Source: Candidatus Poribacteria bacterium
Lineage (GTDB): Bacteria; Poribacteria; WGA-4E; WGA-3G
Direction: 5' to 3'
Assembly: GCA_022827885.1 (NCBI GenBank)
Contig: JAJEIP010000120.1
Span: forward strand, 1 to 64,000
Length of the DNA stretch: 64,000 nt
Numbering within the stretch: the first letter of the stretch is position 1; every line of letters begins with the position of its first letter. A program made the translations under genes and the position numbers. Below are positions 1-64,000 of this stretch, one piece after another. A model generated the notes under the pieces. The model was given only the letters and a program-made list of their open reading frames with translations. It was not told the origin of the DNA and made no database searches.

Positions 1-175
1 TTTTAGAATTACTTGGACATTCTCAAACAGTGTGAATGCCGCCAACGGACATTCACATTGGCCCAGGAGACCAACAGCCTCTGCTACAAAAATGATCATG
101 TATTTTTAGGATTTACCATAAATGCCCCTACTTTAGCATCAATTGATAGATGATAGGCGGTTCATCCATTTCTCT
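1..175. other. Intergenic DNA at left window edge
   Basis: No gene is seen here. The stretch contains an inverted repeat, TGTGAATG at 31-38 and CATTCACA at 50-57, with an 11 bp loop. It lies downstream of the minus-strand ligase gene that ends at 176. The hairpin is not followed by a T-run on the minus strand, so it is a poor intrinsic terminator. Confidence 0.6.
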
Positions 176-1426
176 CTACGAAACTCGTTCATCGGTGAAT
201 CGGTTTGACTTGAGCTCATATCTCGGTAGCGTTCCGAGTGGGACCGATTTCACGACGGCGCGCAAACCTAACTCGTCTCGGATCGCAGCGGCGACGGCAG
301 TAGCGGTTTCAGCAGGATTTGGGTGTGTAGATTCAATCTGGATTTCGAGTTCGTCGAGCGTGCCTGTTCCGTAGATGCGTGCGGCGAACTCGCGGACATC
401 CGAAAACTTGAGGATGATGTTTTCGAGTGTCGCAGGATACACGTTTAGACCGCGAATGATAACCGCTTTGTCCAATCGTCCGATAACGCCGCCATCAAGA
501 ACACGACTCGCCTGACCGCATTCGCACGGTGCTGATTTAAGCTTGACGTAGTCTCCCGTCCGGTAACGGATGACGGGCATGCCGACGCGTCCTAAATTTG
601 TTATGACTAACTCGCCCGCGTCTGCAGGGTTTCCGGTTTCTGGATCGAGGACTTCACAGATAAACTCGTCTTCGTTGAGATGGACACCCGCCTGCGGTTC
701 ACACATAACGCCCCATGCCCCGACTTCCGTTGCGCCGGCATGATCGTAGGCACGCGCCCCCCAACGGCTCTCAATGCGGTGTTTCGTAGCCGGTAGACTC
801 GCTCCGGGTTCACCAGCATGGATTGTCACCCGAATTGAAGTTTCTTCAGGTAGATTAATACCATCCTGTTCTGCGACTTCAGCGAGCCGCAACGCATACG
901 TCGGTGTGGCAATTAGGACCGTCACATCGTTGCTGAGAATCGCACGTATCCGCTGGTCGGACGTCATACCTCCATTGGGAATCGTGAGCGCACCCAATTG
1001 CTGCGCCCCGTGATAGGCACTCCAGAAACCGATAAAGGGACCGAACGAAAAGGCGATCATGAGTCGGTCGGCTGAAGTTACGCCGGCAGCGCGATAGATT
1101 TCGCCCCAACATTTTCCCCACCAATCCCACGATTCCGCTGTATCTAACCATCGCAGGGGTGAACCTGTTGTGCCTGAGGTTCGGTGGAGACAGGTATACT
1201 GCTCCAAGGGAAAGGTGAGATTCGTGCCGTAAGGGGGATGCGATACTTGATCGGTGCTGAGCTCTTCCTTGGTGGTAAACGGGAGTTGCCGGTAGTCTGT
1301 GAACGATTGGATATCGTTTTGATGCGTGACCCCGGCTTCGGTGAGTTTTTGCTTGTAGAAAGCGTTTGTTTCTAACACCAGAGCAAGCATCTCACGGAGG
1401 CGATGTAATTGCGTTTGTGTATCCAT
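176..1426 (-). CDS. Phenylacetate-CoA ligase (PaaK)-like AMP-forming ligase
   Basis: Adenylate-forming enzyme of the PaaK type, which activates a carboxylic acid to an acyl-AMP and then transfers it to CoA. The protein has 416 residues, slightly shorter than the usual 430-440. The ATP-binding P-loop HRTSGTTGSPLRW is at about residues 81-93. The YDHAGATEVG block, the YRTGDY block and the C-terminal lid (RLDKAVIIRGLNVYP) are all present. The gene starts 3 bp after the stop of the HemN-like gene, so the two are probably co-translated. The substrate cannot be read from sequence; phenylacetate is not implied because no paa genes are nearby. Confidence 0.85.
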   Translation of the reverse strand: MDTQTQLHRLREMLALVLETNAFYKQKLTEAGVTHQNDIQSFTDYRQLPFTTKEELSTDQVSHPPYGTNLTFPLEQYTCLHRTSGTTGSPLRWLDTAESWDWWGKCWGEIYRAAGVTSADRLMIAFSFGPFIGFWSAYHGAQQLGALTIPNGGMTSDQRIRAILSNDVTVLIATPTYALRLAEVAEQDGINLPEETSIRVTIHAGEPGASLPATKHRIESRWGARAYDHAGATEVGAWGVMCEPQAGVHLNEDEFICEVLDPETGNPADAGELVITNLGRVGMPVIRYRTGDYVKLKSAPCECGQASRVLDGGVIGRLDKAVIIRGLNVYPATLENIILKFSDVREFAARIYGTGTLDELEIQIESTHPNPAETATAVAAAIRDELGLRAVVKSVPLGTLPRYELKSNRFTDERVS

Positions 1427-1429
1427 GTA

Positions 1430-2770
1430 TTAGGTATATCGCGTGTTCTGGTATTCAGGGGCATAGAATGCCGGGAGCAGGCTATCGACTTGGAGCAATC
1501 CGCGTTGCGTCAGTTGAATCTCGTCCGATGCAGCGTTGACACGTAACATGCCGTCGTTTTGCAGTTTCGCGAAGGGTTCGGCAAAAGTATCGAGGATGTC
1601 CGCGTCGAACTTCGCCTTGAAATAGGAAGGTCTGATCTTTCCGAGTTTGAGTTGCAGGATCATCTCTCGCGTTAACCGCTCTGATTCCGTGGGTTTCAGG
1701 GCTCGGTAAACTGGAATCCTATCTTCCGCAAGATGACTGAGGTAGTCGCCCCATGAAGGAGCATTTTGGAAATGAATCCCGCTGAGGTGCGAGAAAGAAG
1801 CAACACCTGTGCCTATCATATCGCTCCCCTGCCACACGGCATCGCGATAGACAAACTGGCAGTGTTTATCTCTCTTTAGCACTGTATACGCGCTGGATTG
1901 TGCGTAACCGGCTTGCTCAAACTGCTCAAAGGCGTATTGGTGCCATTCGCGCTTCAGTTTCCAGTCTGCGACCGGGAGTGTATCGCCGCCGAGGATGTCT
2001 TTAGAGTAAACGGTGTTGAACGGCAATTCCAACTGATAGACGGTGACACTATCCGGGTCAAGTTCAATAGTCTTTTGGACGGTTTCTCGCCAACTCTCCC
2101 ACGTTTCACCGATCATACCTGAGATGAGGTCGATGTTGACCTGATCGAACGCCAACGTCTTTATCCACGGGACGATGCGATATACCTCTTTGGAGAGATG
2201 TGCCCTCCCGTTTTCAGCGAGGATCTCGTCGTTCAGGTTCTCAACGCCGAGGCTCAATCGGGTTACACCGATCCCTTTGATCGCCTCTACTTTCTTTTCT
2301 GTCAAGGTACCCGGTTCACATTCAAAAGCGACCTCTTCAGCGGCATCCCACGGCATTACCCGTTTTACCCGATCAACGAGAGCCGTCAGGTGTTTGACGC
2401 TGATATAGGAAGGGGTCCCGCCACCGAAATAGACGAATTTCAGGGGTCTGTCAGCAATTGCGGGTTGTGCACTGTAAAGTTCCACCTCTTTCGCGAGGGC
2501 GTTCAGATACGTGTCGATTTCTGAACTGTTTTTATCGGTATAGACCCGGAAATAGCAGAATTTGCACCGCTTGCGACAGAACGGGATATGGAGGTAAAGC
2601 CCCAGCGTGGCATCTGGACGTGGGTGTTCACTGAGGGCGCGTTCCACTTCTGGTACATCGGACTCGCCCCATACGGAATACGGCGGGTAGTTGGAGACGA
2701 AGACGCTCCCTACGGTTGTATCTTTTGAGTCTATGCCTGCTGTCGCAGGTTCCGGTTTTGTTTCAGGCAT
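1430..2770 (-). CDS. HemN-like radical SAM protein (coproporphyrinogen III oxidase family)
   Basis: Radical S-adenosylmethionine enzyme of 446 residues. The [4Fe-4S] motif is CRKRCKFCYF, with cysteines near residues 65, 69 and 72. The SAM-binding YFGGGTPS block follows at about 114, and the HemN-type C-terminal region (LKLGKIRPSYF onward) is present. The first ~50 residues are an extra leader. AAAGGA lies 8 nt before the ATG. HemN-like proteins also include heme chaperones and class C radical SAM methyltransferases or cyclopropanases. Coupling to an AMP ligase and the absence of other heme genes favour a biosynthetic role over true HemN; this is inference. Confidence 0.85.
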   Translation of the reverse strand: MPETKPEPATAGIDSKDTTVGSVFVSNYPPYSVWGESDVPEVERALSEHPRPDATLGLYLHIPFCRKRCKFCYFRVYTDKNSSEIDTYLNALAKEVELYSAQPAIADRPLKFVYFGGGTPSYISVKHLTALVDRVKRVMPWDAAEEVAFECEPGTLTEKKVEAIKGIGVTRLSLGVENLNDEILAENGRAHLSKEVYRIVPWIKTLAFDQVNIDLISGMIGETWESWRETVQKTIELDPDSVTVYQLELPFNTVYSKDILGGDTLPVADWKLKREWHQYAFEQFEQAGYAQSSAYTVLKRDKHCQFVYRDAVWQGSDMIGTGVASFSHLSGIHFQNAPSWGDYLSHLAEDRIPVYRALKPTESERLTREMILQLKLGKIRPSYFKAKFDADILDTFAEPFAKLQNDGMLRVNAASDEIQLTQRGLLQVDSLLPAFYAPEYQNTRYT

Positions 2771-2866
2771 TATTGATGTTCCTTTATTAAATCTGCGATA
2801 GATATGATAGGACGTATCAGGTTCCTCTGATTTTTAGTCAAACTCACGATTGAATAAGTTCGCAAT

Positions 2867-2896
2867 ATTATAACACGAAACGGCAAACCGTGCCAA
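2867..2896 (-). promoter_or_regulatory. Putative sigma-70 promoter for the HemN-like/PaaK pair
   Basis: On the minus strand a TTGGCA box (2891-2896) and TATAAT (2867-2872) are separated by 18 bp. The -35 box abuts the stop of the PQQ-type gene at 2898. This suggests that the radical SAM/ligase pair can be transcribed separately from the genes upstream. Confidence 0.5.
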
Positions 2897-2897
2897 T

Positions 2898-4076
2898 CTA
2901 CGTTGACCCAAAGCAGTAGAGGATCCCGTCCTCGGTCCCGATGTAGATTCTACCCTCGGAGACGCTGGGTGAGGCGACAATAGCGGAACCCGTTGCGAAT
3001 TCCCATACCGATTCACCCGTCGTAATATCTAAAGCGATAAACACCCCACGGGTTGTCCCCACAAAGGCGCGTCTCCCGGCAATGACGGCAGAAGACTCGA
3101 TACGGGATTTAGCGGTATAGGTCCATAGCGACTCACCCGTCGCCTGTGAGAGTGCATGTACCATCTTATCGCGTCCTCCGATGATAACGCTGTCTTCCGT
3201 GAGGGCGGCGGAAGCAAAGAATGGAAATCTGCGTTTCGGATGCCGATACCGCCAGGCAATCTCCCCAGTATCTAACGCAACCCCCAATATTTCAGTGCCA
3301 TACGTGCCACAATAGACGCGGTCTTGTGAAATTGCCGGACTCGCCCCGACATACGCCCCGAGATCTATCTGTTGCGTCTGCGTGCCGTCGTCAATATTGA
3401 TAACGCGGAGATAACTGTCGCATCCGGTAACAATTGCAAAGTTGTCTGCCTTACCAGAATCGTTTGAGACTTGCGTCCAGACCCCAGGCGTGCCGTGGAC
3501 GTAGCCTTCCGTCTCCAATTTCCAGACCAGTTCTCCATTCTCCCGGTTCAAACAGTAGAGGAATCCGTCATACGATCCGAACAGCACGCGGTTATCAACG
3601 ATATTTGCCGATGAGATGATTTCGCCTTCCGTCGTGAACTGCCATTGCGTCTCTTGGGTGTTAATGTCCACTGCATGAAAAACCCCATCCCCATCCCCGA
3701 AATAGACGACGCCATTGTGAACAGAGGGTGAGGCTTTGATGGCTCCCTCTACCTGATGCGTCCACTTCTGTTCGCCGGTTTGCGCGTCAAGTGCGTAGAG
3801 GCTTCCATCTAACGCACCAACATAGACCGTGCCATCGACGACTGCGGCGGTGGATTCGATCATATCGCCTGCCTGAAAAGTCCAAAGCAATTGGGGATTT
3901 TCGGGGAGTTCGGAATCTGCGACACCGGTGAGTTGTGGGTTACCCCGGAAACTTGCCCAGTCGCCAAAAGATACGTGTGATGCGAAGAGCAATAGGAAAA
4001 TTAGAAAAGTAGCAGGCACACGCCGTTGCGCCGTCGCTTTTGACTTTTTAAGATATGTCCGATTCCGCTTATCCAT
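2898..4076 (-). CDS. Secreted PQQ-type (BamB-like) beta-propeller protein
   Basis: An eight-bladed propeller of the PQQ-like/quinoprotein ADH repeat family. Repeated units of the form VYVGALDGSLYALDAQTGEQKW recur along the chain roughly every 40 residues. A basic N-terminus, a hydrophobic stretch (FLIFLLLFASHVSFG) and a likely cleavage before DWASFRG indicate export. The ORF is open to 4100, but that start lies inside the upstream gene; the ATG at 4076 gives a clean start 7 bp after the upstream stop. No PQQ-dehydrogenase catalytic motifs are evident, so a binding or scaffold role is more likely than catalysis. Confidence 0.85.
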   Translation of the reverse strand: MDKRNRTYLKKSKATAQRRVPATFLIFLLLFASHVSFGDWASFRGNPQLTGVADSELPENPQLLWTFQAGDMIESTAAVVDGTVYVGALDGSLYALDAQTGEQKWTHQVEGAIKASPSVHNGVVYFGDGDGVFHAVDINTQETQWQFTTEGEIISSANIVDNRVLFGSYDGFLYCLNRENGELVWKLETEGYVHGTPGVWTQVSNDSGKADNFAIVTGCDSYLRVINIDDGTQTQQIDLGAYVGASPAISQDRVYCGTYGTEILGVALDTGEIAWRYRHPKRRFPFFASAALTEDSVIIGGRDKMVHALSQATGESLWTYTAKSRIESSAVIAGRRAFVGTTRGVFIALDITTGESVWEFATGSAIVASPSVSEGRIYIGTEDGILYCFGST

Positions 4077-4083
4077 TTGTGTT

Positions 4084-5205
4084 TTAATAAATCTGTTCAT
4101 AAAGTCTCATAAAATCTCTAATGTTGAGGGAACGCGGGTTGAACTGTGCCGTCCACTGTGTTGCCGCTTCCTTTGCCACCGTCGGTATGTCAGTCGTTCC
4201 TATCGCGTATTGGATAGGATACTCCCGGAGCCTATTCGGCAAATTGCCAACCTGTTTTAGGGTTGTAATTCTGTCCGCTAAGTCTCCATCAGGATACAGT
4301 TCACGATAGGCACCTCCTGCGACAGCACTATTGAATCGGATGACGTGCGGTAACATCAACGCGACGGCGACACCGTGGACAACCCCATACCTTGCCGTCA
4401 GGGGGTTAGCACAAGCATGTGCGGCACCCAGCATCGAGTTTTCAATCGCAAGTCCGGCGAGGTAAGCACCGAACAGCATCTTACTTCGGGCTGTAGCATT
4501 TTCAGGTTCAAGGCATGCCGCAAAGTGCGTGTTTAGCAAATCCCAGGCGTATCGTGCGAACATCTGAGACATCGGGGTGTGTCGGGTGGAAACGAAACTT
4601 TCGATCGCATGGGCAATGGCATCTATACCTGTTACTGCTGCCACGGATCTGGGCAAGGTTTCCGTGAGTGTCGCATCCAAAATTACAGTCCCGAACCGTG
4701 CTTTTTTATCGCCACACGCCATCTTGACGTGTGTATCCGCCTGTGCGATGAGTGCATAGGACTGTGCCTCGCTGCCGGTGCCGATCGTGGTCGGGATACC
4801 GATAGAGGGGAGCATCGGTTGTGTTGCCTTGTTTGTGCCCCAGTAGTCCTCCATCTTTCCGCCGTTTGTGAGCAGGAAGTTTACGCCTTTCGCACAATCC
4901 ATTGAACTGCCGCCGCCGAGTCCGATGATGAGATCTATCGGCGCGTTGGTCTTGGCGACTGCAAGCGCAGCGTCAACGTCTTCTGTCGTCGGGTTGGGTG
5001 TCGTATCCGCAAAAACGTAAGCGGCGATCCTTTCGCTTTGCAGTGCTGAGACGGCTCTCGCGAGGATACCAGCCTTTTCAATGCCGGCATCTGTCACGAG
5101 AAGGACACGGCTACCCCCGCGTTCGCGGGTCAGTTCACCGAGTCTCTCGATTGTGTTATTACCGAAAATGACCTGTTGGTTCAGTTCGCAGTCGAAAGTT
5201 TCCAT
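4084..5205 (-). CDS. Iron-containing alcohol dehydrogenase family protein
   Basis: Group III metal-dependent dehydrogenase of 373 residues, the normal family length. The nucleotide-binding GGGSSMDCAKG motif is at about residues 97-107. The metal-binding region includes TGIDAIAHAIESF (Asp and His ligands), the AHACANPLT segment and GVVHGVAVALMLPH (His ligands). The family reduces aldehydes or oxidises alcohols with NAD(P). An in-frame GTG precedes the ATG by one codon; I take the ATG at 5205. It heads a minus-strand run with the propeller gene 7 bp downstream. Substrate unknown. Confidence 0.9.
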   Translation of the reverse strand: METFDCELNQQVIFGNNTIERLGELTRERGGSRVLLVTDAGIEKAGILARAVSALQSERIAAYVFADTTPNPTTEDVDAALAVAKTNAPIDLIIGLGGGSSMDCAKGVNFLLTNGGKMEDYWGTNKATQPMLPSIGIPTTIGTGSEAQSYALIAQADTHVKMACGDKKARFGTVILDATLTETLPRSVAAVTGIDAIAHAIESFVSTRHTPMSQMFARYAWDLLNTHFAACLEPENATARSKMLFGAYLAGLAIENSMLGAAHACANPLTARYGVVHGVAVALMLPHVIRFNSAVAGGAYRELYPDGDLADRITTLKQVGNLPNRLREYPIQYAIGTTDIPTVAKEAATQWTAQFNPRSLNIRDFMRLYEQIY

Positions 5206-5255
5206 CACTGAAATCCGATAGAATATAGCGCATTCGTAGATTCTATTTCTTCGCT

Positions 5256-5283
5256 GGCGAGGTTTCCTAACCTCGCCTTTTTC
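5256..5283 (+). terminator. Terminator-like palindromic repeat
   Basis: The stem GGCGAGG (5256-5262) pairs with CCTCGCC (5271-5277) around an 8-nt loop and is followed by TTTTTCT. It has the form of a rho-independent terminator on the plus strand, although the flanking genes are on the minus strand. It may simply be a dispersed palindrome. Confidence 0.45.
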
Positions 5284-5360
5284 TAAGGCTTACCAGCAGA
5301 GAATCGTATTGTATAAATCCTTTATCGTAAAGCCCGAAAATATCTGAACATCCCCCGGTA

Positions 5361-5381
5361 GGTGCGGTTTCTAACCGCACC
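5361..5381. repeat. Dispersed palindrome GGTGCGGTT-TCT-AACCGCACC (copy 1)
   Basis: Perfect 9 bp inverted repeat with a 3-nt loop. The same palindrome recurs at 19863-19883 in opposite orientation, and a degenerate copy is at 24861-24881. All copies are intergenic and most are preceded by GTA(GGT). Confidence 0.8.
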
Positions 5382-5520
5382 GATCATCGTGTAAAAGTAA
5401 TTATGGACTTCCCTATAACAGGATACCAGATTCTTCGGGACAAAATCAAGGGAAAGGTGAATTGTCTCAGTAACGAGGTTTTATGAGGGGTAAGAGGTGG
5501 TTGGATGGTATTGGCGTTAA

Positions 5521-5563
5521 TTGTCTGAATCGCGGATTACATGGATTGCGCAGATTTCGCGGG
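5521..5563 (+). repeat. Dispersed ~45 bp repeat, copy 1
   Basis: A plus-strand copy containing GTCTGAATCGCGGATTAC and then GGATTGCGCAGATTTCGCG. Related copies are at 7002-7047 and 41468-41515, both in the opposite orientation. This copy and the one at 7002 bracket the TPR gene as inverted repeats. Confidence 0.75.
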
Positions 5564-5622
5564 TTGAAACCTGTAACACCAGATAATCCGCTAAGATGGG
5601 CGTTTTCATTATACTATTATGC

Positions 5623-6879
5623 CTACAGTGGCGTCAGCATTGCGGCAATGTCTTCTGGTGGATTAACATCCGAGATCTGTTTAAATTTGGCGATGTTTTT
5701 CCTTCTATATTGTAATGCGCTAATGCTGTCTTTTCCTATGACTTTAGCAACAGTTAGGTCTAACCTCGCTTTTTCCCATTGTTGCCTCAGTGACCATACC
5801 ACACCACGGTTGTAATATGCCTCGGCATAATCGGATTTAAGTTGGATTGCTTTATTCAAGTCTTTAATAGCATACTCCATTTCATCTTTGACGAGGTAGG
5901 TAAGACCGCGATTATTATATACCTCAGCAAAGTCTGGTTTGAGTTGTATTGCCTTGTTATAGTCTTTAATGGCAAAGTCAACTTCACCTTTGGCATAATA
6001 AGCGTAACCGCGACCGCCATAAGCATTGGCAAATTCCGGCTTGAGGTCTATCGCTGTGCTAAAGTCTTTGATGGCGAGATTGGATTTGTCTTGTTTGTTG
6101 TAAACCACGCCGCGATTGTTATACGCCTCGGCGTAATCGGATCGCAATTCAATCGCTTTTGTGTAGTCTTCAATAGCACGCTCAAATTCACCTCTGTGCT
6201 CATAAGCTACACCCCGATTACAATAAGCTTCGGCGCGATCAGGGTTCAGATGAATCGCCTTGTTATAGTCTTTGATAGCGAGACTCGTTATGCCTTTCCT
6301 AATATAAGCGTTACCGCGATTATTGTAGGCAGGCGCAAAGTTTGGTAAGAATTCAATTGCCTTGCTCGTGTCTTCAAGGGTCTTGTCAGCATTGCCTTTA
6401 TCCCGGTAAGCAATACCGCGGTTGTTGTATGCCTTCGCAAAGTCGGGTCTCAGTTCTATCGCTGTATTAAAGTCTTGGATAGCGAGGTCAACCTCATTCA
6501 TTCGGTGGTAGGTTAAACCACGTCCATTGTAGGCATCGGCGAGGTTTGGTTTAATTTGTATCGCTTTGTTAAAGTCTTGAATGGCACACTTAAATTCACC
6601 CTTTTTGCTATAGGCGATTCCGCGATCACAATACGCGTCAGCATTATCAGGTCTGAGTGCAATCAGTTTATTATAATCTTTGATGGCAGATTTGAAATCA
6701 CCTTTGATGCGGTAAACGTAGCCACGTATACTATAGACGGGCGCGTAATCTGGCTTCAGTTCAATCGCCTTGTTGTAGTCTTCAATGGCCCCGTCGTACT
6801 TTCTCGCGAACAACCTCTGGTCCCCACGTCGTGAATATTTGAAAAAAAGTTTATCTCTGTCGGTTAATTTATTGTTCAT
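5623..6879 (-). CDS. Tetratricopeptide repeat (TPR) protein
   Basis: A 418-residue protein made almost wholly of about eleven 34-residue TPR units with the pattern AYNNRGxAYxxKGExxxAIxDYNKAI. TPRs mediate protein-protein contacts; no catalytic domain is visible. The ATG at 6879 has GAGAGA 8 nt upstream and follows a consensus promoter, so the longer frame reaching 6978 is not used. The C-terminus (PPEDIAAMLTPL) resembles the linker IPADVADMLAP in the TPR protein at 56957, but here the protein stops where that one continues into a UPF0175 domain. Opposite-strand open frames are artefacts of the repeats. Confidence 0.9.
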   Translation of the reverse strand: MNNKLTDRDKLFFKYSRRGDQRLFARKYDGAIEDYNKAIELKPDYAPVYSIRGYVYRIKGDFKSAIKDYNKLIALRPDNADAYCDRGIAYSKKGEFKCAIQDFNKAIQIKPNLADAYNGRGLTYHRMNEVDLAIQDFNTAIELRPDFAKAYNNRGIAYRDKGNADKTLEDTSKAIEFLPNFAPAYNNRGNAYIRKGITSLAIKDYNKAIHLNPDRAEAYCNRGVAYEHRGEFERAIEDYTKAIELRSDYAEAYNNRGVVYNKQDKSNLAIKDFSTAIDLKPEFANAYGGRGYAYYAKGEVDFAIKDYNKAIQLKPDFAEVYNNRGLTYLVKDEMEYAIKDLNKAIQLKSDYAEAYYNRGVVWSLRQQWEKARLDLTVAKVIGKDSISALQYRRKNIAKFKQISDVNPPEDIAAMLTPL

Positions 6880-6913
6880 AGTAGTGTCTCTCAGTAGCCG
6901 ATGACTCATCTCA

Positions 6914-6942
6914 ATTATATAACTCAGGGGTGAGTTTGTCAA
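6914..6942 (-). promoter_or_regulatory. Consensus sigma-70 promoter of the TPR gene
   Basis: On the minus strand TTGACA (6937-6942) and TATAAT (6914-6919) are exactly 17 bp apart, a perfect consensus. It fixes the TPR start at 6879, because the upstream methionine at 6978 would lie before the promoter. Confidence 0.8.
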
Positions 6943-7001
6943 TCTTAATTTGAAACGGGCTGAATCGTAAATTTTCACAGGTGGTACGGATAACGGACCT
7001 T

Positions 7002-7047
7002 AAAATCCGCATAATCTGTGCAATCCGTGTAATCCGAGATTCAGACG
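7002..7047 (-). repeat. Dispersed ~45 bp repeat, copy 2
   Basis: Contains AATCTGTGCAATCCGTGTAA followed by TCCGAGATTCAGAC. It is the inverted partner of the copy at 5521-5563 and is in the same orientation as that at 41468-41515. It lies between the TPR promoter and the D-aminopeptidase gene. Confidence 0.75.
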
Positions 7048-7099
7048 ATTTATTGCGGGATTGATAAAAATGGATTTCGGTAGGTGGGTTTCTTTAGCG

Positions 7100-7873
7100 T
7101 TAAATGGAGAGGGCGCACAGGTCATCGGTATGCCAGCGGACGGTGCGATCATCAATTTTCTCGGCACCCCGTTGCAGGTACCCGTCAATTGATTTGCCTT
7201 CAAGCACTCGAACTTCAAACGTATACGGGGGATCAATTCTCAGCGGGGCAATCTTAGTGATATTTTGGCAAGCCGCCGCAGCAACCGCGCGGATCAATGC
7301 TCGCGACCGTTGGGGTGATAGATGCAACGCAAGTTCCTGTCCGAGTCCCTGTTTGGTCTCAACACCATAAATATCGGGTATCAATTCTTTCGCTTCTGCT
7401 ACGGCTTTATCGTCACCAGAGATAAAAACCGTTGGGACGTTGAAAGTGCCCGCGAGCACTGCACGACAGCCGAATTCTCCGATCTCTTTTCCGTTGAGCT
7501 TGTAGTATTCAATGGACAACGAGGAATACGTATGACTCAACGGGGCGTTTGGCGTGCCTGCCATGGCGTGCTGCCCTAAGAAAAAGAGGGCATCGTAGGT
7601 CTCGTCAAGATAGTAAGGCGGACGAATCGGACCCCGCGCAATTAACTTCGCCTGCGGATGGAATTCAAGCACATCAATTCCGCCAGTCCCGTGCCCGTCC
7701 CAGACCACGATTTCCGCGCCTGCATCCACATCAAGAATGCCATCAACAGCAGCGTTTAACTCCTGCGTCAGTAACCGCATGGCGGTTTCTTTCTGGGGAC
7801 CCTCTTCACGGGTTTGACTGAAGCGGGATACCATCGCCACCCCTTCTAAGTCGGTTAAAATGTAAATCTTCAT
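7100..7873 (-). CDS. dppA: D-aminopeptidase, DppA/M55 family
   Basis: Zinc peptidase of family M55 (257 residues) that releases N-terminal D-amino acids, for example from D-Ala-containing cell-wall peptides. The family zinc ligands can be placed: Asp8 and Glu10 in TDLEG, His61 in WDGHG, His102 in GQHA and Glu133 in IGEFG. His114 (LSHTYS) matches the catalytic histidine. The gene begins 21 bp after the ferredoxin oxidoreductase beta subunit stop, so it is probably co-transcribed. It is not beside a dipeptide ABC transporter as in Bacillus. Confidence 0.9.
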   Translation of the reverse strand: MKIYILTDLEGVAMVSRFSQTREEGPQKETAMRLLTQELNAAVDGILDVDAGAEIVVWDGHGTGGIDVLEFHPQAKLIARGPIRPPYYLDETYDALFFLGQHAMAGTPNAPLSHTYSSLSIEYYKLNGKEIGEFGCRAVLAGTFNVPTVFISGDDKAVAEAKELIPDIYGVETKQGLGQELALHLSPQRSRALIRAVAAAACQNITKIAPLRIDPPYTFEVRVLEGKSIDGYLQRGAEKIDDRTVRWHTDDLCALSI

Positions 7874-7894
7874 GATCGTTGGAATCCTACCAAA

Positions 7895-8941
7895 CTATGA
7901 GACAGTCCACGTTTCGCCGTCGTTGAGGAGTGCTTCGAGGTTGCCTTCGCCCATCCGTTCTTTTGCGGTGCGGATCTGGCTCGTCATCAGGTCCTCGTAA
8001 CACGGGTGCCTGATACTGCGGAAAATACCGATGGGATCCGGCAAGTCAAGCGTATCGCTCATCCGTGCGAGGAAATTCGCCAAGGTGGTGTCCTCGGCAT
8101 ACTGGTCGTGGACGATGAGGTCCTCGGTAGAGTATTCCCCGTTTGCGGTTTTCACGACTTCGGGTTGGAAACCGTTCAGTCGGATACCCTTATCGCGTTC
8201 GGCACCGAAGACAAGAGGTTCATTGTGTTCCAAGATGACCGTGTTATCAGCCTTTGTATCTTTTTCCGTGTATTGGAAGAAGGCACCGTCGTTAAACACG
8301 TTGCAGTTTTGGTAGATTTCGATAAACGAAGTGCCTTTGTGTTCAAACGCGGATTTGATAATGGCTCGGAGGTGATTTGGATCTCTATCGAGCGAGCGCG
8401 CCACGAATGTAGCACCGGAAGCCAATGCGAGACTAATCGGATTAAAGGGGGTATCTACCGAACCGAGAGGCGTGGATTTCGTCTGTTTCCCTTGCTCGGA
8501 TGTCGGTGAGTATTGCCCCTTCGTCAGTCCGTAGATGCGGTTGTTAAAGAGCAAAACGTTAACGTCGAAATTGCGGCGCATCAGGTGGATGAAATGGTTA
8601 CCACCGATTGAGAGTGCATCCCCATCCCCTGTGATGACCCATACAGAGAGGTCGGGATTCGCCATTTTTACACCGGAGGCGATCGTTGGCGCTCTGCCGT
8701 GAATCGTATGGAATCCGTAGGTGTTCATATAATATGGAAATCGACTCGAACATCCGATGCCGGAGATAAAGACAATGTTCTCTTTGGGGATGCCGAGTTC
8801 CGGCATAATACGTTGTGTCTGCGCGAGGATGGAGTAATCACCACAACCCGGGCACCATCGGACATCTTGGTCGGATTCAAAATCCTTTTTAGAGAGGGTG
8901 GGTGCCCCAGCGGGGATGCGTGAGGATCTTTTTCTTCTCAT
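7895..8941 (-). CDS. korB: 2-oxoacid:ferredoxin oxidoreductase, beta subunit
   Basis: Thiamine-diphosphate and [4Fe-4S] subunit (348 residues) of a 2-oxoglutarate- or 2-oxoacid:ferredoxin oxidoreductase, which converts the oxoacid plus CoA to acyl-CoA, CO2 and reduced ferredoxin. The cluster cysteines are in WCPGCGDY and GIGCSS, with another candidate in QNCNVF. The TPP-binding GDGDALSIGGNH block and IYGLTKGQ are present. An in-frame TTG would extend the frame to 8989, but the ATG at 8941 is preferred because MRRKRSSRIPAG leads directly into the domain. It lies 86 bp downstream of the alpha subunit gene. Confidence 0.9.
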   Translation of the reverse strand: MRRKRSSRIPAGAPTLSKKDFESDQDVRWCPGCGDYSILAQTQRIMPELGIPKENIVFISGIGCSSRFPYYMNTYGFHTIHGRAPTIASGVKMANPDLSVWVITGDGDALSIGGNHFIHLMRRNFDVNVLLFNNRIYGLTKGQYSPTSEQGKQTKSTPLGSVDTPFNPISLALASGATFVARSLDRDPNHLRAIIKSAFEHKGTSFIEIYQNCNVFNDGAFFQYTEKDTKADNTVILEHNEPLVFGAERDKGIRLNGFQPEVVKTANGEYSTEDLIVHDQYAEDTTLANFLARMSDTLDLPDPIGIFRSIRHPCYEDLMTSQIRTAKERMGEGNLEALLNDGETWTVS

Positions 8942-9027
8942 GGTTTGTTTACCGTCTTTTTTCGTAAACCCTATAGGCAGGATTTCCAACCCAACCAGTA
9001 GGGGGCGGGTATTGTGGGCGTTAGGAC

Positions 9028-10881
9028 CTAAGCGCGCCCTATTTCTTCAAGTATTTCGTCTATTTTCGATGCCAACTCAAAAACATGGAAGGGTTGCCCT
9101 TGCACCTTGTTAAAACCGATTGCATCAATAAGATAGGTGCTACGAATGAGCTGAAGGAGTTGGCCGCTGTTTTGTTCAGGGATTAAAATCTTTTTGAATC
9201 TCTGTAGAATGTCGCCTAAATCTTTAGGAAACGGATTGAGATGTCGGAGATGAACGTGTGCGATTGGCAATCCGTCGGCGACACAGTTCTCTGCTGTCGT
9301 TCGGATTGCGCCGTAGGTGCCGCCCCATCCAAGGAGCAGGATGTCACCCTCTGGTGCCCCGAACACCTCTGTTGGGGGTAACGCATCGGCGATGCGTGCG
9401 ACCTTTTCTGCTCGGATTTCCACCATTCTTTGGTGGTTTTCGGCATCGTAACTGACGTGTCCCGTCACATCTGATTTCTCTAACCCCCCGATGCGGTGCT
9501 CTAAACCAGCCGTCCCGGGTTTCGCCCAGGGCCGCGCAAGCGTTTCCGGATCGCGTAGATACGGTTCAAACCCGTTACGGGTATCCGCGCTCCCTGCGAA
9601 ATCGGGTCTAATTTCAGGGAGTTCGGAAAGTTGGGGAATCTTCCACGGTTCAGCCCCCATGGCGATGTAGAGATCGGAGAGAAAAATCACGGGTGTCCTG
9701 TATTTCACAGCGATACGACATGCCTCGTAGACCGTCTCAAAGCAGTCGAACGGACGTGAGGGCGCAATAATAGGCAACGGAGATTCACCGTTCCGACCGT
9801 AGAACATCTGCAAGAGATCCGACTGTTCCGTCTTTGTCGGCATCCCTGTTGAGGGACCCGCCCGCTGGATGTTACATACCACGAGTGGGAGTTCGGCAAT
9901 CATCGCGAGGTTAATCGCTTCCGCTTTGAGTGCAAGCCCTGGACCGCTACTTCCGGTGACACCGAGTGCGCCACTAAATGCGGCCCCGATTGCGACCCCG
10001 ACAGCGGCAATTTCATCTTCCATCTGCATCGTAACGACACCAAAATTCCGGTATTGTGCGAGTCCGTGGAGAATGTCACTTGCGGGTGTTATCGGATAGC
10101 TGCCGTAAACGAGGGGTAGACCGGATTGATACGACGCTGCAACAAGTCCAAGCACGGTTGCCATGTTCCCTTCGATATTTCGATAGGTCCCGGGTTCAAA
10201 GTCAGCAGGCTTCACATCGTAGGAGACAGCAAACTGCTCAGTCGCTTCGCAATAGGTATTCCCGGCACGAAGTGCGAGAATGTTGGATTCTATGTACTGA
10301 GGTCTTTTCGCGAACTTCGCCTTGATCCACTTCATCGTGTATTCCATCGGACGATTGTAGAGCCAGAGGATCATACCGAGCGCGAAAAAGTTTTTACATC
10401 TGTCGATTTCTGGGACGCTTAATTGTGTCGCTTCGAGTGCTTTTCGAGTGAGTTGTGTTAATTCGACACGGAAAACTTGGTATTTCGTGAGTTTATCGTC
10501 TTCGAGCGGATCCTCTTCATATCCTGCGAGTCGTAAATTGCGGCGGGCGAAATTGTCGGTATTTACAATCAGAATGCCGTTGGGTTTGAGTTTATTGAGG
10601 TGTACCTTTAAAGCGGCAGGGTTCATCGCGACGAGGACATCGCAAAGGTCTCCGGGGGTGTGAATTTGTTCGCTTGAGAAATGGAGTTGAAACCCTGACA
10701 CCCCTGCTATTGATCCGGCAGGTGCTCGGATTTCAGCGGGATAATCGGGGAGCGTGGCGACATCATTCCCAATAAGGGCAGTGGTTTCAGTCATTTGTGT
10801 GCCAATGGTCTGCGACCCATCGCCGGAGTCGCCAGCAAATAGGATTGTCGCTTCCTCGATTTGCTCAACTGGTTTGCGCAT
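9028..10881 (-). CDS. korA: 2-oxoacid:ferredoxin oxidoreductase, fused gamma-alpha subunit
   Basis: A 617-residue protein with an N-terminal gamma domain (FAGDSGDGSQTIG, residues ~15-190) fused to the alpha (pyrimidine-binding) domain, which starts near 245 with YGSYPITPASDILH and contains GVTGSSGPGLALK. This gamma-alpha fusion is typical of two-subunit KorAB enzymes. ATG at 10881 has AAAGGA 8 nt upstream; a GTG at 10884 is an alternative. It is followed by the beta subunit and preceded by two CBS-domain genes in the same direction. Confidence 0.92.
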   Translation of the reverse strand: MRKPVEQIEEATILFAGDSGDGSQTIGTQMTETTALIGNDVATLPDYPAEIRAPAGSIAGVSGFQLHFSSEQIHTPGDLCDVLVAMNPAALKVHLNKLKPNGILIVNTDNFARRNLRLAGYEEDPLEDDKLTKYQVFRVELTQLTRKALEATQLSVPEIDRCKNFFALGMILWLYNRPMEYTMKWIKAKFAKRPQYIESNILALRAGNTYCEATEQFAVSYDVKPADFEPGTYRNIEGNMATVLGLVAASYQSGLPLVYGSYPITPASDILHGLAQYRNFGVVTMQMEDEIAAVGVAIGAAFSGALGVTGSSGPGLALKAEAINLAMIAELPLVVCNIQRAGPSTGMPTKTEQSDLLQMFYGRNGESPLPIIAPSRPFDCFETVYEACRIAVKYRTPVIFLSDLYIAMGAEPWKIPQLSELPEIRPDFAGSADTRNGFEPYLRDPETLARPWAKPGTAGLEHRIGGLEKSDVTGHVSYDAENHQRMVEIRAEKVARIADALPPTEVFGAPEGDILLLGWGGTYGAIRTTAENCVADGLPIAHVHLRHLNPFPKDLGDILQRFKKILIPEQNSGQLLQLIRSTYLIDAIGFNKVQGQPFHVFELASKIDEILEEIGRA

Positions 10882-10954
10882 CACAATTGTCCTTTGTTAT
10901 AATAAGTGCATGTTTGGCAACCGCACCTAAGAAATATGAAAAATTTTGAGGTAT

Positions 10955-11488
10955 TTAGGCACCCTCTCGGGCTTTAAAAGCATCTCGAACCGGTTTCGGG
11001 GGTAGTGTTAAGACTTCCTGGAGAAACTCCTCAACGAGATAGGACATTAAGTCACGAATGGATACCATCCCAATCGGACGATTTTCCGTATCAACAATAG
11101 GGACGTGTCGGTAACCGCCTCGTGCCATGTAGAGGAGGGCGGTGTTCAGCGTATCTTCCGGCTGTGCCGTCTGCGGATCTGCGATCATGAATTCCGTAAC
11201 GTTAATGTCGTCCAAGTCTCCAACTTGTTTATTGAGAATTTTGTTGAGTACGTCTCGTTCACTAAATATTCCGCGGAGATAATTGTTCTCAACAACAGGT
11301 GCTGCGCCGATTTCGTTAGCGAGGAGTAGATCAATCGCCTCATTTGTGCTGGAACCGATGTCAATCTTAATGATCGGACGCATCAGATCCTTTAGCGAAA
11401 CCTGAATCTCTGGCACTCTCCATGCTTTCAATGCAGCGTCTTCGTCCATCTGCTCTAATTCTTCATCAATTGCCAAGTCGTATAGCAT
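10955..11488 (-). CDS. CBS-domain pair protein
   Basis: A 177-residue protein with two CBS motifs (residues ~35-90 and ~98-155). Typical signatures are GIFSERDVLNKIL and GMVSIRDLMSYL. CBS pairs usually bind adenine nucleotides and sense energy state. The chosen ATG at 11488 has GGAGTAGGAGG just upstream; the longer frame to 11593 overlaps the neighbouring gene and lacks such a site. It lies 11 bp behind the other CBS gene and 73 bp ahead of the korA-like gene, so a regulatory link with the oxidoreductase is plausible but inferred. Confidence 0.88.
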   Translation of the reverse strand: MLYDLAIDEELEQMDEDAALKAWRVPEIQVSLKDLMRPIIKIDIGSSTNEAIDLLLANEIGAAPVVENNYLRGIFSERDVLNKILNKQVGDLDDINVTEFMIADPQTAQPEDTLNTALLYMARGGYRHVPIVDTENRPIGMVSIRDLMSYLVEEFLQEVLTLPPKPVRDAFKAREGA

Positions 11489-11499
11489 GGTTACGCCTC

Positions 11500-11928
11500 C
11501 TACTCCTGATTTTCTATAAATATAGCGATATGTTCTAAGATATCGCGGGTTGAAATTATGCCGATGGGGTATGCCTCTCCCTGGTCGTCCCAAACACAGA
11601 GGGGGAGATGCCGGAAGTGCCCGAGATGCATCAAGTTGAGTGCGAAGGCAATTGGGTCACTGGCGCGTAATGTCTCTGGGTCCGCTGTCATCACCTGTTC
11701 GACCTTAAATTCCGCGGGTGCAGCGCGTTGTCCACTCACATGCTGGAGCAGATCCCGTTCAGTGATGATTCCGATTAATTGTTCATCTTCATCAACAACG
11801 AGAACACACCCGGTTCCTCTCTCTTGCATCATATCAATGACGACAGAAACAGGGGATCCGACTTGCACGGTGGTGGGTTGCTTGTAATTGAGTGTGCTGA
11901 TCGGCAAAGACAGCGTTCTTGTGTCCAT
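11500..11928 (-). CDS. CBS-domain pair protein
   Basis: A 142-residue stand-alone CBS pair: residues ~15-72 end in GIITERDLLQHV, and residues ~80-138 end in GIISTRDILEHI. No catalytic or DNA-binding domain is attached. It is the first gene of the run that leads into the second CBS gene and the korAB-like genes. A promoter with 17 bp spacing and an overlapping hairpin lie immediately upstream. Two adjacent CBS proteins could form a hetero-oligomeric nucleotide sensor (inference). Confidence 0.88.
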   Translation of the reverse strand: MDTRTLSLPISTLNYKQPTTVQVGSPVSVVIDMMQERGTGCVLVVDEDEQLIGIITERDLLQHVSGQRAAPAEFKVEQVMTADPETLRASDPIAFALNLMHLGHFRHLPLCVWDDQGEAYPIGIISTRDILEHIAIFIENQE

Positions 11929-11994
11929 CGTAACTATTCCTTTAGTATAACGTCAGAAAACAGATTTGGGTTTCCTATTGTCTTCCTTAATATA

Positions 11995-12039
11995 AGGATA
12001 CCATATTTTTCGCCGATTTGCAAAAAAATCTTCGGCGAA
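11995..12039 (-). promoter_or_regulatory. Promoter with overlapping hairpin upstream of the CBS/oxidoreductase operon
   Basis: On the minus strand TTGCAA (12018-12023) and TATCCT (11995-12000) are 17 bp apart. An inverted repeat, TTCGCCGA (12009-12016) with TCGGCGAA (12032-12039), encloses the -35 box in its loop and extends into the spacer. This arrangement could be an operator or an end signal of the upstream gene; it lacks a T-run on the minus strand. Confidence 0.5.
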
Positions 12040-12144
12040 GAACTTCGATTGAATTCTATCCTCGCGGGTTGTTTGGCAGTAGACGCTTGGCTATCAGCAC
12101 CCAACGTGCAGGCATCCGAATTCCGCTATCTCTTCCACAGATAT

Positions 12145-13086
12145 TTATACGGCGAGTGTCATCGAGCGAGAGGACCGTGAACCCCACCCAGGGACGACAA
12201 TCGTCCATCTCCCTGCGGGTCCACCTGCTACCATAAGCATCAGATCCTCCGCTGCGTATTGCTTTGTGGTGTCAGCAATGTACTGTCGGATGTCGGCTCT
12301 GTTGAACCCGTCCTCCGAGATTGTCTTTGCGTGCTCAACGCCAATGACAAGGATGGTTTCACCGGCAGTGTTACCGGGGGCGGCGATGTTAGCCGCGATT
12401 GTGTTGAGGATACCTTCTGCGGTGTTATTACCGTGGTCGTTGACGGTTTGGGGACCGGCCCCCGCGAAGATGGTAACAGTGCTATCGTCCGCTTGGAAAC
12501 CGCGTTCAACATGCAATGGGTCCCAAGGGCTTTCTTCCTCTTTTTCGGCGATACAACAGGTATATTTTCCAGCGTGTCCGAATGCCGATCTATCCAGCTC
12601 GCCGGGCAATCCACCCCCGATGTTGGTGCAGATAAGTCGTAACGTGCGACCGATTGTTGCGTTCGCTCGCCACCCTTGCCCAAAGAGGTTGAATCCGTCG
12701 TTAATTTCTAACTGCTTTCGGATAGGTCCGTTCACAACAAGCATCGGTGAGACGTGGGATGTCGTGACTTGAATGCCGTGGAGATTAAACTGCTCAGACG
12801 TCATCGCCTCCACTGCGGTGAGAAGCAGCGGTAAATATTCGGGTTTGCATCCAGCCATGACGGCGTTAATCGCGACCTTTTCGACGGTCGCTCTGCCCCA
12901 TTTTGGTGGGACAGCTGCGATGAGTTCATCCGGATCACGGTCTGTTCCGCTGAGCATGCGTTCGACGCGTTCAGGGGTCGGTGGAACGACGGGAAGCCCA
13001 TCCGTCCATCCGTTCTGATAGCAAACCTCAATGAGGTCCTCGGTTTCATCAATTTCTAACGCCGTAGACTGCCATTCTTGTGCCAT
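12145..13086 (-). CDS. Conserved protein with WTDGLPVVPPT motif, function unknown
   Basis: A 313-residue soluble protein. Near its start it carries the motif NGWTDGLPVVPPTPERV, then a long alpha/beta body ending AGGPAGRWTIVVPGWG. I recall such proteins next to, or fused to, the small UGSC (seleno)protein family, but no UGSC motif, selenocysteine or second domain is present here. AAAGGAA lies 7 nt before the ATG at 13086, which is preferred to the ATG at 13107. It may belong to the CBS/oxidoreductase run downstream, although a separate promoter exists there. No function is assigned. Confidence 0.6.
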   Translation of the reverse strand: MAQEWQSTALEIDETEDLIEVCYQNGWTDGLPVVPPTPERVERMLSGTDRDPDELIAAVPPKWGRATVEKVAINAVMAGCKPEYLPLLLTAVEAMTSEQFNLHGIQVTTSHVSPMLVVNGPIRKQLEINDGFNLFGQGWRANATIGRTLRLICTNIGGGLPGELDRSAFGHAGKYTCCIAEKEEESPWDPLHVERGFQADDSTVTIFAGAGPQTVNDHGNNTAEGILNTIAANIAAPGNTAGETILVIGVEHAKTISEDGFNRADIRQYIADTTKQYAAEDLMLMVAGGPAGRWTIVVPGWGSRSSRSMTLAV

Positions 13087-13110
13087 ACGTGTTTCCTTTC
13101 TGAACATTTA

Positions 13111-13228
13111 GGACTTACGCAGAGATGTGATAAATCACATCACTACAAACAGATACCTCGCAAATGTATGTTTTTCAAAGGGAGTTAGGTTCGTAGTCGC
13201 GCAATTTATTGTGCAGTGCGTAAGTCGG
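13111..13228. mobile_element. MITE-like element with GACTTACGCA terminal inverted repeats
   Basis: A perfect 10 bp inverted repeat (GACTTACGCA at 13112-13121, TGCGTAAGTC at 13217-13226) bounds about 115 bp of non-coding DNA. Inside it is a second palindrome, GATGTGA-TAAA-TCACATC (13124-13141). Ends of the GGACTTACGCA type are known from insertion sequences, so a non-autonomous remnant is likely. No clear target duplication is visible. Confidence 0.55.
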
Positions 13229-13453
13229 GACATTATCATTTTTCGGTGTCAAAACCCAATGCTTTAGCTTTGGGATGTAGACACCGCCTTCGTTAATTAG
13301 ACAAAAACGTTTCTAAAAAAAGATTTGCTTTTGAACCAAAATTGTGGTATAAGTAACGTAGCATAGTTGGCAGAGAATGTCACCCGCGCTGCAAGGTGCG
13401 GTCTCTGCCAGAACCAAGTGACATTGGTATAAACTATGCGGAACGTATAAACT
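13229..13453. other. Left-end region of the TnpB element
   Basis: Non-coding. It contains an inverted repeat TGGCAGAGA (13368-13376)/TCTCTGCCA (13402-13410), extended further out by GCATAGT (13361-13367)/ACTATGC (13432-13438). It also has a 14-bp direct repeat GTATAAACTATGCG at 13427-13440 and 13445-13458. The second copy contains the TnpB start codon. Structured left ends are expected for IS200/IS605 elements. Confidence 0.5.
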
Positions 13454-14665
13454 ATGCGAAACACCACACATAAACTCTTTTATGATAAAAAATTGCGTCA
13501 CTTGCATGACGACTGTAATATATGCGGTGCTGTAAAAAACCATTTTGTTGCACTCTGCATGCGATATTTCAGGCGTTATGGTAAAGGACTTTCGTATAAA
13601 AAAATGTCCGCACACCTGACGAAACTTAAAAAACTTCCAAAATATCGGCATTGGAATATCCCTTACTCGTGGAGTCTCCAAAATGTATTAAAGCGTTTAT
13701 CACAGTCATTTAAAGAAATGAAAACGCTTGGCAGGGGACACCCGCAGTTTAAGTCATGTAAAAAACATAAGGGCATGACCTATAATGGCACACAAGCCCC
13801 AATAAAAATGGTGTTGGATAAACAGAAAAATGAGAGAAATCACCCAACATATAAAATCCGCCTGAATGGGCGTTGGTATCTTTTCGCATTACACCGCCCT
13901 ATAGAAGGCGATATTAAGAGAGTTCAAGTTCACAGGGACGCACTCGGTGATTTTTATATCACGCTCACTGAAGACTACAGCGAAATCAAATATGAACCCA
14001 AGACAGGTAAAGCTGAAGGGTTTGATTTTGGAATTAAAGATTTCCTGACTGGTAGTGACGGACACCGCGAGGCATCCCCTATGTTTTACAAACAGAATTC
14101 AGATAAGTTGAAATCTGCACAACAGGCACATTCCGGTAAGGTTAAGGGTTCTAATAATCGGGAGCGCGAACGCAAGAACGTTGCACGTATTCATAAAAAA
14201 ACTGCGAATCAAAGAGCAGACCACCATTGGAAGTTGGCAATAAAATTGTGTCGCAAGTTTGATATTATGTTTTTTGAAGACCTTAACCTTCGTGGCATGA
14301 AAGCACTCTTTGGTAAACAGGTTTCCGACCTCGCCTTCGGGGAGTTTATGCGAAAACTGAAACACCAAAGCCACAAGCGAATTCGTGCTGTGCTAAAAAT
14401 TAATAGGTGGACACCCACTTCTAAATCCTGTTGTGTTTGTGGACATGAAAATCAAAACCTTTCACTATCAGACAGAGAATGGACGTGTCCAAGTTGCAAT
14501 ACACACCTTGACCGCGATCATAACGCTGCTTTAAACATTCTAAAGGAAGGGGTAGCTTCCTATAGGTTAGGAGTTGTAAGACCAATCGTCCTATTTAATA
14601 GGGTTGTCGGCTACTCTGTTGAGGCGACCAGTCCGCTTCTGAATTCTACAAATGCTTCTGTTTAA
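13454..14665 (+). CDS. tnpB: TnpB RNA-guided nuclease of an IS200/IS605 element
   Basis: Full-length TnpB/OrfB of 403 residues. The RuvC-like catalytic acids are visible: Asp in GFDFGIKD, Glu in FFEDLNLRG and Asp in HLDRDHNAALNIL. The zinc finger CCVCGHE...CPSC sits between the last two. TnpB proteins are reRNA-guided DNA nucleases that help retain the transposon. No tnpA (Y1 transposase) is found on either side, so this is a solo tnpB element that would need a transposase in trans. The 3' end carries hairpins expected of a guide RNA. The frame is intact, so activity is possible. Confidence 0.92.
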   Translation: MRNTTHKLFYDKKLRHLHDDCNICGAVKNHFVALCMRYFRRYGKGLSYKKMSAHLTKLKKLPKYRHWNIPYSWSLQNVLKRLSQSFKEMKTLGRGHPQFKSCKKHKGMTYNGTQAPIKMVLDKQKNERNHPTYKIRLNGRWYLFALHRPIEGDIKRVQVHRDALGDFYITLTEDYSEIKYEPKTGKAEGFDFGIKDFLTGSDGHREASPMFYKQNSDKLKSAQQAHSGKVKGSNNRERERKNVARIHKKTANQRADHHWKLAIKLCRKFDIMFFEDLNLRGMKALFGKQVSDLAFGEFMRKLKHQSHKRIRAVLKINRWTPTSKSCCVCGHENQNLSLSDREWTCPSCNTHLDRDHNAALNILKEGVASYRLGVVRPIVLFNRVVGYSVEATSPLLNSTNASV

Positions 14666-14705
14666 CTTTTACAGAAGCCCAAGTCTTTAGGCTTGGGTCT
14701 ATCAC
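14654..14705 (+). ncRNA. Putative reRNA (omega RNA) 3' scaffold at the TnpB element right end
   Basis: Two overlapping hairpins follow the tnpB stop: GCTTCTGT (14654-14661)/ACAGAAGC (14671-14678), and CCCAAG (14678-14683)/CTTGGG (14692-14697). The second has the AAGCCC...CTTTAGG...GGGT form common at IS605-group right ends. If the element ends near TATCAC (~14705), the guide would be read from about 14706 onward. Boundaries are inferred. Confidence 0.5.
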
Positions 14706-14756
14706 TATATTAGCACGGATTTTATAACTTGGCAAGAGGCTCTTTGTCCTTGTAGG

Positions 14757-14782
14757 CGGGAACTCCGATTCCCGACTTTTTT
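14757..14782 (+). terminator. Terminator-like palindrome CGGGAA-N6-TTCCCG with T-run
   Basis: The stem CGGGAA (14757-14762)/TTCCCG (14769-14774) is followed by a six-T run (14777-14782). It could end transcription from the tnpB element before the dehydratase gene, whose start is 20 bp away. The form also resembles a dispersed repeat. Confidence 0.5.
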
Positions 14783-14802
14783 AAAATACATCAGGAGTAA
14801 AA

Positions 14803-15768
14803 ATGACATCTGTTACCCTTCAGGGAATTATGGCGGCGCGTCGCGTCGTATCACGATTTTTAAAACCCACACCTTTGGTTCACTATCCAGAACTGTCCGA
14901 GCGACTCGGATTTCAGGCGTATATTAAGCACGAAAATCATCATCCAACGGGTAGTTTTAAAGTGCGAGGCGGCATCAATTTCATGCACCATCTCCCAAAA
15001 ACACAGCGTGAAAAAGGCGTGCTTACGGCGACACGCGGGAATCATGGACAATCTATCGCCTATGCGGCGGCACAGTCGGGTGTTAAGGCGACTGTTGTTG
15101 TGCCACACGGGAATAACCCTGAGAAAAACAGCGCGATGCGAGCCTTTGGCGCGGAACTCATTGAACACGGTGCCGATTTTGACGAAGCACTTGCGCTCTG
15201 CGAAACACTTCAAGCGGAACGCGGGCTTTACTACGTTCATCCGTGCATGGAGCCTGCCCTCTTCCACGGTGTCGGCACTTATTCACTTGAGATTTTTGAG
15301 AGTCTCCCAGACGTAGACGCAATCATCGTCCCTATTGGGGGTGGAAGCGGTTGCTGTGGGGCCATCACAGTCTCCAAAGCGATAAACCCGGCTGTCAAGG
15401 TCATCGGTGTGCAAGCGGAAAATGCCCCCGCTATCTACCGTTCATGGAAGACAGGACAACGGGTAGAGACGGATTCTTGCGACACCATCGCAGATGGAAT
15501 TGCGACCCGTGCGCCGTTCTCGTTGCCGTTGTCCATCATCAAAAAGGGCATTCACGACATTGTGCTGCTCAGTGAGGCAGAACTTGAGGAAGGCATCCGT
15601 TTGGCGTTGCGGTGGACGCACAACTTGGCGGAAGGCGCAGGCGCGTCTCCGATAGCAGCAGCGCATAAACTTACGGATACGTTGGCGGGGAAACGCGTGG
15701 TAATGGTGATGAGCGGCGCGAATCTGGACACGGAAACCCTCAAGAAAGTGCTCTCCTACCAGTTATGA
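14803..15768 (+). CDS. Threonine/serine dehydratase-type PLP enzyme
   Basis: Fold type II pyridoxal-phosphate enzyme of 321 residues, the length of catabolic or biosynthetic threonine dehydratases that lack an ACT regulatory domain. Lys53 in HHPTGSFKVRGG is the cofactor Schiff-base lysine. The phosphate-binding loop GGGSG is at about 179-183, and the C-terminal VMSGAN serine block is present. The expected reaction is deamination of L-threonine or L-serine to the 2-oxoacid; serine racemase-like activity is an alternative. CAGGAG lies 7 nt before the ATG. The 3' end overlaps the convergent thiamine pyrophosphokinase gene by 13 bp. Confidence 0.88.
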   Translation: MTSVTLQGIMAARRVVSRFLKPTPLVHYPELSERLGFQAYIKHENHHPTGSFKVRGGINFMHHLPKTQREKGVLTATRGNHGQSIAYAAAQSGVKATVVVPHGNNPEKNSAMRAFGAELIEHGADFDEALALCETLQAERGLYYVHPCMEPALFHGVGTYSLEIFESLPDVDAIIVPIGGGSGCCGAITVSKAINPAVKVIGVQAENAPAIYRSWKTGQRVETDSCDTIADGIATRAPFSLPLSIIKKGIHDIVLLSEAELEEGIRLALRWTHNLAEGAGASPIAAAHKLTDTLAGKRVVMVMSGANLDTETLKKVLSYQL

Positions 15769-16469
15769 ATCACGTAGACAGGGGCAGATCCGTCAGCCAA
15801 TTGAACGATTGCCGATGTCGCGCCTGCTATGAACTCATTGCGAAGGGCATTTGTTAAATCGGGATGGACATGTAGCGATGCCAAGTCCCAACGTAGATTT
15901 TCGCTTTTTTCGACGATGACGTTGGACGCTTCAGCGATAAGAGAGACGCGTTGCAGCCCGTTGTTTTTTCGGGTTAAACGCACTGATGATAGGACGTAGT
16001 GGATTGTTTGTCTCGGATCCCGCATTTCGGCTGTGTAAGATTCACCCGTGGCGGTGCGGTAATGTCCAAAACGCATCAGTTTGAGGTTGCCAAGGAACTG
16101 GTCTGTTTCATATTCCCCTGGACGCGGTAAACCGCCGTAGATAACAATATGTCGACAGTTGAACTGTTCCAAGGCATAGTCTACGGCGAGTTGTCCGTCG
16201 GTGTAATCTTTATCCGTTTTTCCCACCCATTCCTGAACGACATGTTTCGCTTTGGTTGCGGTTCCGGTGCTCGAATCCATGTCTCCGATGAGGACATCTG
16301 GCACGATGGCAGCGTCTGAGTGCTGGTTGAGTTCGTCAAATATACGGATGCCGCCGTCCGCACAGATGCATGGGAATCCGTTTGCCACTGCCGTTTCGAT
16401 CTCGTGACGGTAAAAATCGAGATAGCGTGTGTCGTAATAGCCGTTGAGGAAAATAAGTGCTATTTCCAT
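15756..16469 (-). CDS. Thiamine pyrophosphokinase-like protein
   Basis: A 237-residue protein related to thiamin pyrophosphokinase, which phosphorylates thiamine directly to thiamine diphosphate. The key acidic blocks are present: CADGG at about 38, IGDMDSS at about 60 and KTDKDYTDGQLA at about 83. The ATG at 16469 is used, because the longer frame to 16493 enters the upstream gene. It follows the DUF2156 gene after 4 bp. TenA (51924) and YjbQ (34211) elsewhere in the window also fit thiamine salvage. Confidence 0.8.
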   Translation of the reverse strand: MEIALIFLNGYYDTRYLDFYRHEIETAVANGFPCICADGGIRIFDELNQHSDAAIVPDVLIGDMDSSTGTATKAKHVVQEWVGKTDKDYTDGQLAVDYALEQFNCRHIVIYGGLPRPGEYETDQFLGNLKLMRFGHYRTATGESYTAEMRDPRQTIHYVLSSVRLTRKNNGLQRVSLIAEASNVIVEKSENLRWDLASLHVHPDLTNALRNEFIAGATSAIVQLADGSAPVYVIHNW

Positions 16470-16473
16470 TTTT

Positions 16474-17391
16474 TTATTCCGCCGCCATAACAATATTGTA
16501 TGACGGAAGCAGTTGGGCCGGATGGTAAGAGCGTTTGACCCGTTTGAGATTTTCTAACCCTGAATCATCCATCGCGTTAATCCACTTGTAGGAATCCATC
16601 AATTCCTTACAGAATTCTCGGTAGATGAACTGCGCCAGCCCCTTTATGCCGAGGTCTGTAATCTCAAATAATATACAGAATGTGTCCGCATTCAGTGGAT
16701 ATCCGAAGGTATAGCCTTTGATTTCCCCGATGATGTAGACGACTCTACCAATGAGGCCAAGTGCCTCCACATGTGAGATACCGATCCGATGTGCCAACTG
16801 GGAATCGTCAAGCATGGCATTGTAGATGCAGTCATCGTATTTTTTCGAGCGTGTCTCACGCCATGTGTCGTAGAGAGCGAGACACTCAGCCTGATCCTCG
16901 ATCCGATACGGATGCAGTTTTGCTGAAGGATACTGTGCGACAAAGACATTGCATGAATGGCGTTGTTGTTTGTAGCGATTGCCACGCAGTCCCGCGAGTG
17001 CCTCTGTCTCATAGAGGTATTCGGTCTCCTTCAAGGTGGCGCGGAATCCATCCTTTTCAAAAAAAGTGAGCCGCGCGTGTGGCACATTTTCGATTCGGGC
17101 GATGTGTGGATTCGGATTTGATTCTAACATAAATTGATATGCAGTGCGGATAACATTTCGGTACGTGCGATTTTCAGGAGTGCACGGCATCGGTAGAATC
17201 GGCATAAAATAGTCTTCACCCTGTTTTGCGAAGATGCATAGGTGTTCCGTCAGCAGCGTCCAATAAAACTGGAAATGCTCTTTCCACACGTAGAGTGGCG
17301 CGAAGGCGTAGTTGGAAAGACGCGGGTCAGTCTGACGGGCGTATTCGTCAAAAATTGACTTGTCATTAAGGGTTAGCGGTTGGAGTCGCAT
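16474..17391 (-). CDS. DUF2156 family protein (lysylphosphatidylglycerol synthase C-terminal-like)
   Basis: A 305-residue soluble protein of the DUF2156 type, which has an acetyltransferase-like GNAT double fold. Recognisable blocks are LAGLRGNRYKQQRH, LFEITDLGIKGLAQFIYREF and WINAMDDSGLENLKRVKRSY. Related domains transfer aminoacyl groups from tRNA to lipids (MprF), but this one has no membrane segments. The substrate is unknown. It overlaps the start of the next gene downstream of the cysteine-cluster gene by 26 bp (17366-17391), so translation is probably coupled. Confidence 0.8.
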   Translation of the reverse strand: MRLQPLTLNDKSIFDEYARQTDPRLSNYAFAPLYVWKEHFQFYWTLLTEHLCIFAKQGEDYFMPILPMPCTPENRTYRNVIRTAYQFMLESNPNPHIARIENVPHARLTFFEKDGFRATLKETEYLYETEALAGLRGNRYKQQRHSCNVFVAQYPSAKLHPYRIEDQAECLALYDTWRETRSKKYDDCIYNAMLDDSQLAHRIGISHVEALGLIGRVVYIIGEIKGYTFGYPLNADTFCILFEITDLGIKGLAQFIYREFCKELMDSYKWINAMDDSGLENLKRVKRSYHPAQLLPSYNIVMAAE

Positions 17392-17932
17392 CTGTCAATT
17401 GCGCTAAGGTGTGGACAATTTTCACGGTGTCTTGGTAATCACCGATCAAACTCCAGTTGGTGATTATCTGTGCCGTGACCGCTTCGGATTCGACGTAATT
17501 GATGACGTGGCGGATATGCTTCTGAAAGGCTTCCGTTTCGAGGTGTGCTTCGCCAAAAGGACAGAGGGTATCTACGCCGAGCACAACCGCGTTGCCATCT
17601 TCGCTGTGCATGAGTGCGAACGGATAGAGTTGGCAGTCAAGCGGACGGATCGGATAGATGGTGCAGTGGCTCGTCTCGGGTTCAAAAAACGGACAGATAT
17701 AGAAATCTTTGTGCGGTTTTAACTGAATCTGCGCGCTTTTTCCGTCTGTCTGTGGACGGAACAGTGCGGGATCGGCGCCGTGTGCAATGGCTTTTGCCGT
17801 CTCGATTTCGGTGAAGATGGGCGCAAGGGGACTGTCTGCTTCTAAAAATCGGCAGCAGACATCACACGAGAAACAGACATCGCTGGGGATGATTTGGTAG
17901 AGGGTGGTGTTTGCTGGATTCGGTGTGTCCAT
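17366..17932 (-). CDS. YkgJ family cysteine-cluster protein
   Basis: A 188-residue protein with the metal-binding cysteine pattern of the YkgJ/UPF0153 family: CFSCDVCC near residue 18, then CPFFEPETSHC and CTIYPIRPLDC. These probably bind zinc or an iron-sulfur cluster; the biochemical role is not known. Its start codon directly abuts the stop of the aminotransferase gene (17932/17933) and its end overlaps the DUF2156 gene by 26 bp. The three genes therefore look like one translationally coupled unit. Confidence 0.85.
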   Translation of the reverse strand: MDTPNPANTTLYQIIPSDVCFSCDVCCRFLEADSPLAPIFTEIETAKAIAHGADPALFRPQTDGKSAQIQLKPHKDFYICPFFEPETSHCTIYPIRPLDCQLYPFALMHSEDGNAVVLGVDTLCPFGEAHLETEAFQKHIRHVINYVESEAVTAQIITNWSLIGDYQDTVKIVHTLAQLTDATPTANP

Positions 17933-19078
17933 TTATGAACCCAAAATCTTTCCTATTTCATCAATGACGATATGAATTTCCGCTTCGGTTAACCCCGGAT
18001 GGAGGGGTAGACTCACGACGCGTTCAAACGCTGCCTCAGCGCACGGGAAATCGCCGACACGGTAGCCGTATTGCTCTTGATAAAACTCGAAGAGGTGTAG
18101 CGGGATGTAGTGGACACTGCATTCGATGTTTGCCTCGCCCAAGGCTCTGATAAATCCGTCGCGTTCACCAGGTGGGAGTTGGATAATGTAGAGATGCCAC
18201 GAATGTTCGTTCGGATTCTCCGGTGCGACGGGTGTGTTGATGTGCGGAAGATTTGCGAGTTCCTTTTGATAAATCTGCGCGAGATCTCGACGGCGTTCAT
18301 GTTGTTTGTTGAGTTTCATGAGTTGGCACAACCCCATTGCGGCTTGGATATCGGTCATGTTATATTTATACCCTTCAGTCGCGATGTCGTACCGCCAGAT
18401 GTCGCGCTGTGACTGACGCGCCCAAGCGTCCTTGTCGATTCCGTGGAGCCGCATCGTGTGGAGCGGTTTGGCGAAGGCATCGTTATTCGTGGTAATCATA
18501 CCACCTTCCCCTGTCGTCAGATTTTTGTTCGCATAAAAACTAAACGCTGACAGGTCACCGATACTGCCGATGTATTCCCCTTTGTATTCGGTCGGGATAG
18601 CGTGGGCAGCGTCGTCGATAAGGACGAGATTGTGATTTCGGCAGATGTCCCGTAGCGCGTCCATGTCGCACGGGAGACCGGCGAAATGGACAGGCATTAG
18701 TGCCTTCGTGCGCGCGGTGATCGCCTGTTCAATTTTGGTTATGTCGATGTTCAATGTATTCGGATCGATGTCTACAAAGACCGGTTTTGCCCCGACATAT
18801 CGGATGGCTTCAGCAGTGGCGGTGAAGGTGTAAGGGGTCGTGATGACTTCGTCGCCGTTCCCGATTCCGGTTACAACGAGACTCAGATGTAGCGCGTGGG
18901 TGCAGGAGCTGACAGCAATGGCGTGCTTGACCCCGAGGTATTCGGCGAAGGCGCGTTCAAATTCGCGCACTCTGGTCCCTGTGCTGATCCATTTGGAGGC
19001 GAGGACTTGGCTAACGGCTTCGATTTCGGTATCATCAATCCAAGGTCTGCTAAACGGTATAAAAGGATTTTTTGCCAT
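17933..19078 (-). CDS. DegT/DnrJ/EryC1/StrS family aminotransferase
   Basis: PLP-dependent aminotransferase (381 residues) of the family that aminates nucleotide-linked keto sugars for polysaccharides or natural products. The N-terminus PFSRPWIDDTEIEAV and the cofactor lysine block FYANKNLTTGEGGM (Lys near residue 187) are characteristic, with ISSDAA-type residues replaced by LIDDAAHAIP. No nucleotide-sugar dehydratase or acetyltransferase partner is next to it. It begins the coupled run with the YkgJ-like and DUF2156 genes. Confidence 0.9.
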   Translation of the reverse strand: MAKNPFIPFSRPWIDDTEIEAVSQVLASKWISTGTRVREFERAFAEYLGVKHAIAVSSCTHALHLSLVVTGIGNGDEVITTPYTFTATAEAIRYVGAKPVFVDIDPNTLNIDITKIEQAITARTKALMPVHFAGLPCDMDALRDICRNHNLVLIDDAAHAIPTEYKGEYIGSIGDLSAFSFYANKNLTTGEGGMITTNNDAFAKPLHTMRLHGIDKDAWARQSQRDIWRYDIATEGYKYNMTDIQAAMGLCQLMKLNKQHERRRDLAQIYQKELANLPHINTPVAPENPNEHSWHLYIIQLPPGERDGFIRALGEANIECSVHYIPLHLFEFYQEQYGYRVGDFPCAEAAFERVVSLPLHPGLTEAEIHIVIDEIGKILGS

Positions 19079-19150
19079 TTTTTAATTTTTCCTTGCGGCT
19101 CGGTGAAGTTTGTCTGGAGTTTCAGGATCGTCTCCGTATACCTGAAAAAA

Positions 19151-19184
19151 TACGCAGAAATACGCAGAAATGCCCAAGCAAAAA
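19151..19184. repeat. Short repeat TACGCAGAAA (x2) plus CCCAAGCAAAA
   Basis: TACGCAGAAA occurs twice in tandem at 19151-19170 and is followed by TGCCCAAGCAAAA. A related sequence, TACGCAGAAATACCCAAGC, is at 46031-46049 in another intergenic region. Too short to classify. Confidence 0.5.
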
Positions 19185-19215
19185 CCCCTCCACTTCGTTT
19201 CAGGCTTCGCGCCTT

Positions 19216-19668
19216 TCAATTTTCTTTGGTATGTTGCAAAATCTGGATCATTGCCTCAAGGGCAAGGGTGTAACTGTGCGTTCCGAAACCGCCAATGACA
19301 CCGACCGCAACCGCCGATATGTAGGAATGATGCCGAAATTCTTCGCGGGCGTAGATGTTAGAGAGGTGAATCTCTATGACGGGGCGTGCGACGGTAGAGA
19401 GTGCGTCTCGGATGGCGACACTGGTATGTGTGTAAGCAGCGGGATTAATCAGGATACCATCTGCCCAGTCGATGTGGTCTCCGATGATAGAGACGAGTTC
19501 GCCTTCGTGGTTAGATTGAAAGATTTTGAGGGTAATCGCGTGTGGCGATGCGGCTGCTTGGCGGTCAAGTGTATTGTTAATATCCGATAGCGTTTGATGT
19601 CCGTAGATCTCCGGTTGACGTTTCCCTAAGAGGTGTAAATTGGGTCCGTGGAGGACAAGAATATTCAT
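19216..19668 (-). CDS. aroQ: 3-dehydroquinate dehydratase, type II
   Basis: Shikimate-pathway enzyme that dehydrates 3-dehydroquinate to 3-dehydroshikimate. The 150-residue protein has all family blocks: LHGPNLHLLGKRQPEIYG with the catalytic Tyr22, FQSNHEGELV, NPAAYTHTSVAIRDAL and EIHLSNIYAREEFRHHS with His100. The ATG at 19668 is preceded by AAGGAA and by a good promoter; the longer frame to 19719 would start inside the promoter. AroA of the same pathway is at 55572, but the two are not clustered. Confidence 0.95.
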   Translation of the reverse strand: MNILVLHGPNLHLLGKRQPEIYGHQTLSDINNTLDRQAAASPHAITLKIFQSNHEGELVSIIGDHIDWADGILINPAAYTHTSVAIRDALSTVARPVIEIHLSNIYAREEFRHHSYISAVAVGVIGGFGTHSYTLALEAMIQILQHTKEN

Positions 19669-19710
19669 GCGCGTGTTCCTTTTTCCTTGAAGTAATGCCT
19701 TTCCCGAAAG

Positions 19711-19739
19711 AGTATACAACGGATTGGGAAAATTTTCAA
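19711..19739 (-). promoter_or_regulatory. Sigma-70 promoter of aroQ
   Basis: TTGAAA (19734-19739) and TATACT (19711-19716) on the minus strand are 17 bp apart. The predicted transcript begins close to 19704 and leaves a leader of about 35 nt before the ATG. Confidence 0.65.
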
Positions 19740-19823
19740 AGTTTTTTCGTGGTTTTTGGGTTTGTTGTATTTTAGTTAGGAGGTAAGGAAGAGGATGAAG
19801 CGAGTTTGTCTGTTCTGGAGAAA

Positions 19824-19883
19824 GTTGGGTTTCGCGATGCTCAACCCAACCTACGGCACTACGGTGCGGTTAGAAACCGCACC
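19824..19883. repeat. Two adjacent palindromic repeats
   Basis: GTTGGGTT (19824-19831) pairs with AACCCAAC (19843-19850), followed 12 bp later by the GGTGCGGTT-AGA-AACCGCACC palindrome (19863-19883). The first belongs to the GTAGGTTGGGTT family seen at 24913-25155, the second to the family at 5361. They lie between aroQ and the Gfo/Idh gene. Confidence 0.75.
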
Positions 19884-19930
19884 TACCTGTAACATGGCAT
19901 TTATGGGACATATTTTGGACGCAGATGCCG

Positions 19931-21148
19931 TCATGCATCAATGGCGTGGCCGAATTTTTGGCGGTATTCGTCGTGAACCATCTGCTCATACCCCGTCGTT
20001 TCCGTTATCGGGAGGTCGATGGGCATCATGCCCGTCCGTGAGGATTCGTATAGCGCGATACACATCTCCACATCTTTCCTGCCGCCGACCCCGTATTCCG
20101 GTGGCTCGCCTGTGAGTGCCGCCCTCGCTATTGTCATAATCTCCTCAGCAGTTCCGACATTCCAATCGTCGATTGCATACGTTCTGAAAGGATTTTCATA
20201 CACAATCTGTGGGTCGGTATGCACAACGATTCTGGAAAGGACATCTACGCCATCGACGTGATGCCGTTCCGTTTCGATCGGGATATCTTTCATTTCACCG
20301 TTCTCCATGACCCGAAGCGGAAAATCAGCCGTCCAGAAATCAACGTCTGTTATCACACCCTTCGTTCCCATAATCTGCCTGTACTTAATCGTCTCTTCTC
20401 CGACCCGAGAGGTCTCATAAACACCAACGGCACCGCTCTCAAACTCAATGAGTGCGTGCCCCCAATCTTCGTAAACGTCGTTGTTCGGACTCGGCGCGAA
20501 TTGCTTCGTGATGCCGGTGATTTTCTTCGGTTCACTTTGGGCATAACATCGGAGTTGGGACATCCGATGGACTCCCATATCAATACAAACACCGGAGTGG
20601 GACGTAAATGTGGAGATAGGCGATTCTATGCCGCGCGGCTTTCCCACACCCTGCACAAACGGTCTACGCCCAAAAGGTTCAATGAAGTGTACGCGCGCAA
20701 TGTCACCCAGCACCCCCTCCTGAATGAGTTTAATGATGATTCGATCCCCGGGCATCCGAAAATAATTCTCGGCGACCTCAAAATGGACCCCGTTTTTCTC
20801 GCAACTGTCTATGATTACATCGCAGCAGGTGAGGGTGGGTGCCATCGGCTTTTCAACGATCGGATGCATCTTGTGTTCAGCGGCGATCTTCGCGATTGTA
20901 TGGTGTTCATAATCACCGGTACTGATGTCTACAACATCGATATCGCTGTGTTTTTCCAGCATCTGTTCGACATCTGTATAGTAAGGGAGCCCGTATTCTT
21001 CACCCGCTGCGCGAGCGGTATCTTCATCAATATCGCACACGGCTATGTAATCCAAATCCCCTCTTTTCGTCAACTCAGCGATTGTCGGCAGATGCCAACG
21101 TTTCGCGACCCAACCACAACCCACGGATGCAATCTTGGCTTTCCGCAT
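19931..21148 (-). CDS. Gfo/Idh/MocA family oxidoreductase
   Basis: NAD(P)-dependent oxidoreductase of 405 residues. The N-terminal Rossmann fold begins KIASVGCGWVAKRWHLP. The conserved dehydrogenase block is IVEKPMAPT at about residues 97-105, and the alpha/beta substrate domain follows. The family oxidises sugars, inositols or related polyols; the exact substrate is unknown. AAGGAG lies 7 nt before the ATG. It is the last gene of a four-gene run in which Gfo/Idh and phytanoyl-CoA dioxygenase-like genes alternate. Confidence 0.9.
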   Translation of the reverse strand: MRKAKIASVGCGWVAKRWHLPTIAELTKRGDLDYIAVCDIDEDTARAAGEEYGLPYYTDVEQMLEKHSDIDVVDISTGDYEHHTIAKIAAEHKMHPIVEKPMAPTLTCCDVIIDSCEKNGVHFEVAENYFRMPGDRIIIKLIQEGVLGDIARVHFIEPFGRRPFVQGVGKPRGIESPISTFTSHSGVCIDMGVHRMSQLRCYAQSEPKKITGITKQFAPSPNNDVYEDWGHALIEFESGAVGVYETSRVGEETIKYRQIMGTKGVITDVDFWTADFPLRVMENGEMKDIPIETERHHVDGVDVLSRIVVHTDPQIVYENPFRTYAIDDWNVGTAEEIMTIARAALTGEPPEYGVGGRKDVEMCIALYESSRTGMMPIDLPITETTGYEQMVHDEYRQKFGHAIDA

Positions 21149-21175
21149 TCCTTGTCTCCTTCACTCTCAATAATA

Positions 21176-22387
21176 TTACTGAGATGGTTGTATTTTCTCA
21201 GTCAATTCCTCGTCAACGGTGATTGCCAGATGCCCTTGGGGTCCGACCATCTTATTCACCATAATCGACTCAAGCTCTTTATGCTCAAGGGCAGTCAATT
21301 CTTCCGCCAAGGGACTGTTGATAAAGTCTTTATAGGGACGACTTGTATCCATAAACGGCATGATGTACATCGGAATAACCGCTTGCAACATCGCCGCTCG
21401 CTTATGTGACGTGCGATTCACGCCGGCGCGATGCCAAATCCGAGAATCATAAACGATATAACTCCCCGGTGGCGCCTCAACCACATCGGCATCCGGTCCG
21501 GTGTATGGCAGCCCTTTGGACTCGCGGTGCCCGTCCTCTCTGGAGGTGTTTCCGTTTACCCACTCGACGGGTGGACCTTGACCGAATGTGTGGGACCCGA
21601 GTTTGAAACAGGTTGCTCCGTTTTCCTTGCGGAATTCCGAGACGCAGAGGTTTCGCTGGACCCCCATGACCAAACCCTCGACCTTGTGAATCGGTATTCG
21701 GTTGACAACTTCACTGCCGGCGATACCCCAGAGATAGGGAAAATCTGAGTGCCACCCTTGAACTTTCCGTCTGCCATCGTCTGGTGGGAGTATAGCAAAA
21801 CCCGGTGAGTGTCCGAGACGTATTTCCTGCGTCTGCATATACTCACGCATCAACCACAAAGAGACGGGTTCCGTCGCAATCTTAGCGACCGCTGCAGTTT
21901 CATTCAGCGGTGGAATACGCCGTTCGTAGGTGCCTTCTTCCCAGCGACCCGTGCAGCTCACCTTCTCCAACTCCTCAACAACATCAGGGGCGATAATGGA
22001 AGGTAGGCAGGCCCATCCGTTTTGCTTGAACGATTTTAGGTATTCGGATGGCAGGTGTGCGGGCCCGTGTCCAGCAGAGAACACGGCACTTTCGGCACCC
22101 ACGCTGCCGTCACTGGCGAGTGAATCCCCGTTATGACGAAGGTAGCACCCCTTCTCAGCCTCAGCGGGTTCCGCTTCAAGTTGGAGTCCTGTGGCGACGT
22201 GACGGTAGGCAGCGATGCCTTCGACCTGCTCCCATATCGCCTGATCGTCGGTGTAATCAAAAGTTGCGAGTTCGTTCGTGTCGGACACGCCGAGAAAATC
22301 CCCATCGGCGTTCCGAAGCAGTGTAAAGTGCGCCGACGGCTTTTCAACCCGGACAACGCGTTCCTGAAAAATATCGTCTTTCACCAT
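21176..22387 (-). CDS. Phytanoyl-CoA dioxygenase-like protein with extra N-terminal domain
   Basis: Fe(II)/2-oxoglutarate dioxygenase of the PhyH family (403 residues). Iron ligands fit His213 and Asp215 in GWHSDFPYLWG and His319 in IWHRAG, with Arg330 for 2-oxoglutarate. Residues ~18-108, before the PhyH domain, form an additional segment with repeats such as YRHVATGLQLEA and CYLRHNGDSLAS, resembling a beta-trefoil or fascin-like fold (weak inference). ATG at 22387 has AGGAG upstream. PhyH enzymes hydroxylate lipids or natural products; the substrate here is unknown. Confidence 0.85.
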   Translation of the reverse strand: MVKDDIFQERVVRVEKPSAHFTLLRNADGDFLGVSDTNELATFDYTDDQAIWEQVEGIAAYRHVATGLQLEAEPAEAEKGCYLRHNGDSLASDGSVGAESAVFSAGHGPAHLPSEYLKSFKQNGWACLPSIIAPDVVEELEKVSCTGRWEEGTYERRIPPLNETAAVAKIATEPVSLWLMREYMQTQEIRLGHSPGFAILPPDDGRRKVQGWHSDFPYLWGIAGSEVVNRIPIHKVEGLVMGVQRNLCVSEFRKENGATCFKLGSHTFGQGPPVEWVNGNTSREDGHRESKGLPYTGPDADVVEAPPGSYIVYDSRIWHRAGVNRTSHKRAAMLQAVIPMYIMPFMDTSRPYKDFINSPLAEELTALEHKELESIMVNKMVGPQGHLAITVDEELTEKIQPSQ

Positions 22388-22433
22388 CGGTTTAGCTCCT
22401 GAATAGTTGTAAGATTCTACGTTTGCCTTATGT

Positions 22434-23468
22434 CTAATGAACAACGCCTACCTCTGCGAGCCACGCCTCCAGTAGCTGCATGTTGCCGAGCGTATCGTCC
22501 CAAGACATCGCCGGTGCTTGCCGGTCTGCGATGTGATTGGCGACTGTATCCGCCTCATAAGTGAAGAGGTCCCGATCAACATCAACCGTAATTTCTTCCT
22601 GACGCTGATGCGCGTCAACGATAATTTTTGTTGACGGGAAAGTTGTATCCAGTGGCAACGGCTCTCGTGCGTGGCGACAGAGCGATGAGGGTAACCAAGG
22701 GCTTGGAATCGTAATTGAGCCTTCTGTGCCGTAGATAAAGACGCTACTCCCAACGCTGCATTCAACGGCAGCGATTATCTCCCCAATGATACCGTTTTCA
22801 AACTTCAGTGTCGCTGCTGCGATGTGGTCAACCCCTGTGGGACCGACTTTGCCGTTCCCTTTTATTTCAACGGGGTTCAGGAATAGCTTATTTTCAGCGG
22901 CACCCGCCATTTTGCGAGTCATTGAAGCCGTATAGCACCCGATGTCAAGGATACCGCCGCCCCCCATTTCACGGTTGAAAATTCGGCTTTGCGGGTTAAA
23001 ATTCGACCGATAACTGAAAGTTGATCGGATGACACGGACCTCGCCGATTGTCCCGTCCTGTATCAGTTCGACCACCTTCGCGACCTGTGGATGGCAACGA
23101 TACATAAAGGCTTCCATGAGAAACACATCGTTTGCGCGTGCTGCGTCTACCATCGCAGCGGCTTCGGCGTGGTTCATGCTGATCGGTTTCTCGATGAGGA
23201 GATGTTTCCCCGCTTCGGCACACTTTATAGCCCATTCCGCATGAAGTGGATGGATCGTGGCAATATAGACAGCGTCAACATCGTCGTCCGTTAACAAGCC
23301 ATCGTAGTCATTATATTGGCGAGGAATGTTGTAATCCTTAGTGAGTCTGTCTATCTTGGATTGCGTGCGACTTGCAACGGCAAGGATCTGCCCGGAGTCC
23401 GTAAAACGCATCCCGTTGCAGAAGACATAAGCGATGCCGCCTGCCCCCATAACGCCCCAGTTTAACAT
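22434..23468 (-). CDS. Gfo/Idh/MocA family oxidoreductase
   Basis: A 344-residue NAD(P)-dependent oxidoreductase of the same superfamily as the gene at 19931 but shorter and only distantly similar. Rossmann motif LNWGVMGAGGIAYVF, catalytic block LLIEKPISMN at about 93-102, and the GGILDIGCYT substrate-domain motif are seen. TAGGAGG lies 8 nt before the ATG at 23468, so the longer frame to 23588 is rejected. It is 16 bp downstream of one PhyH gene and 46 bp upstream of another. It is closest in form to trans-dihydrodiol or glucose-fructose oxidoreductase-like members. Confidence 0.9.
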   Translation of the reverse strand: MLNWGVMGAGGIAYVFCNGMRFTDSGQILAVASRTQSKIDRLTKDYNIPRQYNDYDGLLTDDDVDAVYIATIHPLHAEWAIKCAEAGKHLLIEKPISMNHAEAAAMVDAARANDVFLMEAFMYRCHPQVAKVVELIQDGTIGEVRVIRSTFSYRSNFNPQSRIFNREMGGGGILDIGCYTASMTRKMAGAAENKLFLNPVEIKGNGKVGPTGVDHIAAATLKFENGIIGEIIAAVECSVGSSVFIYGTEGSITIPSPWLPSSLCRHAREPLPLDTTFPSTKIIVDAHQRQEEITVDVDRDLFTYEADTVANHIADRQAPAMSWDDTLGNMQLLEAWLAEVGVVH

Positions 23469-23484
23469 ATTTTGTTTCCTCCTA

Positions 23485-24687
23485 TTAACTGTTTCGACCC
23501 TTTGCTGCTTCAGCGCGTTTGCTTGAGAGCGGGTGCATAATACCGGCACCGGGGGGCCAGACCCCTGGATCTGCTTTGATCCACTCACACAATTTCTGAG
23601 CGTGGGGGGTCAAGGTTTCCCAAATTTCGTGGGGCATAATCCTACTGAACCCGCGTTGTGAGCGCCACGGTGCGGCGTATTCAACGTTTGGGAGTGCGCG
23701 AATTTCTCTTGAGAGGTTCGGGGTTGCCCCGTGCCATGCGCGGTTATCTCGGAACACACCGGAGCCAGCCGTTCCGCCGACGAGTGTCGAGTGTTTCATC
23801 CAATCGGGTTCATCGCCCGGCGGTGGTGGATTCTGCTGCAGTGTATGCGTCCCCGGAATCTGACGGATCGGACCGTTTTCCCATGTCAGATCACACATGA
23901 TGAAGTTAATGGTTACGGTCGGCGGTGTCATCTCCATTATCATCTTTTGTGAGGGGACATCAAGGTTTCCGTTGTCGTCCCGCTGGAGTTGGGCACCGAC
24001 TAATTCGGCTTGCCGAATGCGTGCTTCGGAAAGGTGCTGTGGGTCCCTACCATCGGGATGTAGGTGTTGATACTCTACTGCACCCGGGAGGCAGAGATCG
24101 CCGCCTGAACCCCAGACGCGATAATCTGAAGAACCGAAGATTTCTGTAACGATAGGGGTCGTTGTCGGCAGATCTATCATACTTGCCCAAGCGGGATGGT
24201 GCAACATCTGTCTTGAAGCGGAAGAGGTGCCGTAGCTATAGCGGTGTGGCAGCCGTCCTGTTTCGGTTGTATATTTTCTGTTTCCCGGTCCCGGTATGGA
24301 GAGGATGTCGCGCAGTGCTTCGGCGCATCCGGCTCTCCAGCGAGCGAGTTGTTCAGCGTTGAGGAGGTCTTTGACGACAACGAAACCGTCGCGATGGAAG
24401 ATTCGAGCAATTTTCTTGGTTTCGTGAGGTTCGCAGATTTCAAGTCCGCGAATACCGTTGTGTTCGCGTAACTTTTCGCGGAGTGCTTCGACCTCTGGAT
24501 CGTCATAAACACGGCGTTTAGGTGAGGTGGGGTCTGCTACACCGAACCCTCTTTCACCGGGGAAGAGATTTCCTTCTGCGTCAACGGTTTCATTGATGGG
24601 TGTATTCTCATCCCACCCGACCCGTGTTTCTCCGTAGACTTCCATCTCTTCCAGTTCTGCGGTGAAGGTCCGTCCATTGTTACTCAT
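23485..24687 (-). CDS. Phytanoyl-CoA dioxygenase-like protein
   Basis: Fe(II)/2-oxoglutarate dioxygenase of 400 residues. Iron ligands are His and Asp of HLHPDGRD and the distal His in RAWHGATPNLS, with the following Arg available for 2-oxoglutarate. The first ~75 residues are polar and probably flexible. AAGGAG precedes the ATG at 24687, and a promoter lies about 100 bp upstream. It is the first gene of the PhyH-Gfo-PhyH-Gfo run. It is not obviously a recent duplicate of the PhyH at 21176. Confidence 0.85.
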   Translation of the reverse strand: MSNNGRTFTAELEEMEVYGETRVGWDENTPINETVDAEGNLFPGERGFGVADPTSPKRRVYDDPEVEALREKLREHNGIRGLEICEPHETKKIARIFHRDGFVVVKDLLNAEQLARWRAGCAEALRDILSIPGPGNRKYTTETGRLPHRYSYGTSSASRQMLHHPAWASMIDLPTTTPIVTEIFGSSDYRVWGSGGDLCLPGAVEYQHLHPDGRDPQHLSEARIRQAELVGAQLQRDDNGNLDVPSQKMIMEMTPPTVTINFIMCDLTWENGPIRQIPGTHTLQQNPPPPGDEPDWMKHSTLVGGTAGSGVFRDNRAWHGATPNLSREIRALPNVEYAAPWRSQRGFSRIMPHEIWETLTPHAQKLCEWIKADPGVWPPGAGIMHPLSSKRAEAAKGRNS

Positions 24688-24784
24688 TATGGTTCTCCTT
24701 ACTCCCACCTGATGCCAGCGATGGGAAAATATTGTTTTTTCGAGGTAAGCAACGCATATAGATACGACTCTAAAATTGGATATA

Positions 24785-24813
24785 AATGTATCACAATTGT
24801 GTTTTTTTAGCAA
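24785..24813 (-). promoter_or_regulatory. Putative promoter of the PhyH/Gfo run
   Basis: TTGCTA (24808-24813) and TACATT (24785-24790) on the minus strand are 17 bp apart. The spacer contains a CACAATTGTG palindrome that could bind a regulator. Confidence 0.5.
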
Positions 24814-24860
24814 GACGGGATAATTTACACAATGAGAAGCATGTTTTCGTAAAATAGGTA

Positions 24861-24881
24861 GGTGCGGTTCCTAACCACATC
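24861..24881. repeat. Degenerate copy of the GGTGCGGTT palindrome
   Basis: GGTGCGGTT-CCT-AACCACATC, preceded by GGTA as in copy 1 (5361). The right arm has decayed by two substitutions. Confidence 0.6.
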
Positions 24882-24912
24882 ATAGAGGTCAATTTAAGGG
24901 AAGAATTTCCTG

Positions 24913-25155
24913 TAGGTTGGGTTGAACGGTATTGGTAGCAAACGCCCGGGTGCTAAAATACATTACATCTGACACACTCACATTGACATCCACAAACATA
25001 GTGAAACCCAACATCTTGCTTTCTCAGCGCCCACAAACATGTCGGTAGGTTCCGTTGGGTTTCGCTATCCGCTTGATTGCTATGACGGCGTAGGGTACTG
25101 AAATGTGCTTGGGGTGTGCATATTGCCTTTCCGAGTTCCGCTCAACCCAACCTAC
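24913..25155. mobile_element. MITE-like element with GTAGGTTGGGTTGA termini
   Basis: The left end GTAGGTTGGGTTGAACGG and the reverse complement of the right end (GTAGGTTGGGTTGAGCGG) match in 17 of 18 positions and bound 243 bp of non-coding DNA. Internal partial copies lie near 25004 (AAACCCAAC) and 25041 (GTAGGTTCCGTTGGGTTTC). No transposase frame or clear target duplication is seen, so it may be a nested palindromic repeat rather than a transposon. Confidence 0.55.
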
Positions 25156-25224
25156 GACACGCATCAACGAGTGCTGGGAAGCTAATAAACATCAGCATCT
25201 CAGCTATCCTATGGTCATATGATA

Positions 25225-27939
25225 CTATTTCAGGATAAGCATCTTTCGCAAGGATGAAATACCCGCTGCTTGTAATTGATAGAAGTAGATACCGCTGGCG
25301 ACACACTCCCCTAAAGCATTGCGTCCATCCCAATACGCCGCACGACTCCGACTCGTGTAAAAACCTGGGACTTGATGTCCTAACACCAACTGCCGAACGA
25401 CGACACCGCGCCCATCGTAAATCGTAATCTGCACATCGCTTGCCTTCGCTAACTGATACGGTATCCACGTTTCTGGGTTGAATGGGTTCGGATAGTTGGC
25501 GAGGAGTTGCGTCTCAGTCGGACGAATGGATGCCAAAAGGCTTTGGAAGAAGGCGATGGCGTGTGCGTATTTCATTGAGCCATCGCTTTCGGCGCGCAAG
25601 ATGTCAATCTGCATCGCAAGCTGGCCAGGATCCAAAGCGGTTACTGTCTCTCCGAATGATGGTGCAGCTGCAGCGACGGGATCGTCAAGGTCTTCAATGA
25701 CAAGGAGCACGTCTGCTATGTCGACGGTGCCGTCGGCATTGACATCAAAGTTCGGGTTCGCTGGTGGACTTTCGCCGAGGGCGGTTATGACCAAAAGCAG
25801 ATCGGTTTTGTTCACTTTCTTATCCTGATTGACATCAGCAGCTGGGACTTCAGTAGGCTCTGCGGGGGGTGCAGGCGTATCTGTTGGGACGGGAGGTGTT
25901 GCTGAAATGCCAAGAACGATGTTGCTTGGGGACGCTAAACTTGTGACGACAGGCTGGTCTCCTGAGCCATCAAGATTTCTCCGATGGATTTCGCCAGACG
26001 GAATTGTCAGATAGAGTGAATTACGCACAGTATCAACAGCGATGCTGGTAGGCGCGATTGACAACGTTTCGAGGACTTCACGATTAAAGCCATTGAGATC
26101 GGCGCGTTGGAGCTCCCCTTTATTCTCTCGTGTTCCGTTTGTCCAATAGAGTTTGCCATTGATAACGGCAAGAGGCACCGGTTCTGTCAAGTTATTGATG
26201 ACATATTGGACGCTTGAACCGTCGAGGTTCGCTCGCCGGATACGCCTAAATCCTTCCGTTGTCTCTATCCAATACACTTTGCCATCCGCTACATCCAAGG
26301 TGAGATGCCTTGGCGCATTTAAATCTGTAATAAGGTTGGATTGGAAGTTTGAGCCATCAAGGTTCATCCGTTGGATTTTCCCCCAACCGTTTGCCAAGTA
26401 GAGTTTCCCATTTGCAGCGTCAAGCGCGATACTATGAGGGACGCTTGTGAGATTCTTGACGAGTTTCACATTTGTTCCATCCAGGTTCGCGCCTCTAATC
26501 CTACCCGTTCTATCGCCTGTTTTTTCTGTCCAATAGAGTTTTCCGCCCATCATATCAACAGCGAGACTCGTCGCATTTTTGACAGTGGGGACAAGGTTTT
26601 CCACTTCATCACCGATGAGACGGTGAAGGGTACCGGTCGTTGCACCTACCCAATAAATTGGTGGACGTTGTGCCGCTTCGAGGTGAACAACTGGGGATAA
26701 CGGAGGTATCTCAATATCCAAGTCCAAATTGGAATTCCGATTATGGAGTGTGCGGAGCGGAGACATATCCTGAATTGGATTTCCTCTGAGAGTTAACTCC
26801 TCTAATTGGGTCAAATTTGCAAGGGGTGTAACATTCCTAATTTGGTTATGCTCAAGATGCAAAACCTTTAACTGGGTCAAATTTGCCAATGGAGTAATAT
26901 CGCTAATGTTACTGTTCCACAAATGTAAGTGCGTTAAGTGGTTCATATTGGCGACCAAGGTAACATTGCCGCTAATGTCATTATCCCATAGAGCCAATCT
27001 CCTTAAGTCAGTCAAGTTCGCAAGAGGTGCAAAGTCAGAAATCGGGTTAGCAGCGATATATAAGAGTGTTAATTGCGTCAAATTTGCCAATGGACTGATG
27101 TCGCGTACCTTGTTAACCTCTAATATCAATTCCTTCAGTCTTTTCAAATTAGCGAGTGGGCGGATATCCGTAATCTGATTCTTTCTAAGTTCCAAGAACT
27201 CCAATCGCGTCGCATGTTCCAACCCAGTAAGGTTCTTTATCTGACCCTCCTTAGCGTCAAGTCTCGTTAGTCTCTGCATCGCTTGTTGGGTGATAGGTGC
27301 GTTTGTCCCTAAACCCAATGCTTTCCGCACAGCTGCTGCTAACTTCGCATCTGGGATTGACACAACATCTTCGGCAGGAACTGGTAGTGGTTCGGCGGGC
27401 GGCGGTGCAACGGCAGGTTCTGGCGGAACGGCAGACGGAGCAATTGTTATGAGAAGTGGTTCTTCTACCACTATATTGAATGTTCCCCGAGTGGTCGTGA
27501 CAGTCCCTGCCATACGGATTGTACCCGTACCAACACCAACAGCTTCGACGGTGAAATCACGAAAAATCATCAGCAAGGATCTTGGGGTTACCTCCGATAC
27601 GGTGAATGTAAATGGACCCGTGCGAGCGTCCTCTGTCTCAAGTTCCACATAAGACTCACGGGAAAGCCGTCTCCATTGAATAATTTCATGAGGAAGGGAG
27701 TAAGTTATTTTGCACCCAATAATCGTATCTGGAATGTCGCCGACTAAATCCGTTACGGCGGTAGTTATACCGGCATAGTATACCAGAGTATCTCCGACTT
27801 TCGCGGGGTCCGGATTGGTGGTCTGTCCGCCTGTGAAACCGTAATACGTTATAACGCTCGCAGCGGTCGCGGTGAAAGGGATACAAAGTATCATTAGGGC
27901 TGTAATGCAGATTAAGGTCATTTTCAAATTCTTCTTCAT
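25225..27939 (-). CDS. Secreted multidomain protein: LRR, YWTD-type propeller, dockerin-like repeats, C-terminal sorting domain
   Basis: A 904-residue exported protein. Residues 1-27 are a signal peptide. A beta-rich region to ~165 is followed by a Pro-rich linker. Internalin-like leucine-rich repeats (NLTQLxxLxLxxNxIxDxxPLA) cover about 230-415. LDLR-type YWTD-like propeller units (KLYWTxxxG) cover about 435-690. Two dockerin/EF-hand-like loops (DVNQDKKVNKTD, DVNADGTVDIAD) lie near 705-755. The C-terminus NYPNPFNPETWIPYQL...GIYFYQLQA is a FlgD-like or type IX-style sorting segment typical of Poribacteria-like genomes. The probable role is surface adhesion or binding. Confidence 0.88.
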   Translation of the reverse strand: MKKNLKMTLICITALMILCIPFTATAASVITYYGFTGGQTTNPDPAKVGDTLVYYAGITTAVTDLVGDIPDTIIGCKITYSLPHEIIQWRRLSRESYVELETEDARTGPFTFTVSEVTPRSLLMIFRDFTVEAVGVGTGTIRMAGTVTTTRGTFNIVVEEPLLITIAPSAVPPEPAVAPPPAEPLPVPAEDVVSIPDAKLAAAVRKALGLGTNAPITQQAMQRLTRLDAKEGQIKNLTGLEHATRLEFLELRKNQITDIRPLANLKRLKELILEVNKVRDISPLANLTQLTLLYIAANPISDFAPLANLTDLRRLALWDNDISGNVTLVANMNHLTHLHLWNSNISDITPLANLTQLKVLHLEHNQIRNVTPLANLTQLEELTLRGNPIQDMSPLRTLHNRNSNLDLDIEIPPLSPVVHLEAAQRPPIYWVGATTGTLHRLIGDEVENLVPTVKNATSLAVDMMGGKLYWTEKTGDRTGRIRGANLDGTNVKLVKNLTSVPHSIALDAANGKLYLANGWGKIQRMNLDGSNFQSNLITDLNAPRHLTLDVADGKVYWIETTEGFRRIRRANLDGSSVQYVINNLTEPVPLAVINGKLYWTNGTRENKGELQRADLNGFNREVLETLSIAPTSIAVDTVRNSLYLTIPSGEIHRRNLDGSGDQPVVTSLASPSNIVLGISATPPVPTDTPAPPAEPTEVPAADVNQDKKVNKTDLLLVITALGESPPANPNFDVNADGTVDIADVLLVIEDLDDPVAAAAPSFGETVTALDPGQLAMQIDILRAESDGSMKYAHAIAFFQSLLASIRPTETQLLANYPNPFNPETWIPYQLAKASDVQITIYDGRGVVVRQLVLGHQVPGFYTSRSRAAYWDGRNALGECVASGIYFYQLQAAGISSLRKMLILK

Positions 27940-28051
27940 AACTTATTTTTTCCTTTCCAGTGAATTGTGGAAATATGAGGATTTTTGTTAAATAATCCAT
28001 GTTATTCATGTTCCATCCAGTTTCAATTTTTAGGATGGCTTCTATGGTAAG

Positions 28052-28067
28052 GCGCAATGAATTGCGC
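28052..28067. repeat. Palindrome GCGCAAT-GA-ATTGCGC
   Basis: Perfect 7 bp inverted repeat with a 2-nt loop. A partial echo, TTTGCGCTACGAAAC, is at 28159-28173 in the same gap. Confidence 0.6.
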
Positions 28068-28432
28068 TACTACGAACCTAATTGATTTTCAGGTTCAAAT
28101 TTGTGCTTCAATTTGTGCTTCTATAGATTACCGAAATATTTTATGAAACTTCATAAAGTTTGCGCTACGAAACTTCTGTAGATAAGGCACCACCTGGGAT
28201 AAAAAACGGTGTCTGGCTACCTAAATCTTGCCCGTAGCCACTCGCGTCCAGTGATAATAAGACTTATTTTATTATTTTTAACGCAAGTTGCTATCTACAT
28301 TTCTAACCAAGAAAGGTTTGCACACTCTCTATTTTCACATACGTTAATAGGATATAGTACCCCAATTTCATTTTCTGTCAAATTTTAAATCGCTATGACT
28401 TCAATATTAATCAGGGTTAGTCGTTAGTTATA

Positions 28433-28480
28433 TTAGGTCATTATTTTTCTATTAAAAATAACAAAATAATAATGTCCTAA
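28433..28480. repeat. 48 bp AT-rich inverted repeat
   Basis: TTAGGTCATTATTTTT at the left end pairs with AAAATAATAATGTCCTAA at the right end, with one mismatch and one bulge. The centre is AT-only apart from single C residues. It is upstream of the sbcD promoter. Confidence 0.6.
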
Positions 28481-28516
28481 TCAGGAAAATCGCAATACGT
28501 CCTAAACGAATCTATT

Positions 28517-28545
28517 TGAAAATAATTCTGAAATTTGGTATGATA
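28517..28545 (+). promoter_or_regulatory. Sigma-70 promoter of sbcDC
   Basis: TTGAAA (28517-28522) and TATGAT (28540-28545) are 17 bp apart. The in-frame TTG at 28516 overlaps the -35 box, which rules out the longest sbcD frame. Confidence 0.65.
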
Positions 28546-28593
28546 CTTGTACTCTATCTTCAGCATACGCCTTGGTGTAATTCACAGACGACT

Positions 28594-29766
28594 ATGAAAA
28601 TCATGCACACCGCCGATTGGCACATCGGTCAACGACTCCATGAACGCTCCCGACTTGATGAACACGCACAATTCTTGGAGTGGCTCCTTGAAACGATTCA
28701 GGAACGTAAGGTCGATCTCCTCCTCGTTTCCGGCGATATTTTTGATACGTCCCTTCCGTCAGCAGAAGCAACGAACCTCTATTATCGGTTTCTCTACCGC
28801 CTTTTCGATGAAACTGGTGCTTATGCGGTAATCACCGCAGGTAATCATGATTCCGCCCGACATCTGGAAGCCCCACGAGAATTTCTGAAGATGGGAAGGA
28901 TTCACGTCGTCGGTCTGGCAGCCGAGGCATCCGAATGTGTATTCTCCTTCCCACCCGACGACCCACGGGTTACAGTTGCCGCTGTTCCCTACCTTGCCGA
29001 GACAGAACTCCCCCATGTCTCTTATGAGACGGAGATAGAAAAGAGCGAACGGTATCGAGAACGCCTCAAATCGTTCTATGCCGATTGTGTTGCTGCCATG
29101 CCAGCGAAACTCCCTAAAATTCTGATGGGACATCTCTTCGTTCAAGGTGGGAAAACAAGCGATTCCGAGCGGAATGTCCAGATTGGCGGAGCGACCGCTA
29201 CACACGCTAACGATTTTCCAGACGGTGTAGATTATGTTGCGCTTGGGCACCTCCATAGACCGCAAGCCATCAAAGGTGCGGCTTATCCGATCCGGTACTC
29301 AGGCTCACCAATTCCGCTACGTTTCAACGAGACGGATTATCGCAAAGCCGTCTATTTGCTGGCGTTATCCGATGATGGGACGCTGGCGTTAGATGAAACA
29401 ATTGAGGTGCCTGTTTTCAAGGAACTGTGTACTGTTGAAGGTGATGAGAATTCCATCCTTTGGGAAGCAGGAACGGGGACATGGGATGGCAAATACATTC
29501 AAGTGAAACTAAAATTAAACCAACCAACCGTTGGTATCGGTGATAAAATTCGTCAAGCCTTCAACGATCGCGGTGGTGAGGTGCTAAGCGTTGAAGTTGA
29601 ACCGCCAGAGACAACACCTGGATCTCAAATTTCCGTTGAGGATATGAAGCGTCCCGAAGAAATCTTTGAACAATTTTACAAGACAAAATTCGATGGTGAA
29701 CTCCCCGATGAAACCTTAGCACAGACATTCAGTGAATTGCTCCAGATGGTTGAGGAGACGCGATGA
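28594..29766 (+). CDS. sbcD: Exonuclease SbcCD, subunit D (Mre11-like)
   Basis: Manganese-dependent nuclease subunit of the SbcCD complex, which opens hairpins and processes blocked double-strand ends. The 390-residue protein carries the phosphoesterase motifs in order: TADWHIG (residues 6-12), LVSGDIFD, TAGNHDS, GHLFVQGG and LGHLHRPQ. The start ATG at 28594 gives the usual MKIMHTADWH N-terminus. The stop overlaps the start of sbcC by 4 bp (ATGA), so the two subunits are translationally coupled. A clear promoter lies about 50 bp upstream. Confidence 0.96.
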   Translation: MKIMHTADWHIGQRLHERSRLDEHAQFLEWLLETIQERKVDLLLVSGDIFDTSLPSAEATNLYYRFLYRLFDETGAYAVITAGNHDSARHLEAPREFLKMGRIHVVGLAAEASECVFSFPPDDPRVTVAAVPYLAETELPHVSYETEIEKSERYRERLKSFYADCVAAMPAKLPKILMGHLFVQGGKTSDSERNVQIGGATATHANDFPDGVDYVALGHLHRPQAIKGAAYPIRYSGSPIPLRFNETDYRKAVYLLALSDDGTLALDETIEVPVFKELCTVEGDENSILWEAGTGTWDGKYIQVKLKLNQPTVGIGDKIRQAFNDRGGEVLSVEVEPPETTPGSQISVEDMKRPEEIFEQFYKTKFDGELPDETLAQTFSELLQMVEETR

Positions 29767-32700
29767 AAATATGTAAATTAAAACTTAAGAACCTAAACAG
29801 TTTTCGGGAAGTAGTTGAACTCGATTTTGAAAAGTCACCATTAGATGAGGCATCTCTCGTGGCGATTACCGGTCCGACAGGCGCAGGGAAGACGACGTTA
29901 TTAGATGCAATTTGCGTCGCACTCTACGGGAAAACCCCGCGTTTGACCGGACAAGGCAGCCAAAATCCGAAGCACCTTATCAGTCATGGCGAAAAAGAAG
30001 GGTTCGCTGAAGTCCATTTTGTCGCAAACAATACCCATTATATCGCCACGTGGTCTGTTAAACAGGGGAGTTCTCCAAAAGGACAGTTGCTGTATGCGGA
30101 GGATGGAAAATTAATCAGTGATAAACTGTCAAGCCGCGGTAAATCTCTCGGTTCGAGCCAAAACACGGTAAGCGAAGAAGTTGCAACGATCTTGGGACTT
30201 GATTTTGATGCTTTCAGGCGCTCCGTTATGTTGGCACAAGGGGAGTTTGCAGCGTTTTTAAAGGCGGGTGACGAAGAAAGACGGCGAATTCTGGAGGCGA
30301 CTGCCGGGATCGGTATCTATGATGAACTAAAAAAGGTGTTAAATGAGAAGATTAGCGAGGTTGAGGGAGCGAATACCGATGTCCTTGACAAATTGAACAA
30401 AATCCCGGAAGCCTCTCACGAGCAACTCACGGAAGCCGAGACAGAATTTGATAATTTACACGCGGAAGCCAAGGCGTTAGGGAAACAAAGCCAGCAAATT
30501 CAGCAGAAGAAAGATCGGGAAACGAAACGCAAAGAGGACTACGAGAAATTTCAGGCTTCAGAAAAGCGTCAGGAAGCACTTTTAGACGAGCAGACCGAGA
30601 TTGATACGCGCCGTGCCGAAAAGGAAAACGCCGAGCGTGCCGAGCGTCTTCGTCCTGAAAAACAAGCGTTTGATACCGCAACATTGGAACTCGAAAACGC
30701 AGATAAAGCCCTCTGTGCAGCAACGACTCAGAAAACGGAAGCAAAAAATCAGGCTGAAACCAACCAAGCCGATTTTGATAAAAAGGAGGCGGCATATCAG
30801 ACTGCATCTGCTGACCGGGATCGGAAGGTAAAACTTTACAATACTGCAAAATCAGAGGTGCAACAGGCATCGACTCAATTTGCTGAAGCGAATAAACGGA
30901 TGCCTCAACTGGTGGATATGGATAACCAGATGAATACCTTGAAAAACAAATTAGCCGACCAGGAGACAGAGCAAACCCAATTGCAAAAGCAGATCGACGA
31001 GACTCAAATTTTCTTAGACGCGAATCCACTGCCATTAGACCGACAACAACGCCTTACGCGGGCAACCGGTTTTCTGGCACAACTCGATTCGCAAACAGAT
31101 CAGTTGGAAACCGCCTCGACGAGCAAAGGACAGCAGGAAAACAAAGTATCGTCGTTAAAACGTAAAATCAAAAAGTTATCTGATACTCACACTAACCTCT
31201 TTTCCGAGAAAGCAGATGCAGAGACTACGTTAGAAGCAGCTTCTACTCAATTGAACGCGTTGCTCGAAACTGGCACTCAAGACGAATGGAATACCCGAAA
31301 ACAGCAAGCAACCAAAGCGCAGCCTATTGCACAGAAATATGAGGCGACGATAGATAACTTAGCAGATTCTGAAAACCGTTTGCGCGAATTAAATCATGAA
31401 AAGGCAGCCTTAGATACTGCTCTTGATCAGATTGAAACCGAATTAGACCGACATACAGAGGCGCATCAGCTTGCAGTAGAAGCGGTCCAACACTGCGAAG
31501 ATGAACTAAAGTCGCTGATGTGGGCGAATCCGATCAATGAATTTCGACAGCATCTTCACACCGGAGAACCCTGTTTGGTGTGTGGAGCGACGGAACATCC
31601 GTTCGCTGATGCCGTGGAACCTGAAGGCGAGGAACTGCTACAAGACGCTGAGAACGCTTTAGTGGATGCGAAAACAGACGCAGATAAGGCACACGCGCGA
31701 CTACAGGCTTTGCAGAAAAAGCATATCCAAACTGAACAGAATAAACGCAACACGACTGAACAAATTGAGAATTGTAAGACGGAAATAACAGCACTCCGAG
31801 ACAACGAGAAGGCACAGTTTCTCGCGGAGTGGCAGGAAATCTACCCCGATATTGAGATTTCATCTGACTGGACAGCCGAGCAGATTACAGAGGCGGACAC
31901 TGCTATTGCTGACATTGTAGAAGCCGAGCAAGCACACACCCAGGCATCACACGCTTGTGAAACGGCAGCGCAATTACTTGAAAGCTGTGAAAGCAGCATT
32001 GAGAGCGAGAGTCAATCTTTGAACGAAGCGAAAGACCAATTACAGGATGTCAATAATAATGTTGAAGATTTGAAAGTTGTCGTTGCAGACATTGAAACCA
32101 GTTTATGGGATTTATTGCCCAAGATATTTCACTGCGCTACACCGAAAGAGGCTAAAGATCTATTCGAGAATAAGATAAAGGAAGTTGAGGCGCGTGAAAA
32201 CGAACTTAATACCGCTGATACACAACACCAGGTGCTTGAAACTAATATAGCAGCGACCCAAAGCAACCTTGAAGACCTGAAAGATCGCTGTGAGACATTG
32301 CAAGCCGAAGTAGACGAGTATCAGCGCGAAGGAGAGACGCTTTTAGAGATCGTTCGTGACAGAACTGATGGATTGGAAACCGAAGATGAGATTAACGCCG
32401 CCATTGACGCCTTAGAGACCGAGGTGAAGAAAAAAGAAAATGCGCGGGCCGAAGCTGATCAGCAATTACAGAAGAACCGAGATATATTAATCAAAAATCA
32501 GACTGCCCACAAGGGTTGCGAAGATCGGTATAAAGAATGCGGGGAAAAGTTTGAAATAGCACATGATGCTTACTTTGTGAAGTTAAGTGAGGCAGGATTC
32601 GACTCACCAGAAGCACACGACAACGCCTTCCGAGATGATGACCAGATACAAGATTTAACCAATCAAATTGATACTCACGAAGGCGAAAAGCAGCAGCTTG

Positions 32701-33410
32701 AGGTAGAGATCACCAAGTTGCGAACCCGATTTGAGGAAACGCCGTTCGATCCAAAAGCATTGGGACGAATTGAAGTTCAAGTAGAAGAAATTGGAGAGCA
32801 ACTTCAAGCAGCACAGCAGGAAGTTGGTGCGCAACAGCAGAGAATTGACAACTTAAAAGATGCCCTTGAAAAACGGGAGGCTCTCAGTAGTGAAATCGCT
32901 GCAGCGGAATCAGAATTGATGCGTTGGAAAAGGCTACGGGAGATAATCCCTGCTAACGACTTACGCGATTTTGCTTTGGAGATTATGTTCAGGCAAATGG
33001 GGAATTTAGCGAACGACCAGTTGCGTTACCTCACCTCTGAACGTTACCAACTTAAAGTTGAGGGGATCGGTGATTTGACTGTTATCGACCGATGGAACGC
33101 CAACGAGGAACGTCCTGTTGAAACCCTCTCTGGCGGGGAATCGTTCCTGACGAGCCTTGCTTTGGCACTCGCACTTGCGGATCTGAGCCGCGGACGCGCA
33201 CAACTCAATTCGCTGTTTCTTGACGAAGGATTCGGTACCCTCGATACCGAGACACTTGACGTTGCTATCGCTGCCTTGGAAGGACTCCGCATGCAAGGAC
33301 GGAGCATCTTTCTCATCAGCCACATTCAGGAGTTAACGAGACGTTTGCCTGTCAAAATCAACGTTAGAAAACGGGGGAACGGCAGTTCATCTATTGATAT
33401 TCGAGGTTAA
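29763..33410 (+). CDS. sbcC: Exonuclease SbcCD, subunit C (Rad50-like ATPase)
   Basis: SMC-like ATPase of 1215 residues that works with SbcD. Walker A (GPTGAGKTTLLDA) is at about 37-49. Long coiled coils run to and from the zinc hook CLVC (Cys604 and Cys607), almost exactly mid-protein. The ABC signature LSGGESFLTSLALALAL and Walker B LFLDEGFGTLD are near 1120-1160. It is complete and somewhat longer than the E. coli protein (about 1050). A sugar isomerase-like gene follows after 22 bp and may be co-transcribed. Confidence 0.96.
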   Translation: MKICKLKLKNLNSFREVVELDFEKSPLDEASLVAITGPTGAGKTTLLDAICVALYGKTPRLTGQGSQNPKHLISHGEKEGFAEVHFVANNTHYIATWSVKQGSSPKGQLLYAEDGKLISDKLSSRGKSLGSSQNTVSEEVATILGLDFDAFRRSVMLAQGEFAAFLKAGDEERRRILEATAGIGIYDELKKVLNEKISEVEGANTDVLDKLNKIPEASHEQLTEAETEFDNLHAEAKALGKQSQQIQQKKDRETKRKEDYEKFQASEKRQEALLDEQTEIDTRRAEKENAERAERLRPEKQAFDTATLELENADKALCAATTQKTEAKNQAETNQADFDKKEAAYQTASADRDRKVKLYNTAKSEVQQASTQFAEANKRMPQLVDMDNQMNTLKNKLADQETEQTQLQKQIDETQIFLDANPLPLDRQQRLTRATGFLAQLDSQTDQLETASTSKGQQENKVSSLKRKIKKLSDTHTNLFSEKADAETTLEAASTQLNALLETGTQDEWNTRKQQATKAQPIAQKYEATIDNLADSENRLRELNHEKAALDTALDQIETELDRHTEAHQLAVEAVQHCEDELKSLMWANPINEFRQHLHTGEPCLVCGATEHPFADAVEPEGEELLQDAENALVDAKTDADKAHARLQALQKKHIQTEQNKRNTTEQIENCKTEITALRDNEKAQFLAEWQEIYPDIEISSDWTAEQITEADTAIADIVEAEQAHTQASHACETAAQLLESCESSIESESQSLNEAKDQLQDVNNNVEDLKVVVADIETSLWDLLPKIFHCATPKEAKDLFENKIKEVEARENELNTADTQHQVLETNIAATQSNLEDLKDRCETLQAEVDEYQREGETLLEIVRDRTDGLETEDEINAAIDALETEVKKKENARAEADQQLQKNRDILIKNQTAHKGCEDRYKECGEKFEIAHDAYFVKLSEAGFDSPEAHDNAFRDDDQIQDLTNQIDTHEGEKQQLEVEITKLRTRFEETPFDPKALGRIEVQVEEIGEQLQAAQQEVGAQQQRIDNLKDALEKREALSSEIAAAESELMRWKRLREIIPANDLRDFALEIMFRQMGNLANDQLRYLTSERYQLKVEGIGDLTVIDRWNANEERPVETLSGGESFLTSLALALALADLSRGRAQLNSLFLDEGFGTLDTETLDVAIAALEGLRMQGRSIFLISHIQELTRRLPVKINVRKRGNGSSSIDIRG

Positions 33411-33432
33411 TCTAACAAAATTGGAGGCTTAC

Positions 33433-34191
33433 ATGCGATTTGGTTTTATGTCGTCTGTGTGTCCGCCGTTAACACTGGCAGAACTCATTGACAAAGCGAA
33501 ACACTACAATTACAAACACTTAGAACTCCGCGTAGAGTGGGATCACGGGCACGGCGTGGAGTTGGATTCCACACCGCAGCAGCTACAGGAAGCACGCCAC
33601 CGTTTTACCGACAGCGGTATTGAACTCTCCTGTATCGCGACTGGGGTACGATTCATAGATCCCGACGCGCAAAAACGCGCCGAACAGGTGGAGTTGCTCA
33701 AACGGTATATAGATTTGTCCGAAACGATGGGCGCCAAGAATATTCGGATTTTCGGGGATCGGGTGCCAGAAACCCCTGTTGAGGTGTCTCAGACTTTGGA
33801 TTGGGAAGCGGAAGGCATTCGTGCTTGCGACGGCTTAGCAGGCGATGCAGGCGTTGCGCTCTGTTTGGAGACACACGGCAATCTCATCGCGAGTTACGTA
33901 ACGGAGACTTTACATCGAGCGGAAGCACAGCACACCTTTGCGAATTGGCACGCTGCACATCATGTTCGACACGGGGAACCCGTCAATGTAGCTTATGTAC
34001 ATCTGCGTGGCAAGGTGCGGCATGCCCATGTCAACTTCGGCGACAGTGGTCCCTTACCGGACACGGAAAAAGATTCGCTTACCCTGCTCTCACAGGACGG
34101 ATACGATGGATTTGTCTCCATAGAGGTTATTAATCCCCCGGATTCAGATGCAGTGCTGCAACGGCATATAGAACTCTACAACGCTTTGTAA
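33433..34191 (+). CDS. Sugar phosphate isomerase/epimerase (xylose isomerase-like TIM barrel)
   Basis: A 252-residue TIM barrel of the AP endonuclease 2 superfamily. Typical elements are KHLELRVEW early, SETMGAKNIRIFGD mid-protein, LCLETHGN with a metal-binding Glu, and GFVSIEVINPP near the end. Members isomerise or epimerise sugars and inositols using a divalent metal. TTGGAGG lies 5 nt before the ATG at 33433, which rules out the longer frame overlapping sbcC. The link to sbcDC is probably positional only. Confidence 0.82.
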   Translation: MRFGFMSSVCPPLTLAELIDKAKHYNYKHLELRVEWDHGHGVELDSTPQQLQEARHRFTDSGIELSCIATGVRFIDPDAQKRAEQVELLKRYIDLSETMGAKNIRIFGDRVPETPVEVSQTLDWEAEGIRACDGLAGDAGVALCLETHGNLIASYVTETLHRAEAQHTFANWHAAHHVRHGEPVNVAYVHLRGKVRHAHVNFGDSGPLPDTEKDSLTLLSQDGYDGFVSIEVINPPDSDAVLQRHIELYNAL

Positions 34192-34210
34192 GCACCTTGC
34201 AAGCAGTTTG

Positions 34211-34621
34211 TTAGGAATAAAGTGTTGCCGTTAGATTGCGTCTGCCACCGCTGTTTCGGAATTCGCACAGGTATATCCCCTGCCAGATCCCTAAATTCAG
34301 ACGGTGGTTAGTAATCGGGACAGAGACAGTGAAACCGACGAGCGAAGCTTTGATATGTGCCGGCATATCGTCATCGCCTTCGATTGTGTGTTTGTAGAAG
34401 GGTTCGCGTTCCTTGACGAGCCGATCGAAACTATTGGCGAAATCTTCACGGACGGTCGGATCGTCGTTTTCGTTGATAGTCAATCCCGCAGAAGTGTGCT
34501 TGATGAACAGGTGCAGGATACCTTCTTTCGGCAATTCACCGAGCGATTTCATAATTTCATCTGTAACGAGGTGGAAACCGCGCCGGTATTCGGGTAAGGT
34601 TATTTCAATCTGTTGTATCAA
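34211..34621 (-). CDS. yjbQ: YjbQ/UPF0047 family protein (secondary thiamine-phosphate synthase)
   Basis: A 136-residue member of the YjbQ family, a small enzyme with weak thiamine-phosphate synthase activity. Diagnostic blocks are FIKHTSAGLTINENDDP, DDMPAHIKASLVG and GIWQGIYLCEFRN. The frame begins with TTG at 34621, with GGAG 11 nt upstream; no later start gives the conserved IQQIEIT N-terminus. It is convergent with the TIM-barrel gene before it. Its physiological role is uncertain. Confidence 0.9.
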   Translation of the reverse strand: MIQQIEITLPEYRRGFHLVTDEIMKSLGELPKEGILHLFIKHTSAGLTINENDDPTVREDFANSFDRLVKEREPFYKHTIEGDDDMPAHIKASLVGFTVSVPITNHRLNLGIWQGIYLCEFRNSGGRRNLTATLYS

Positions 34622-34716
34622 TTTTTAATGTGCTCCAAGTTTACTGATGAATCTGGATGTATTATACCCAAATTGCTATTGCTGATGGTTGACTGTTATA
34701 AATATAAGGAGTTTTT

Positions 34717-35511
34717 ATGGATATTATCTGTGCTTCTATCTGTTATCGCGGCTACGCCGAAGATGAGGTCGCCGCAACTTTGGAATACGCACCACAGATC
34801 GGCTACCGATTGATGGAAATTCACGGACCGCTCATCTGGAGCGTTGACGCTGCCCACGCGTTCGATATAGACGCTATGAAGGCAAAGATCGACGCATCCG
34901 GCATGAAATGTGCGGGTCTCTATCCGCCCGGATGGGGTGGACAGGACAGCACCGATGTTGACGCACGCGCAGGTGCAATCGCGAGATGTGTTAAAATCGC
35001 TGAAGGACTCGGTGCGACCCATCTAACAACGAGTGGGGCACAACGCAGAACAGACCCCGGTGCCTTGGATAGAGTCGCCGCCTGTGTCCGCGAGGTGTTG
35101 CAACGCATGCCAGCAGAGAGTCAAATCAAGTTGACGCTTGAACCGCATCACGGCAATGTGCTTGAACAACCCGAGGATTTCCAAACGCTTTTAGATGCGA
35201 TTCCCGACGAACGTGTCGGTGTTTGCATAGATACTGGACATTTCCATTCGTCAGGTGTCGATACGCTCGCCGCGATTCGTCAATTCGGTTCCCGTATCTA
35301 TGCCGTGCATCTCAAGGACCATCTCGGCACCGTATCCGTCGGCATTGGGCGCGGTGAACTCAAGCTCAAACAGATTATCGAAACGCTCCAAGAGGTCGGC
35401 TACCAAGGCGATCTGACGCTGGAGTTGGAAGTTGAAGATCCAGAGAATCTACCGCGTTATACCGAGGAAGCCTATCTCTATCTCAGCGGGATGCTCGGTT
35501 TGGCACTATAA
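34717..35511 (+). CDS. Sugar phosphate isomerase/epimerase (xylose isomerase-like TIM barrel)
   Basis: A 264-residue TIM barrel. Likely metal ligands lie in LTLEPHHGN (Glu), CIDTGHFHSSG (Asp, His), VHLKDHLG (His, Asp) and LTLELEVEDP (Glu), a complete set. AAGGAG lies 6 nt before the ATG. A TTGCTA box and TATAAA about 18 bp apart lie just upstream. The 3' end overlaps the convergent PhyH gene by 6 bp. It is not especially similar to the barrel at 33433, so this is not a recent duplication. Confidence 0.88.
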   Translation: MDIICASICYRGYAEDEVAATLEYAPQIGYRLMEIHGPLIWSVDAAHAFDIDAMKAKIDASGMKCAGLYPPGWGGQDSTDVDARAGAIARCVKIAEGLGATHLTTSGAQRRTDPGALDRVAACVREVLQRMPAESQIKLTLEPHHGNVLEQPEDFQTLLDAIPDERVGVCIDTGHFHSSGVDTLAAIRQFGSRIYAVHLKDHLGTVSVGIGRGELKLKQIIETLQEVGYQGDLTLELEVEDPENLPRYTEEAYLYLSGMLGLAL

Positions 35512-36726
35512 CTCCCACGTTTCAATGAAATCCGCAACACCGAAATTATCAGGCATTTCATTGAAATAGTAATGCATCGGACCGGATTGGAAACCAGGTA
35601 GATACAGCTCTTCGTCGGTTTTAAGAAGTGCGTCAAGGGGCTTAAAACGTTCCCATAACGCAGCTGCCTCCTCTTTCGTGAATAGTGCAGCAAAGGGGGG
35701 TCCCCAATTGAGGGTAATGGCGTGGAACCCCTTGCCGCGATTCCGAAGGTCATCCGGGATTTCTGGAAGTTCATAGCCGTGTTCGAGTGCCACGAAGCAG
35801 GCGGCTTTGCACAAAAAAACGGTTGAGAGCATCTTCCCCTTTTCACCTCTGCCCGGGTGTAGATTGTCGAGTGCTGTGTGGTAGGCAGTAGCATCCTTTT
35901 CTATAGCAGCTCGGAGCGCATTTTCAGTCCACCCTTGCATTTGAGTGCTACGCGCATTCCACCGATCAAACATCTCTCGGATTTCCGGTGAGAGGTAATC
36001 TATGTAGTCGAACGCTTGATAATGCGTATGGTTTGCAAACCCGCCGTGAATCGTGCGGCGCATCTTCCGACTGTAGTTGCTTCCCCAGTGTAAGATCGGC
36101 AAGACGTAAACGACACCATCACCCGCATTGAGATGCGTCTGAACGGCATTCGGGAGTGGCACTTTCGGATTTGCCAACAGCAGTTCATTTTCTGCTTCGG
36201 TGTTCACCCGTAGATGACTACCGGGTAGCACCCACAGCACGTTATCGTCGTAGAGTGAGAGATTCCACTGAACGTAGCGCGGTCCCGTCTCCACAATATC
36301 GTCAATGTAGCCTTGTAATGGTGCCGTATCGATAGGGTGGTGATCGCGATGCCACGCAGCGGGTCCACAGTCTTTGACAGGGCTGCACATGAGCATCATC
36401 TCAGTAACCCCGGCATCCTCCTCACCGAGCAATTCACTGCTGACCCCTTGTGTGTTTTCGTGTGCCCAAATTTCGACAGCACTTGCCGTTTTTTCATCGA
36501 CAAGTCCTGCGAGTGGACCCCGTCCGAGGTGTAAACGCGGTTGTGGAGAGCTCTCCCAAACGCCGCCCGGTGGTTCGTTCGGTCCGCGTTCTCGCGCCCA
36601 TATCTCTCGCTGGCGTGATACCATTAATTCATAACTTTCCCGAAGCGCGTCCAGTTCTTCCGGCGGAATCACCTCTCGGAGAACGAGATACCCTTCTTCC
36701 ATGAATTGGGTCCGATTCACTTGCAT
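35506..36726 (-). CDS. Phytanoyl-CoA dioxygenase-like protein
   Basis: Fe(II)/2-oxoglutarate dioxygenase of 406 residues, the fourth PhyH-type protein if the one at 21176 and the one at 23485 are counted with this set's distant relatives (three clear genes in the window). Iron ligands are His and Asp of WHRDHHPI and the distal His of LPILHWGSNYSRKMRR, with Arg nearby. The start FMEEGYLVLREVI is typical. TGGAGA lies 5 nt before the ATG at 36726. It stands alone, convergent with a TIM-barrel gene; the SDR gene is downstream of a different unit. Confidence 0.82.
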   Translation of the reverse strand: MQVNRTQFMEEGYLVLREVIPPEELDALRESYELMVSRQREIWARERGPNEPPGGVWESSPQPRLHLGRGPLAGLVDEKTASAVEIWAHENTQGVSSELLGEEDAGVTEMMLMCSPVKDCGPAAWHRDHHPIDTAPLQGYIDDIVETGPRYVQWNLSLYDDNVLWVLPGSHLRVNTEAENELLLANPKVPLPNAVQTHLNAGDGVVYVLPILHWGSNYSRKMRRTIHGGFANHTHYQAFDYIDYLSPEIREMFDRWNARSTQMQGWTENALRAAIEKDATAYHTALDNLHPGRGEKGKMLSTVFLCKAACFVALEHGYELPEIPDDLRNRGKGFHAITLNWGPPFAALFTKEEAAALWERFKPLDALLKTDEELYLPGFQSGPMHYYFNEMPDNFGVADFIETWEL

Positions 36727-36882
36727 AATTGTCTCCATCGGTGAAGGCTTTCCTGTAAGAGCGAGTTGCGCTCGTGATTCTTAACCAAAAACGCAGCCTG
36801 CAACATCGGCGCAGGCGGATATACGGAAAGGCACGTTATCCTTTAGAACCTGCCTGACCGAACCGCAAGGTAAGCTTAAAAA

Positions 36883-37614
36883 TTACCCGCGTCCGACATA
36901 GAGTTGACCGATCGGCAGGACAGTTGCTTCCAGCATATTGATATTCGGTGGCAGCGTCGCCATGAGAACAGCCGCTTGCGCGAGATCATCAACGTCCATC
37001 ATCGGTTCCATAGGTGCCTGTGGACGGCTCTGATGTCGCTCTACATAGGTATTGCCGGGTTGCAAGCAACTCGCTGTGATACCAAAGGGTCTACCCTCAA
37101 GTGCAGTCACCTGTGTCAAGCCAAAAATCCCGAATTTGCTCGCACTGTAAGGTGCTGTCCGGGGACGGACGCGATGCGCAGAGATACTCCCGACGTTGAT
37201 GATACGTCCCCCTTCGCCTTGCGCTTTCATAATTGCGAACGCCTCGCGTGAGCAGATAAACGGCGCACGGAGATTCACATTAATAACCCAATCCCAATCC
37301 TCCGTTGCGAGTTCACCGATGGGACCTCCATTGAATGCTCCAGCGTTATTTACGAGGATATCCAAACGCCCGTATTCCTCCATCGACTTTTCAAAAAGTG
37401 CTTTGATCTGTGCCTCGTCCGTTACATCGGTCGGGACAGTCAACACTTTTGTGCCGTTTGCGCGAAATTCGTTAGCGGTTTCTTCAAGGAGGTCGGCATC
37501 CCTTGCGGCGATTGTGAGCGTCGCCCCCTCAGCGGCAAGCCCCCTCGCAATCCCTCTTCCGATACCTCGGTTTCCACCCGTTACAATCGCAAATTTTCCA
37601 TCTAATTGTCCCAT
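36883..37614 (-). CDS. Short-chain dehydrogenase/reductase
   Basis: Classical SDR of 243 residues. NAD(P)-binding TGGNRGIGRGIA is at residues 13-24, the NNAG motif at about 89, and the catalytic Ser-Tyr-Lys set in VGSISAHRVRPRTAPYSASK. AAAGGAG lies 8 nt before the ATG. It begins 25 bp after the DUF2064 glycosyltransferase gene in the same direction, so the two may be co-transcribed. The substrate cannot be inferred. Confidence 0.92.
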   Translation of the reverse strand: MGQLDGKFAIVTGGNRGIGRGIARGLAAEGATLTIAARDADLLEETANEFRANGTKVLTVPTDVTDEAQIKALFEKSMEEYGRLDILVNNAGAFNGGPIGELATEDWDWVINVNLRAPFICSREAFAIMKAQGEGGRIINVGSISAHRVRPRTAPYSASKFGIFGLTQVTALEGRPFGITASCLQPGNTYVERHQSRPQAPMEPMMDVDDLAQAAVLMATLPPNINMLEATVLPIGQLYVGRG

Positions 37615-37639
37615 AATTCAATCTCCTTTTCCTTACTGT

Positions 37640-38329
37640 TTATGAAAATAGTTCTGTCAATAGTGCTTCTGTTCTGACGGCTTCCACTGTTTCGCCTGCG
37701 AGTCGCATCGCTGAGATGTGAGCGTGTAAGAACGCCAAATCTGCAGCCGTATCTATATCATACCAGGGTGGTAAGAGTCCTAAGGTTACCTTTAGCGAGC
37801 GGACACGTGCCACTGTTTGCTGAAAGACATCTGCCGTGCTCCATGCGATTTCCTGAAAAATAAATGGGACGGTCGTCGCTATGTTCGTTACCGAAAAGCC
37901 GATGAGATAATAGCCACCGTCTGTGCTCGGTCCGATGGTGATGTCCTGTGAATCGAGCAGTGTGAATGCTTTTGAGACATAAGCAATCGGGAGTGTCGGA
38001 CTGTCGGACCCGACGAGTAAAATCTTTGTATATCCCTGTTCAATTGCCCACTGTGTTGCCGAGGCGAGCCGTTCTCCGAGGTCAGCTCCCATTTGTGGGA
38101 TGTAAATGGCATCGTCCCCGATAAGCACTTGTAAATCGGATTGTGCCCCTGCCGGTGTATAGGCGATGATACGGTCCACCTCGGGAAGTTTGGCGAGTGT
38201 GTCACACCCATCTGTGAGAAACGCCGTATACACTGTCGCCGCTTGTTCCGGTGAGAGGGGTGGGACGAGCCGCGTCTTGACCTGATTCGGCACCGGATTC
38301 TTAGCAAAAACAATGATACATGTCTTCAC
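37640..38329 (-). CDS. DUF2064/TIGR04282 family glycosyltransferase-like protein
   Basis: A 229-residue nucleotide-sugar transferase-like protein related to the family annotated as arsenosugar biosynthesis glycosyltransferase. Blocks are FAKNPVPNQVKTRLVPPLS at the N-terminus, LVGSDSPTLP mid-protein and GPSTDGGYYLIGF. The start is GTG at 38329 with AAGGA 10 nt upstream; no ATG fits. No arsenic genes are nearby, so that specific role is unproven. Confidence 0.85.
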   Translation of the reverse strand: MKTCIIVFAKNPVPNQVKTRLVPPLSPEQAATVYTAFLTDGCDTLAKLPEVDRIIAYTPAGAQSDLQVLIGDDAIYIPQMGADLGERLASATQWAIEQGYTKILLVGSDSPTLPIAYVSKAFTLLDSQDITIGPSTDGGYYLIGFSVTNIATTVPFIFQEIAWSTADVFQQTVARVRSLKVTLGLLPPWYDIDTAADLAFLHAHISAMRLAGETVEAVRTEALLTELFS

Positions 38330-38374
38330 CGGTAAAATTCCTTATTTTTCTCGTGAGTGGCGCGAGACTCTGTT

Positions 38375-38629
38375 TTACAGATGCAATGCTTGACGGAGGC
38401 GCGCCCAGAAACCACCAATGTTATGCTTTTGTGGTGGAGATTCTGGTTGTTCTTTGACTCTGATGTGAAGATCCACCACATTTTCAAAGGCTTCCTGCAG
38501 TTCTGCATCGGTATCCCCGTGAAAACCTATAATATCATCACCAGGATCAACAACGTGGCCCACAAAACACTCATCTTCGTCACTGTAGATAATTTCCGCT
38601 GTATACCCTCTATATGTCATTGTTTTCAT
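38375..38629 (-). CDS. HicB-like antitoxin-family protein (orphan)
   Basis: An 84-residue protein with the HicB partial RNase H fold: YRGYTAEIIYSDEDECFVGH, then GFHGDTDAELQEAFENVV. HicB normally neutralises the HicA mRNA interferase. No HicA-like (about 60 residues, double-stranded RNA-binding fold) frame is found on either side, and there is no C-terminal HTH/RHH domain. It is therefore an orphan. The ATG at 38629 is used; the Shine-Dalgarno is weak. Confidence 0.82.
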   Translation of the reverse strand: MKTMTYRGYTAEIIYSDEDECFVGHVVDPGDDIIGFHGDTDAELQEAFENVVDLHIRVKEQPESPPQKHNIGGFWARLRQALHL

Positions 38630-38749
38630 GGTGTTATTTTTATCTTTTCCAGAAAATTACGTGCACGCTTAATTTGATACCACTTTGCCTTAACCTTACC
38701 ATATACCGGTTGGCGTGTCAACTTAAAAAATCCGGTTCACCCGTAGGTC

Positions 38750-40690
38750 TTAATACCAGACCCGATAGACAGGTATCCCAAAAACCGCACCCACTAAACT
38801 CCAAAACGTTCCCATCAGAAAGTCGCCCAGAACCACGCCGACAAAGAATGGAGCAGCCTTCCGATAGATGCGTAACCCCCCGAATTTGAGGAGGACCGCC
38901 TTGATGATCCAACCCACACAGATCGCGCTCCAGACCCAAACCATTCCTGCGGATAAACCGAGTGCATAACCCGTTGGATGGAAGGGAAACCAGATGAACT
39001 GTCTTCTCAGGAACATCAATCCCAACGTGAACAGCGAGGCGAACGCAGTGAAACTCAATCCCGTGCTATCTGTCGCGTGTGATTGTTGTAACCACGGGAG
39101 TAGCATCCGTTCAAAGGTCTCAAGACCGATGCCAATAATATATCCCTCAGTTCGCACTGCGCCGTGTTGATAGATGAGGTGCAAATATGCCCAGAAAGAG
39201 ACAGGTATAGCAACCAATAGGGCGACTATCATAGCGATCGCCATCTTTTTCTGGGAAACCGGGGCGCGTTCGGCGATTTTGAACCCTTCTAACTGACTCG
39301 GCATTGGGTGCGAGACGTTGTCGCGAACATACGGATATAAGAAAGAGAAAAGCGTCAAATTCGCCGCGCCCGTCCGTCGTGTGCCTAAAACCGAGACGAT
39401 CATCAGTGGTGGATGCGTCCAAATGACTTCATGATACGGCACACCGACCGCCGCCCGCGCGTATGTTATCGCGATAGACATGAGGAAATAGAGGCATAGG
39501 AAGGCGAGGAGAATTCCAACGGACATGCCCGCCTGTTGAAAAATAATAACGAGAATCGTCGTGCCTACCAAGATGCCGAGGAGTGCGGTGCGGTAGTGAA
39601 ACGGTTCATTACTGGAGGGTGCCGCACTGTTTCCAAGAGGCTTCAAAGCCGTCGTAAATACTGCTTTGAGGTGCTTACGGCTTGTCCATAGGATGAGAAT
39701 CCCAAGCGTCAACCAAGCACCGATGCCCTGTTGATTGTAATAAGGAAACCCTTGCAGCGATTTCCAGCCGCCGATACTCCCTACAATCAACTGAAATTTT
39801 GTAAACAGAAAAAAGAACCAGACCGAAAACGAGAGTTCCAGTGGCACGAAGAACGTCAATGCGATGACCCAAGGGTAAAAGAAGAGCGGTAACCATCCAA
39901 TCGCGTTCCAAGGTTTCGTGGTAAAGATTTTCGTCCCGAAATCGGGTATTTTAAGTGGCACACCCGGCACAAACGGATAGAGAAAGTGGAGTCCATTGAG
40001 GAGTTCTATCACGGCACAGATACTAAACCCAAGCCACAGCAATCTTCTCGAAAAAAAGCGTGGCGTGGTCATCTCTATGGGAAGCTGGGCAATCGGATAA
40101 CTCAGGCGTTCCCGTTCGCTCCATTGCAACCGCTGGATGCTGTTGAAACACAGTAAAATAAAGAAGAGAATAAACGTGACAAACGACCAAAGCAACACAG
40201 GACCTATCCATGCGAACAGGTGTCTCGGCGTGTAGAGGGTCGAGTTCCCTTCAAAGAAACCCGTGAGCGCCCCTTTATCTTGAACCGTGAACCACGGCGG
40301 GATATACCGATGGAAAAGCGTTGCGTATTCGTTTTCAAAAGTAGCGAACCAGAACGGATGCGCGAGGATTCCGAGAATGAAATCCATCGGGTTGTGTCCG
40401 GAGACGACACACAGCATGACCAGCATCTGGTAGACCAAGAGGAGTTGGGCGCGGTTCAAAGCGAATTGTGGGCGGATCCGCTTCAGCAGCGTATTGATTA
40501 ACAGGAGAAAAAAGAGGTTGACGATTGGGGCGATAAACAGGGAGGCATAAGCGGGATTCAGGGAGTGGTGGATACCGCTGACGAAGGCGATCCAATATGC
40601 GTTGAGAAGGATCAGAGCCACCCCGATGGTGAGCGGCGGAAGGAGCGAGGTTGATTCGGTTCCGATTGACGATGCTGAGGGCATTTTCAT
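38750..40690 (-). CDS. DUF6785/DUF6784 family integral membrane protein
   Basis: A 646-residue protein with about 14 hydrophobic segments and the blocks VSGHNPMDFILGILAHPFWF and GFFEGNSTLYTP, which I recognise from the DUF6785/6784 family. It resembles oligopeptide-transporter-like membrane proteins, but no transport substrate is known. Its ATG follows immediately after the TAA of the MazF gene with no spacer and no obvious Shine-Dalgarno, so it is probably translated by coupling. Large loops face both sides of the membrane. Confidence 0.8.
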   Translation of the reverse strand: MKMPSASSIGTESTSLLPPLTIGVALILLNAYWIAFVSGIHHSLNPAYASLFIAPIVNLFFLLLINTLLKRIRPQFALNRAQLLLVYQMLVMLCVVSGHNPMDFILGILAHPFWFATFENEYATLFHRYIPPWFTVQDKGALTGFFEGNSTLYTPRHLFAWIGPVLLWSFVTFILFFILLCFNSIQRLQWSERERLSYPIAQLPIEMTTPRFFSRRLLWLGFSICAVIELLNGLHFLYPFVPGVPLKIPDFGTKIFTTKPWNAIGWLPLFFYPWVIALTFFVPLELSFSVWFFFLFTKFQLIVGSIGGWKSLQGFPYYNQQGIGAWLTLGILILWTSRKHLKAVFTTALKPLGNSAAPSSNEPFHYRTALLGILVGTTILVIIFQQAGMSVGILLAFLCLYFLMSIAITYARAAVGVPYHEVIWTHPPLMIVSVLGTRRTGAANLTLFSFLYPYVRDNVSHPMPSQLEGFKIAERAPVSQKKMAIAMIVALLVAIPVSFWAYLHLIYQHGAVRTEGYIIGIGLETFERMLLPWLQQSHATDSTGLSFTAFASLFTLGLMFLRRQFIWFPFHPTGYALGLSAGMVWVWSAICVGWIIKAVLLKFGGLRIYRKAAPFFVGVVLGDFLMGTFWSLVGAVFGIPVYRVWY

Positions 40691-41128
40691 TTAATTTTCG
40701 AGAATCGCGCGTAAACTCTCTTGTATTTCTTCAATCCCAAATCGGTCTAATAAGTCTTCCAATATCTCCTCAAGGTTAAATGATTCCATTATCCCAAGAA
40801 GTGCTTCCATTTTTCGTAAGACCCTATGGAATGTTTCCTCAGGTACCTGACAAATAAACGTTGCTCTTCTCTGCCGCCAGTCCATGCTCTTTGCTTGATC
40901 CGCGAGTACAACTCCTTCTATTTCTAATCCTGCTGGAATCTCGACTTCAAACGGGTTATCCCTTCTTGTACTCGTAATTGGACAGAGGAACGCCAAATTC
41001 ATTGCAGTGCTGTTATAAATCTGTGAAGAGATAACAAGAGCAGGGCGACGTTTCTGAATCTCATTTCCTTTTTGCGGATCAAAGTCAATCCATACAACAT
41101 CGCCAGCCTCTGGAATGTATTCCAACAT
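40691..41128 (-). CDS. mazF: MazF/PemK family mRNA interferase toxin
   Basis: A 145-residue toxin of the PemK/MazF endoribonuclease family. Diagnostic parts are PEAGDVVWIDFDPQKGNEI, RRPALVISSQIYN, LAFLCPITST and VVLADQAKSMDWRQR; the Arg and Thr/Ser residues expected for RNA cleavage are in these blocks. The C-terminal ~25 residues are extra. AGGAG lies 11 nt before the ATG. It follows the MazE-like antitoxin gene after 14 bp and shares its promoter. Confidence 0.92.
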   Translation of the reverse strand: MLEYIPEAGDVVWIDFDPQKGNEIQKRRPALVISSQIYNSTAMNLAFLCPITSTRRDNPFEVEIPAGLEIEGVVLADQAKSMDWRQRRATFICQVPEETFHRVLRKMEALLGIMESFNLEEILEDLLDRFGIEEIQESLRAILEN

Positions 41129-41142
41129 AGATTATTCAACTC

Positions 41143-41388
41143 CTACCAGATTTCGTTTCCAACTGCGGAGCCGGTGGAGGTCTCACTATGTGCGTTTTCT
41201 TCTGTAACTTGGGCTACGAGGTCAGCTAACTTCAGACGAGGCAGCTTCGCTGTGCGGCGCACTTTGGCATGTTGATGCGGTTTACTATTTGTCTCTTTGA
41301 CATCCTCTTTATCACCACATTTTCCCGAGATTGGAGGAACATCAAGCTGCGTAAGGGCTTTCTCGGAAGAACCTGTTTTTTCTTTCAT
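41143..41388 (-). CDS. MazE-like antitoxin with MazF-binding tail but no AbrB domain
   Basis: An 81-residue polar protein. Its last ~30 residues, LKLADLVAQVTEENAHSE followed by TGSAVGNEIW, match the MazF-neutralising tail of MazE antitoxins (pattern LxxLLAxITxENxHxE...GxxxGxExW). The first ~50 residues are charged, low in hydrophobics and do not resemble the AbrB/SpoVT DNA-binding fold that MazE normally carries. AGGAG lies 7 nt before the ATG and a 17 bp-spaced promoter is upstream. Position directly before mazF supports antitoxin function; autoregulation must differ from classical MazE. Confidence 0.75.
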   Translation of the reverse strand: MKEKTGSSEKALTQLDVPPISGKCGDKEDVKETNSKPHQHAKVRRTAKLPRLKLADLVAQVTEENAHSETSTGSAVGNEIW

Positions 41389-41420
41389 GGTGTATCTCCT
41401 TTTTAGACTGCATTTGAAAA

Positions 41421-41449
41421 AGTATACTACATTTTATGGATGAAATCAA
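41421..41449 (-). promoter_or_regulatory. Sigma-70 promoter of the MazE-like/MazF/DUF6785 operon
   Basis: TTGATT (41444-41449) and TATACT (41421-41426) on the minus strand are 17 bp apart. A dispersed repeat copy (41468-41515) ends about 18 bp upstream of the -35 box. Confidence 0.7.
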
Positions 41450-41467
41450 TGCGTTGTTATTTTCTAA

Positions 41468-41515
41468 GAATCCGCGAAATCTGTGTAATCCACGAAAATC
41501 CGTGATTCAGACAAT
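41468..41515 (-). repeat. Dispersed ~45 bp repeat, copy 3
   Basis: Contains AATCCGCGAAATCTGTGTAA, TCCACGAAAATCCG and TGATTCAGAC. It has the same orientation as the copy at 7002-7047. Confidence 0.75.
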
Positions 41516-41535
41516 TGACGAAATTTTCACACATT

Positions 41536-42552
41536 TTACCGATCCTCAATCATCTCACGAGTGGCGGGTCTCTCTGGTGCTACCGGTTCCGGACGCTGAC
41601 TCAGCCACCACGCAAAAACGACGACGAGACACGCAAGCACAATCGCACTCAGCGCCATCGGGACACCTGTGGATGCGCCGTCACTGACATCGATCTGGTA
41701 TTTCGCGACGACTGCTGATGCCACAGCAATGACCGCCAACACGAGGTTCACCTGCCACGGAATCTGAAAAAGCACTGCAATGAGCGAAATCACAGCGACA
41801 GTGAGACTCAATTGGGCAAACGGATGGTAAGGGATCGCATCGACCTCGTCAGCGTCAGTTGCGGCACTGGCGCGATGTGGAAGCGGCGGCGCGCCCTCTT
41901 GATACGTCATCTCGATGAGACGGATGAATTCGGCGAGAAGTTTTCCGTCTTGGATCCACTCGAAGAGATCGGGGTATTCGTGGCGGAGAAGTATCACGAA
42001 CTCTTGACGTTGCGCACTAAAATCCGTGAACTCTTCCCAATCGTTCTCTGGGACGATGACGTAGGGTTCAGGACCGACACGGAGTTCGTATCCCTGTCCT
42101 GCCATATAGACGACACTGCCGATGCCTTCACGTTCGGCAAAGACGATCTCTGTCGAATTCCCGGAATCCCTCTGTTGACTTCTGTCTTCCTGAACGACAG
42201 TCATATCGCGTTGCTTGAGCGCTTCCGCTGCTTCTTCAGCGTGCGTCGCCATTTCGTTGTCCGTGACGGCTACCCCGATGCGGCTTACCAGTTCCATCGC
42301 TTCCACTTCGTGTTGCGGTTCAACGAGGAGAGCGGTTTGGCGTTCCTCTCTTAATTCAATCGGACGGCATCGGATCTGTTGCGCGCTCAAAGTGGCTTGG
42401 ATGAGTTTCACTTCCCATTCATCGTTGGTGCGGTGGATCTCGACCCACTCAGGGGTGCTACCGATCCCCTCACCGAACAGTTGAGACACCTGTCTCACTT
42501 GCCCTTGACTCGATTGTGAACCCTGTGGTGGACTCACTGTCTTTTCTCTCAT
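41536..42552 (-). CDS. Membrane protein with N-terminal DUF2007-like and C-terminal DUF4190-like regions
   Basis: A 338-residue protein. Residues ~35-95 (WEVKLIQATLSAQQIRCRPI...LLVEPQHEVEAMELVSRI) fit the small DUF2007 signal-transducing fold, and a second partial copy may follow. A cytoplasmic middle part contains acidic helices. Three to four membrane segments at the C-terminus (LTVAVISLIAVLFQIPW onward) resemble DUF4190. AGGAG lies 10 nt before the ATG at 42552, which rules out the longer frame. It is the last gene of the RbsA-TsaE-glycosyltransferase run. Function unknown. Confidence 0.65.
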   Translation of the reverse strand: MREKTVSPPQGSQSSQGQVRQVSQLFGEGIGSTPEWVEIHRTNDEWEVKLIQATLSAQQIRCRPIELREERQTALLVEPQHEVEAMELVSRIGVAVTDNEMATHAEEAAEALKQRDMTVVQEDRSQQRDSGNSTEIVFAEREGIGSVVYMAGQGYELRVGPEPYVIVPENDWEEFTDFSAQRQEFVILLRHEYPDLFEWIQDGKLLAEFIRLIEMTYQEGAPPLPHRASAATDADEVDAIPYHPFAQLSLTVAVISLIAVLFQIPWQVNLVLAVIAVASAVVAKYQIDVSDGASTGVPMALSAIVLACLVVVFAWWLSQRPEPVAPERPATREMIEDR

Positions 42553-42597
42553 TATAAATAACTCCTCTGTCTGTGTAGCGGAAACATGCAATCGTGT

Positions 42598-43773
42598 TTA
42601 TCCTACGGCCAACAGTTCAGCGTAAACAGCTTCCGTCAACGCCGTGTTCTTTTCGCTATTAAACAACTGCTCAGCGCGGTTGCGAGCGGCTGCCCCCATT
42701 GTCTGCAATCGTTTTTGATCCGTTGCAAGGGTTGCAATAGCCTCCGCAATCGCCGAGGCATCTTCAGGTGGCACTAAAATCCCTGTTTCGGGGGTAACGA
42801 GTTCTTTACTGCCACCGAGTGGCGTGGCAATGACGGGTGTGCCGACCGCCATTGCTTCAATGATAGTGCGCGGGCATGCCTCCGGGATAATAGATGGCAC
42901 CAACATAACGTCGAGCAGGCTTGTAACCACCCGCGTATCCGACAAAAACCCAGTAAAGATGACCGAATCTTCAACGCCTAAATCTATGACCTCCTGTTTG
43001 AGTTCGTTCATATAGTCAATATCCTTTTGGAAGTAAGGACCGCCAACGATCAACAGTTTGCTGTCTATTTTTCCTTTGAGTTCCGCGATCGCTCTGACTA
43101 AAAAATGGATACCTTTCTCCGGCGTAATTCGAGTCACGACCCCCGTAACGGTGGAGGGATCGGAGGTATTGGGAAAGAGTTCCGATCGGAGGGTTTCCAC
43201 CTCTTCCGCGGATGCTTGAAAAGCATCTAAGTTGACCCCGTTATAGATTAACGTCTGTTTCGCCGTAGGCGCGAAATTCCAGCGAGTTGCCTCCGAAACG
43301 AGTATCACACGGTGCAAAAATCTTTCGCAAATCCGATCCAGAATGCCGTAGGAAGTCGCGTAGCGTTTGTGCATCAGGATCGGGATACGGTTTATCCGCG
43401 CAACGATGCCGCCGAGAAGTGCTACCGAAAGCGAGTTCGCATGAATGAGGTCGATCGCACACCGTTTTACTGTTTGATGGAGTTGAAGGATCACCCCAAG
43501 TTGCCGGAAGTCGTCAAGTAGATCGCGGAGGGTAAATCGTTGGACCTTATCGGTTTTGTTATGTGCCGCGGGTAGAGACAGTGGAACGACACTTGCCTCC
43601 GTCTTTTCTACCTCGGCTGCGAACGGGCTATCACCGAGGCATCCGACATACGGCGTAAAGCGATCCGTATCTAATAGATTGAGCAGGAGTAGGAGACTGC
43701 GTTGTCCGCCGCCGATGCCCGAACCGCTATCGAGATATAGGATGTTGGATTTCGATGTGTCGGATGTTTTCAT
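42598..43773 (-). CDS. Glycosyltransferase family 4-type protein
   Basis: GT-B glycosyltransferase of 391 residues. The N-terminal domain begins ILYLDSGSGIGGGQRSLL. The donor-binding C-terminal half has ITPEKGIHFLVRAIAEL and EACPRTIIEAMAVGTPVIAT with the family E-x7-E arrangement. The product is probably cell-surface polysaccharide or glycolipid. The ATG at 43773 is chosen from homology; it lies 47 bp inside the 3' end of the TsaE gene. The longest frame, to 43836, overlaps even more and adds no conserved residues. Confidence 0.88.
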   Translation of the reverse strand: MKTSDTSKSNILYLDSGSGIGGGQRSLLLLLNLLDTDRFTPYVGCLGDSPFAAEVEKTEASVVPLSLPAAHNKTDKVQRFTLRDLLDDFRQLGVILQLHQTVKRCAIDLIHANSLSVALLGGIVARINRIPILMHKRYATSYGILDRICERFLHRVILVSEATRWNFAPTAKQTLIYNGVNLDAFQASAEEVETLRSELFPNTSDPSTVTGVVTRITPEKGIHFLVRAIAELKGKIDSKLLIVGGPYFQKDIDYMNELKQEVIDLGVEDSVIFTGFLSDTRVVTSLLDVMLVPSIIPEACPRTIIEAMAVGTPVIATPLGGSKELVTPETGILVPPEDASAIAEAIATLATDQKRLQTMGAAARNRAEQLFNSEKNTALTEAVYAELLAVG

Positions 43774-44227
43774 CTTCAGGGATTTGTGATATTGGCTCAC
43801 GGGTTTCACTGCCGTGTGAGACGTTTGTGTCTTCAAGCGTTATACGTATCTGTATACAGGTAGCAGGCAGTGCATCTGTCATCCGTTCTGCCCACTCAAT
43901 GATGCAAATTCCATCGCCTTCCATATATTCGCTGAGTCCGAGTTCGGCGATCTCCGCGCTGTTTTCGAGACGGTACAGATCGATGTGGTAGATCGGGAGT
44001 GTCCCCTTATACTCGTTAATCAGGATATAGGAGGGGCTATTCACAACCTCGCCTGGAGCGATACCGATCCCGCGCGCAATGCCTTGCGTCAAACAGGTTT
44101 TACCTGTGCCGAGGTCGCCGATGAGTGCGATGACATCTCCTTGCTTGAGCGTTTTGCCTAACCTTTCACCGAGCACTTGCGTTTCTACTGGGTTTTCTGT
44201 TTTAAATGTTTCGTTTCTATTGTCCAT
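43727..44227 (-). CDS. tsaE: tRNA threonylcarbamoyladenosine biosynthesis ATPase
   Basis: ATPase of the TsaB-TsaD-TsaE complex that makes t6A37 in ANN-decoding tRNAs. Walker A is GDLGTGKTCLTQG at about residues 37-49. NSPSYILINEY, YHIDLYRLE and IIEWAERM follow in family order. The 166-residue protein has a ~25-residue extra tail that overlaps the glycosyltransferase start. It lies 4 bp after the RbsA-type gene. The partner gene tsaB is at 60213. Confidence 0.93.
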   Translation of the reverse strand: MDNRNETFKTENPVETQVLGERLGKTLKQGDVIALIGDLGTGKTCLTQGIARGIGIAPGEVVNSPSYILINEYKGTLPIYHIDLYRLENSAEIAELGLSEYMEGDGICIIEWAERMTDALPATCIQIRITLEDTNVSHGSETREPISQIPEDENIRHIEIQHPISR

Positions 44228-44231
44228 TTTT

Positions 44232-45860
44232 TTAATTTACCTTGCGGTTCGATATTGACGTGCCAGCAGCACACCGCAAAATGTCCTCTTGTGTCAGATT
44301 CTCGTTGATAAATTCACCCGTGATCCTGCCCGCATGTAACACTATGACGCGATCGCTCATACCGAGGATTTCTGGAAGTTCGGAGGATACAAACACGATC
44401 GCGACACCTTCCTGCGCAAGTTTTGCCATCAGCGTGTGAATTTCTGCCTTCGCACCGACATCAATCCCGCGTGTCGGTTCATCAAGAAATAACACCTTCG
44501 GATGCGTCATCAACCATTTGCCGAGAACGACTTTCTGTTGATTGCCGCCGCTGAGATGGTTCACAGGCACCTCAAGCGAAGTTGTCTTAATCTGAAGGGA
44601 ATCTACGTAGTGTTCGCTTTTTTCAAATGCCGTGTTGTCATTAATTATCCCGTGTGATGTGATGTCTGACGATGGACCAAGACTCGCAAGCGTCATGTTG
44701 CGGACGACATCTACGTCTAAAAGGAGTCCGTAGCGTTTCCGATCCTCACTGACGAGCGCTATGCCGTGCTGTATCGCCTCGCGTGGGGCGTGAATTTTAA
44801 CAGGGACACCCTCTATGAGGATTTCTCCACACCATCTCCCCTCGTAAACACCGAAAATCGTGCTAATCAATTCTGTCCGTCCCGCGCCCATTAAACCTGC
44901 GATGCCGAGGATTTCCCCGGGTCGCACCTCAAAATTGATGTTTTCAAGTTGCGGGGGTTCCGATGGGTAGGTGCTTAGGTTTTCCACCCGGAGTGCTATG
45001 TCGTCTCGGTTTGACCCGTTTTCATCAATAGCGGCAGTTCGTCGTCTTGGAAACAGAGCGGTCAACTCGCGTCCGACCATCTGTGAGATGAGCACCTCTT
45101 CGGTGCATTCAGAGGATTTAATGGAGTGCGTTGCGACTGTTTTGCCGTCCCGCAGCACTGTCACCCGGTCAGCGATTTGAAAAATCTCCTTGAGTTTATG
45201 GGTGATATAGATACAGGCGACACCCTTTTCTCGAAGTTGCGTCAGAATCTCGCGAAGGATGTCTACTTCGCTTTCCGTCAAGGCAGCCGTTGGCTCGTCC
45301 AGCACGAGTAACAATGCACTGCTCGACGATTCGCTGTTGGTTTGTAAGCTGCGCCGCTGTTGAATATGGGCTTGCAAGCTGCGCCCTAAAGCCTTCGCGA
45401 TTTCTACGAGTTGTTGTTGTCCGATACCGAGTTCATGGACGGGTTTATCCAGTGGAATCGCCAATCCAAACTGCGAAAGGAGTTCGCCTGCCTCGTGATA
45501 GAGACGATGCTTGTTAATGGTTCCGAATCGGCACGGTTCCTTACCGAGATAGATATTCTCAGCGACCGTCATCTCTGGAATAAGTGCCAGTTCTTGATGG
45601 ATGATAGCGATGCCCGCACGTTCTGCGTCGCGCACGGTATGGAACTGTTGCTCGTTTCCGCTGATATGCAATTCCCCTTCGTAAGTCCCGTAGGGGTAAA
45701 CACCCCCGAGAATCTTAATCAATGTCGATTTGCCCGCGCCGTTTTCTCCACACAGCGCATGAATTTCACCCGGACGCACCTCGAAAGAGACATCGTCTAA
45801 GGCACGCACGCCGGGGAAGTCTTTGGTAATTGATTGCATGTGGAGAAGTGGGGCTGTCAC
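44232..45860 (-). CDS. Sugar ABC transporter ATP-binding protein (RbsA/MglA type)
   Basis: Tandem ATPase of 542 residues. Domain 1 has Walker A GENGAGKSTLIK, signature LGIGQQQLVEIAKAL and Walker B LVLDEPTAALTESE. Domain 2 has the degenerate Walker A GLMGAGRTELIS usual in this family, LSGGNQQKVVLGKW and LFLDEPTRGIDVG. A ~20-residue insertion (QAHIQQRRSLQTNSESSSS) lies between signature and Walker B of domain 1. The start is GTG at 45860. No permease or sugar-binding protein gene is adjacent, which is unusual; partners must be encoded elsewhere. Confidence 0.9.
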   Translation of the reverse strand: MTAPLLHMQSITKDFPGVRALDDVSFEVRPGEIHALCGENGAGKSTLIKILGGVYPYGTYEGELHISGNEQQFHTVRDAERAGIAIIHQELALIPEMTVAENIYLGKEPCRFGTINKHRLYHEAGELLSQFGLAIPLDKPVHELGIGQQQLVEIAKALGRSLQAHIQQRRSLQTNSESSSSALLLVLDEPTAALTESEVDILREILTQLREKGVACIYITHKLKEIFQIADRVTVLRDGKTVATHSIKSSECTEEVLISQMVGRELTALFPRRRTAAIDENGSNRDDIALRVENLSTYPSEPPQLENINFEVRPGEILGIAGLMGAGRTELISTIFGVYEGRWCGEILIEGVPVKIHAPREAIQHGIALVSEDRKRYGLLLDVDVVRNMTLASLGPSSDITSHGIINDNTAFEKSEHYVDSLQIKTTSLEVPVNHLSGGNQQKVVLGKWLMTHPKVLFLDEPTRGIDVGAKAEIHTLMAKLAQEGVAIVFVSSELPEILGMSDRVIVLHAGRITGEFINENLTQEDILRCAAGTSISNRKVN

Positions 45861-45894
45861 TGTTCAGCAATGCTCCGATGCTCGATTTATTTTT

Positions 45895-45923
45895 ATTATA
45901 GCAGAATTTGCAGTGGCGGTCAA
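45895..45923 (-). promoter_or_regulatory. Sigma-70 promoter of the RbsA-TsaE-glycosyltransferase run
   Basis: TTGACC (45918-45923) and TATAAT (45895-45900) on the minus strand are 17 bp apart, about 35 bp before the GTG start. Confidence 0.75.
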
Positions 45924-45973
45924 GTTTATGGCGTGAGGTTTTTTGAGCGAATTAAGTGTATTTTACATTTAAT

Positions 45974-46002
45974 TTGACGTATTAAAGCGGAGTCGTTATA
46001 AT
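45974..46002 (+). promoter_or_regulatory. Sigma-70 promoter of the lipoprotein gene
   Basis: TTGACG (45974-45979) and TATAAT (45997-46002) are 17 bp apart. It is divergent from the promoter at 45895 and gives a leader of about 120 nt, which contains the TACGCAGAAATACCCAAGC repeat (46031-46049). Confidence 0.7.
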
Positions 46003-46030
46003 TCTTAAATTAAGCGGTAGCCTACAACAG

Positions 46031-46054
46031 TACGCAGAAATACCCAAGCAAAAC
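46031..46054. repeat. Short repeat related to 19161-19184
   Basis: TACGCAGAAATACCCAAGCA followed by AAA, differing by one base over the first 22 positions from the copy at 19161. It lies in the leader of the lipoprotein gene. Confidence 0.5.
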
Positions 46055-46129
46055 ACGCAAGCAGATATAAAGAAGGTGCGTCAAACATTCAAACTTACGT
46101 TATTCTCCCGCAAGATATAATTAAAAAAC

Positions 46130-46939
46130 ATGAAACTATTTACAACTTTATGTGCGTGTTTTGCCATCGCTATCTTTGGAGGATGTGCGAGATTTCATCC
46201 GAAAACCCACACCGTCGAACTTGGTGCCCTCACCGATATTGTCAACGATGTTGAAGTAAACGGCATCCACTCAAAATATAAGGGACAGAAGGTTACGATT
46301 ACCGCAGCTGGCAGAATTTATCCGAGTGCTGATGGTGATCCACCAAAGTTAGAATTGTTTACACATCACAATACAGTCCGTTTTTTCATCACCGACCCGG
46401 ACGCTAAGTTTCTGCGTCACTATTATTCAAATTATATGGAGAGCGATCTTGGACACATTCGCGGACATACAACTTACACCTTCACACTGCTGATAAAGGA
46501 CATTTCCGAAAACACAACCACAAACAAAGACCGCTTCTTCACTATCTGGTCTGATGTCCCTGAACACACAGCGAAAGCGGATATCGAAGTTATCAACACG
46601 ACGCTTGAACAGATTGTGGCGGCGGGTCAGAGGTATGTCGGGAAAACAGTGCGTCTTCACAATGAGACCGTTTCACTTAAGAGACTCAATGAACTGCTGG
46701 GCATCAGAGATGATGTAGACCCTGAATTGGTAAAAAATTACGCAGGCGCAATGACGCTTGACACAAATAATAGAAATGTGACGTTTTGGATTATTGATGA
46801 TATGGCAGGGGATGGGCTTTTTCCTTCTAAACTGCAAAAATACGTTAATCATCAGATGTATACATTCACACTCTACGTTGAAAGCATCGTAACAGATGGA
46901 ATACAGGTCGAGATTACGACAGGCATTGCTGATGATTAA
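46130..46939 (+). CDS. Predicted lipoprotein with two similar halves, function unknown
   Basis: A 269-residue exported lipoprotein: the signal segment LFTTLCACFAIAIFGGC ends in a lipobox cysteine at residue 19. The mature part appears to be an internal duplication: YKGQKVTI, VRFFITDP and YTFTLLIKDI in the first half correspond to YVGKTVRL, VTFWIIDD and YTFTLYVESI in the second. The spacing suggests two small beta-barrel (OB-like) domains, which is inference. It has its own promoter. I do not recognise a family. Confidence 0.7.
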   Translation: MKLFTTLCACFAIAIFGGCARFHPKTHTVELGALTDIVNDVEVNGIHSKYKGQKVTITAAGRIYPSADGDPPKLELFTHHNTVRFFITDPDAKFLRHYYSNYMESDLGHIRGHTTYTFTLLIKDISENTTTNKDRFFTIWSDVPEHTAKADIEVINTTLEQIVAAGQRYVGKTVRLHNETVSLKRLNELLGIRDDVDPELVKNYAGAMTLDTNNRNVTFWIIDDMAGDGLFPSKLQKYVNHQMYTFTLYVESIVTDGIQVEITTGIADD

Positions 46940-46957
46940 CGAAGGCGCGTTTTTTCT

Positions 46958-46986
46958 TTGATATATATCTAAAGATATGTTATACT
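46958..46986 (+). promoter_or_regulatory. Sigma-70 promoter of the gene at 47017
   Basis: TTGATA (46958-46963) and TATACT (46981-46986) are 17 bp apart in an AT-rich stretch; the leader is only about 25 nt. Confidence 0.75.
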
Positions 46987-47016
46987 AATTATATATTTAG
47001 AAATCGGAGGATTATG

Positions 47017-47862
47017 ATGGCTGAAGAAAAAAAGGACGAAATGGTACCCGTTACCGCTGAATATGAAGTCGTCGATCAGGTGGATGATCAGGCGATTATT
47101 GAGTTGATGACTGGACAGACAATCCAAGATTACGTCTATTCCTTTAAACAGGGGGGACGGACTGTTGAAGGGTTGACCTTAGCCGGTATTAACGAAGCCG
47201 CAAATCGCCGGGGCGGTATCCAGATTGAAGAGATCGATTACGAGGAACGCGAGCACTCTTGGATTGCTACTGCCAAAGCGGTCGATACAATCACGGGTTC
47301 GTCTCGTTACGGTGCCTATGAGCAACTGAAGATGGCTGGCGGCCGCGCCGATCCGTTCGCTTTCACCAAAGCGATTCATAAAGCGCAACGCAACGCAATT
47401 AAACAGTTGATCCCCGTGCCGGTTATCCGCGAGGTTCTGAATTTCTACCTGAACCGAAAAACAGGGGGCGGCAATACGACGCAACGACCGCAGTTACAAC
47501 AGGGTGGTGGAAATATTGCGAACGCCCAAAAAGCGGCTTTCGCTATCGCGAACAATCTGGCGGGACCTCTTGAAGGGAAAGGCATCGGTAAGGCAGATCT
47601 CTGGAACTACATCAAACGTAAATATGGTGTGGAATCTCGGAACGATATGACCGAGATGCAGTGGACGCAGCTTTCTGCTGAATTGAAAGCCGCGGAAACC
47701 TCGCCACAGTTGTTAAATGAACTCTGTGAGCGTGTAAAGCAATTAACAACCGCTGCGCAGGAGAGTGAAGTCCCTGAACCGGAGGAATCCGCGAATCAAG
47801 AGACCGCATCTCCCGATGGCGCACCGACAGAAAATACACAAGCCCAAGAATCACCGTTTTAG
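47017..47862 (+). CDS. Conserved hypothetical protein, possibly recombination-associated
   Basis: A 281-residue soluble protein with a compact N-terminal domain (residues ~15-145) containing GLTLAGINEAANRRGGIQ, then FAFTKAIHKAQRNAIKQLIP. A Gln/Gly linker, a second small helical region (~170-225) and a disordered acidic tail ending QAQESPF follow. The A-x2-KAxRNA-type helix and a terminal Pro-Phe recall ssDNA-annealing and SSB-like proteins, but this is weak inference. GGAGG lies 6 nt before the ATG at 47017 and only 3 nt before the ATG at 47014, so 47017 is preferred. Confidence 0.65.
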   Translation: MAEEKKDEMVPVTAEYEVVDQVDDQAIIELMTGQTIQDYVYSFKQGGRTVEGLTLAGINEAANRRGGIQIEEIDYEEREHSWIATAKAVDTITGSSRYGAYEQLKMAGGRADPFAFTKAIHKAQRNAIKQLIPVPVIREVLNFYLNRKTGGGNTTQRPQLQQGGGNIANAQKAAFAIANNLAGPLEGKGIGKADLWNYIKRKYGVESRNDMTEMQWTQLSAELKAAETSPQLLNELCERVKQLTTAAQESEVPEPEESANQETASPDGAPTENTQAQESPF

Positions 47863-47879
47863 TTTATTGGTTATAAGCC

Positions 47880-47926
47880 CCGCTGTTAGTAGGGTTTTGA
47901 ACCATACCAACAGCGGAGCGTCTTTA
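47880..47926 (+). terminator. Terminator-like hairpin
   Basis: CCGCTGTT (47880-47887) pairs with AACAGCGG (47909-47916), followed by AGCGTCTTTATTT. It lies 18 bp after the stop of the preceding gene. Confidence 0.5.
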
Positions 47927-47943
47927 TTTCGGCACGATTTTTG

Positions 47944-47972
47944 TTGACCTCGTAGCAAAGTTCTTGTAGAAT
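47944..47972 (+). promoter_or_regulatory. Sigma-70 promoter of the membrane protein/LamG pair
   Basis: TTGACC (47944-47949) and TAGAAT (47967-47972) are 17 bp apart; the ATG is at 48028. Confidence 0.7.
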
Positions 47973-48027
47973 AGCAACATTGCGGTTCTGTTCATGCGAA
48001 AGACGATTGTTCAAAAGCGAGGTAATT

Positions 48028-50136
48028 ATGCAGGGGCGTCGGTTATCTATCCCGCACATTGTCGTGATTGCGCTTTTGGTGATACATATCTTGCCGACCT
48101 GGCTATTCAAGTATACCGGGACCCAAGATGGACCCGCCCATGTCCACAACGCTCACGTCTTAAAAGTATATCACAATCACGAAAATTACATCCTACGGGA
48201 AGTTTATGAACGCAACCCGACGCTTTTTCCGAATTGGACCTCCCATGCCTTCATGGCAGCACTCATGTATATTTTTCCGCCCCTCGTATGCGAGAAGATA
48301 TTCTTTAGTCTCTGCATAGGACTCCTCCCGCTTTCTCTCCTGTATCTCCTCAACGGTATTCAAAAAAGCAAGACGCTTTTCTGCCTCGTCGGTTTCAGTT
48401 TTGCCTATAATTATTTGCTGCACATGGGATTCTATAACTTCGCCTTGAGCGTATCACTCTTTTTCTTCGCGCTCGGTTGTTGGTGGCGATGTGCGGATAA
48501 ACTCAGTTCAAGAGCCTTTGTCACGGTCTATGTATGGCTCACAGTCGTTTACCTCACACACTTTCAATCCTATGCCCTGCTTACAGTGTCAATAACATTC
48601 TTAGGCGTATTCCTCTATGTTTATGAAGCCTTAGAATCTCAGCGTGTGCGCTGGATTGGGCAGCTAAAATCCATCTTGCTCTTTTTAGGGACTATGCTCC
48701 CCGCTTATGTTATCCTACTGACCTACTATCTCGTGAAACGGGAAGGCGGTGGTTTCCATAGGAGTTTTGAGGGGTTGATGAAGTATTTTCTCTCTATCGG
48801 TTCGATTGTCTCCTTTCGGGATACCCACACGCTCATAGGCAATCTTCTCCTCATCGTGCTGGGGATCGCCTTTCTGCTCACCGTCATCGACAGAATCCGC
48901 AAAGTCTACGCGCGCCGTGCCGCGTCGACCTCGGAAAACATGGGATATGGAGGCATCACCTCCATCGTGGCTCGGACAGACGCGTTTTTACTGATTGCAC
49001 TGATACTCACGTTCCTCTATTTCAAATCCCCGTGGAGTTTACGCTCTGGTGGCATGTGGATCAGCGACCGGATACATATCTACATTCTACTTGCACTCCT
49101 TCCATTCTTTAGTTTCAACCTTCATAGGTTCGTTGACTACGCCTTTAGTGGTGTCCTGATTGTTTTAGCGCTATGGCATCTCGGCTATTACGTTCAAACT
49201 TACTATCTGTTGGACAGAGATGCCCAAGCGGCACTTTCATCAGCGGAGATGATAGAACCGCACACGGTCCTTGCGAGTCGTCCGGGTTCATGGGGCGGCA
49301 CGCCTGATTCGGCGAAATGGGATTTCAAATACATTCTCCCCTTTGAGCATATAGAGGGGTATCTGGCGTTGGAGAACGGTGTCGCCTATCTTCAGAACTA
49401 TGAACCCAACACCGATCACTTTCCATTGCGCTACAAAAACAAGGAGGTGCCTATAGACTATGTGCTCGTCTGGCGCACAGAGTATGATAACGTTGAAGAT
49501 CTCGCCCAAGATTATGAAGTCATCCATTCAACTAACTTTAATCGGCTTTACCGGCGTAAGAGAGTCGCACCGGATGCCCAATTGTGGGACGACACGACAA
49601 CGATCACATTCGATCTGCAACCGATAGATGGAGAGGGAGTTCCAGCACACATCCCTATATCCAAGGACACGCCTTATACAGATGGGCTTTACGGTTGGAT
49701 ATCGAAATCTGTTCAGGATGAATTTAAAACCGGTGGTGGTGGTTTTGAACTCAAATATTGGCACACTGAAGACACGAAATCTGCACGGGATATACGCGAG
49801 GTCTTGGCGGTCGGTGAACCGAATCTTCCTTTGTATCAAGATAGGCTTTGGGGTGAAGAAGATGGTGTTTTCAGAATAGCACTCCCCAATGGCACGTATG
49901 AGATAAGCTGCTATTTCCACGCGGGCGTTGTGGCACCCGTGGATATTAACCTCATTGCGAATGATGAGAAGAAATTCCAAAAACTGCGTCTTGATTCAGC
50001 AGATGAATCTGCGGAAATGCGATACACTGTTACGATCACTGATGAGCGTCTAACCCAAGTAATTTATACTCGAAAGAAACGTTGGGTGTGGAACGGGTTT
50101 ACGATTACACGGCTTTCAAAAGGAGAGGAACAATGA
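48028..50136 (+). CDS. Polytopic membrane protein with C-terminal glycan-binding-like domain
   Basis: A 702-residue protein. Residues 1-430 hold about ten to eleven membrane segments with short loops and an early D-G-P-A-H motif (TQDGPAHVHNAH), a layout like GT-C or oligosaccharide-modifying enzymes. The last ~170 residues are soluble and beta-rich; GVFRIALPNGTYEISCYF resembles malectin or rhamnogalacturonate-lyase-type carbohydrate-binding folds. GAGG lies 5 nt before the ATG at 48028. The stop overlaps the following LamG gene by 4 bp. Enzymatic role unproven. Confidence 0.7.
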   Translation: MQGRRLSIPHIVVIALLVIHILPTWLFKYTGTQDGPAHVHNAHVLKVYHNHENYILREVYERNPTLFPNWTSHAFMAALMYIFPPLVCEKIFFSLCIGLLPLSLLYLLNGIQKSKTLFCLVGFSFAYNYLLHMGFYNFALSVSLFFFALGCWWRCADKLSSRAFVTVYVWLTVVYLTHFQSYALLTVSITFLGVFLYVYEALESQRVRWIGQLKSILLFLGTMLPAYVILLTYYLVKREGGGFHRSFEGLMKYFLSIGSIVSFRDTHTLIGNLLLIVLGIAFLLTVIDRIRKVYARRAASTSENMGYGGITSIVARTDAFLLIALILTFLYFKSPWSLRSGGMWISDRIHIYILLALLPFFSFNLHRFVDYAFSGVLIVLALWHLGYYVQTYYLLDRDAQAALSSAEMIEPHTVLASRPGSWGGTPDSAKWDFKYILPFEHIEGYLALENGVAYLQNYEPNTDHFPLRYKNKEVPIDYVLVWRTEYDNVEDLAQDYEVIHSTNFNRLYRRKRVAPDAQLWDDTTTITFDLQPIDGEGVPAHIPISKDTPYTDGLYGWISKSVQDEFKTGGGGFELKYWHTEDTKSARDIREVLAVGEPNLPLYQDRLWGEEDGVFRIALPNGTYEISCYFHAGVVAPVDINLIANDEKKFQKLRLDSADESAEMRYTVTITDERLTQVIYTRKKRWVWNGFTITRLSKGEEQ

Positions 50137-50963
50137 AAGTTAATGTGAATTGGCTATACGTGATTCTTGTAGGGATGTTACTTGCCCCAGGGACGATGGG
50201 TTATGCTGAAATAGATTTAGGCACTTTGGCAGGCGCGTGGCTTTTTGATGAAGGTAAAGGCAAGACGGTAAAAGATCATTCGGGGAACGGCAATGATGGA
50301 ACAATCGAGGGGGACCCAGAATGGGTAGATAGTGATCTCGGTCCAGCCCTCAAATTTGATGGTAAGGACGACTATCTTGAGATTCCGCACAGTGATACCG
50401 TCAACGTTGGAGAAAATGATTTTACCTTAGTGGCATGGTTGAATCCGGCTTTACCTGGCGATGGAAAAGGTATCATTTCCAAAGGGGCGTGGTGCTGGAA
50501 TGGCGGCTGGATTCTCGATATTGGGGACACGGGTCCTGGTGCGATCCGCTTAGAGACCTCAGCAAACGGATCAGATAACGGAAGTATTATCAGTCCCGCA
50601 GGAACGATGGAGGTTGACACGTGGCAGTTTGTCGCTGCAGTCGTTACACGCGATGCCGACTCCTTTATCTACAGGAACGGCGAGGAAGTTGCTGTGAAGG
50701 TCATCAAGGGAAATGACTTGACACAGGAGGCGTATCCGCTGCTCATGGGGTGTCTGTTAGAGTGTAATAAACTCCCCGGCGGCTTTTTTGCGGTTTCGAT
50801 TACGCACGTCGCCCTTTTTAACGGTATTGCGCTTACCTTTGAAGAGACAGAGATGATTCGGGAACAGGGACTGGCTACAATATTGTCAGTTTCTCCCAAA
50901 GCCAAGCTCGCTACCACGTGGGCAAACTTAAGAGGATGTAGGCAAAACACTTGTCTTACTTAA
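50133..50963 (+). CDS. Secreted LamG/concanavalin A-like domain protein
   Basis: A 276-residue exported protein: a signal peptide to about residue 25 (WLYVILVGMLLAPGTMGYA), then a LamG-type jelly roll with AWLFDEGKGKTVKDHSGNGN, ALKFDGKDDYLEIP, FTLVAWLNP and WQFVAAVVTRD. Such domains bind glycans. Near the C-terminus it has KLATTWANL, a motif shared with the LamG protein at 61012, here followed by ten further residues. The start overlaps the preceding membrane-protein stop (ATGA), so they are coupled. The end overlaps the convergent gene by 4 bp. Confidence 0.85.
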   Translation: MKVNVNWLYVILVGMLLAPGTMGYAEIDLGTLAGAWLFDEGKGKTVKDHSGNGNDGTIEGDPEWVDSDLGPALKFDGKDDYLEIPHSDTVNVGENDFTLVAWLNPALPGDGKGIISKGAWCWNGGWILDIGDTGPGAIRLETSANGSDNGSIISPAGTMEVDTWQFVAAVVTRDADSFIYRNGEEVAVKVIKGNDLTQEAYPLLMGCLLECNKLPGGFFAVSITHVALFNGIALTFEETEMIREQGLATILSVSPKAKLATTWANLRGCRQNTCLT

Positions 50964-51847
50964 CAATTGCGCAGATACTCTCGGCTCCGTAAGGCATCTT
51001 GCAGAGAATGCGCAGTCGGTGTGTTTTCAAGGAGTAGATCGCCGGTATAGTCTTGCGTTTTCAAGCGTTCGGCAATGGCTCGAAAGTCGACAAAGCCGTC
51101 CCCGACTTCTGAGAGCACACCCTCTTCCGTTTTCTGTTTGAAATGGACCGAGGTGAGATCCGTCATTTTAACAGCACCCCAGAATTCGTCAGGAGGGTTC
51201 ACCGTTGTCCCGTCAGCCCGGTATGTGTTTGTTTCGTCGTAAGTCAGCTTGGCACCGCCCGCGACGGCTAACTTCAAGGTCAATGTAGCGGTTTGTCGGG
51301 CGTTCTCCACGGCAAAAACCATCGGAAAATCCGGTAAAAGGGTATCATATCGCTTCAGGTTGGCAATAGCAGCGGATGCGTCAATGTCTCCTTCGGTGTC
51401 GAGATCGACGAGTCGGAGCCGCGGTTGTGCCGGGCAGAGGAGGTATGCCAACTTCTTTGCCTTAACAATCTGCTGTGTGTCCGCTTCACCGTCTTTTGGA
51501 GATGAGAGCCAAGGATGGGACATGGCATAACTCAAGGTAAGTCCAGATGCTTTTTCAATGAACGCCGCAATCTCTGCGAAGAGTGTGGCATGTTTCGTTT
51601 CGTAGGGTTGTTTTCCCCAGACGGCATCACAGATAGTTTTGTATTCCGCATCCGTGTAGTCAGCCATTGCGGATTCGAGCTGCTCAATAAGTTTCCCAAA
51701 TTCAGAGTTGCGCAGGTAATCACCTTCGCGAACCTCCATATCCTTAAATCCGTTCGCGCCGAATTCTACCATGAGTTCATCGAAGCGTGCACCGCTTTCC
51801 ATCTCTGCAGACCAGATATTAGTTACGATTCCGAGTTTTTCAAACAT
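50960..51847 (-). CDS. Sugar isomerase/epimerase-like TIM-barrel protein
   Basis: A 295-residue protein with the outline of the xylose isomerase-like superfamily: FEKLGIVTNIWSAEM at the start, GANGFKDMEVREGDY, then FAVENARQT mid-protein and TGDLLLENTPTAHSL near the end with a possible metal Glu. Several usual metal-ligand positions are not clear, so a non-catalytic or divergent member is possible. AAGGA lies 8 nt before the ATG at 51847. It is divergent from the TenA gene, 76 bp away. Confidence 0.65.
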   Translation of the reverse strand: MFEKLGIVTNIWSAEMESGARFDELMVEFGANGFKDMEVREGDYLRNSEFGKLIEQLESAMADYTDAEYKTICDAVWGKQPYETKHATLFAEIAAFIEKASGLTLSYAMSHPWLSSPKDGEADTQQIVKAKKLAYLLCPAQPRLRLVDLDTEGDIDASAAIANLKRYDTLLPDFPMVFAVENARQTATLTLKLAVAGGAKLTYDETNTYRADGTTVNPPDEFWGAVKMTDLTSVHFKQKTEEGVLSEVGDGFVDFRAIAERLKTQDYTGDLLLENTPTAHSLQDALRSREYLRNC

Positions 51848-51923
51848 TTTGACATCCTTCACTTGTTCGGGTATGATATACAACAAAGATTATAGCATAT
51901 TTTCAAGGAGTTTCAAGAAGACT

Positions 51924-52601
51924 ATGGCACAAAATGGACGATTTACTGATGAACTCAGGCGCACTGCTGCCCCGATTTGGGAGGCGGATCTTAAGCATCC
52001 CTTCGTTCGCGGCATCGCTGATGGGAGTCTGCCGACAGAGAAATTCCAGTTCTACCTAATTCAGGATTACCTGTTCCTATTGGACTATAGCCGTGTATTT
52101 GCACACGGTGTTATCAAGGCACACGATGAAGCGACGATGGCGATGTTTGCAGAACTGCTCAATTCAACACTGAACACCGAGATGGATTTGCATCGCGGGT
52201 ATTGTGCGAAATTCGGTATCTCTGCCGCTGAGATGGAAGCCGCGCCGATGGCTCCCACGACACATGCTTATACCCGGCATCTCCTTGATGTCGCACAGGT
52301 CGGGACTTTAGCGGATATCGTTGCCGGTGTTCTACCGTGTCAGTGGGGTTACGCCGAGATCGGGACAACGCTTGCTGCACAAGGCGGTTCGCCGGAACCT
52401 CTCTATCAGGAATGGATTGAGATGTACGCCTCTCCCGAATTCCTATCGCTGGGTGAATCGTTGCGCGGGCTTCTCAACAATCTCACAGCGGAGCATAGCG
52501 CCTCTCAGAAAGAACGGATTAAAAACTACTTCTTGTTGAGTAGTCGTTATGAGTACCTCTTTTGGGAGATGGCTTACACACAGGAAGCATGGAAAATTTA
52601 G
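51924..52601 (+). CDS. tenA: TenA family aminopyrimidine aminohydrolase/thiaminase II
   Basis: A 225-residue all-helical TenA protein. It hydrolyses aminopyrimidine from degraded thiamine, feeding salvage. The catalytic cysteine fits Cys139 in LPCQWGYAEIG; FQFYLIQDYLFLLDYSRVFA supplies Asp and Tyr, and the C-terminal Glu is in YLFWEMAYT. The start at 51924 is set by the family N-terminus; AAGGAG is 13 nt upstream and AAGAAG nearer. Much longer upstream reading is rejected because it runs through the divergent neighbour. Confidence 0.92.
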   Translation: MAQNGRFTDELRRTAAPIWEADLKHPFVRGIADGSLPTEKFQFYLIQDYLFLLDYSRVFAHGVIKAHDEATMAMFAELLNSTLNTEMDLHRGYCAKFGISAAEMEAAPMAPTTHAYTRHLLDVAQVGTLADIVAGVLPCQWGYAEIGTTLAAQGGSPEPLYQEWIEMYASPEFLSLGESLRGLLNNLTAEHSASQKERIKNYFLLSSRYEYLFWEMAYTQEAWKI

Positions 52602-52611
52602 CCGTACCTGT

Positions 52612-54423
52612 TTACAGAGGCAGCGCGATAGAGAAGACACTGCCTTGTCCAAGGGTGCTTTCCAGCCATATTCTTCCGTTGTGGGAGAGGACAATATGTT
52701 TAGCGATTGCCAACCCTAATCCAGTGCCACCCATTTCTCGGGCACGTCCTTCGTCAACCCGGTAAAACCTTTCAAACACGCGGGATTGTGATTCCATCGG
52801 GATACCGATACCTGTATCTTCTACACGCAGGAGGATCTCTTCCGAGCCTATTTCCGCGCCTTCAGCCCCTTCACTTGAACGGATCTTTGCTGAAACGGTA
52901 ATCGCTCCACCGTCGGGTGTATATTTGATAGCATTGTCAATCAGGTTCACAAAGATCTGCATGAAAAGTTGTCGGTCTACATTAACCCTCGGGAACTTTT
53001 CTGGGACCTCCCATTTTAAGACCAGCCCTGATTCCTCTAATAGCAGCTCAAACACGTCTAAAATCGGTGCGTGGAAGGTATTGAGGTCGCAAGGCGAGCG
53101 TTTCAATTCTACCTCACCCAACTCCAGCCGAGAGAGCTCCAACAGATCTGAGACTAAACCTGTAAGTCGAGCGGAATGATTGAGAATTTTCACGATGAAC
53201 TGTTCGCCTGTCTTCGTCCGAACGGAATTCTCACCGAGTAGGGTTTCGGCGTAACCTCGGATTGTTGTGAGTGGCGTTCGAAGTTCGTGTGAAACGTTTG
53301 CCACGAAGTCCGCTCGAATCCGCTCTAATTGCCGTTCCTTCGTGACATCGTGGATGACGATGACGTATTCTTGACCTGCAGAAACGGGAACGACCGTGAC
53401 CTCTGCCTCCGGTTCTCTGAGGTTACCGAGTTGGATTTCTGCGAACGCGATGGTTTCTGTCTGTTCCGCCTTTTTCAGGAGTGCTTGTAGTTCTGGAATC
53501 CGATTGATTTCAATCAAGGCTTTTCCGATATAATCGTCAGGGAGCTCCAGCATAGAGATAGCCGTTGGGTTGGCATACGTAATCTCAGACGCACCGTTCA
53601 CGAGTAATACACCTTCCCCCATGTTTTTCAGAATGGTTTCGGAACGCCGGTGTTCTTCAGAGATTGTGTCAATCTGTTCCTGTATCCTGTCTGCCATCAG
53701 GTTAAAGTTATTCGAAAGTTGTCCGAGTTCGTTGCTTGAATCCACAGGAACACGAGAGTTGATGTTACCCGCAGCAAGCGACTGGGTCACCTGGGTCAAT
53801 TTCTCAATCGGTTTTGTGATTGCACCCGTGCTAAAAACGCTAAATACGATTACGAGAATGAGTCCTGCTACACTCGCAATGAGCGCCATCTGTCGGAGCT
53901 TATCAATTGCCGTATTGACGGCTGCCATCGGGAGCGCGACGCGGCAGATGCCAATCAAAGTTCCTGAAGTTTCTGAACCCGTATTGCTATGTATTGGGAG
54001 GGCAAAGTAACGGAATTCTGTCTGTGTTGTATTGCTGTAGCGGTCTCGAATACCGCTACCTTTCTTGATCGCATCTTGGACCTCTGGACGCGTGAGGTGG
54101 TTGTCCATTTCACGGAGTGCCTGGCCATCCCGTTCGGTATCACCCCAAACAACACCCGCCAAGTCGATGAAGGTCACACGGGCATTGTTAGCCTTTCCGA
54201 GTCTATCGACGAGTGGATCTATGAGGTCGTAGGTAAAGTTATCCTTGGCAGGGAGTTTTTCGATGAGAAATTCCCGAGTTAATGTCGCCTGGACTTCCAA
54301 TTCGCTGGTGATGTAACTGCTCATCGAGTCCTTGAGCATCGTAGCAAGATAGAAATACATCGCGAGCAATACCAAAAGCACAATGCCTATATACCTGAAT
54401 GTCAGTTGGGTCCGGATGTTCAT
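52612..54423 (-). CDS. Membrane sensor histidine kinase (PhoR-like), orphan
   Basis: A 603-residue kinase. Membrane segments at ~8-28 and ~178-200 flank a periplasmic sensor region. HAMP follows (ITKPIEKLTQVTQSLA), then PAS at about 265-370, the H-box FVANVSHELRTPLTTIRGY, N-box FVNLIDNAIKYTP, G1 DTGIGIP and G2 GGTGLGLAIAKH. All catalytic boxes are intact. No response regulator is adjacent. Overall form is close to PhoR, but phosphate genes are not nearby. It has its own promoter, divergent from the DapA-like gene. Confidence 0.92.
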   Translation of the reverse strand: MNIRTQLTFRYIGIVLLVLLAMYFYLATMLKDSMSSYITSELEVQATLTREFLIEKLPAKDNFTYDLIDPLVDRLGKANNARVTFIDLAGVVWGDTERDGQALREMDNHLTRPEVQDAIKKGSGIRDRYSNTTQTEFRYFALPIHSNTGSETSGTLIGICRVALPMAAVNTAIDKLRQMALIASVAGLILVIVFSVFSTGAITKPIEKLTQVTQSLAAGNINSRVPVDSSNELGQLSNNFNLMADRIQEQIDTISEEHRRSETILKNMGEGVLLVNGASEITYANPTAISMLELPDDYIGKALIEINRIPELQALLKKAEQTETIAFAEIQLGNLREPEAEVTVVPVSAGQEYVIVIHDVTKERQLERIRADFVANVSHELRTPLTTIRGYAETLLGENSVRTKTGEQFIVKILNHSARLTGLVSDLLELSRLELGEVELKRSPCDLNTFHAPILDVFELLLEESGLVLKWEVPEKFPRVNVDRQLFMQIFVNLIDNAIKYTPDGGAITVSAKIRSSEGAEGAEIGSEEILLRVEDTGIGIPMESQSRVFERFYRVDEGRAREMGGTGLGLAIAKHIVLSHNGRIWLESTLGQGSVFSIALPL

Positions 54424-54469
54424 TAGGGTTCCCTGTTAGCGGGATAGCAAAATGATTGGGTTTGATAGT

Positions 54470-54499
54470 ATCATAGCACGGTTTCGGCATAATTTGCAA
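54470..54499 (-). promoter_or_regulatory. Putative promoter of the histidine kinase gene
   Basis: TTGCAA (54494-54499) and TATGAT (54470-54475) on the minus strand are 18 bp apart. The -35 box lies 16 bp from that of the divergent promoter at 54516. Confidence 0.6.
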
Positions 54500-54515
54500 A
54501 CGGAAACGTGTCCTC

Positions 54516-54544
54516 TTGACATCTAAATCGGATTCTGCTATACT
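54516..54544 (+). promoter_or_regulatory. Sigma-70 promoter of the DapA-like/AroA genes
   Basis: TTGACA (54516-54521) and TATACT (54539-54544) are 17 bp apart. The leader to the ATG at 54637 is about 85 nt. Confidence 0.75.
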
Positions 54545-54636
54545 GAGATCTTAAGTCATATACATACTCCGATACTGTGTTCCTCGCAAACCCTATCAGT
54601 GAGACAGACAGCAATTACGCTCTATAGGAGGGATTC

Positions 54637-55536
54637 ATGAATATTCGATTCGAAGGTATTTTTTCTCCGACAATAACGCCACTTGATGAGAAAGAACGCG
54701 TTGATGAACTTGGATTTAATAACCAACTCAATCGTTTGATTGACAGCGATATCCACGGCATCTATCTATTGGGAACTTCTGGCGAATTTACGACCTTGAC
54801 GAATACAGAGCGCGAACGCGCGATGGACATCGCCGTCAAAGCGATCGGGGGTCGGGTCCCGATTATCTGTGGTGTGATGGACACAAGCACGCAGCGCGTT
54901 ATTCAAAACATTAAAATTGCCGAACAATTCGGTGTTGACGCGGTTGCTGCGACACCGGGTTACTACTATCCATCGACCGACGATGCGGATCTCATCGAAT
55001 TCTATTACGATGTTGCCGCAAGCACGGAACTCCCTGTTTTCATTTACAACATCCCTTCAACTGTCAAAACAGCGATTAAACCGTATGTCGTTGCCCAACT
55101 CGCGGAGACGTGTGAGAACATCGTTGGAATTAAGGACAGTTCCGGCGATTGGACGAACTGCCTCAACCTCTTGGATCGGCTCGGAGACCGTCCGGATTTC
55201 TCCATCATGCTCGGCTCGCATACTGCGTTGGGGGCAGCCTTACTGTTCGGGGCAGACGGCGGTGTCGTCTCGATTTCAAACGTCGCTCCGAAGGAATCTG
55301 TCGCACTCTATAATGCCGCAAAGGCACGCGACATCAATGAAACCCACCGGTTACAGAAGCTGTTACTTCGACTCAGCAAAATGTATACGTATGGACAGGG
55401 TGTTAGCGGTATGAAAGCGTGTCTGGAGATTTTGGGAGTCTGTCAGGCATATACAACCGGACCCTTGCTGCCCGTTAGCGACTTTGCGAAGGACGAACTC
55501 CAACAACTATTATCGGAAGCAGGGATTACGAAATGA
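54637..55536 (+). CDS. Dihydrodipicolinate synthase family lyase
   Basis: Class I aldolase/lyase of 299 residues. Family residues are GTSGEFTTLTNTER (substrate-loop Thr-Ser), PVFIYNIPS with the catalytic Tyr, and IVGIKDSSGDW with the Schiff-base Lys. DapA condenses pyruvate with aspartate semialdehyde; close relatives act on N-acetylneuraminate or keto-deoxy sugars. Context (AroA follows) does not decide between them. TAGGAGG lies 7 nt before the ATG. Confidence 0.88.
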   Translation: MNIRFEGIFSPTITPLDEKERVDELGFNNQLNRLIDSDIHGIYLLGTSGEFTTLTNTERERAMDIAVKAIGGRVPIICGVMDTSTQRVIQNIKIAEQFGVDAVAATPGYYYPSTDDADLIEFYYDVAASTELPVFIYNIPSTVKTAIKPYVVAQLAETCENIVGIKDSSGDWTNCLNLLDRLGDRPDFSIMLGSHTALGAALLFGADGGVVSISNVAPKESVALYNAAKARDINETHRLQKLLLRLSKMYTYGQGVSGMKACLEILGVCQAYTTGPLLPVSDFAKDELQQLLSEAGITK

Positions 55537-55571
55537 ACGAGTTTTTCAGGACCGCAGGGTAAAATTAAAAT

Positions 55572-56843
55572 ATGATTGAGATACAGCCGATTCGCAACCC
55601 TATTGATACCACCATAGAGGTCCCCGGTTCTAAAAGTTACACCAATCGGGCGTTATTAGTCGCAGCGTTGGCACGCGGCCCCTCAACCATAACCGGTGCG
55701 CTCTTCAGCGATGATACGCATTATATGTGTAATGCGCTGCAAAAACTCGGCGTCGAGATTCACGCGGATGAGAAGCAGGCGAGGTTTGATGTGCATGGAA
55801 ATGGCGGCGACATTCCGGTTTCGAGTGCCGACCTCTATATCGGGAACTCAGGGACCACCTCACGTTCGCTGACCGCCTATGTCTCGTTAGGTCGTGGGAA
55901 ATTCGTCATTGATGGCGATGCACCGATGCGACACGGCCGCCCGATTGCCGATTTACTGGATGCCCTGACGCAAATTGGGGTTTCGGCACGCTCGCAATTT
56001 GACAATGGACATCTGCCTGTCATTATTGAGGCAAACGGATTGGAGGGTGGAAAGACCCGACTCGATGTCTCTAAGAGCAGTCAATTCTTGACGGCGTTGC
56101 TACTCATTGCCCCCTATGCTAAAAATAGCGTAGAGATTCAAGTCGTCGGAGAACGCGAGATGCCCTATATTGACATTACACTCGCAGTCATGGCGGCGTT
56201 TGGTGTCGAGGTTGTCAGCAAAGGCTATAGGTATTTTCGGATTGAAGAGGGACAGCGGTATCAGCCGCGTATCTATACCGTTGAGCCTGATGCTTCCAAC
56301 GCCTCCTATTTCTTCGCGGCGGCTGCGCTTACTGGCGGACGGGTCACCGTCCAACATCTGTCTTTAGACTCCATGCAAGGCGATATTCAGTTTGTCCGTA
56401 TTTTGGAAGAGATGGGGTGTCAGGTTACTGTTTCCGACAGTGGGATTACCCTGACAGGTCCACGCCAATTGAAGGGTGTCGATGTGGATATGCGGACGAT
56501 TTCGGATACTTCCCTAACCCTCGCCGCAATTGCGCCGTTCGCGGATAGCAAAGTGACTATCCGAAACATTGAACACACCCGTTGGCAAGAAACCGATCGG
56601 ATTCATGCGATGGTGACGGAGTTACGGAAATTAGGCGTGCCTGTGATTGAGCATCAAGATGGACTCGAAATTTCGCCTTCACCTGTTACCCCTGCAGCGA
56701 TTGATACGTATGAAGACCATCGGATGGCAATGGCGTTTGCACTCGTCGGTTTAAAGACAAACGGGATTCGAATTAACGACCCAGAGTGTGTCAGCAAGAC
56801 GTTCCCTAATTATTTTGAGGTGCTGGAACAATTATACGTCTGA
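55572..56843 (+). CDS. aroA: 3-phosphoshikimate 1-carboxyvinyltransferase (EPSP synthase)
   Basis: Sixth step of the shikimate pathway: phosphoenolpyruvate plus shikimate-3-phosphate gives EPSP. The 423-residue protein has PGSKSYTNRALLVAAL, IGNSGTTSRSLTAY, DGDAPMRHGRPI, ARSQFDNGHLPVII, SSQFLTALLLIAPY, RWQETDRIHAMV and DHRMAMAFALVGL in the right order. It begins 35 bp after the DapA-like gene in the same direction. The ATG has only a weak Shine-Dalgarno (GGGTAAAATT). Confidence 0.96.
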   Translation: MIEIQPIRNPIDTTIEVPGSKSYTNRALLVAALARGPSTITGALFSDDTHYMCNALQKLGVEIHADEKQARFDVHGNGGDIPVSSADLYIGNSGTTSRSLTAYVSLGRGKFVIDGDAPMRHGRPIADLLDALTQIGVSARSQFDNGHLPVIIEANGLEGGKTRLDVSKSSQFLTALLLIAPYAKNSVEIQVVGEREMPYIDITLAVMAAFGVEVVSKGYRYFRIEEGQRYQPRIYTVEPDASNASYFFAAAALTGGRVTVQHLSLDSMQGDIQFVRILEEMGCQVTVSDSGITLTGPRQLKGVDVDMRTISDTSLTLAAIAPFADSKVTIRNIEHTRWQETDRIHAMVTELRKLGVPVIEHQDGLEISPSPVTPAAIDTYEDHRMAMAFALVGLKTNGIRINDPECVSKTFPNYFEVLEQLYV

Positions 56844-56893
56844 AAATATCGTTTTGGTTTTCTCAAGAGATGGGCGATTCGTAAAATTTATGG

Positions 56894-56899
56894 TATACT
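56894..56899 (+). promoter_or_regulatory. Candidate -10 box upstream of the TPR-UPF0175 gene
   Basis: TATACT 58 bp before the start at 56957. No good -35 box at 16-18 bp is seen, so the promoter may need an activator or be weak. Confidence 0.35.
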
Positions 56900-56956
56900 T
56901 AAAGGAAAATATGCCAAGATTGCTTTGATTCATAAGGAGTGGTGGGAGGAAAATGT

Positions 56957-57979
56957 ATGCAAACGCTAAACGTAGCGAATGAGCTGGGCAGCGCAAATAC
57001 CGCACCAAAAGAGACTCAGTCGCATCAGCAACCTGTTTCCTCTAAACAAAGCTTCAAGAGGAAAGTTGTCGATCCCTATCTTCACTGCCGGTTTGCCCAC
57101 GGTCATCATACTGAAGACATGCCGAAACAAGCACATCCGCATCTCACCGAGGCAGAAACATACAACGATCGCGGTATCGTCTACAGCGAAAATGACGAAC
57201 ACGACCGCTCGACGGCGTGCTTTGACAAAGCACTTGAACTGCAACCGGATTATATCAATGCCCATTACAACCGCGGCCTGGCTTATATGAGAAAAGGCGA
57301 GGTGGACAAGGGCCTCGCTGATTATAGTGGTGCAATCCAGTTTAAACGTAATGATGCGGAAGCCTATAACAATCGCGGCATCGCTTATCAGAAGAAAGGT
57401 GAAATCATCTATGCTGTCCAGGATTATAGCACAGCAATCGGCTTGAATCCAGAACTCGCTGAACCCTACGCCAATCGCGGGAGTCTCTATCTCAGCAGGT
57501 TAGATATTCACCGTGCGGTTTATGATTGTACAAAGGCACTCAGACTGAATCCGGACGCAGGTGTGGCTTACGGAACTTGCGGTGTGGCTTGGTTACATTA
57601 CGGTCACTGGAAGAAAGCGAAAGCCGATTTCACCGTTGCCACTATTCTGGGTGTCGATGTCAGCGCGCTGTTTCATCACTTCTATGAGAGTCCCCACGCC
57701 TTTGTGCAGAAAACGAAGATTCAGATACCGGCGGATGTCGCGGACATGCTGGCTCCCCAAGCAGAACTCCCTGAATTTGAGGACGGAGCACGCCTGAAGT
57801 TAGCCTTGGAGGCTTATGACAACGAAGAACTCAGCATAGGTCTGTCTGCCCGATTTGCAGGTATGTCCCGCGAAGAGTTCGTCTATACGATGGGTAAATA
57901 CGGGCTCTCTCCTATTCGTCTCACCGCCGAAGAGCTCCGAAAGGACGTTGAGAGTGCCAGAAAAGCCAGTCATCAGTAA
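56957..57979 (+). CDS. TPR protein fused to a C-terminal UPF0175 antitoxin-like domain
   Basis: A 340-residue two-part protein. After a variable N-terminus, about five TPR units (residues ~64-235; AEAYNNRGIAYQKKGEI) precede a linker (IPADVADMLAP). Residues ~278-335 (RLKLALEAYDNEELSIGLSA, then FAGMSREEFVYTMGKYGLSP) match UPF0175, a small HTH-like antitoxin normally about 80-90 residues and alone. GGGAGG lies 7 nt before the ATG at 56957. Its end overlaps by 26 bp the start of a DUF3368 PIN toxin gene, the usual UPF0175 partner. The fusion suggests an antitoxin recruited to TPR partners (inference). Confidence 0.85.
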   Translation: MQTLNVANELGSANTAPKETQSHQQPVSSKQSFKRKVVDPYLHCRFAHGHHTEDMPKQAHPHLTEAETYNDRGIVYSENDEHDRSTACFDKALELQPDYINAHYNRGLAYMRKGEVDKGLADYSGAIQFKRNDAEAYNNRGIAYQKKGEIIYAVQDYSTAIGLNPELAEPYANRGSLYLSRLDIHRAVYDCTKALRLNPDAGVAYGTCGVAWLHYGHWKKAKADFTVATILGVDVSALFHHFYESPHAFVQKTKIQIPADVADMLAPQAELPEFEDGARLKLALEAYDNEELSIGLSARFAGMSREEFVYTMGKYGLSPIRLTAEELRKDVESARKASHQ

Positions 57980-58445
57980 TACGAGTCCACTCGTAGGTCT
58001 TTGGGCACTTAATCTTTTCCCATTGTTGCGGTAACTCTACACCGAGGTGTTAATTCCGGAGGCAGTTCGAGATGAGTTTTTCGCGACCGAACGCCAAACT
58101 CGCGAGGCAGCACTCAAAAGCGCGCCGTGGATTAGAACCGTCCCTTTGCATAACCCAGAGAATATAACGACACATGCGGAAATCGATCTCGGTGAAGCCG
58201 CGGTTTTCGTCCTTGCCGAAGAGCGCGAAGCACGTCTCGTGATTCTTGATGATCGGGATGCCCGACGGTACGCCGAACGAATCGGAGTGCCCTTTACTGG
58301 CACGGTTGGTCTTTTGCTGGAAGCAAAGGAAAGAGGATTTATTGACGCAGTCACACCCCTTTTAGACGTATTGTTGGAGAATGGGGTACGTCTGAGCCCA
58401 TCGCTCATCAGCGATGCATTGCAGCAAGCCGGAGAAATGCCTTAG
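57954..58445 (+). pseudogene. DUF3368 PIN-domain toxin gene interrupted by one in-frame stop
   Basis: Reading from the GTG at 57954 gives PEKPVISNTSPLVGL, a stop at 58032-58034, then LYTEVLIPEAVRDEF onward to 58445. Together this is a full-length DUF3368 protein (about 163 codons), a PIN-fold ribonuclease family. The remaining conserved parts (LGEAAVFVLAE, LVILDDRDARRYAERIGVPF, TGTVGLLLEAKERG) are undamaged. The stop is TAA where the family usually has Gln or another residue in front of LY. AAGGA lies 11 nt before the GTG. The downstream part is open from 58047 (GTG), but that would lack the first PIN strand. Confidence 0.75.
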
Positions 58446-58633
58446 TGGATTAGCAAAACGTTCCCTGATTGTTTTGAAGTATTTGAGGCGTTGTCCGTTT
58501 GAGTTAGCGAGCCGCCTATTGGGATGGACGGAATGCAGCAGGCGAACCTGTTTCGAGTGGCGTTTACTTTTTACAATTCGTCGTGGGAGACTTTGTCGCA
58601 ACACAACGAGGGGTGATAGTGGAATAGGAACTG

Positions 58634-60064
58634 CTAATCGAACCGAAGTCTTTCCCGGAATTCGCCCAGAAGTGCCATCCCGCCACCGTAAAACAGCACT
58701 GCCGACGGAATCAGCACCCAGATAGAAAACGATCCCTTCAACTGCGTTAAACCAACACCCATCAGTGCCGAGAGAACAATTGCTTTCAAAAGCGTGCGGA
58801 AGACAAGACGGGTTTCCCGCAATTTGATGATGTGCCTTGAAATATAACCGATTCCAAAAATCAGTAGGTATCCCTCACTGATAACCATGGCGATTGCGGC
58901 ACCTGTATGGCTGAAACGCGGGATAAGGTATAAATTCAAACAGATATTCAGGAGTGCCGTTGTCCCCATCAGGACTGAGAAAGCGCGGCGTTTGTCTGTC
59001 GCCCGTAAGACTGCCAACACTGCTGTCGTTATGAAAATGAGTCCACCCGCCCAACTGAGCCATTGGAGTGCTGCTGATATTTTGACGACTTCGTTCGGTG
59101 TGTAGGTCGGAAATAACACCGCCGTAATTTCGGGAGATAACGTTGACAATCCGACCGCCAATGGAAATCCGCTCAGCACCATCCACCGCATACCCAACGA
59201 ATATGCCCCCGGAAATCTCCCTTTTTCGCGTTCCCAGGCGCGGGAGAGAACAGGGAACATCGCACCCATCATGAACGCGCACGGCAGAATCGTGAAAGCG
59301 TTGACAATCGTATACGCCAAACCGTACCATGTGTTGGCATCCACCCCTTCTACACTTAATTTTGACAGCATAATCGCATCAACGCGAAAATAGAGCAGAT
59401 TGAAGAGGTTACCGATTGCAAAGGGGAGTGCCTGCTGCATCAGCACTCTCACGATCTCTCGACTCGGTTGGAAACGGAGTTGCGTGAAGCGGAATCGGGT
59501 GAATCCGACGCTCAATATCAGGTTAATACAACTCGCTGCGAGCATCACTTGACAGACCTGGACGAGTCCATAGCCTCGTAGAATCGCACCGCCACCGATA
59601 ATCAGAAACGCACCCCGTTCGGCTATTACAGTGAAAGCCTCATATTTCATCTCCTCGTGGGCGCGAAAGACGCAACGATACAATTGTGCCAAGGAATTGA
59701 CAATCTCTGCCAATCCGAGGAAAACTATCATCTTTACGATTATCGGGGGATAGAGATATATCCCGCTGACAATCATAATGCTGTATGCGACAATTGAGAG
59801 AATGATGCGAACAATGAGGGCGTTGCCGAGGTAGTGTGGGGTCTGTTGCAGGTGCAACGTCATCTCTCGGATGAGTGGATTTTGGAGTCCCAATTCCGTC
59901 AGAATCGCAATAAGGTTCGTTAGCGCAATCGCAACAAAATAGCCACCGAGTTCACTTTCAGTGAAATAACGCGGCATGAGCCAGATCGTTATCACGAGTG
60001 AGCCGAGGCGACCGATAAGATGCGCAGTAAAAAGAGAGGACGTGTTTTTAAAGATACGGTTCAT
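58634..60064 (-). CDS. Polysaccharide flippase (Wzx/MurJ-like, MOP superfamily)
   Basis: A 476-residue integral membrane protein with about 12-14 hydrophobic segments and the polysaccharide-export pattern: SSLFTAHLIGRLGSLVITIW at the N-terminus, LTELGLQNPLIREM, and LFNLLYFRVDAIMLSKL mid-protein. It would flip lipid-linked oligosaccharides across the membrane. Not MurJ by the absence of its extra motifs, though this is weak. A promoter is 70-100 bp upstream. It is convergent with the broken PIN gene across 188 bp with no other feature seen. Confidence 0.85.
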   Translation of the reverse strand: MNRIFKNTSSLFTAHLIGRLGSLVITIWLMPRYFTESELGGYFVAIALTNLIAILTELGLQNPLIREMTLHLQQTPHYLGNALIVRIILSIVAYSIMIVSGIYLYPPIIVKMIVFLGLAEIVNSLAQLYRCVFRAHEEMKYEAFTVIAERGAFLIIGGGAILRGYGLVQVCQVMLAASCINLILSVGFTRFRFTQLRFQPSREIVRVLMQQALPFAIGNLFNLLYFRVDAIMLSKLSVEGVDANTWYGLAYTIVNAFTILPCAFMMGAMFPVLSRAWEREKGRFPGAYSLGMRWMVLSGFPLAVGLSTLSPEITAVLFPTYTPNEVVKISAALQWLSWAGGLIFITTAVLAVLRATDKRRAFSVLMGTTALLNICLNLYLIPRFSHTGAAIAMVISEGYLLIFGIGYISRHIIKLRETRLVFRTLLKAIVLSALMGVGLTQLKGSFSIWVLIPSAVLFYGGGMALLGEFRERLRFD

Positions 60065-60136
60065 CTAATTGTGGCACTTCACCTGATACTATTTCTCATT
60101 GCAAGTTCTTCAATAGGATTTTAAAGAAAAAACCGA

Positions 60137-60165
60137 ATTGTAGCATAAACTTTTAGTTTGTGCAA
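60137..60165 (-). promoter_or_regulatory. Promoter of the flippase gene with spacer palindrome
   Basis: TTGCAC (60160-60165) and TACAAT (60137-60142) on the minus strand are 17 bp apart. The spacer holds a palindrome, AAACT-AAA-AGTTT, a possible operator. Confidence 0.6.
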
Positions 60166-60212
60166 TCTTGTTCCCGTTCCGATTGTAAGGGATTTACATA
60201 CGATATTGCTGC

Positions 60213-60893
60213 TCAGTATAATCCGACTCTAACGTAGTTCGGCACCAAAGTCCAATAACTATCGCTCTCTCCGTGCTGCAGCCGTTGTGCCCCAAGGTGT
60301 GCAATCGTTGCTCCCCGTGGAACGTTGAAAATGGGATGGGCGAAGTTTGCGCGCGCACCGAGCCTTTCTCGGACAGCATCCCCGTATGTCAGGAGTCCGT
60401 CTCCTACAAAATTGAGAGTGCCATTTGCGGGGACATCCGTATCGAGTTGATCGAGGAACGCATCGATGGGTAAACAGAGGTCTTCGCTGAGGCGTTTCCA
60501 TTCGGTCCCACCGTGGAAAACAGTGCCATAAATTTCGCTCCGTCGAGCGTCGAGAAGTGGGCAGATAACCCCGTTTGTCGAGCGGAGGTTATACGCAATC
60601 GCCTCCAAGGTCGAGATACCAACAATCGGTGTGTCGAGCGCATAACAAACGGATTTAATCGTGGCGACACCGATACGGATGCCGGTGAACGATCCGGGTC
60701 CAATACCGACAGCACATCCGTCCAAAGCCTCTACCGTGATATTCCCCCATTTCAAGACGCTATCAATTGCGGGCATAAGTCTCGATGAGTGTGCTTGGAC
60801 GATATTAAGTGTATGCTCCGCGACTAAATTATCGCCATCCATTAAGGCAATACTTCCGATAGGCGTTGAGGTGTCAATACCTAAAATTTTCAT
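60213..60893 (-). CDS. tsaB: tRNA threonylcarbamoyladenosine biosynthesis protein TsaB
   Basis: ASKHA-fold partner of TsaD and TsaE in t6A formation. The 226-residue protein begins MKILGIDTSTPIGSIAL and has the IGPGSFTGIRIGVATIKS block and PIVGISTLEAIAY. The catalytic TsaD gene is not in the window. The gene lies downstream of a LamG gene, separated by a stable hairpin repeat, so it is probably not co-transcribed. Last ~25 residues are typical for the family. Confidence 0.93.
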   Translation of the reverse strand: MKILGIDTSTPIGSIALMDGDNLVAEHTLNIVQAHSSRLMPAIDSVLKWGNITVEALDGCAVGIGPGSFTGIRIGVATIKSVCYALDTPIVGISTLEAIAYNLRSTNGVICPLLDARRSEIYGTVFHGGTEWKRLSEDLCLPIDAFLDQLDTDVPANGTLNFVGDGLLTYGDAVRERLGARANFAHPIFNVPRGATIAHLGAQRLQHGESDSYWTLVPNYVRVGLY

Positions 60894-60954
60894 TCAAACA
60901 AATTCAACCAGTAATTGTGAGCCAGACTCTTCGTCTTGTTCACGTTCTCATAGA

Positions 60955-60986
60955 AGTCCCGAAGGGTTTCAAAACCCTTCGAGACT
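60955..60986 (-). terminator. Strong palindromic hairpin between LamG and tsaB genes
   Basis: CGAAGGGTTT (60960-60969) pairs with AAACCCTTCG (60972-60981) around 2 nt, extended by AGTC/GACT beyond a single mismatch. It follows the LamG stop by about 25 bp on the minus strand. There is no long T-run, so it may be a dispersed repeat with a weak terminating effect. Confidence 0.5.
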
Positions 60987-61011
60987 CACTCAATAATTCG
61001 TATTCAAATGA

Positions 61012-61794
61012 CTATTCCGTCTTCAGCCATGCCCATGTCGTCGCGAGTTTACCGTGTGCTTCCACATCAAGCGTGTCGGGTAACAATTTTTTGATCTCTG
61101 CGTCACTGAGGACGGAGGCGTAGATTCGTGAATCCTCAATATGAGCGTCGAGATCGCCAGGACCTCCACCTAAACCCCCATGACGTTTCCCCCAAATTGC
61201 CTCTGCATCCTCGTTATCAAAGGTCACGAATTGACCAAAGGTATAATCGCCAATTTTGTCACCGTTCCGGTATATCTGTACACGCGCCGTGCCACCATCA
61301 TCTGTGTACGAGATCGCCATCATAATTAGCTCACCCGTTTTCTTTTCCTCGAATCCGGGTTTCGGGTCTTGGGTGCGGTGAAACCAGCCACTGCCTGCCA
61401 TCCAACGATGATGCTGACGTTCCCCAAAGACGATTGCGTCGAATGTGGGGTCGGAGAGACGGTCAATGGTTAATATTGAGCCTGCCTGTACATCAAGGTT
61501 ATCCATGATAGCCCACGACACCAAGGTCTTTTCTCCGATGTCCGCTCCATCATACCCACTTGCGATTGCCCACTTGCCAAGGTCAACATTTAATTGACCG
61601 TCCTCAATTGTAGCACCCATGAGTTGAATGTCGGCAAAGTTACCCGTAAGATCTTCCAGTTCAACACCTTTCTCAAATGTCCAGTGTCCAACAAGGGTTT
61701 CCGCCTTTTCTGACTGTCCCAATGCTGGCAATGATAAGTTGAATAGAAGTATGCCAGCACATACCCAGGTGCAATAGCGTTCCAGGTACTTCAT
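61012..61794 (-). CDS. Secreted LamG/concanavalin A-like domain protein
   Basis: A 260-residue exported protein with signal segment CTWVCAGILLFNLSLPALG and a LamG-type jelly roll (VGHWTFEKGVELEDLTGN, LVSWAIMDNLDVQAGSILT, IEDSRIYASVLSDAEIKKLL). It ends GKLATTWAWLKTE, the same KLATTW motif as the LamG protein at 50133. GGAGGAG lies 6 nt before the ATG at 61794. The role is probably glycan or matrix binding. The two LamG proteins are otherwise only moderately alike. Confidence 0.85.
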   Translation of the reverse strand: MKYLERYCTWVCAGILLFNLSLPALGQSEKAETLVGHWTFEKGVELEDLTGNFADIQLMGATIEDGQLNVDLGKWAIASGYDGADIGEKTLVSWAIMDNLDVQAGSILTIDRLSDPTFDAIVFGERQHHRWMAGSGWFHRTQDPKPGFEEKKTGELIMMAISYTDDGGTARVQIYRNGDKIGDYTFGQFVTFDNEDAEAIWGKRHGGLGGGPGDLDAHIEDSRIYASVLSDAEIKKLLPDTLDVEAHGKLATTWAWLKTE

Positions 61795-62004
61795 GGTTAT
61801 CTCCTCCATTGTTGTTAATTTGGGTTGAGATTTTCCAGAAACCGCTGAAATTCAAATGTAATGTTTGCCATTATACCCCGTATGCGGACCGGCACGGACT
61901 TGAAAGCGGAAATCCGCGGCACCGTGCGCATCCGCTAACAGAACGTTCGGACCCAGTATATCACGTCCGGGGAAAAAATGTCATGTTTTTTGTGTTGGAT
62001 AGAC

Positions 62005-62841
62005 TTAATTCAGACGCGAGAGCAGTTTTTGGAGGTGTTGTATGTTTCGCTCGACTGCCGTGGCATCCGGAGGTGCGTCCGCGAGTTGGAGATACGTCTC
62101 GAAGGCGGCGATACCTTCACCATACGCATGGTTTTTGTAGTGTAAGTAACCGAGCAGCCGATAATCCGCAGCGGCGTTCGGAAGCAGCCACGTGATGCGT
62201 TCAGCCGCTGTAAGGGCTTTGTCGTAGTTTTCAAGGAGCGTGTAGGCGCGCGTCAGATTCCGCAAAATGCGGGCAAGGATCTCTTTATCTGTCGCTTCAG
62301 TTAACATACTCGATGCCAGCGGCACCGATTCACCGTGGGTTTCGTGGAGTTTCGTCCGGAGCGCGTCTTCGCACATAAAAGACCCGTTTTCAAATACATC
62401 GAGTAGGATGTCCAAATGTTCACGTTGGTATCTGACCAGAAAATGCCCCGGAAAATTTACGCCAACGAGGGGTAACCCAGCACGTCTGCCAACTTCGATA
62501 TAGACAACGCCTAACGTAATCGGAATCCCCGTCCTTTTATCAAGGACAAAGTTCAGGAAGTTGTTGCCCAGTGCGTAGTAGTTTTCCGTATTTCCTGTGA
62601 ACCCTTTTTCCTGAAAGAGGTATCGATTCAGTTCGGTGATGTGCTGTTCAGGTAGCGCTGTCTCTTGGATCCGTTCCCGAACCGCATCCGCCATCTCATC
62701 AAGTTGGGAGAGGTAATTCTCAATATTGAGTTCGCGGTACTCGCTTTGGGCAATAAGCAGGGCACCTGTTGCGAGTTCAACCTCGTTACTATCAAGGTTC
62801 GCGAAAGAGAAAAATGGATCTGTTTGCGGTTTTTTGGTCAT
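62005..62841 (-). CDS. SirB1-like transglutaminase-fold protein with TPR tail
   Basis: A 278-residue protein of the SirB1/UPF0162 type. The transglutaminase-like half has NYYALGNNFLNFVLDKRTG, IPITLGVVYIEVGRRAGL and VNFPGHFLVRY; the C-terminal half has TPR units (ILRNLTRAYTLLENYDKAL). The Cys of a true transglutaminase triad is replaced, as is usual in this family, so it is probably non-catalytic. I use the ATG at 62841; an ATG at 62871 overlaps the tRNA promoter. Cellular role unknown. Confidence 0.85.
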   Translation of the reverse strand: MTKKPQTDPFFSFANLDSNEVELATGALLIAQSEYRELNIENYLSQLDEMADAVRERIQETALPEQHITELNRYLFQEKGFTGNTENYYALGNNFLNFVLDKRTGIPITLGVVYIEVGRRAGLPLVGVNFPGHFLVRYQREHLDILLDVFENGSFMCEDALRTKLHETHGESVPLASSMLTEATDKEILARILRNLTRAYTLLENYDKALTAAERITWLLPNAAADYRLLGYLHYKNHAYGEGIAAFETYLQLADAPPDATAVERNIQHLQKLLSRLN

Positions 62842-62865
62842 TTTTCCGAAAAAAAGCAAATTTTT

Positions 62866-62894
62866 TTGCATTCCCTGAGAATATATGATATAAT
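62866..62894 (+). promoter_or_regulatory. Promoter of the tRNA-Ala gene
   Basis: TTGCAT (62866-62871) and TATAAT (62889-62894) are 17 bp apart, with 23 bp from the -10 box to the tRNA 5' end. Confidence 0.75.
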
Positions 62895-62917
62895 TAAAGT
62901 TAAAGTAATCTTTATGT

Positions 62918-62990
<73 letters not shown>

Positions 62991-63004
62991 CTTTTTTATT
63001 GCAC

Positions 63005-63511
63005 CTACTGTTCTGGCGGCGGTTTAGGTGTGGTATCTGTGTTCTTGTGGGTTTGGGTCTTTTTGGTTCGGCGCGGAACACCGTTATCCAACACCCCCAT
63101 CAGTGTTAAATGGAGTTGTGCGCGAGTCGGCAATATCTGAACCAATTCTTCCTCAACCTTCTCAATCCGTTCTTGCATTTCCTTCCGTTTCGCTCGAAAT
63201 GCGTCTAAGGTCTCCTGAATCTCTATATCTTCTACGAGCGAATCCTTTGCGAGTCGATTTAAGGTCTTCAAATCGTTGATTGCCTGAATGTCCTTTTGAC
63301 GTTTCAGGTTCCACAATGCCTCAAGTTGGGCTTTCTGTGTTTCTGTTACACCGAGATCTCCCAAGGTAGTGCCTTCCCTGCTTTCCTCATTGTTATCCTT
63401 CTGCGCCCATGCGATAACGCCAAAAAGCGCAACACATATCAGAATCACCAAGATATGCTTCCCAGAGGAGATACGTGATTCTTGGTTTCGTCTCCCTTTA
63501 GCGTTTTGCAT
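63005..63511 (-). CDS. Periplasmic Spy/CpxP-like helical protein
   Basis: A 168-residue protein with an N-terminal membrane anchor or signal (HILVILICVALFGVIAWA). Helices follow with VTETQKAQLEALWNLKRQKD (an LTxxQ-like block), RKEMQERIEKVEEELVQILP and RAQLHLTLMGVLDNG. This layout recalls Spy/CpxP and heavy-metal-sensor relatives, which are periplasmic chaperones or stress sensors. The tail is Pro/Thr/Lys-rich. GAGGTG lies before the ATG and a good promoter is upstream. Family assignment is tentative. Confidence 0.65.
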   Translation of the reverse strand: MQNAKGRRNQESRISSGKHILVILICVALFGVIAWAQKDNNEESREGTTLGDLGVTETQKAQLEALWNLKRQKDIQAINDLKTLNRLAKDSLVEDIEIQETLDAFRAKRKEMQERIEKVEEELVQILPTRAQLHLTLMGVLDNGVPRRTKKTQTHKNTDTTPKPPPEQ

Positions 63512-63565
63512 AAGTTTTCACCTCTAACGTTGATATAAAACCCGGTTTGAATGCTCTTAATATCT

Positions 63566-63594
63566 ATAGTAACATGCAAAACAGCGGATGTCAA
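63566..63594 (-). promoter_or_regulatory. Sigma-70 promoter of the Spy-like gene
   Basis: TTGACA (63589-63594) and TACTAT (63566-63571) on the minus strand are 17 bp apart. Confidence 0.75.
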
Positions 63595-63652
63595 GGAGAA
63601 ACGATAGAAGCAGTGGCAGCGTTGAATCCCACGAATGTAAGAAAAATTTCGC

Positions 63653-63681
63653 TTGACAAAAAACAACGCATCTATTACAAT
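63653..63681 (+). promoter_or_regulatory. Sigma-70 promoter of the helicase gene
   Basis: TTGACA (63653-63658) and TACAAT (63676-63681) are 17 bp apart. A leader hairpin, CACACTG (63701-63707)/CAGTGTG (63714-63720), lies just before the GGGAGG ribosome-binding site. Confidence 0.75.
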
Positions 63682-63734
63682 TGTTCTTAACATTACACCT
63701 CACACTGTTTATTCAGTGTGCGAGGGAGGTTTGG

Positions 63735-64000
63735 ATGCTTTACAAAGGGTTACAACTGGATCGGTTTCAGGCGGAAGCGATCGCCGCGATTAATCGGGAT
63801 ACCTCAGTGATTGTCACTGCCCCGACAGGTGCTGGTAAAACTGTCATTGCTGAATACGCCGTTGAAAAGTGTCTGCAGGAGAACCGCCGCGTTATCTACA
63901 CCGCCCCGATCAAAGCCCTCAGCAATCAAAAATATCGGGATTTCTACGCCGAATATGGGGAAAAAATCGGCATTGTCACGGGCGATGTGGTTCTAAATCC
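63735..64000 (+). CDS. Ski2/Mtr4/HelY-like DEAD/DEAH-box helicase (5' part)
   Basis: The gene runs off the right edge; 88 codons are visible. LDRFQAEAIAAI (Q-motif-like), APTGAGKTVIAEYAV (Walker A, residues ~29-43), TAPIKALSNQKYRDF (motif Ia) and IGIVTGDVVLN are diagnostic of Ski2-like superfamily 2 RNA helicases. GGGAGG lies 5 nt before the ATG. It has its own promoter and a leader hairpin. Confidence 0.9.
   Translation, partial: MLYKGLQLDRFQAEAIAAINRDTSVIVTAPTGAGKTVIAEYAVEKCLQENRRVIYTAPIKALSNQKYRDFYAEYGEKIGIVTGDVVLN

Follow-up and report, generated by a model that had tools for sequence, protein, structure and literature searches.

We identified a two-gene toxin-antitoxin operon of Poribacteria in which MazF is probably neutralized by the C-terminal half of MazE alone, with a second helix probably serving as a bivalent clamp in relatives of the antitoxin. 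MazF is an RNA-cutting toxin whose usual antitoxin is MazE. Type II antitoxins are usually two-headed, with one half that binds DNA and autoregulates and another that binds the toxin; in classical MazE, an AbrB domain dimerizes the protein and binds the operator. Many antitoxins of the Poribacteria, a sponge-associated bacterial phylum, that appear to act against MazF lack the DNA-binding half of MazE and have kept the toxin-gripping peptide alone. The window, by which we mean the whole stretch of 64,000 nucleotides analyzed here, comes from a Poribacteria metagenome assembly (5.13 Mb), and the closest relatives of its mazF in the genome collection are from Candidatus Poribacteria. Loss of AbrB, conservation of the helix and tail, pairing with mazF and duplication of the helix at a regular spacing are all evident from the sequence comparisons below.

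Both genes lie on the reverse strand, and an ORF check agreed with the coordinates given for the pair in a preliminary description of this DNA. The antitoxin ORF (81 aa, 41143..41388) is followed after 14 bp by mazF (145 aa, 40691..41128), and only 147 bp separate it from its upstream neighbor. A ribosome-binding site read from the sequence (AAGGAG, 41396..41401) and a sigma-70-like promoter (TTGATT-17-TATACT, 41421..41449) precede the antitoxin gene on the same strand. Among the flanking genes, matches to DUF2339/DUF4190 were weak and those to DUF6785/DUF6784 were strong.

The product of mazF belongs to PF02452 (PemK fold family; E 6.3e-27, 94.4 bits against a cut-off of 23.1) and matches solved MazF enzymes with a best E of 4.6e-29. 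In the alignment, E23, R28 and T52 occupy catalytic positions of known MazF and are kept in the relatives L004-L006; their correspondence to the E24, R29, T52 region of E. coli MazF rests on numbering matched by eye. E24A is the altered MazF used in PMC12557383, and Arg28/Thr51 are the residues of Klebsiella MazF named in PMC8086154. In the window, mazF is apparently intact; its dN/dS against L004 is 0.09, as is that of the MazF core. Residues 118-145 (LEEILEDLLDRF..., 40694..40777, reverse strand) form a C-terminal extension beyond the matched core that is conserved in L004 (dN/dS 0.13). This extension vaguely resembles the toxin-binding helix of the antitoxin and is helical in a poor predicted model (pLDDT 42.7).

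The preliminary description held that the protein ahead of mazF ends in a MazE-type, MazF-binding peptide, and several comparisons agree. The only NCBIfam hit was MazE PRK09798, which aligned antitoxin residues 47-81 with MazE 48-82 (E 0.031). Aligned with the MazE C-terminus, helix and tail included, the last 35-36 residues show no gap, and both proteins end in W; 13/36 position-matched residues are identical to those of E. coli MazE. A tail profile built from 19 relatives, the window tail among them, matched E. coli MazE (1mvf and 1ub4, E 3.5e-6 and 3.8e-6) and Deinococcus MazE (7d2n, E 1.4e-4), ungapped to the C-terminal residue in each case, and no score as high against either MazE arose in 100,000 shuffles of the window tail. 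The preliminary description was right about the C-terminal peptide but drew it too short, as the MazE-like part, which takes in the toxin-binding helix, begins at about residue 46-47. In MazE, PMC12557383 defines site II as residues 54-67 (helix) and site I as residues 68-82 (extended tail). By the ungapped alignment, antitoxin residues 53-66 (41191..41232, reverse strand) correspond to the former and residues 67-81, an acidic extended tail (HSETSTGSAVGNEIW, 41146..41190, reverse strand), to the latter. Structure prediction, for which only three sequences served as input (pTM 0.17), gave one helix at residues 54-67 and nothing else, which is the position of the toxin-binding helix of MazE; we take this shallow model as supportive. 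At the sequence level, the window protein has kept both the MazF-binding helix and the tail.

The N-terminal part of the antitoxin (residues 1-46, 41251..41388, reverse strand) is charged and predicted to be disordered. A Pfam scan of the window antitoxin at E ≤ 10 found no AbrB, RHH or HTH domain and matched zero models, and the same kind of scan found no DNA-binding domain in nine window-type proteins (that of the window and eight orthologs) or in eight family members drawn from its subfamilies. As a positive control, the scan recovered PF04014 in an AbrB-bearing Poribacteria MazE (E 5.8e-14). The predicted structure had no secondary structure before residue 54 and no fold in the N-terminus. 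A frameshift that conceals AbrB, raised in the preliminary description, was ruled out: an AbrB profile run against all six frames of 40601..42700 found nothing; the control for this search was one of the sequences from which that profile was built. The N-terminus also matched tau (6cvn, E 1.8e-4), but this was dismissed as chance, the match being made up of four short low-scoring pieces of which none passed alone. These scans and the predicted structure favor the earlier view of residues 1-50 as unlike AbrB, charged and probably disordered, and together with the tail match they give good sequence-level support to the proposal of an AbrB-free peptide antitoxin. The window protein lacks the defining domain and so should not be classed as a PF04014 MazE, although its mode of action very probably matches that of a MazE C-terminal half.

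To place this protein among its relatives, a tail-profile search was made of 85 Poribacteria genomes and 120 loci were then read. AbrB was missing from 99 of the tail frames at these loci and present in 21. Of the former, L193, L213 and L214 are fragments or read-throughs from outside family f1, which leaves about 96 real AbrB-less members. Directly before a full-length mazF match there were 55 AbrB-less genes, every one in family f1, and two of the mazF frames concerned contain an internal stop (L167, L218). In a control set of 586 genomes from two other phyla, all 22 tail matches carried AbrB, counting one weaker match in a Desulfobacteraceae genome. On a MazF tree built from few columns, AbrB-associated rows fell on one side of a branch, with a single change in 72% of bootstrap trees. 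This is consistent with a single origin of AbrB loss in one Poribacteria family. A separate Poribacteria mazEF clade (L103-L105, L108, L110, L219-L228) has a divergent AbrB and reads KSENS for KWGNS; one of its proteins falls below the PF04014 cut-off (17.6 vs 24.7 bits). Among open-license papers, literature searches turned up nothing on Poribacteria MazF and, on MazF antitoxins that lack a DNA-binding domain, only a review on three-component systems; for tandem or bivalent toxin binding, general reviews and an unrelated paper were listed.

Could the antitoxin simply be a decaying MazE that lost AbrB and is now disappearing? Such decay would account for the several orthologs in which mazF is missing or truncated, for an in-frame stop in one ortholog (L015/L176) and for another that is split (L018). 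The AbrB-less state, however, extends across the whole family, consistent with one origin, and the 55 pairs with a full-length mazF match are spread over many species. Among orthologs of the window antitoxin, pN/pS averaged 0.29 over residues 41-81 and 0.64 over residues 1-40, and dN/dS of the tail region was 0.10 at loci with mazF and 0.15 at those that lack it or have a broken copy. The tail is, by these ratios, under purifying selection, and a pseudogene in the window is ruled out by them. Since both selection and census speak against decay, we regard that reading as largely refuted and highly improbable. Some copies of the antitoxin may have another role, because several orthologs keep the antitoxin with mazF absent or broken downstream.

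The preliminary description saw a single AbrB-less antitoxin, which stands; it missed that the protein belongs to a large family, in which many members carry two copies of a unit made of a linker and the helix motif P-x-(Y/F/L)-(T/K)-L-x-(D/E)-L-L, followed by one tail. Among the 55 AbrB-less genes before mazF, 35 have two units and 20 have one. Measured between conserved helix leucines, the spacing in two-unit genes is 41 residues in 34 of 49 and 39-43 residues in 45 of 49; the first helix itself lies anywhere from residue 1 to residue 192. This spacing is kept over linkers that differ: clustered at a 40% cut, they form eight sequence classes, which we would merge to at least five. The number of units has changed at least five times on the MazF tree. 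In some subfamilies, such as most of the KPHRxEKVGR class, the two repeats of a gene resemble each other more than the same repeat does across species, which points to concerted evolution; the KGS class does not show this. The window protein carries a single unit, and no vestigial first helix was detectable in it (p 0.78). Its relatives L005/L019 and L152 have two, and several relatives of the RPIPRPNYTIEELL type retain a vestigial first helix. Subfamilies represented by L030, L033, L090, L134, L198, L201 and others start with a common hydrophobic stretch, E-C-L-x-x-I/F-A-Y-L, possibly a dimerization helix or a diverged copy of the toxin-binding helix.

We propose that this short, mostly disordered antitoxin neutralizes MazF with the C-terminal half of MazE alone. 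The amphipathic helix (residues 53-66) would enter site II, a hydrophobic pocket at the edge of the MazF dimer, and the acidic tail after it would lie in the RNA-binding groove (site I). Published E. coli work on isolated peptides lends weight to this proposal. MazE 54-67 alone inhibits MazF, and 68-82 and 48-53 do not (PMC12557383); in the same study, two molecules of the helical peptide SamF occupied site II of one MazF dimer, and SamF was active in vivo. According to PMC3281143, MazF is bound by the 23-residue C-terminus of MazE, which on one site of the dimer inactivates both. A protein with helix and tail alone should therefore neutralize MazF. About half of the family has the second linker and helix, 39-43 residues upstream, and because two SamF helices bind per MazF dimer, a two-helix chain could fill both pockets. 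One chain would then probably occupy both site-II pockets of a dimer, and the second helix would stand in for the dimerization otherwise provided by AbrB, the operator-binding domain that has been lost in one Poribacteria family. By analogy with SamF, such a one-chain bivalent clamp on the MazF dimer is plausible; its main support is the constant spacing, which could partly reflect common descent from a two-unit ancestor. At somewhat less than an even chance, we put the fuller evolutionary account, by which the lineage gave up DNA binding and exchanged AbrB dimerization for covalent bivalency, with two helices about 41 residues apart spanning both pockets and repeats homogenized in some subfamilies; the window protein would be its one-helix version.

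With no AbrB in the window protein, there is no known means of dimerization or operator binding, and an AbrB-less antitoxin would be expected neither to bind DNA nor to autoregulate. The upstream blocks conserved among orthologs are TTGATT-17-TATACT and the ribosome-binding site only, which fits the loss of an operator. No third, regulator gene was found in the operon or between the antitoxin and its promoter. An inverted-repeat test gave the same outcome for AbrB and AbrB-less promoters, the AbrB control group being without palindromes too. Autoregulation might instead have been kept, with promoter DNA bound by the basic, disordered linker or by the antitoxin-MazF complex. The promoter is well conserved, linkers in several subfamilies are rich in R and K (RRTAKLPR in the window, PHR-containing ones in relatives) and some contain GRP motifs, all of which would suit such binding. 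Yet the linkers differ completely among subfamilies, one class (VPNRSIPEEAYSP) being hardly basic, and no operator-like repeat is conserved upstream among orthologs apart from the -10 region. We judge retention of autoregulation unlikely and its loss in the window operon likely.

The arrangement shares features with several known systems. As in E. coli and Deinococcus MazE (PF04014; 1UB4, 7D2N), the gene lies directly upstream of mazF on the same strand and its C-terminal helix and tail align ungapped; these MazE proteins have AbrB, whereas the window protein has none and many of its relatives have two helices. B. subtilis MazE (4ME7), described in PMC5086665, is another MazF antitoxin in which the toxin-binding part is C-terminal and the N-terminus is not AbrB, but it has an RHH dimerization and DNA-binding domain, of which we found none, and the tail here is of the E. 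coli MazE type. The three-component systems PaaR-PaaA-ParE and omega-epsilon-zeta, also described in PMC5086665, have an antitoxin without a DNA-binding domain as well; here, by contrast, no regulator gene was seen, the binding segment resembles that of MazE and MazF is the toxin. SamF and the MazE 54-67 peptide (PMC12557383) and MazEp, the C-terminal 23-mer of MazE (PMC3281143), inhibit MazF, as the window protein would, through a stand-alone helix or C-terminal segment that binds where MazE does. All of these are peptides or fragments from the laboratory, whereas the Poribacteria arrangement is natural, genomic and paired with mazF. If our reading is true, the Poribacteria family would be a natural counterpart to the peptide inhibitors of MazF that laboratories now make. 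As a large natural family that seems to use the toxin-binding half alone, it allows the need for autoregulation and dimerization to be tested. The near-constant spacing of the two helices would represent evolved answers to the problem faced by designers of MazF peptide inhibitors, in which the role of bivalency can be tested directly.

Most orthologs of the antitoxin gene share the same upstream neighbor, and the slot after the antitoxin varies. In place of mazF, it holds a DarT1-type NADAR antitoxin (L011), SLFN_AlbA_2 (L012), DUF5677 (L013) or DarT (L017); in L016 and L018, HicA and a HicB-like gene lie behind a 20-codon mazF stub. The slot looks like an exchange site for toxin-antitoxin and defense genes. 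It may be that the antitoxin is kept as a free-standing antidote or docking site, with mazF swapped out and MazF made elsewhere in the cell neutralized. The different modules behind one upstream neighbor (L011-L013, L016-L018), the constraint on orphan tails and the presence of several MazF in genomes would agree with this. However, mazF in the window is intact and 14 bp downstream, and the pooled pairwise dN/dS of orphan tails includes ancestry shared before mazF was lost, and we consider such a role improbable.

Elsewhere in the window, an 84-residue HicB-like ORF (38375..38629, reverse strand; MKTMTYRGYTAEIIYSDEDECFVGHVV) without a Pfam match is very like the gene after HicA in L016/L018. 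In L086 (G000:C44:124680-126085) and L101, the N-terminal part of a different antitoxin (MITISKELRQAI...) is fused to a MazE-type helix segment, and a mazF with an in-frame stop comes next. The genome of the window also encodes an AbrB-less tail protein that has two units and a C-terminus that is altered (L002/L206, G000:C9:19907-20092); no mazF lies behind it, and the next gene encodes an ABC-transporter-like permease.
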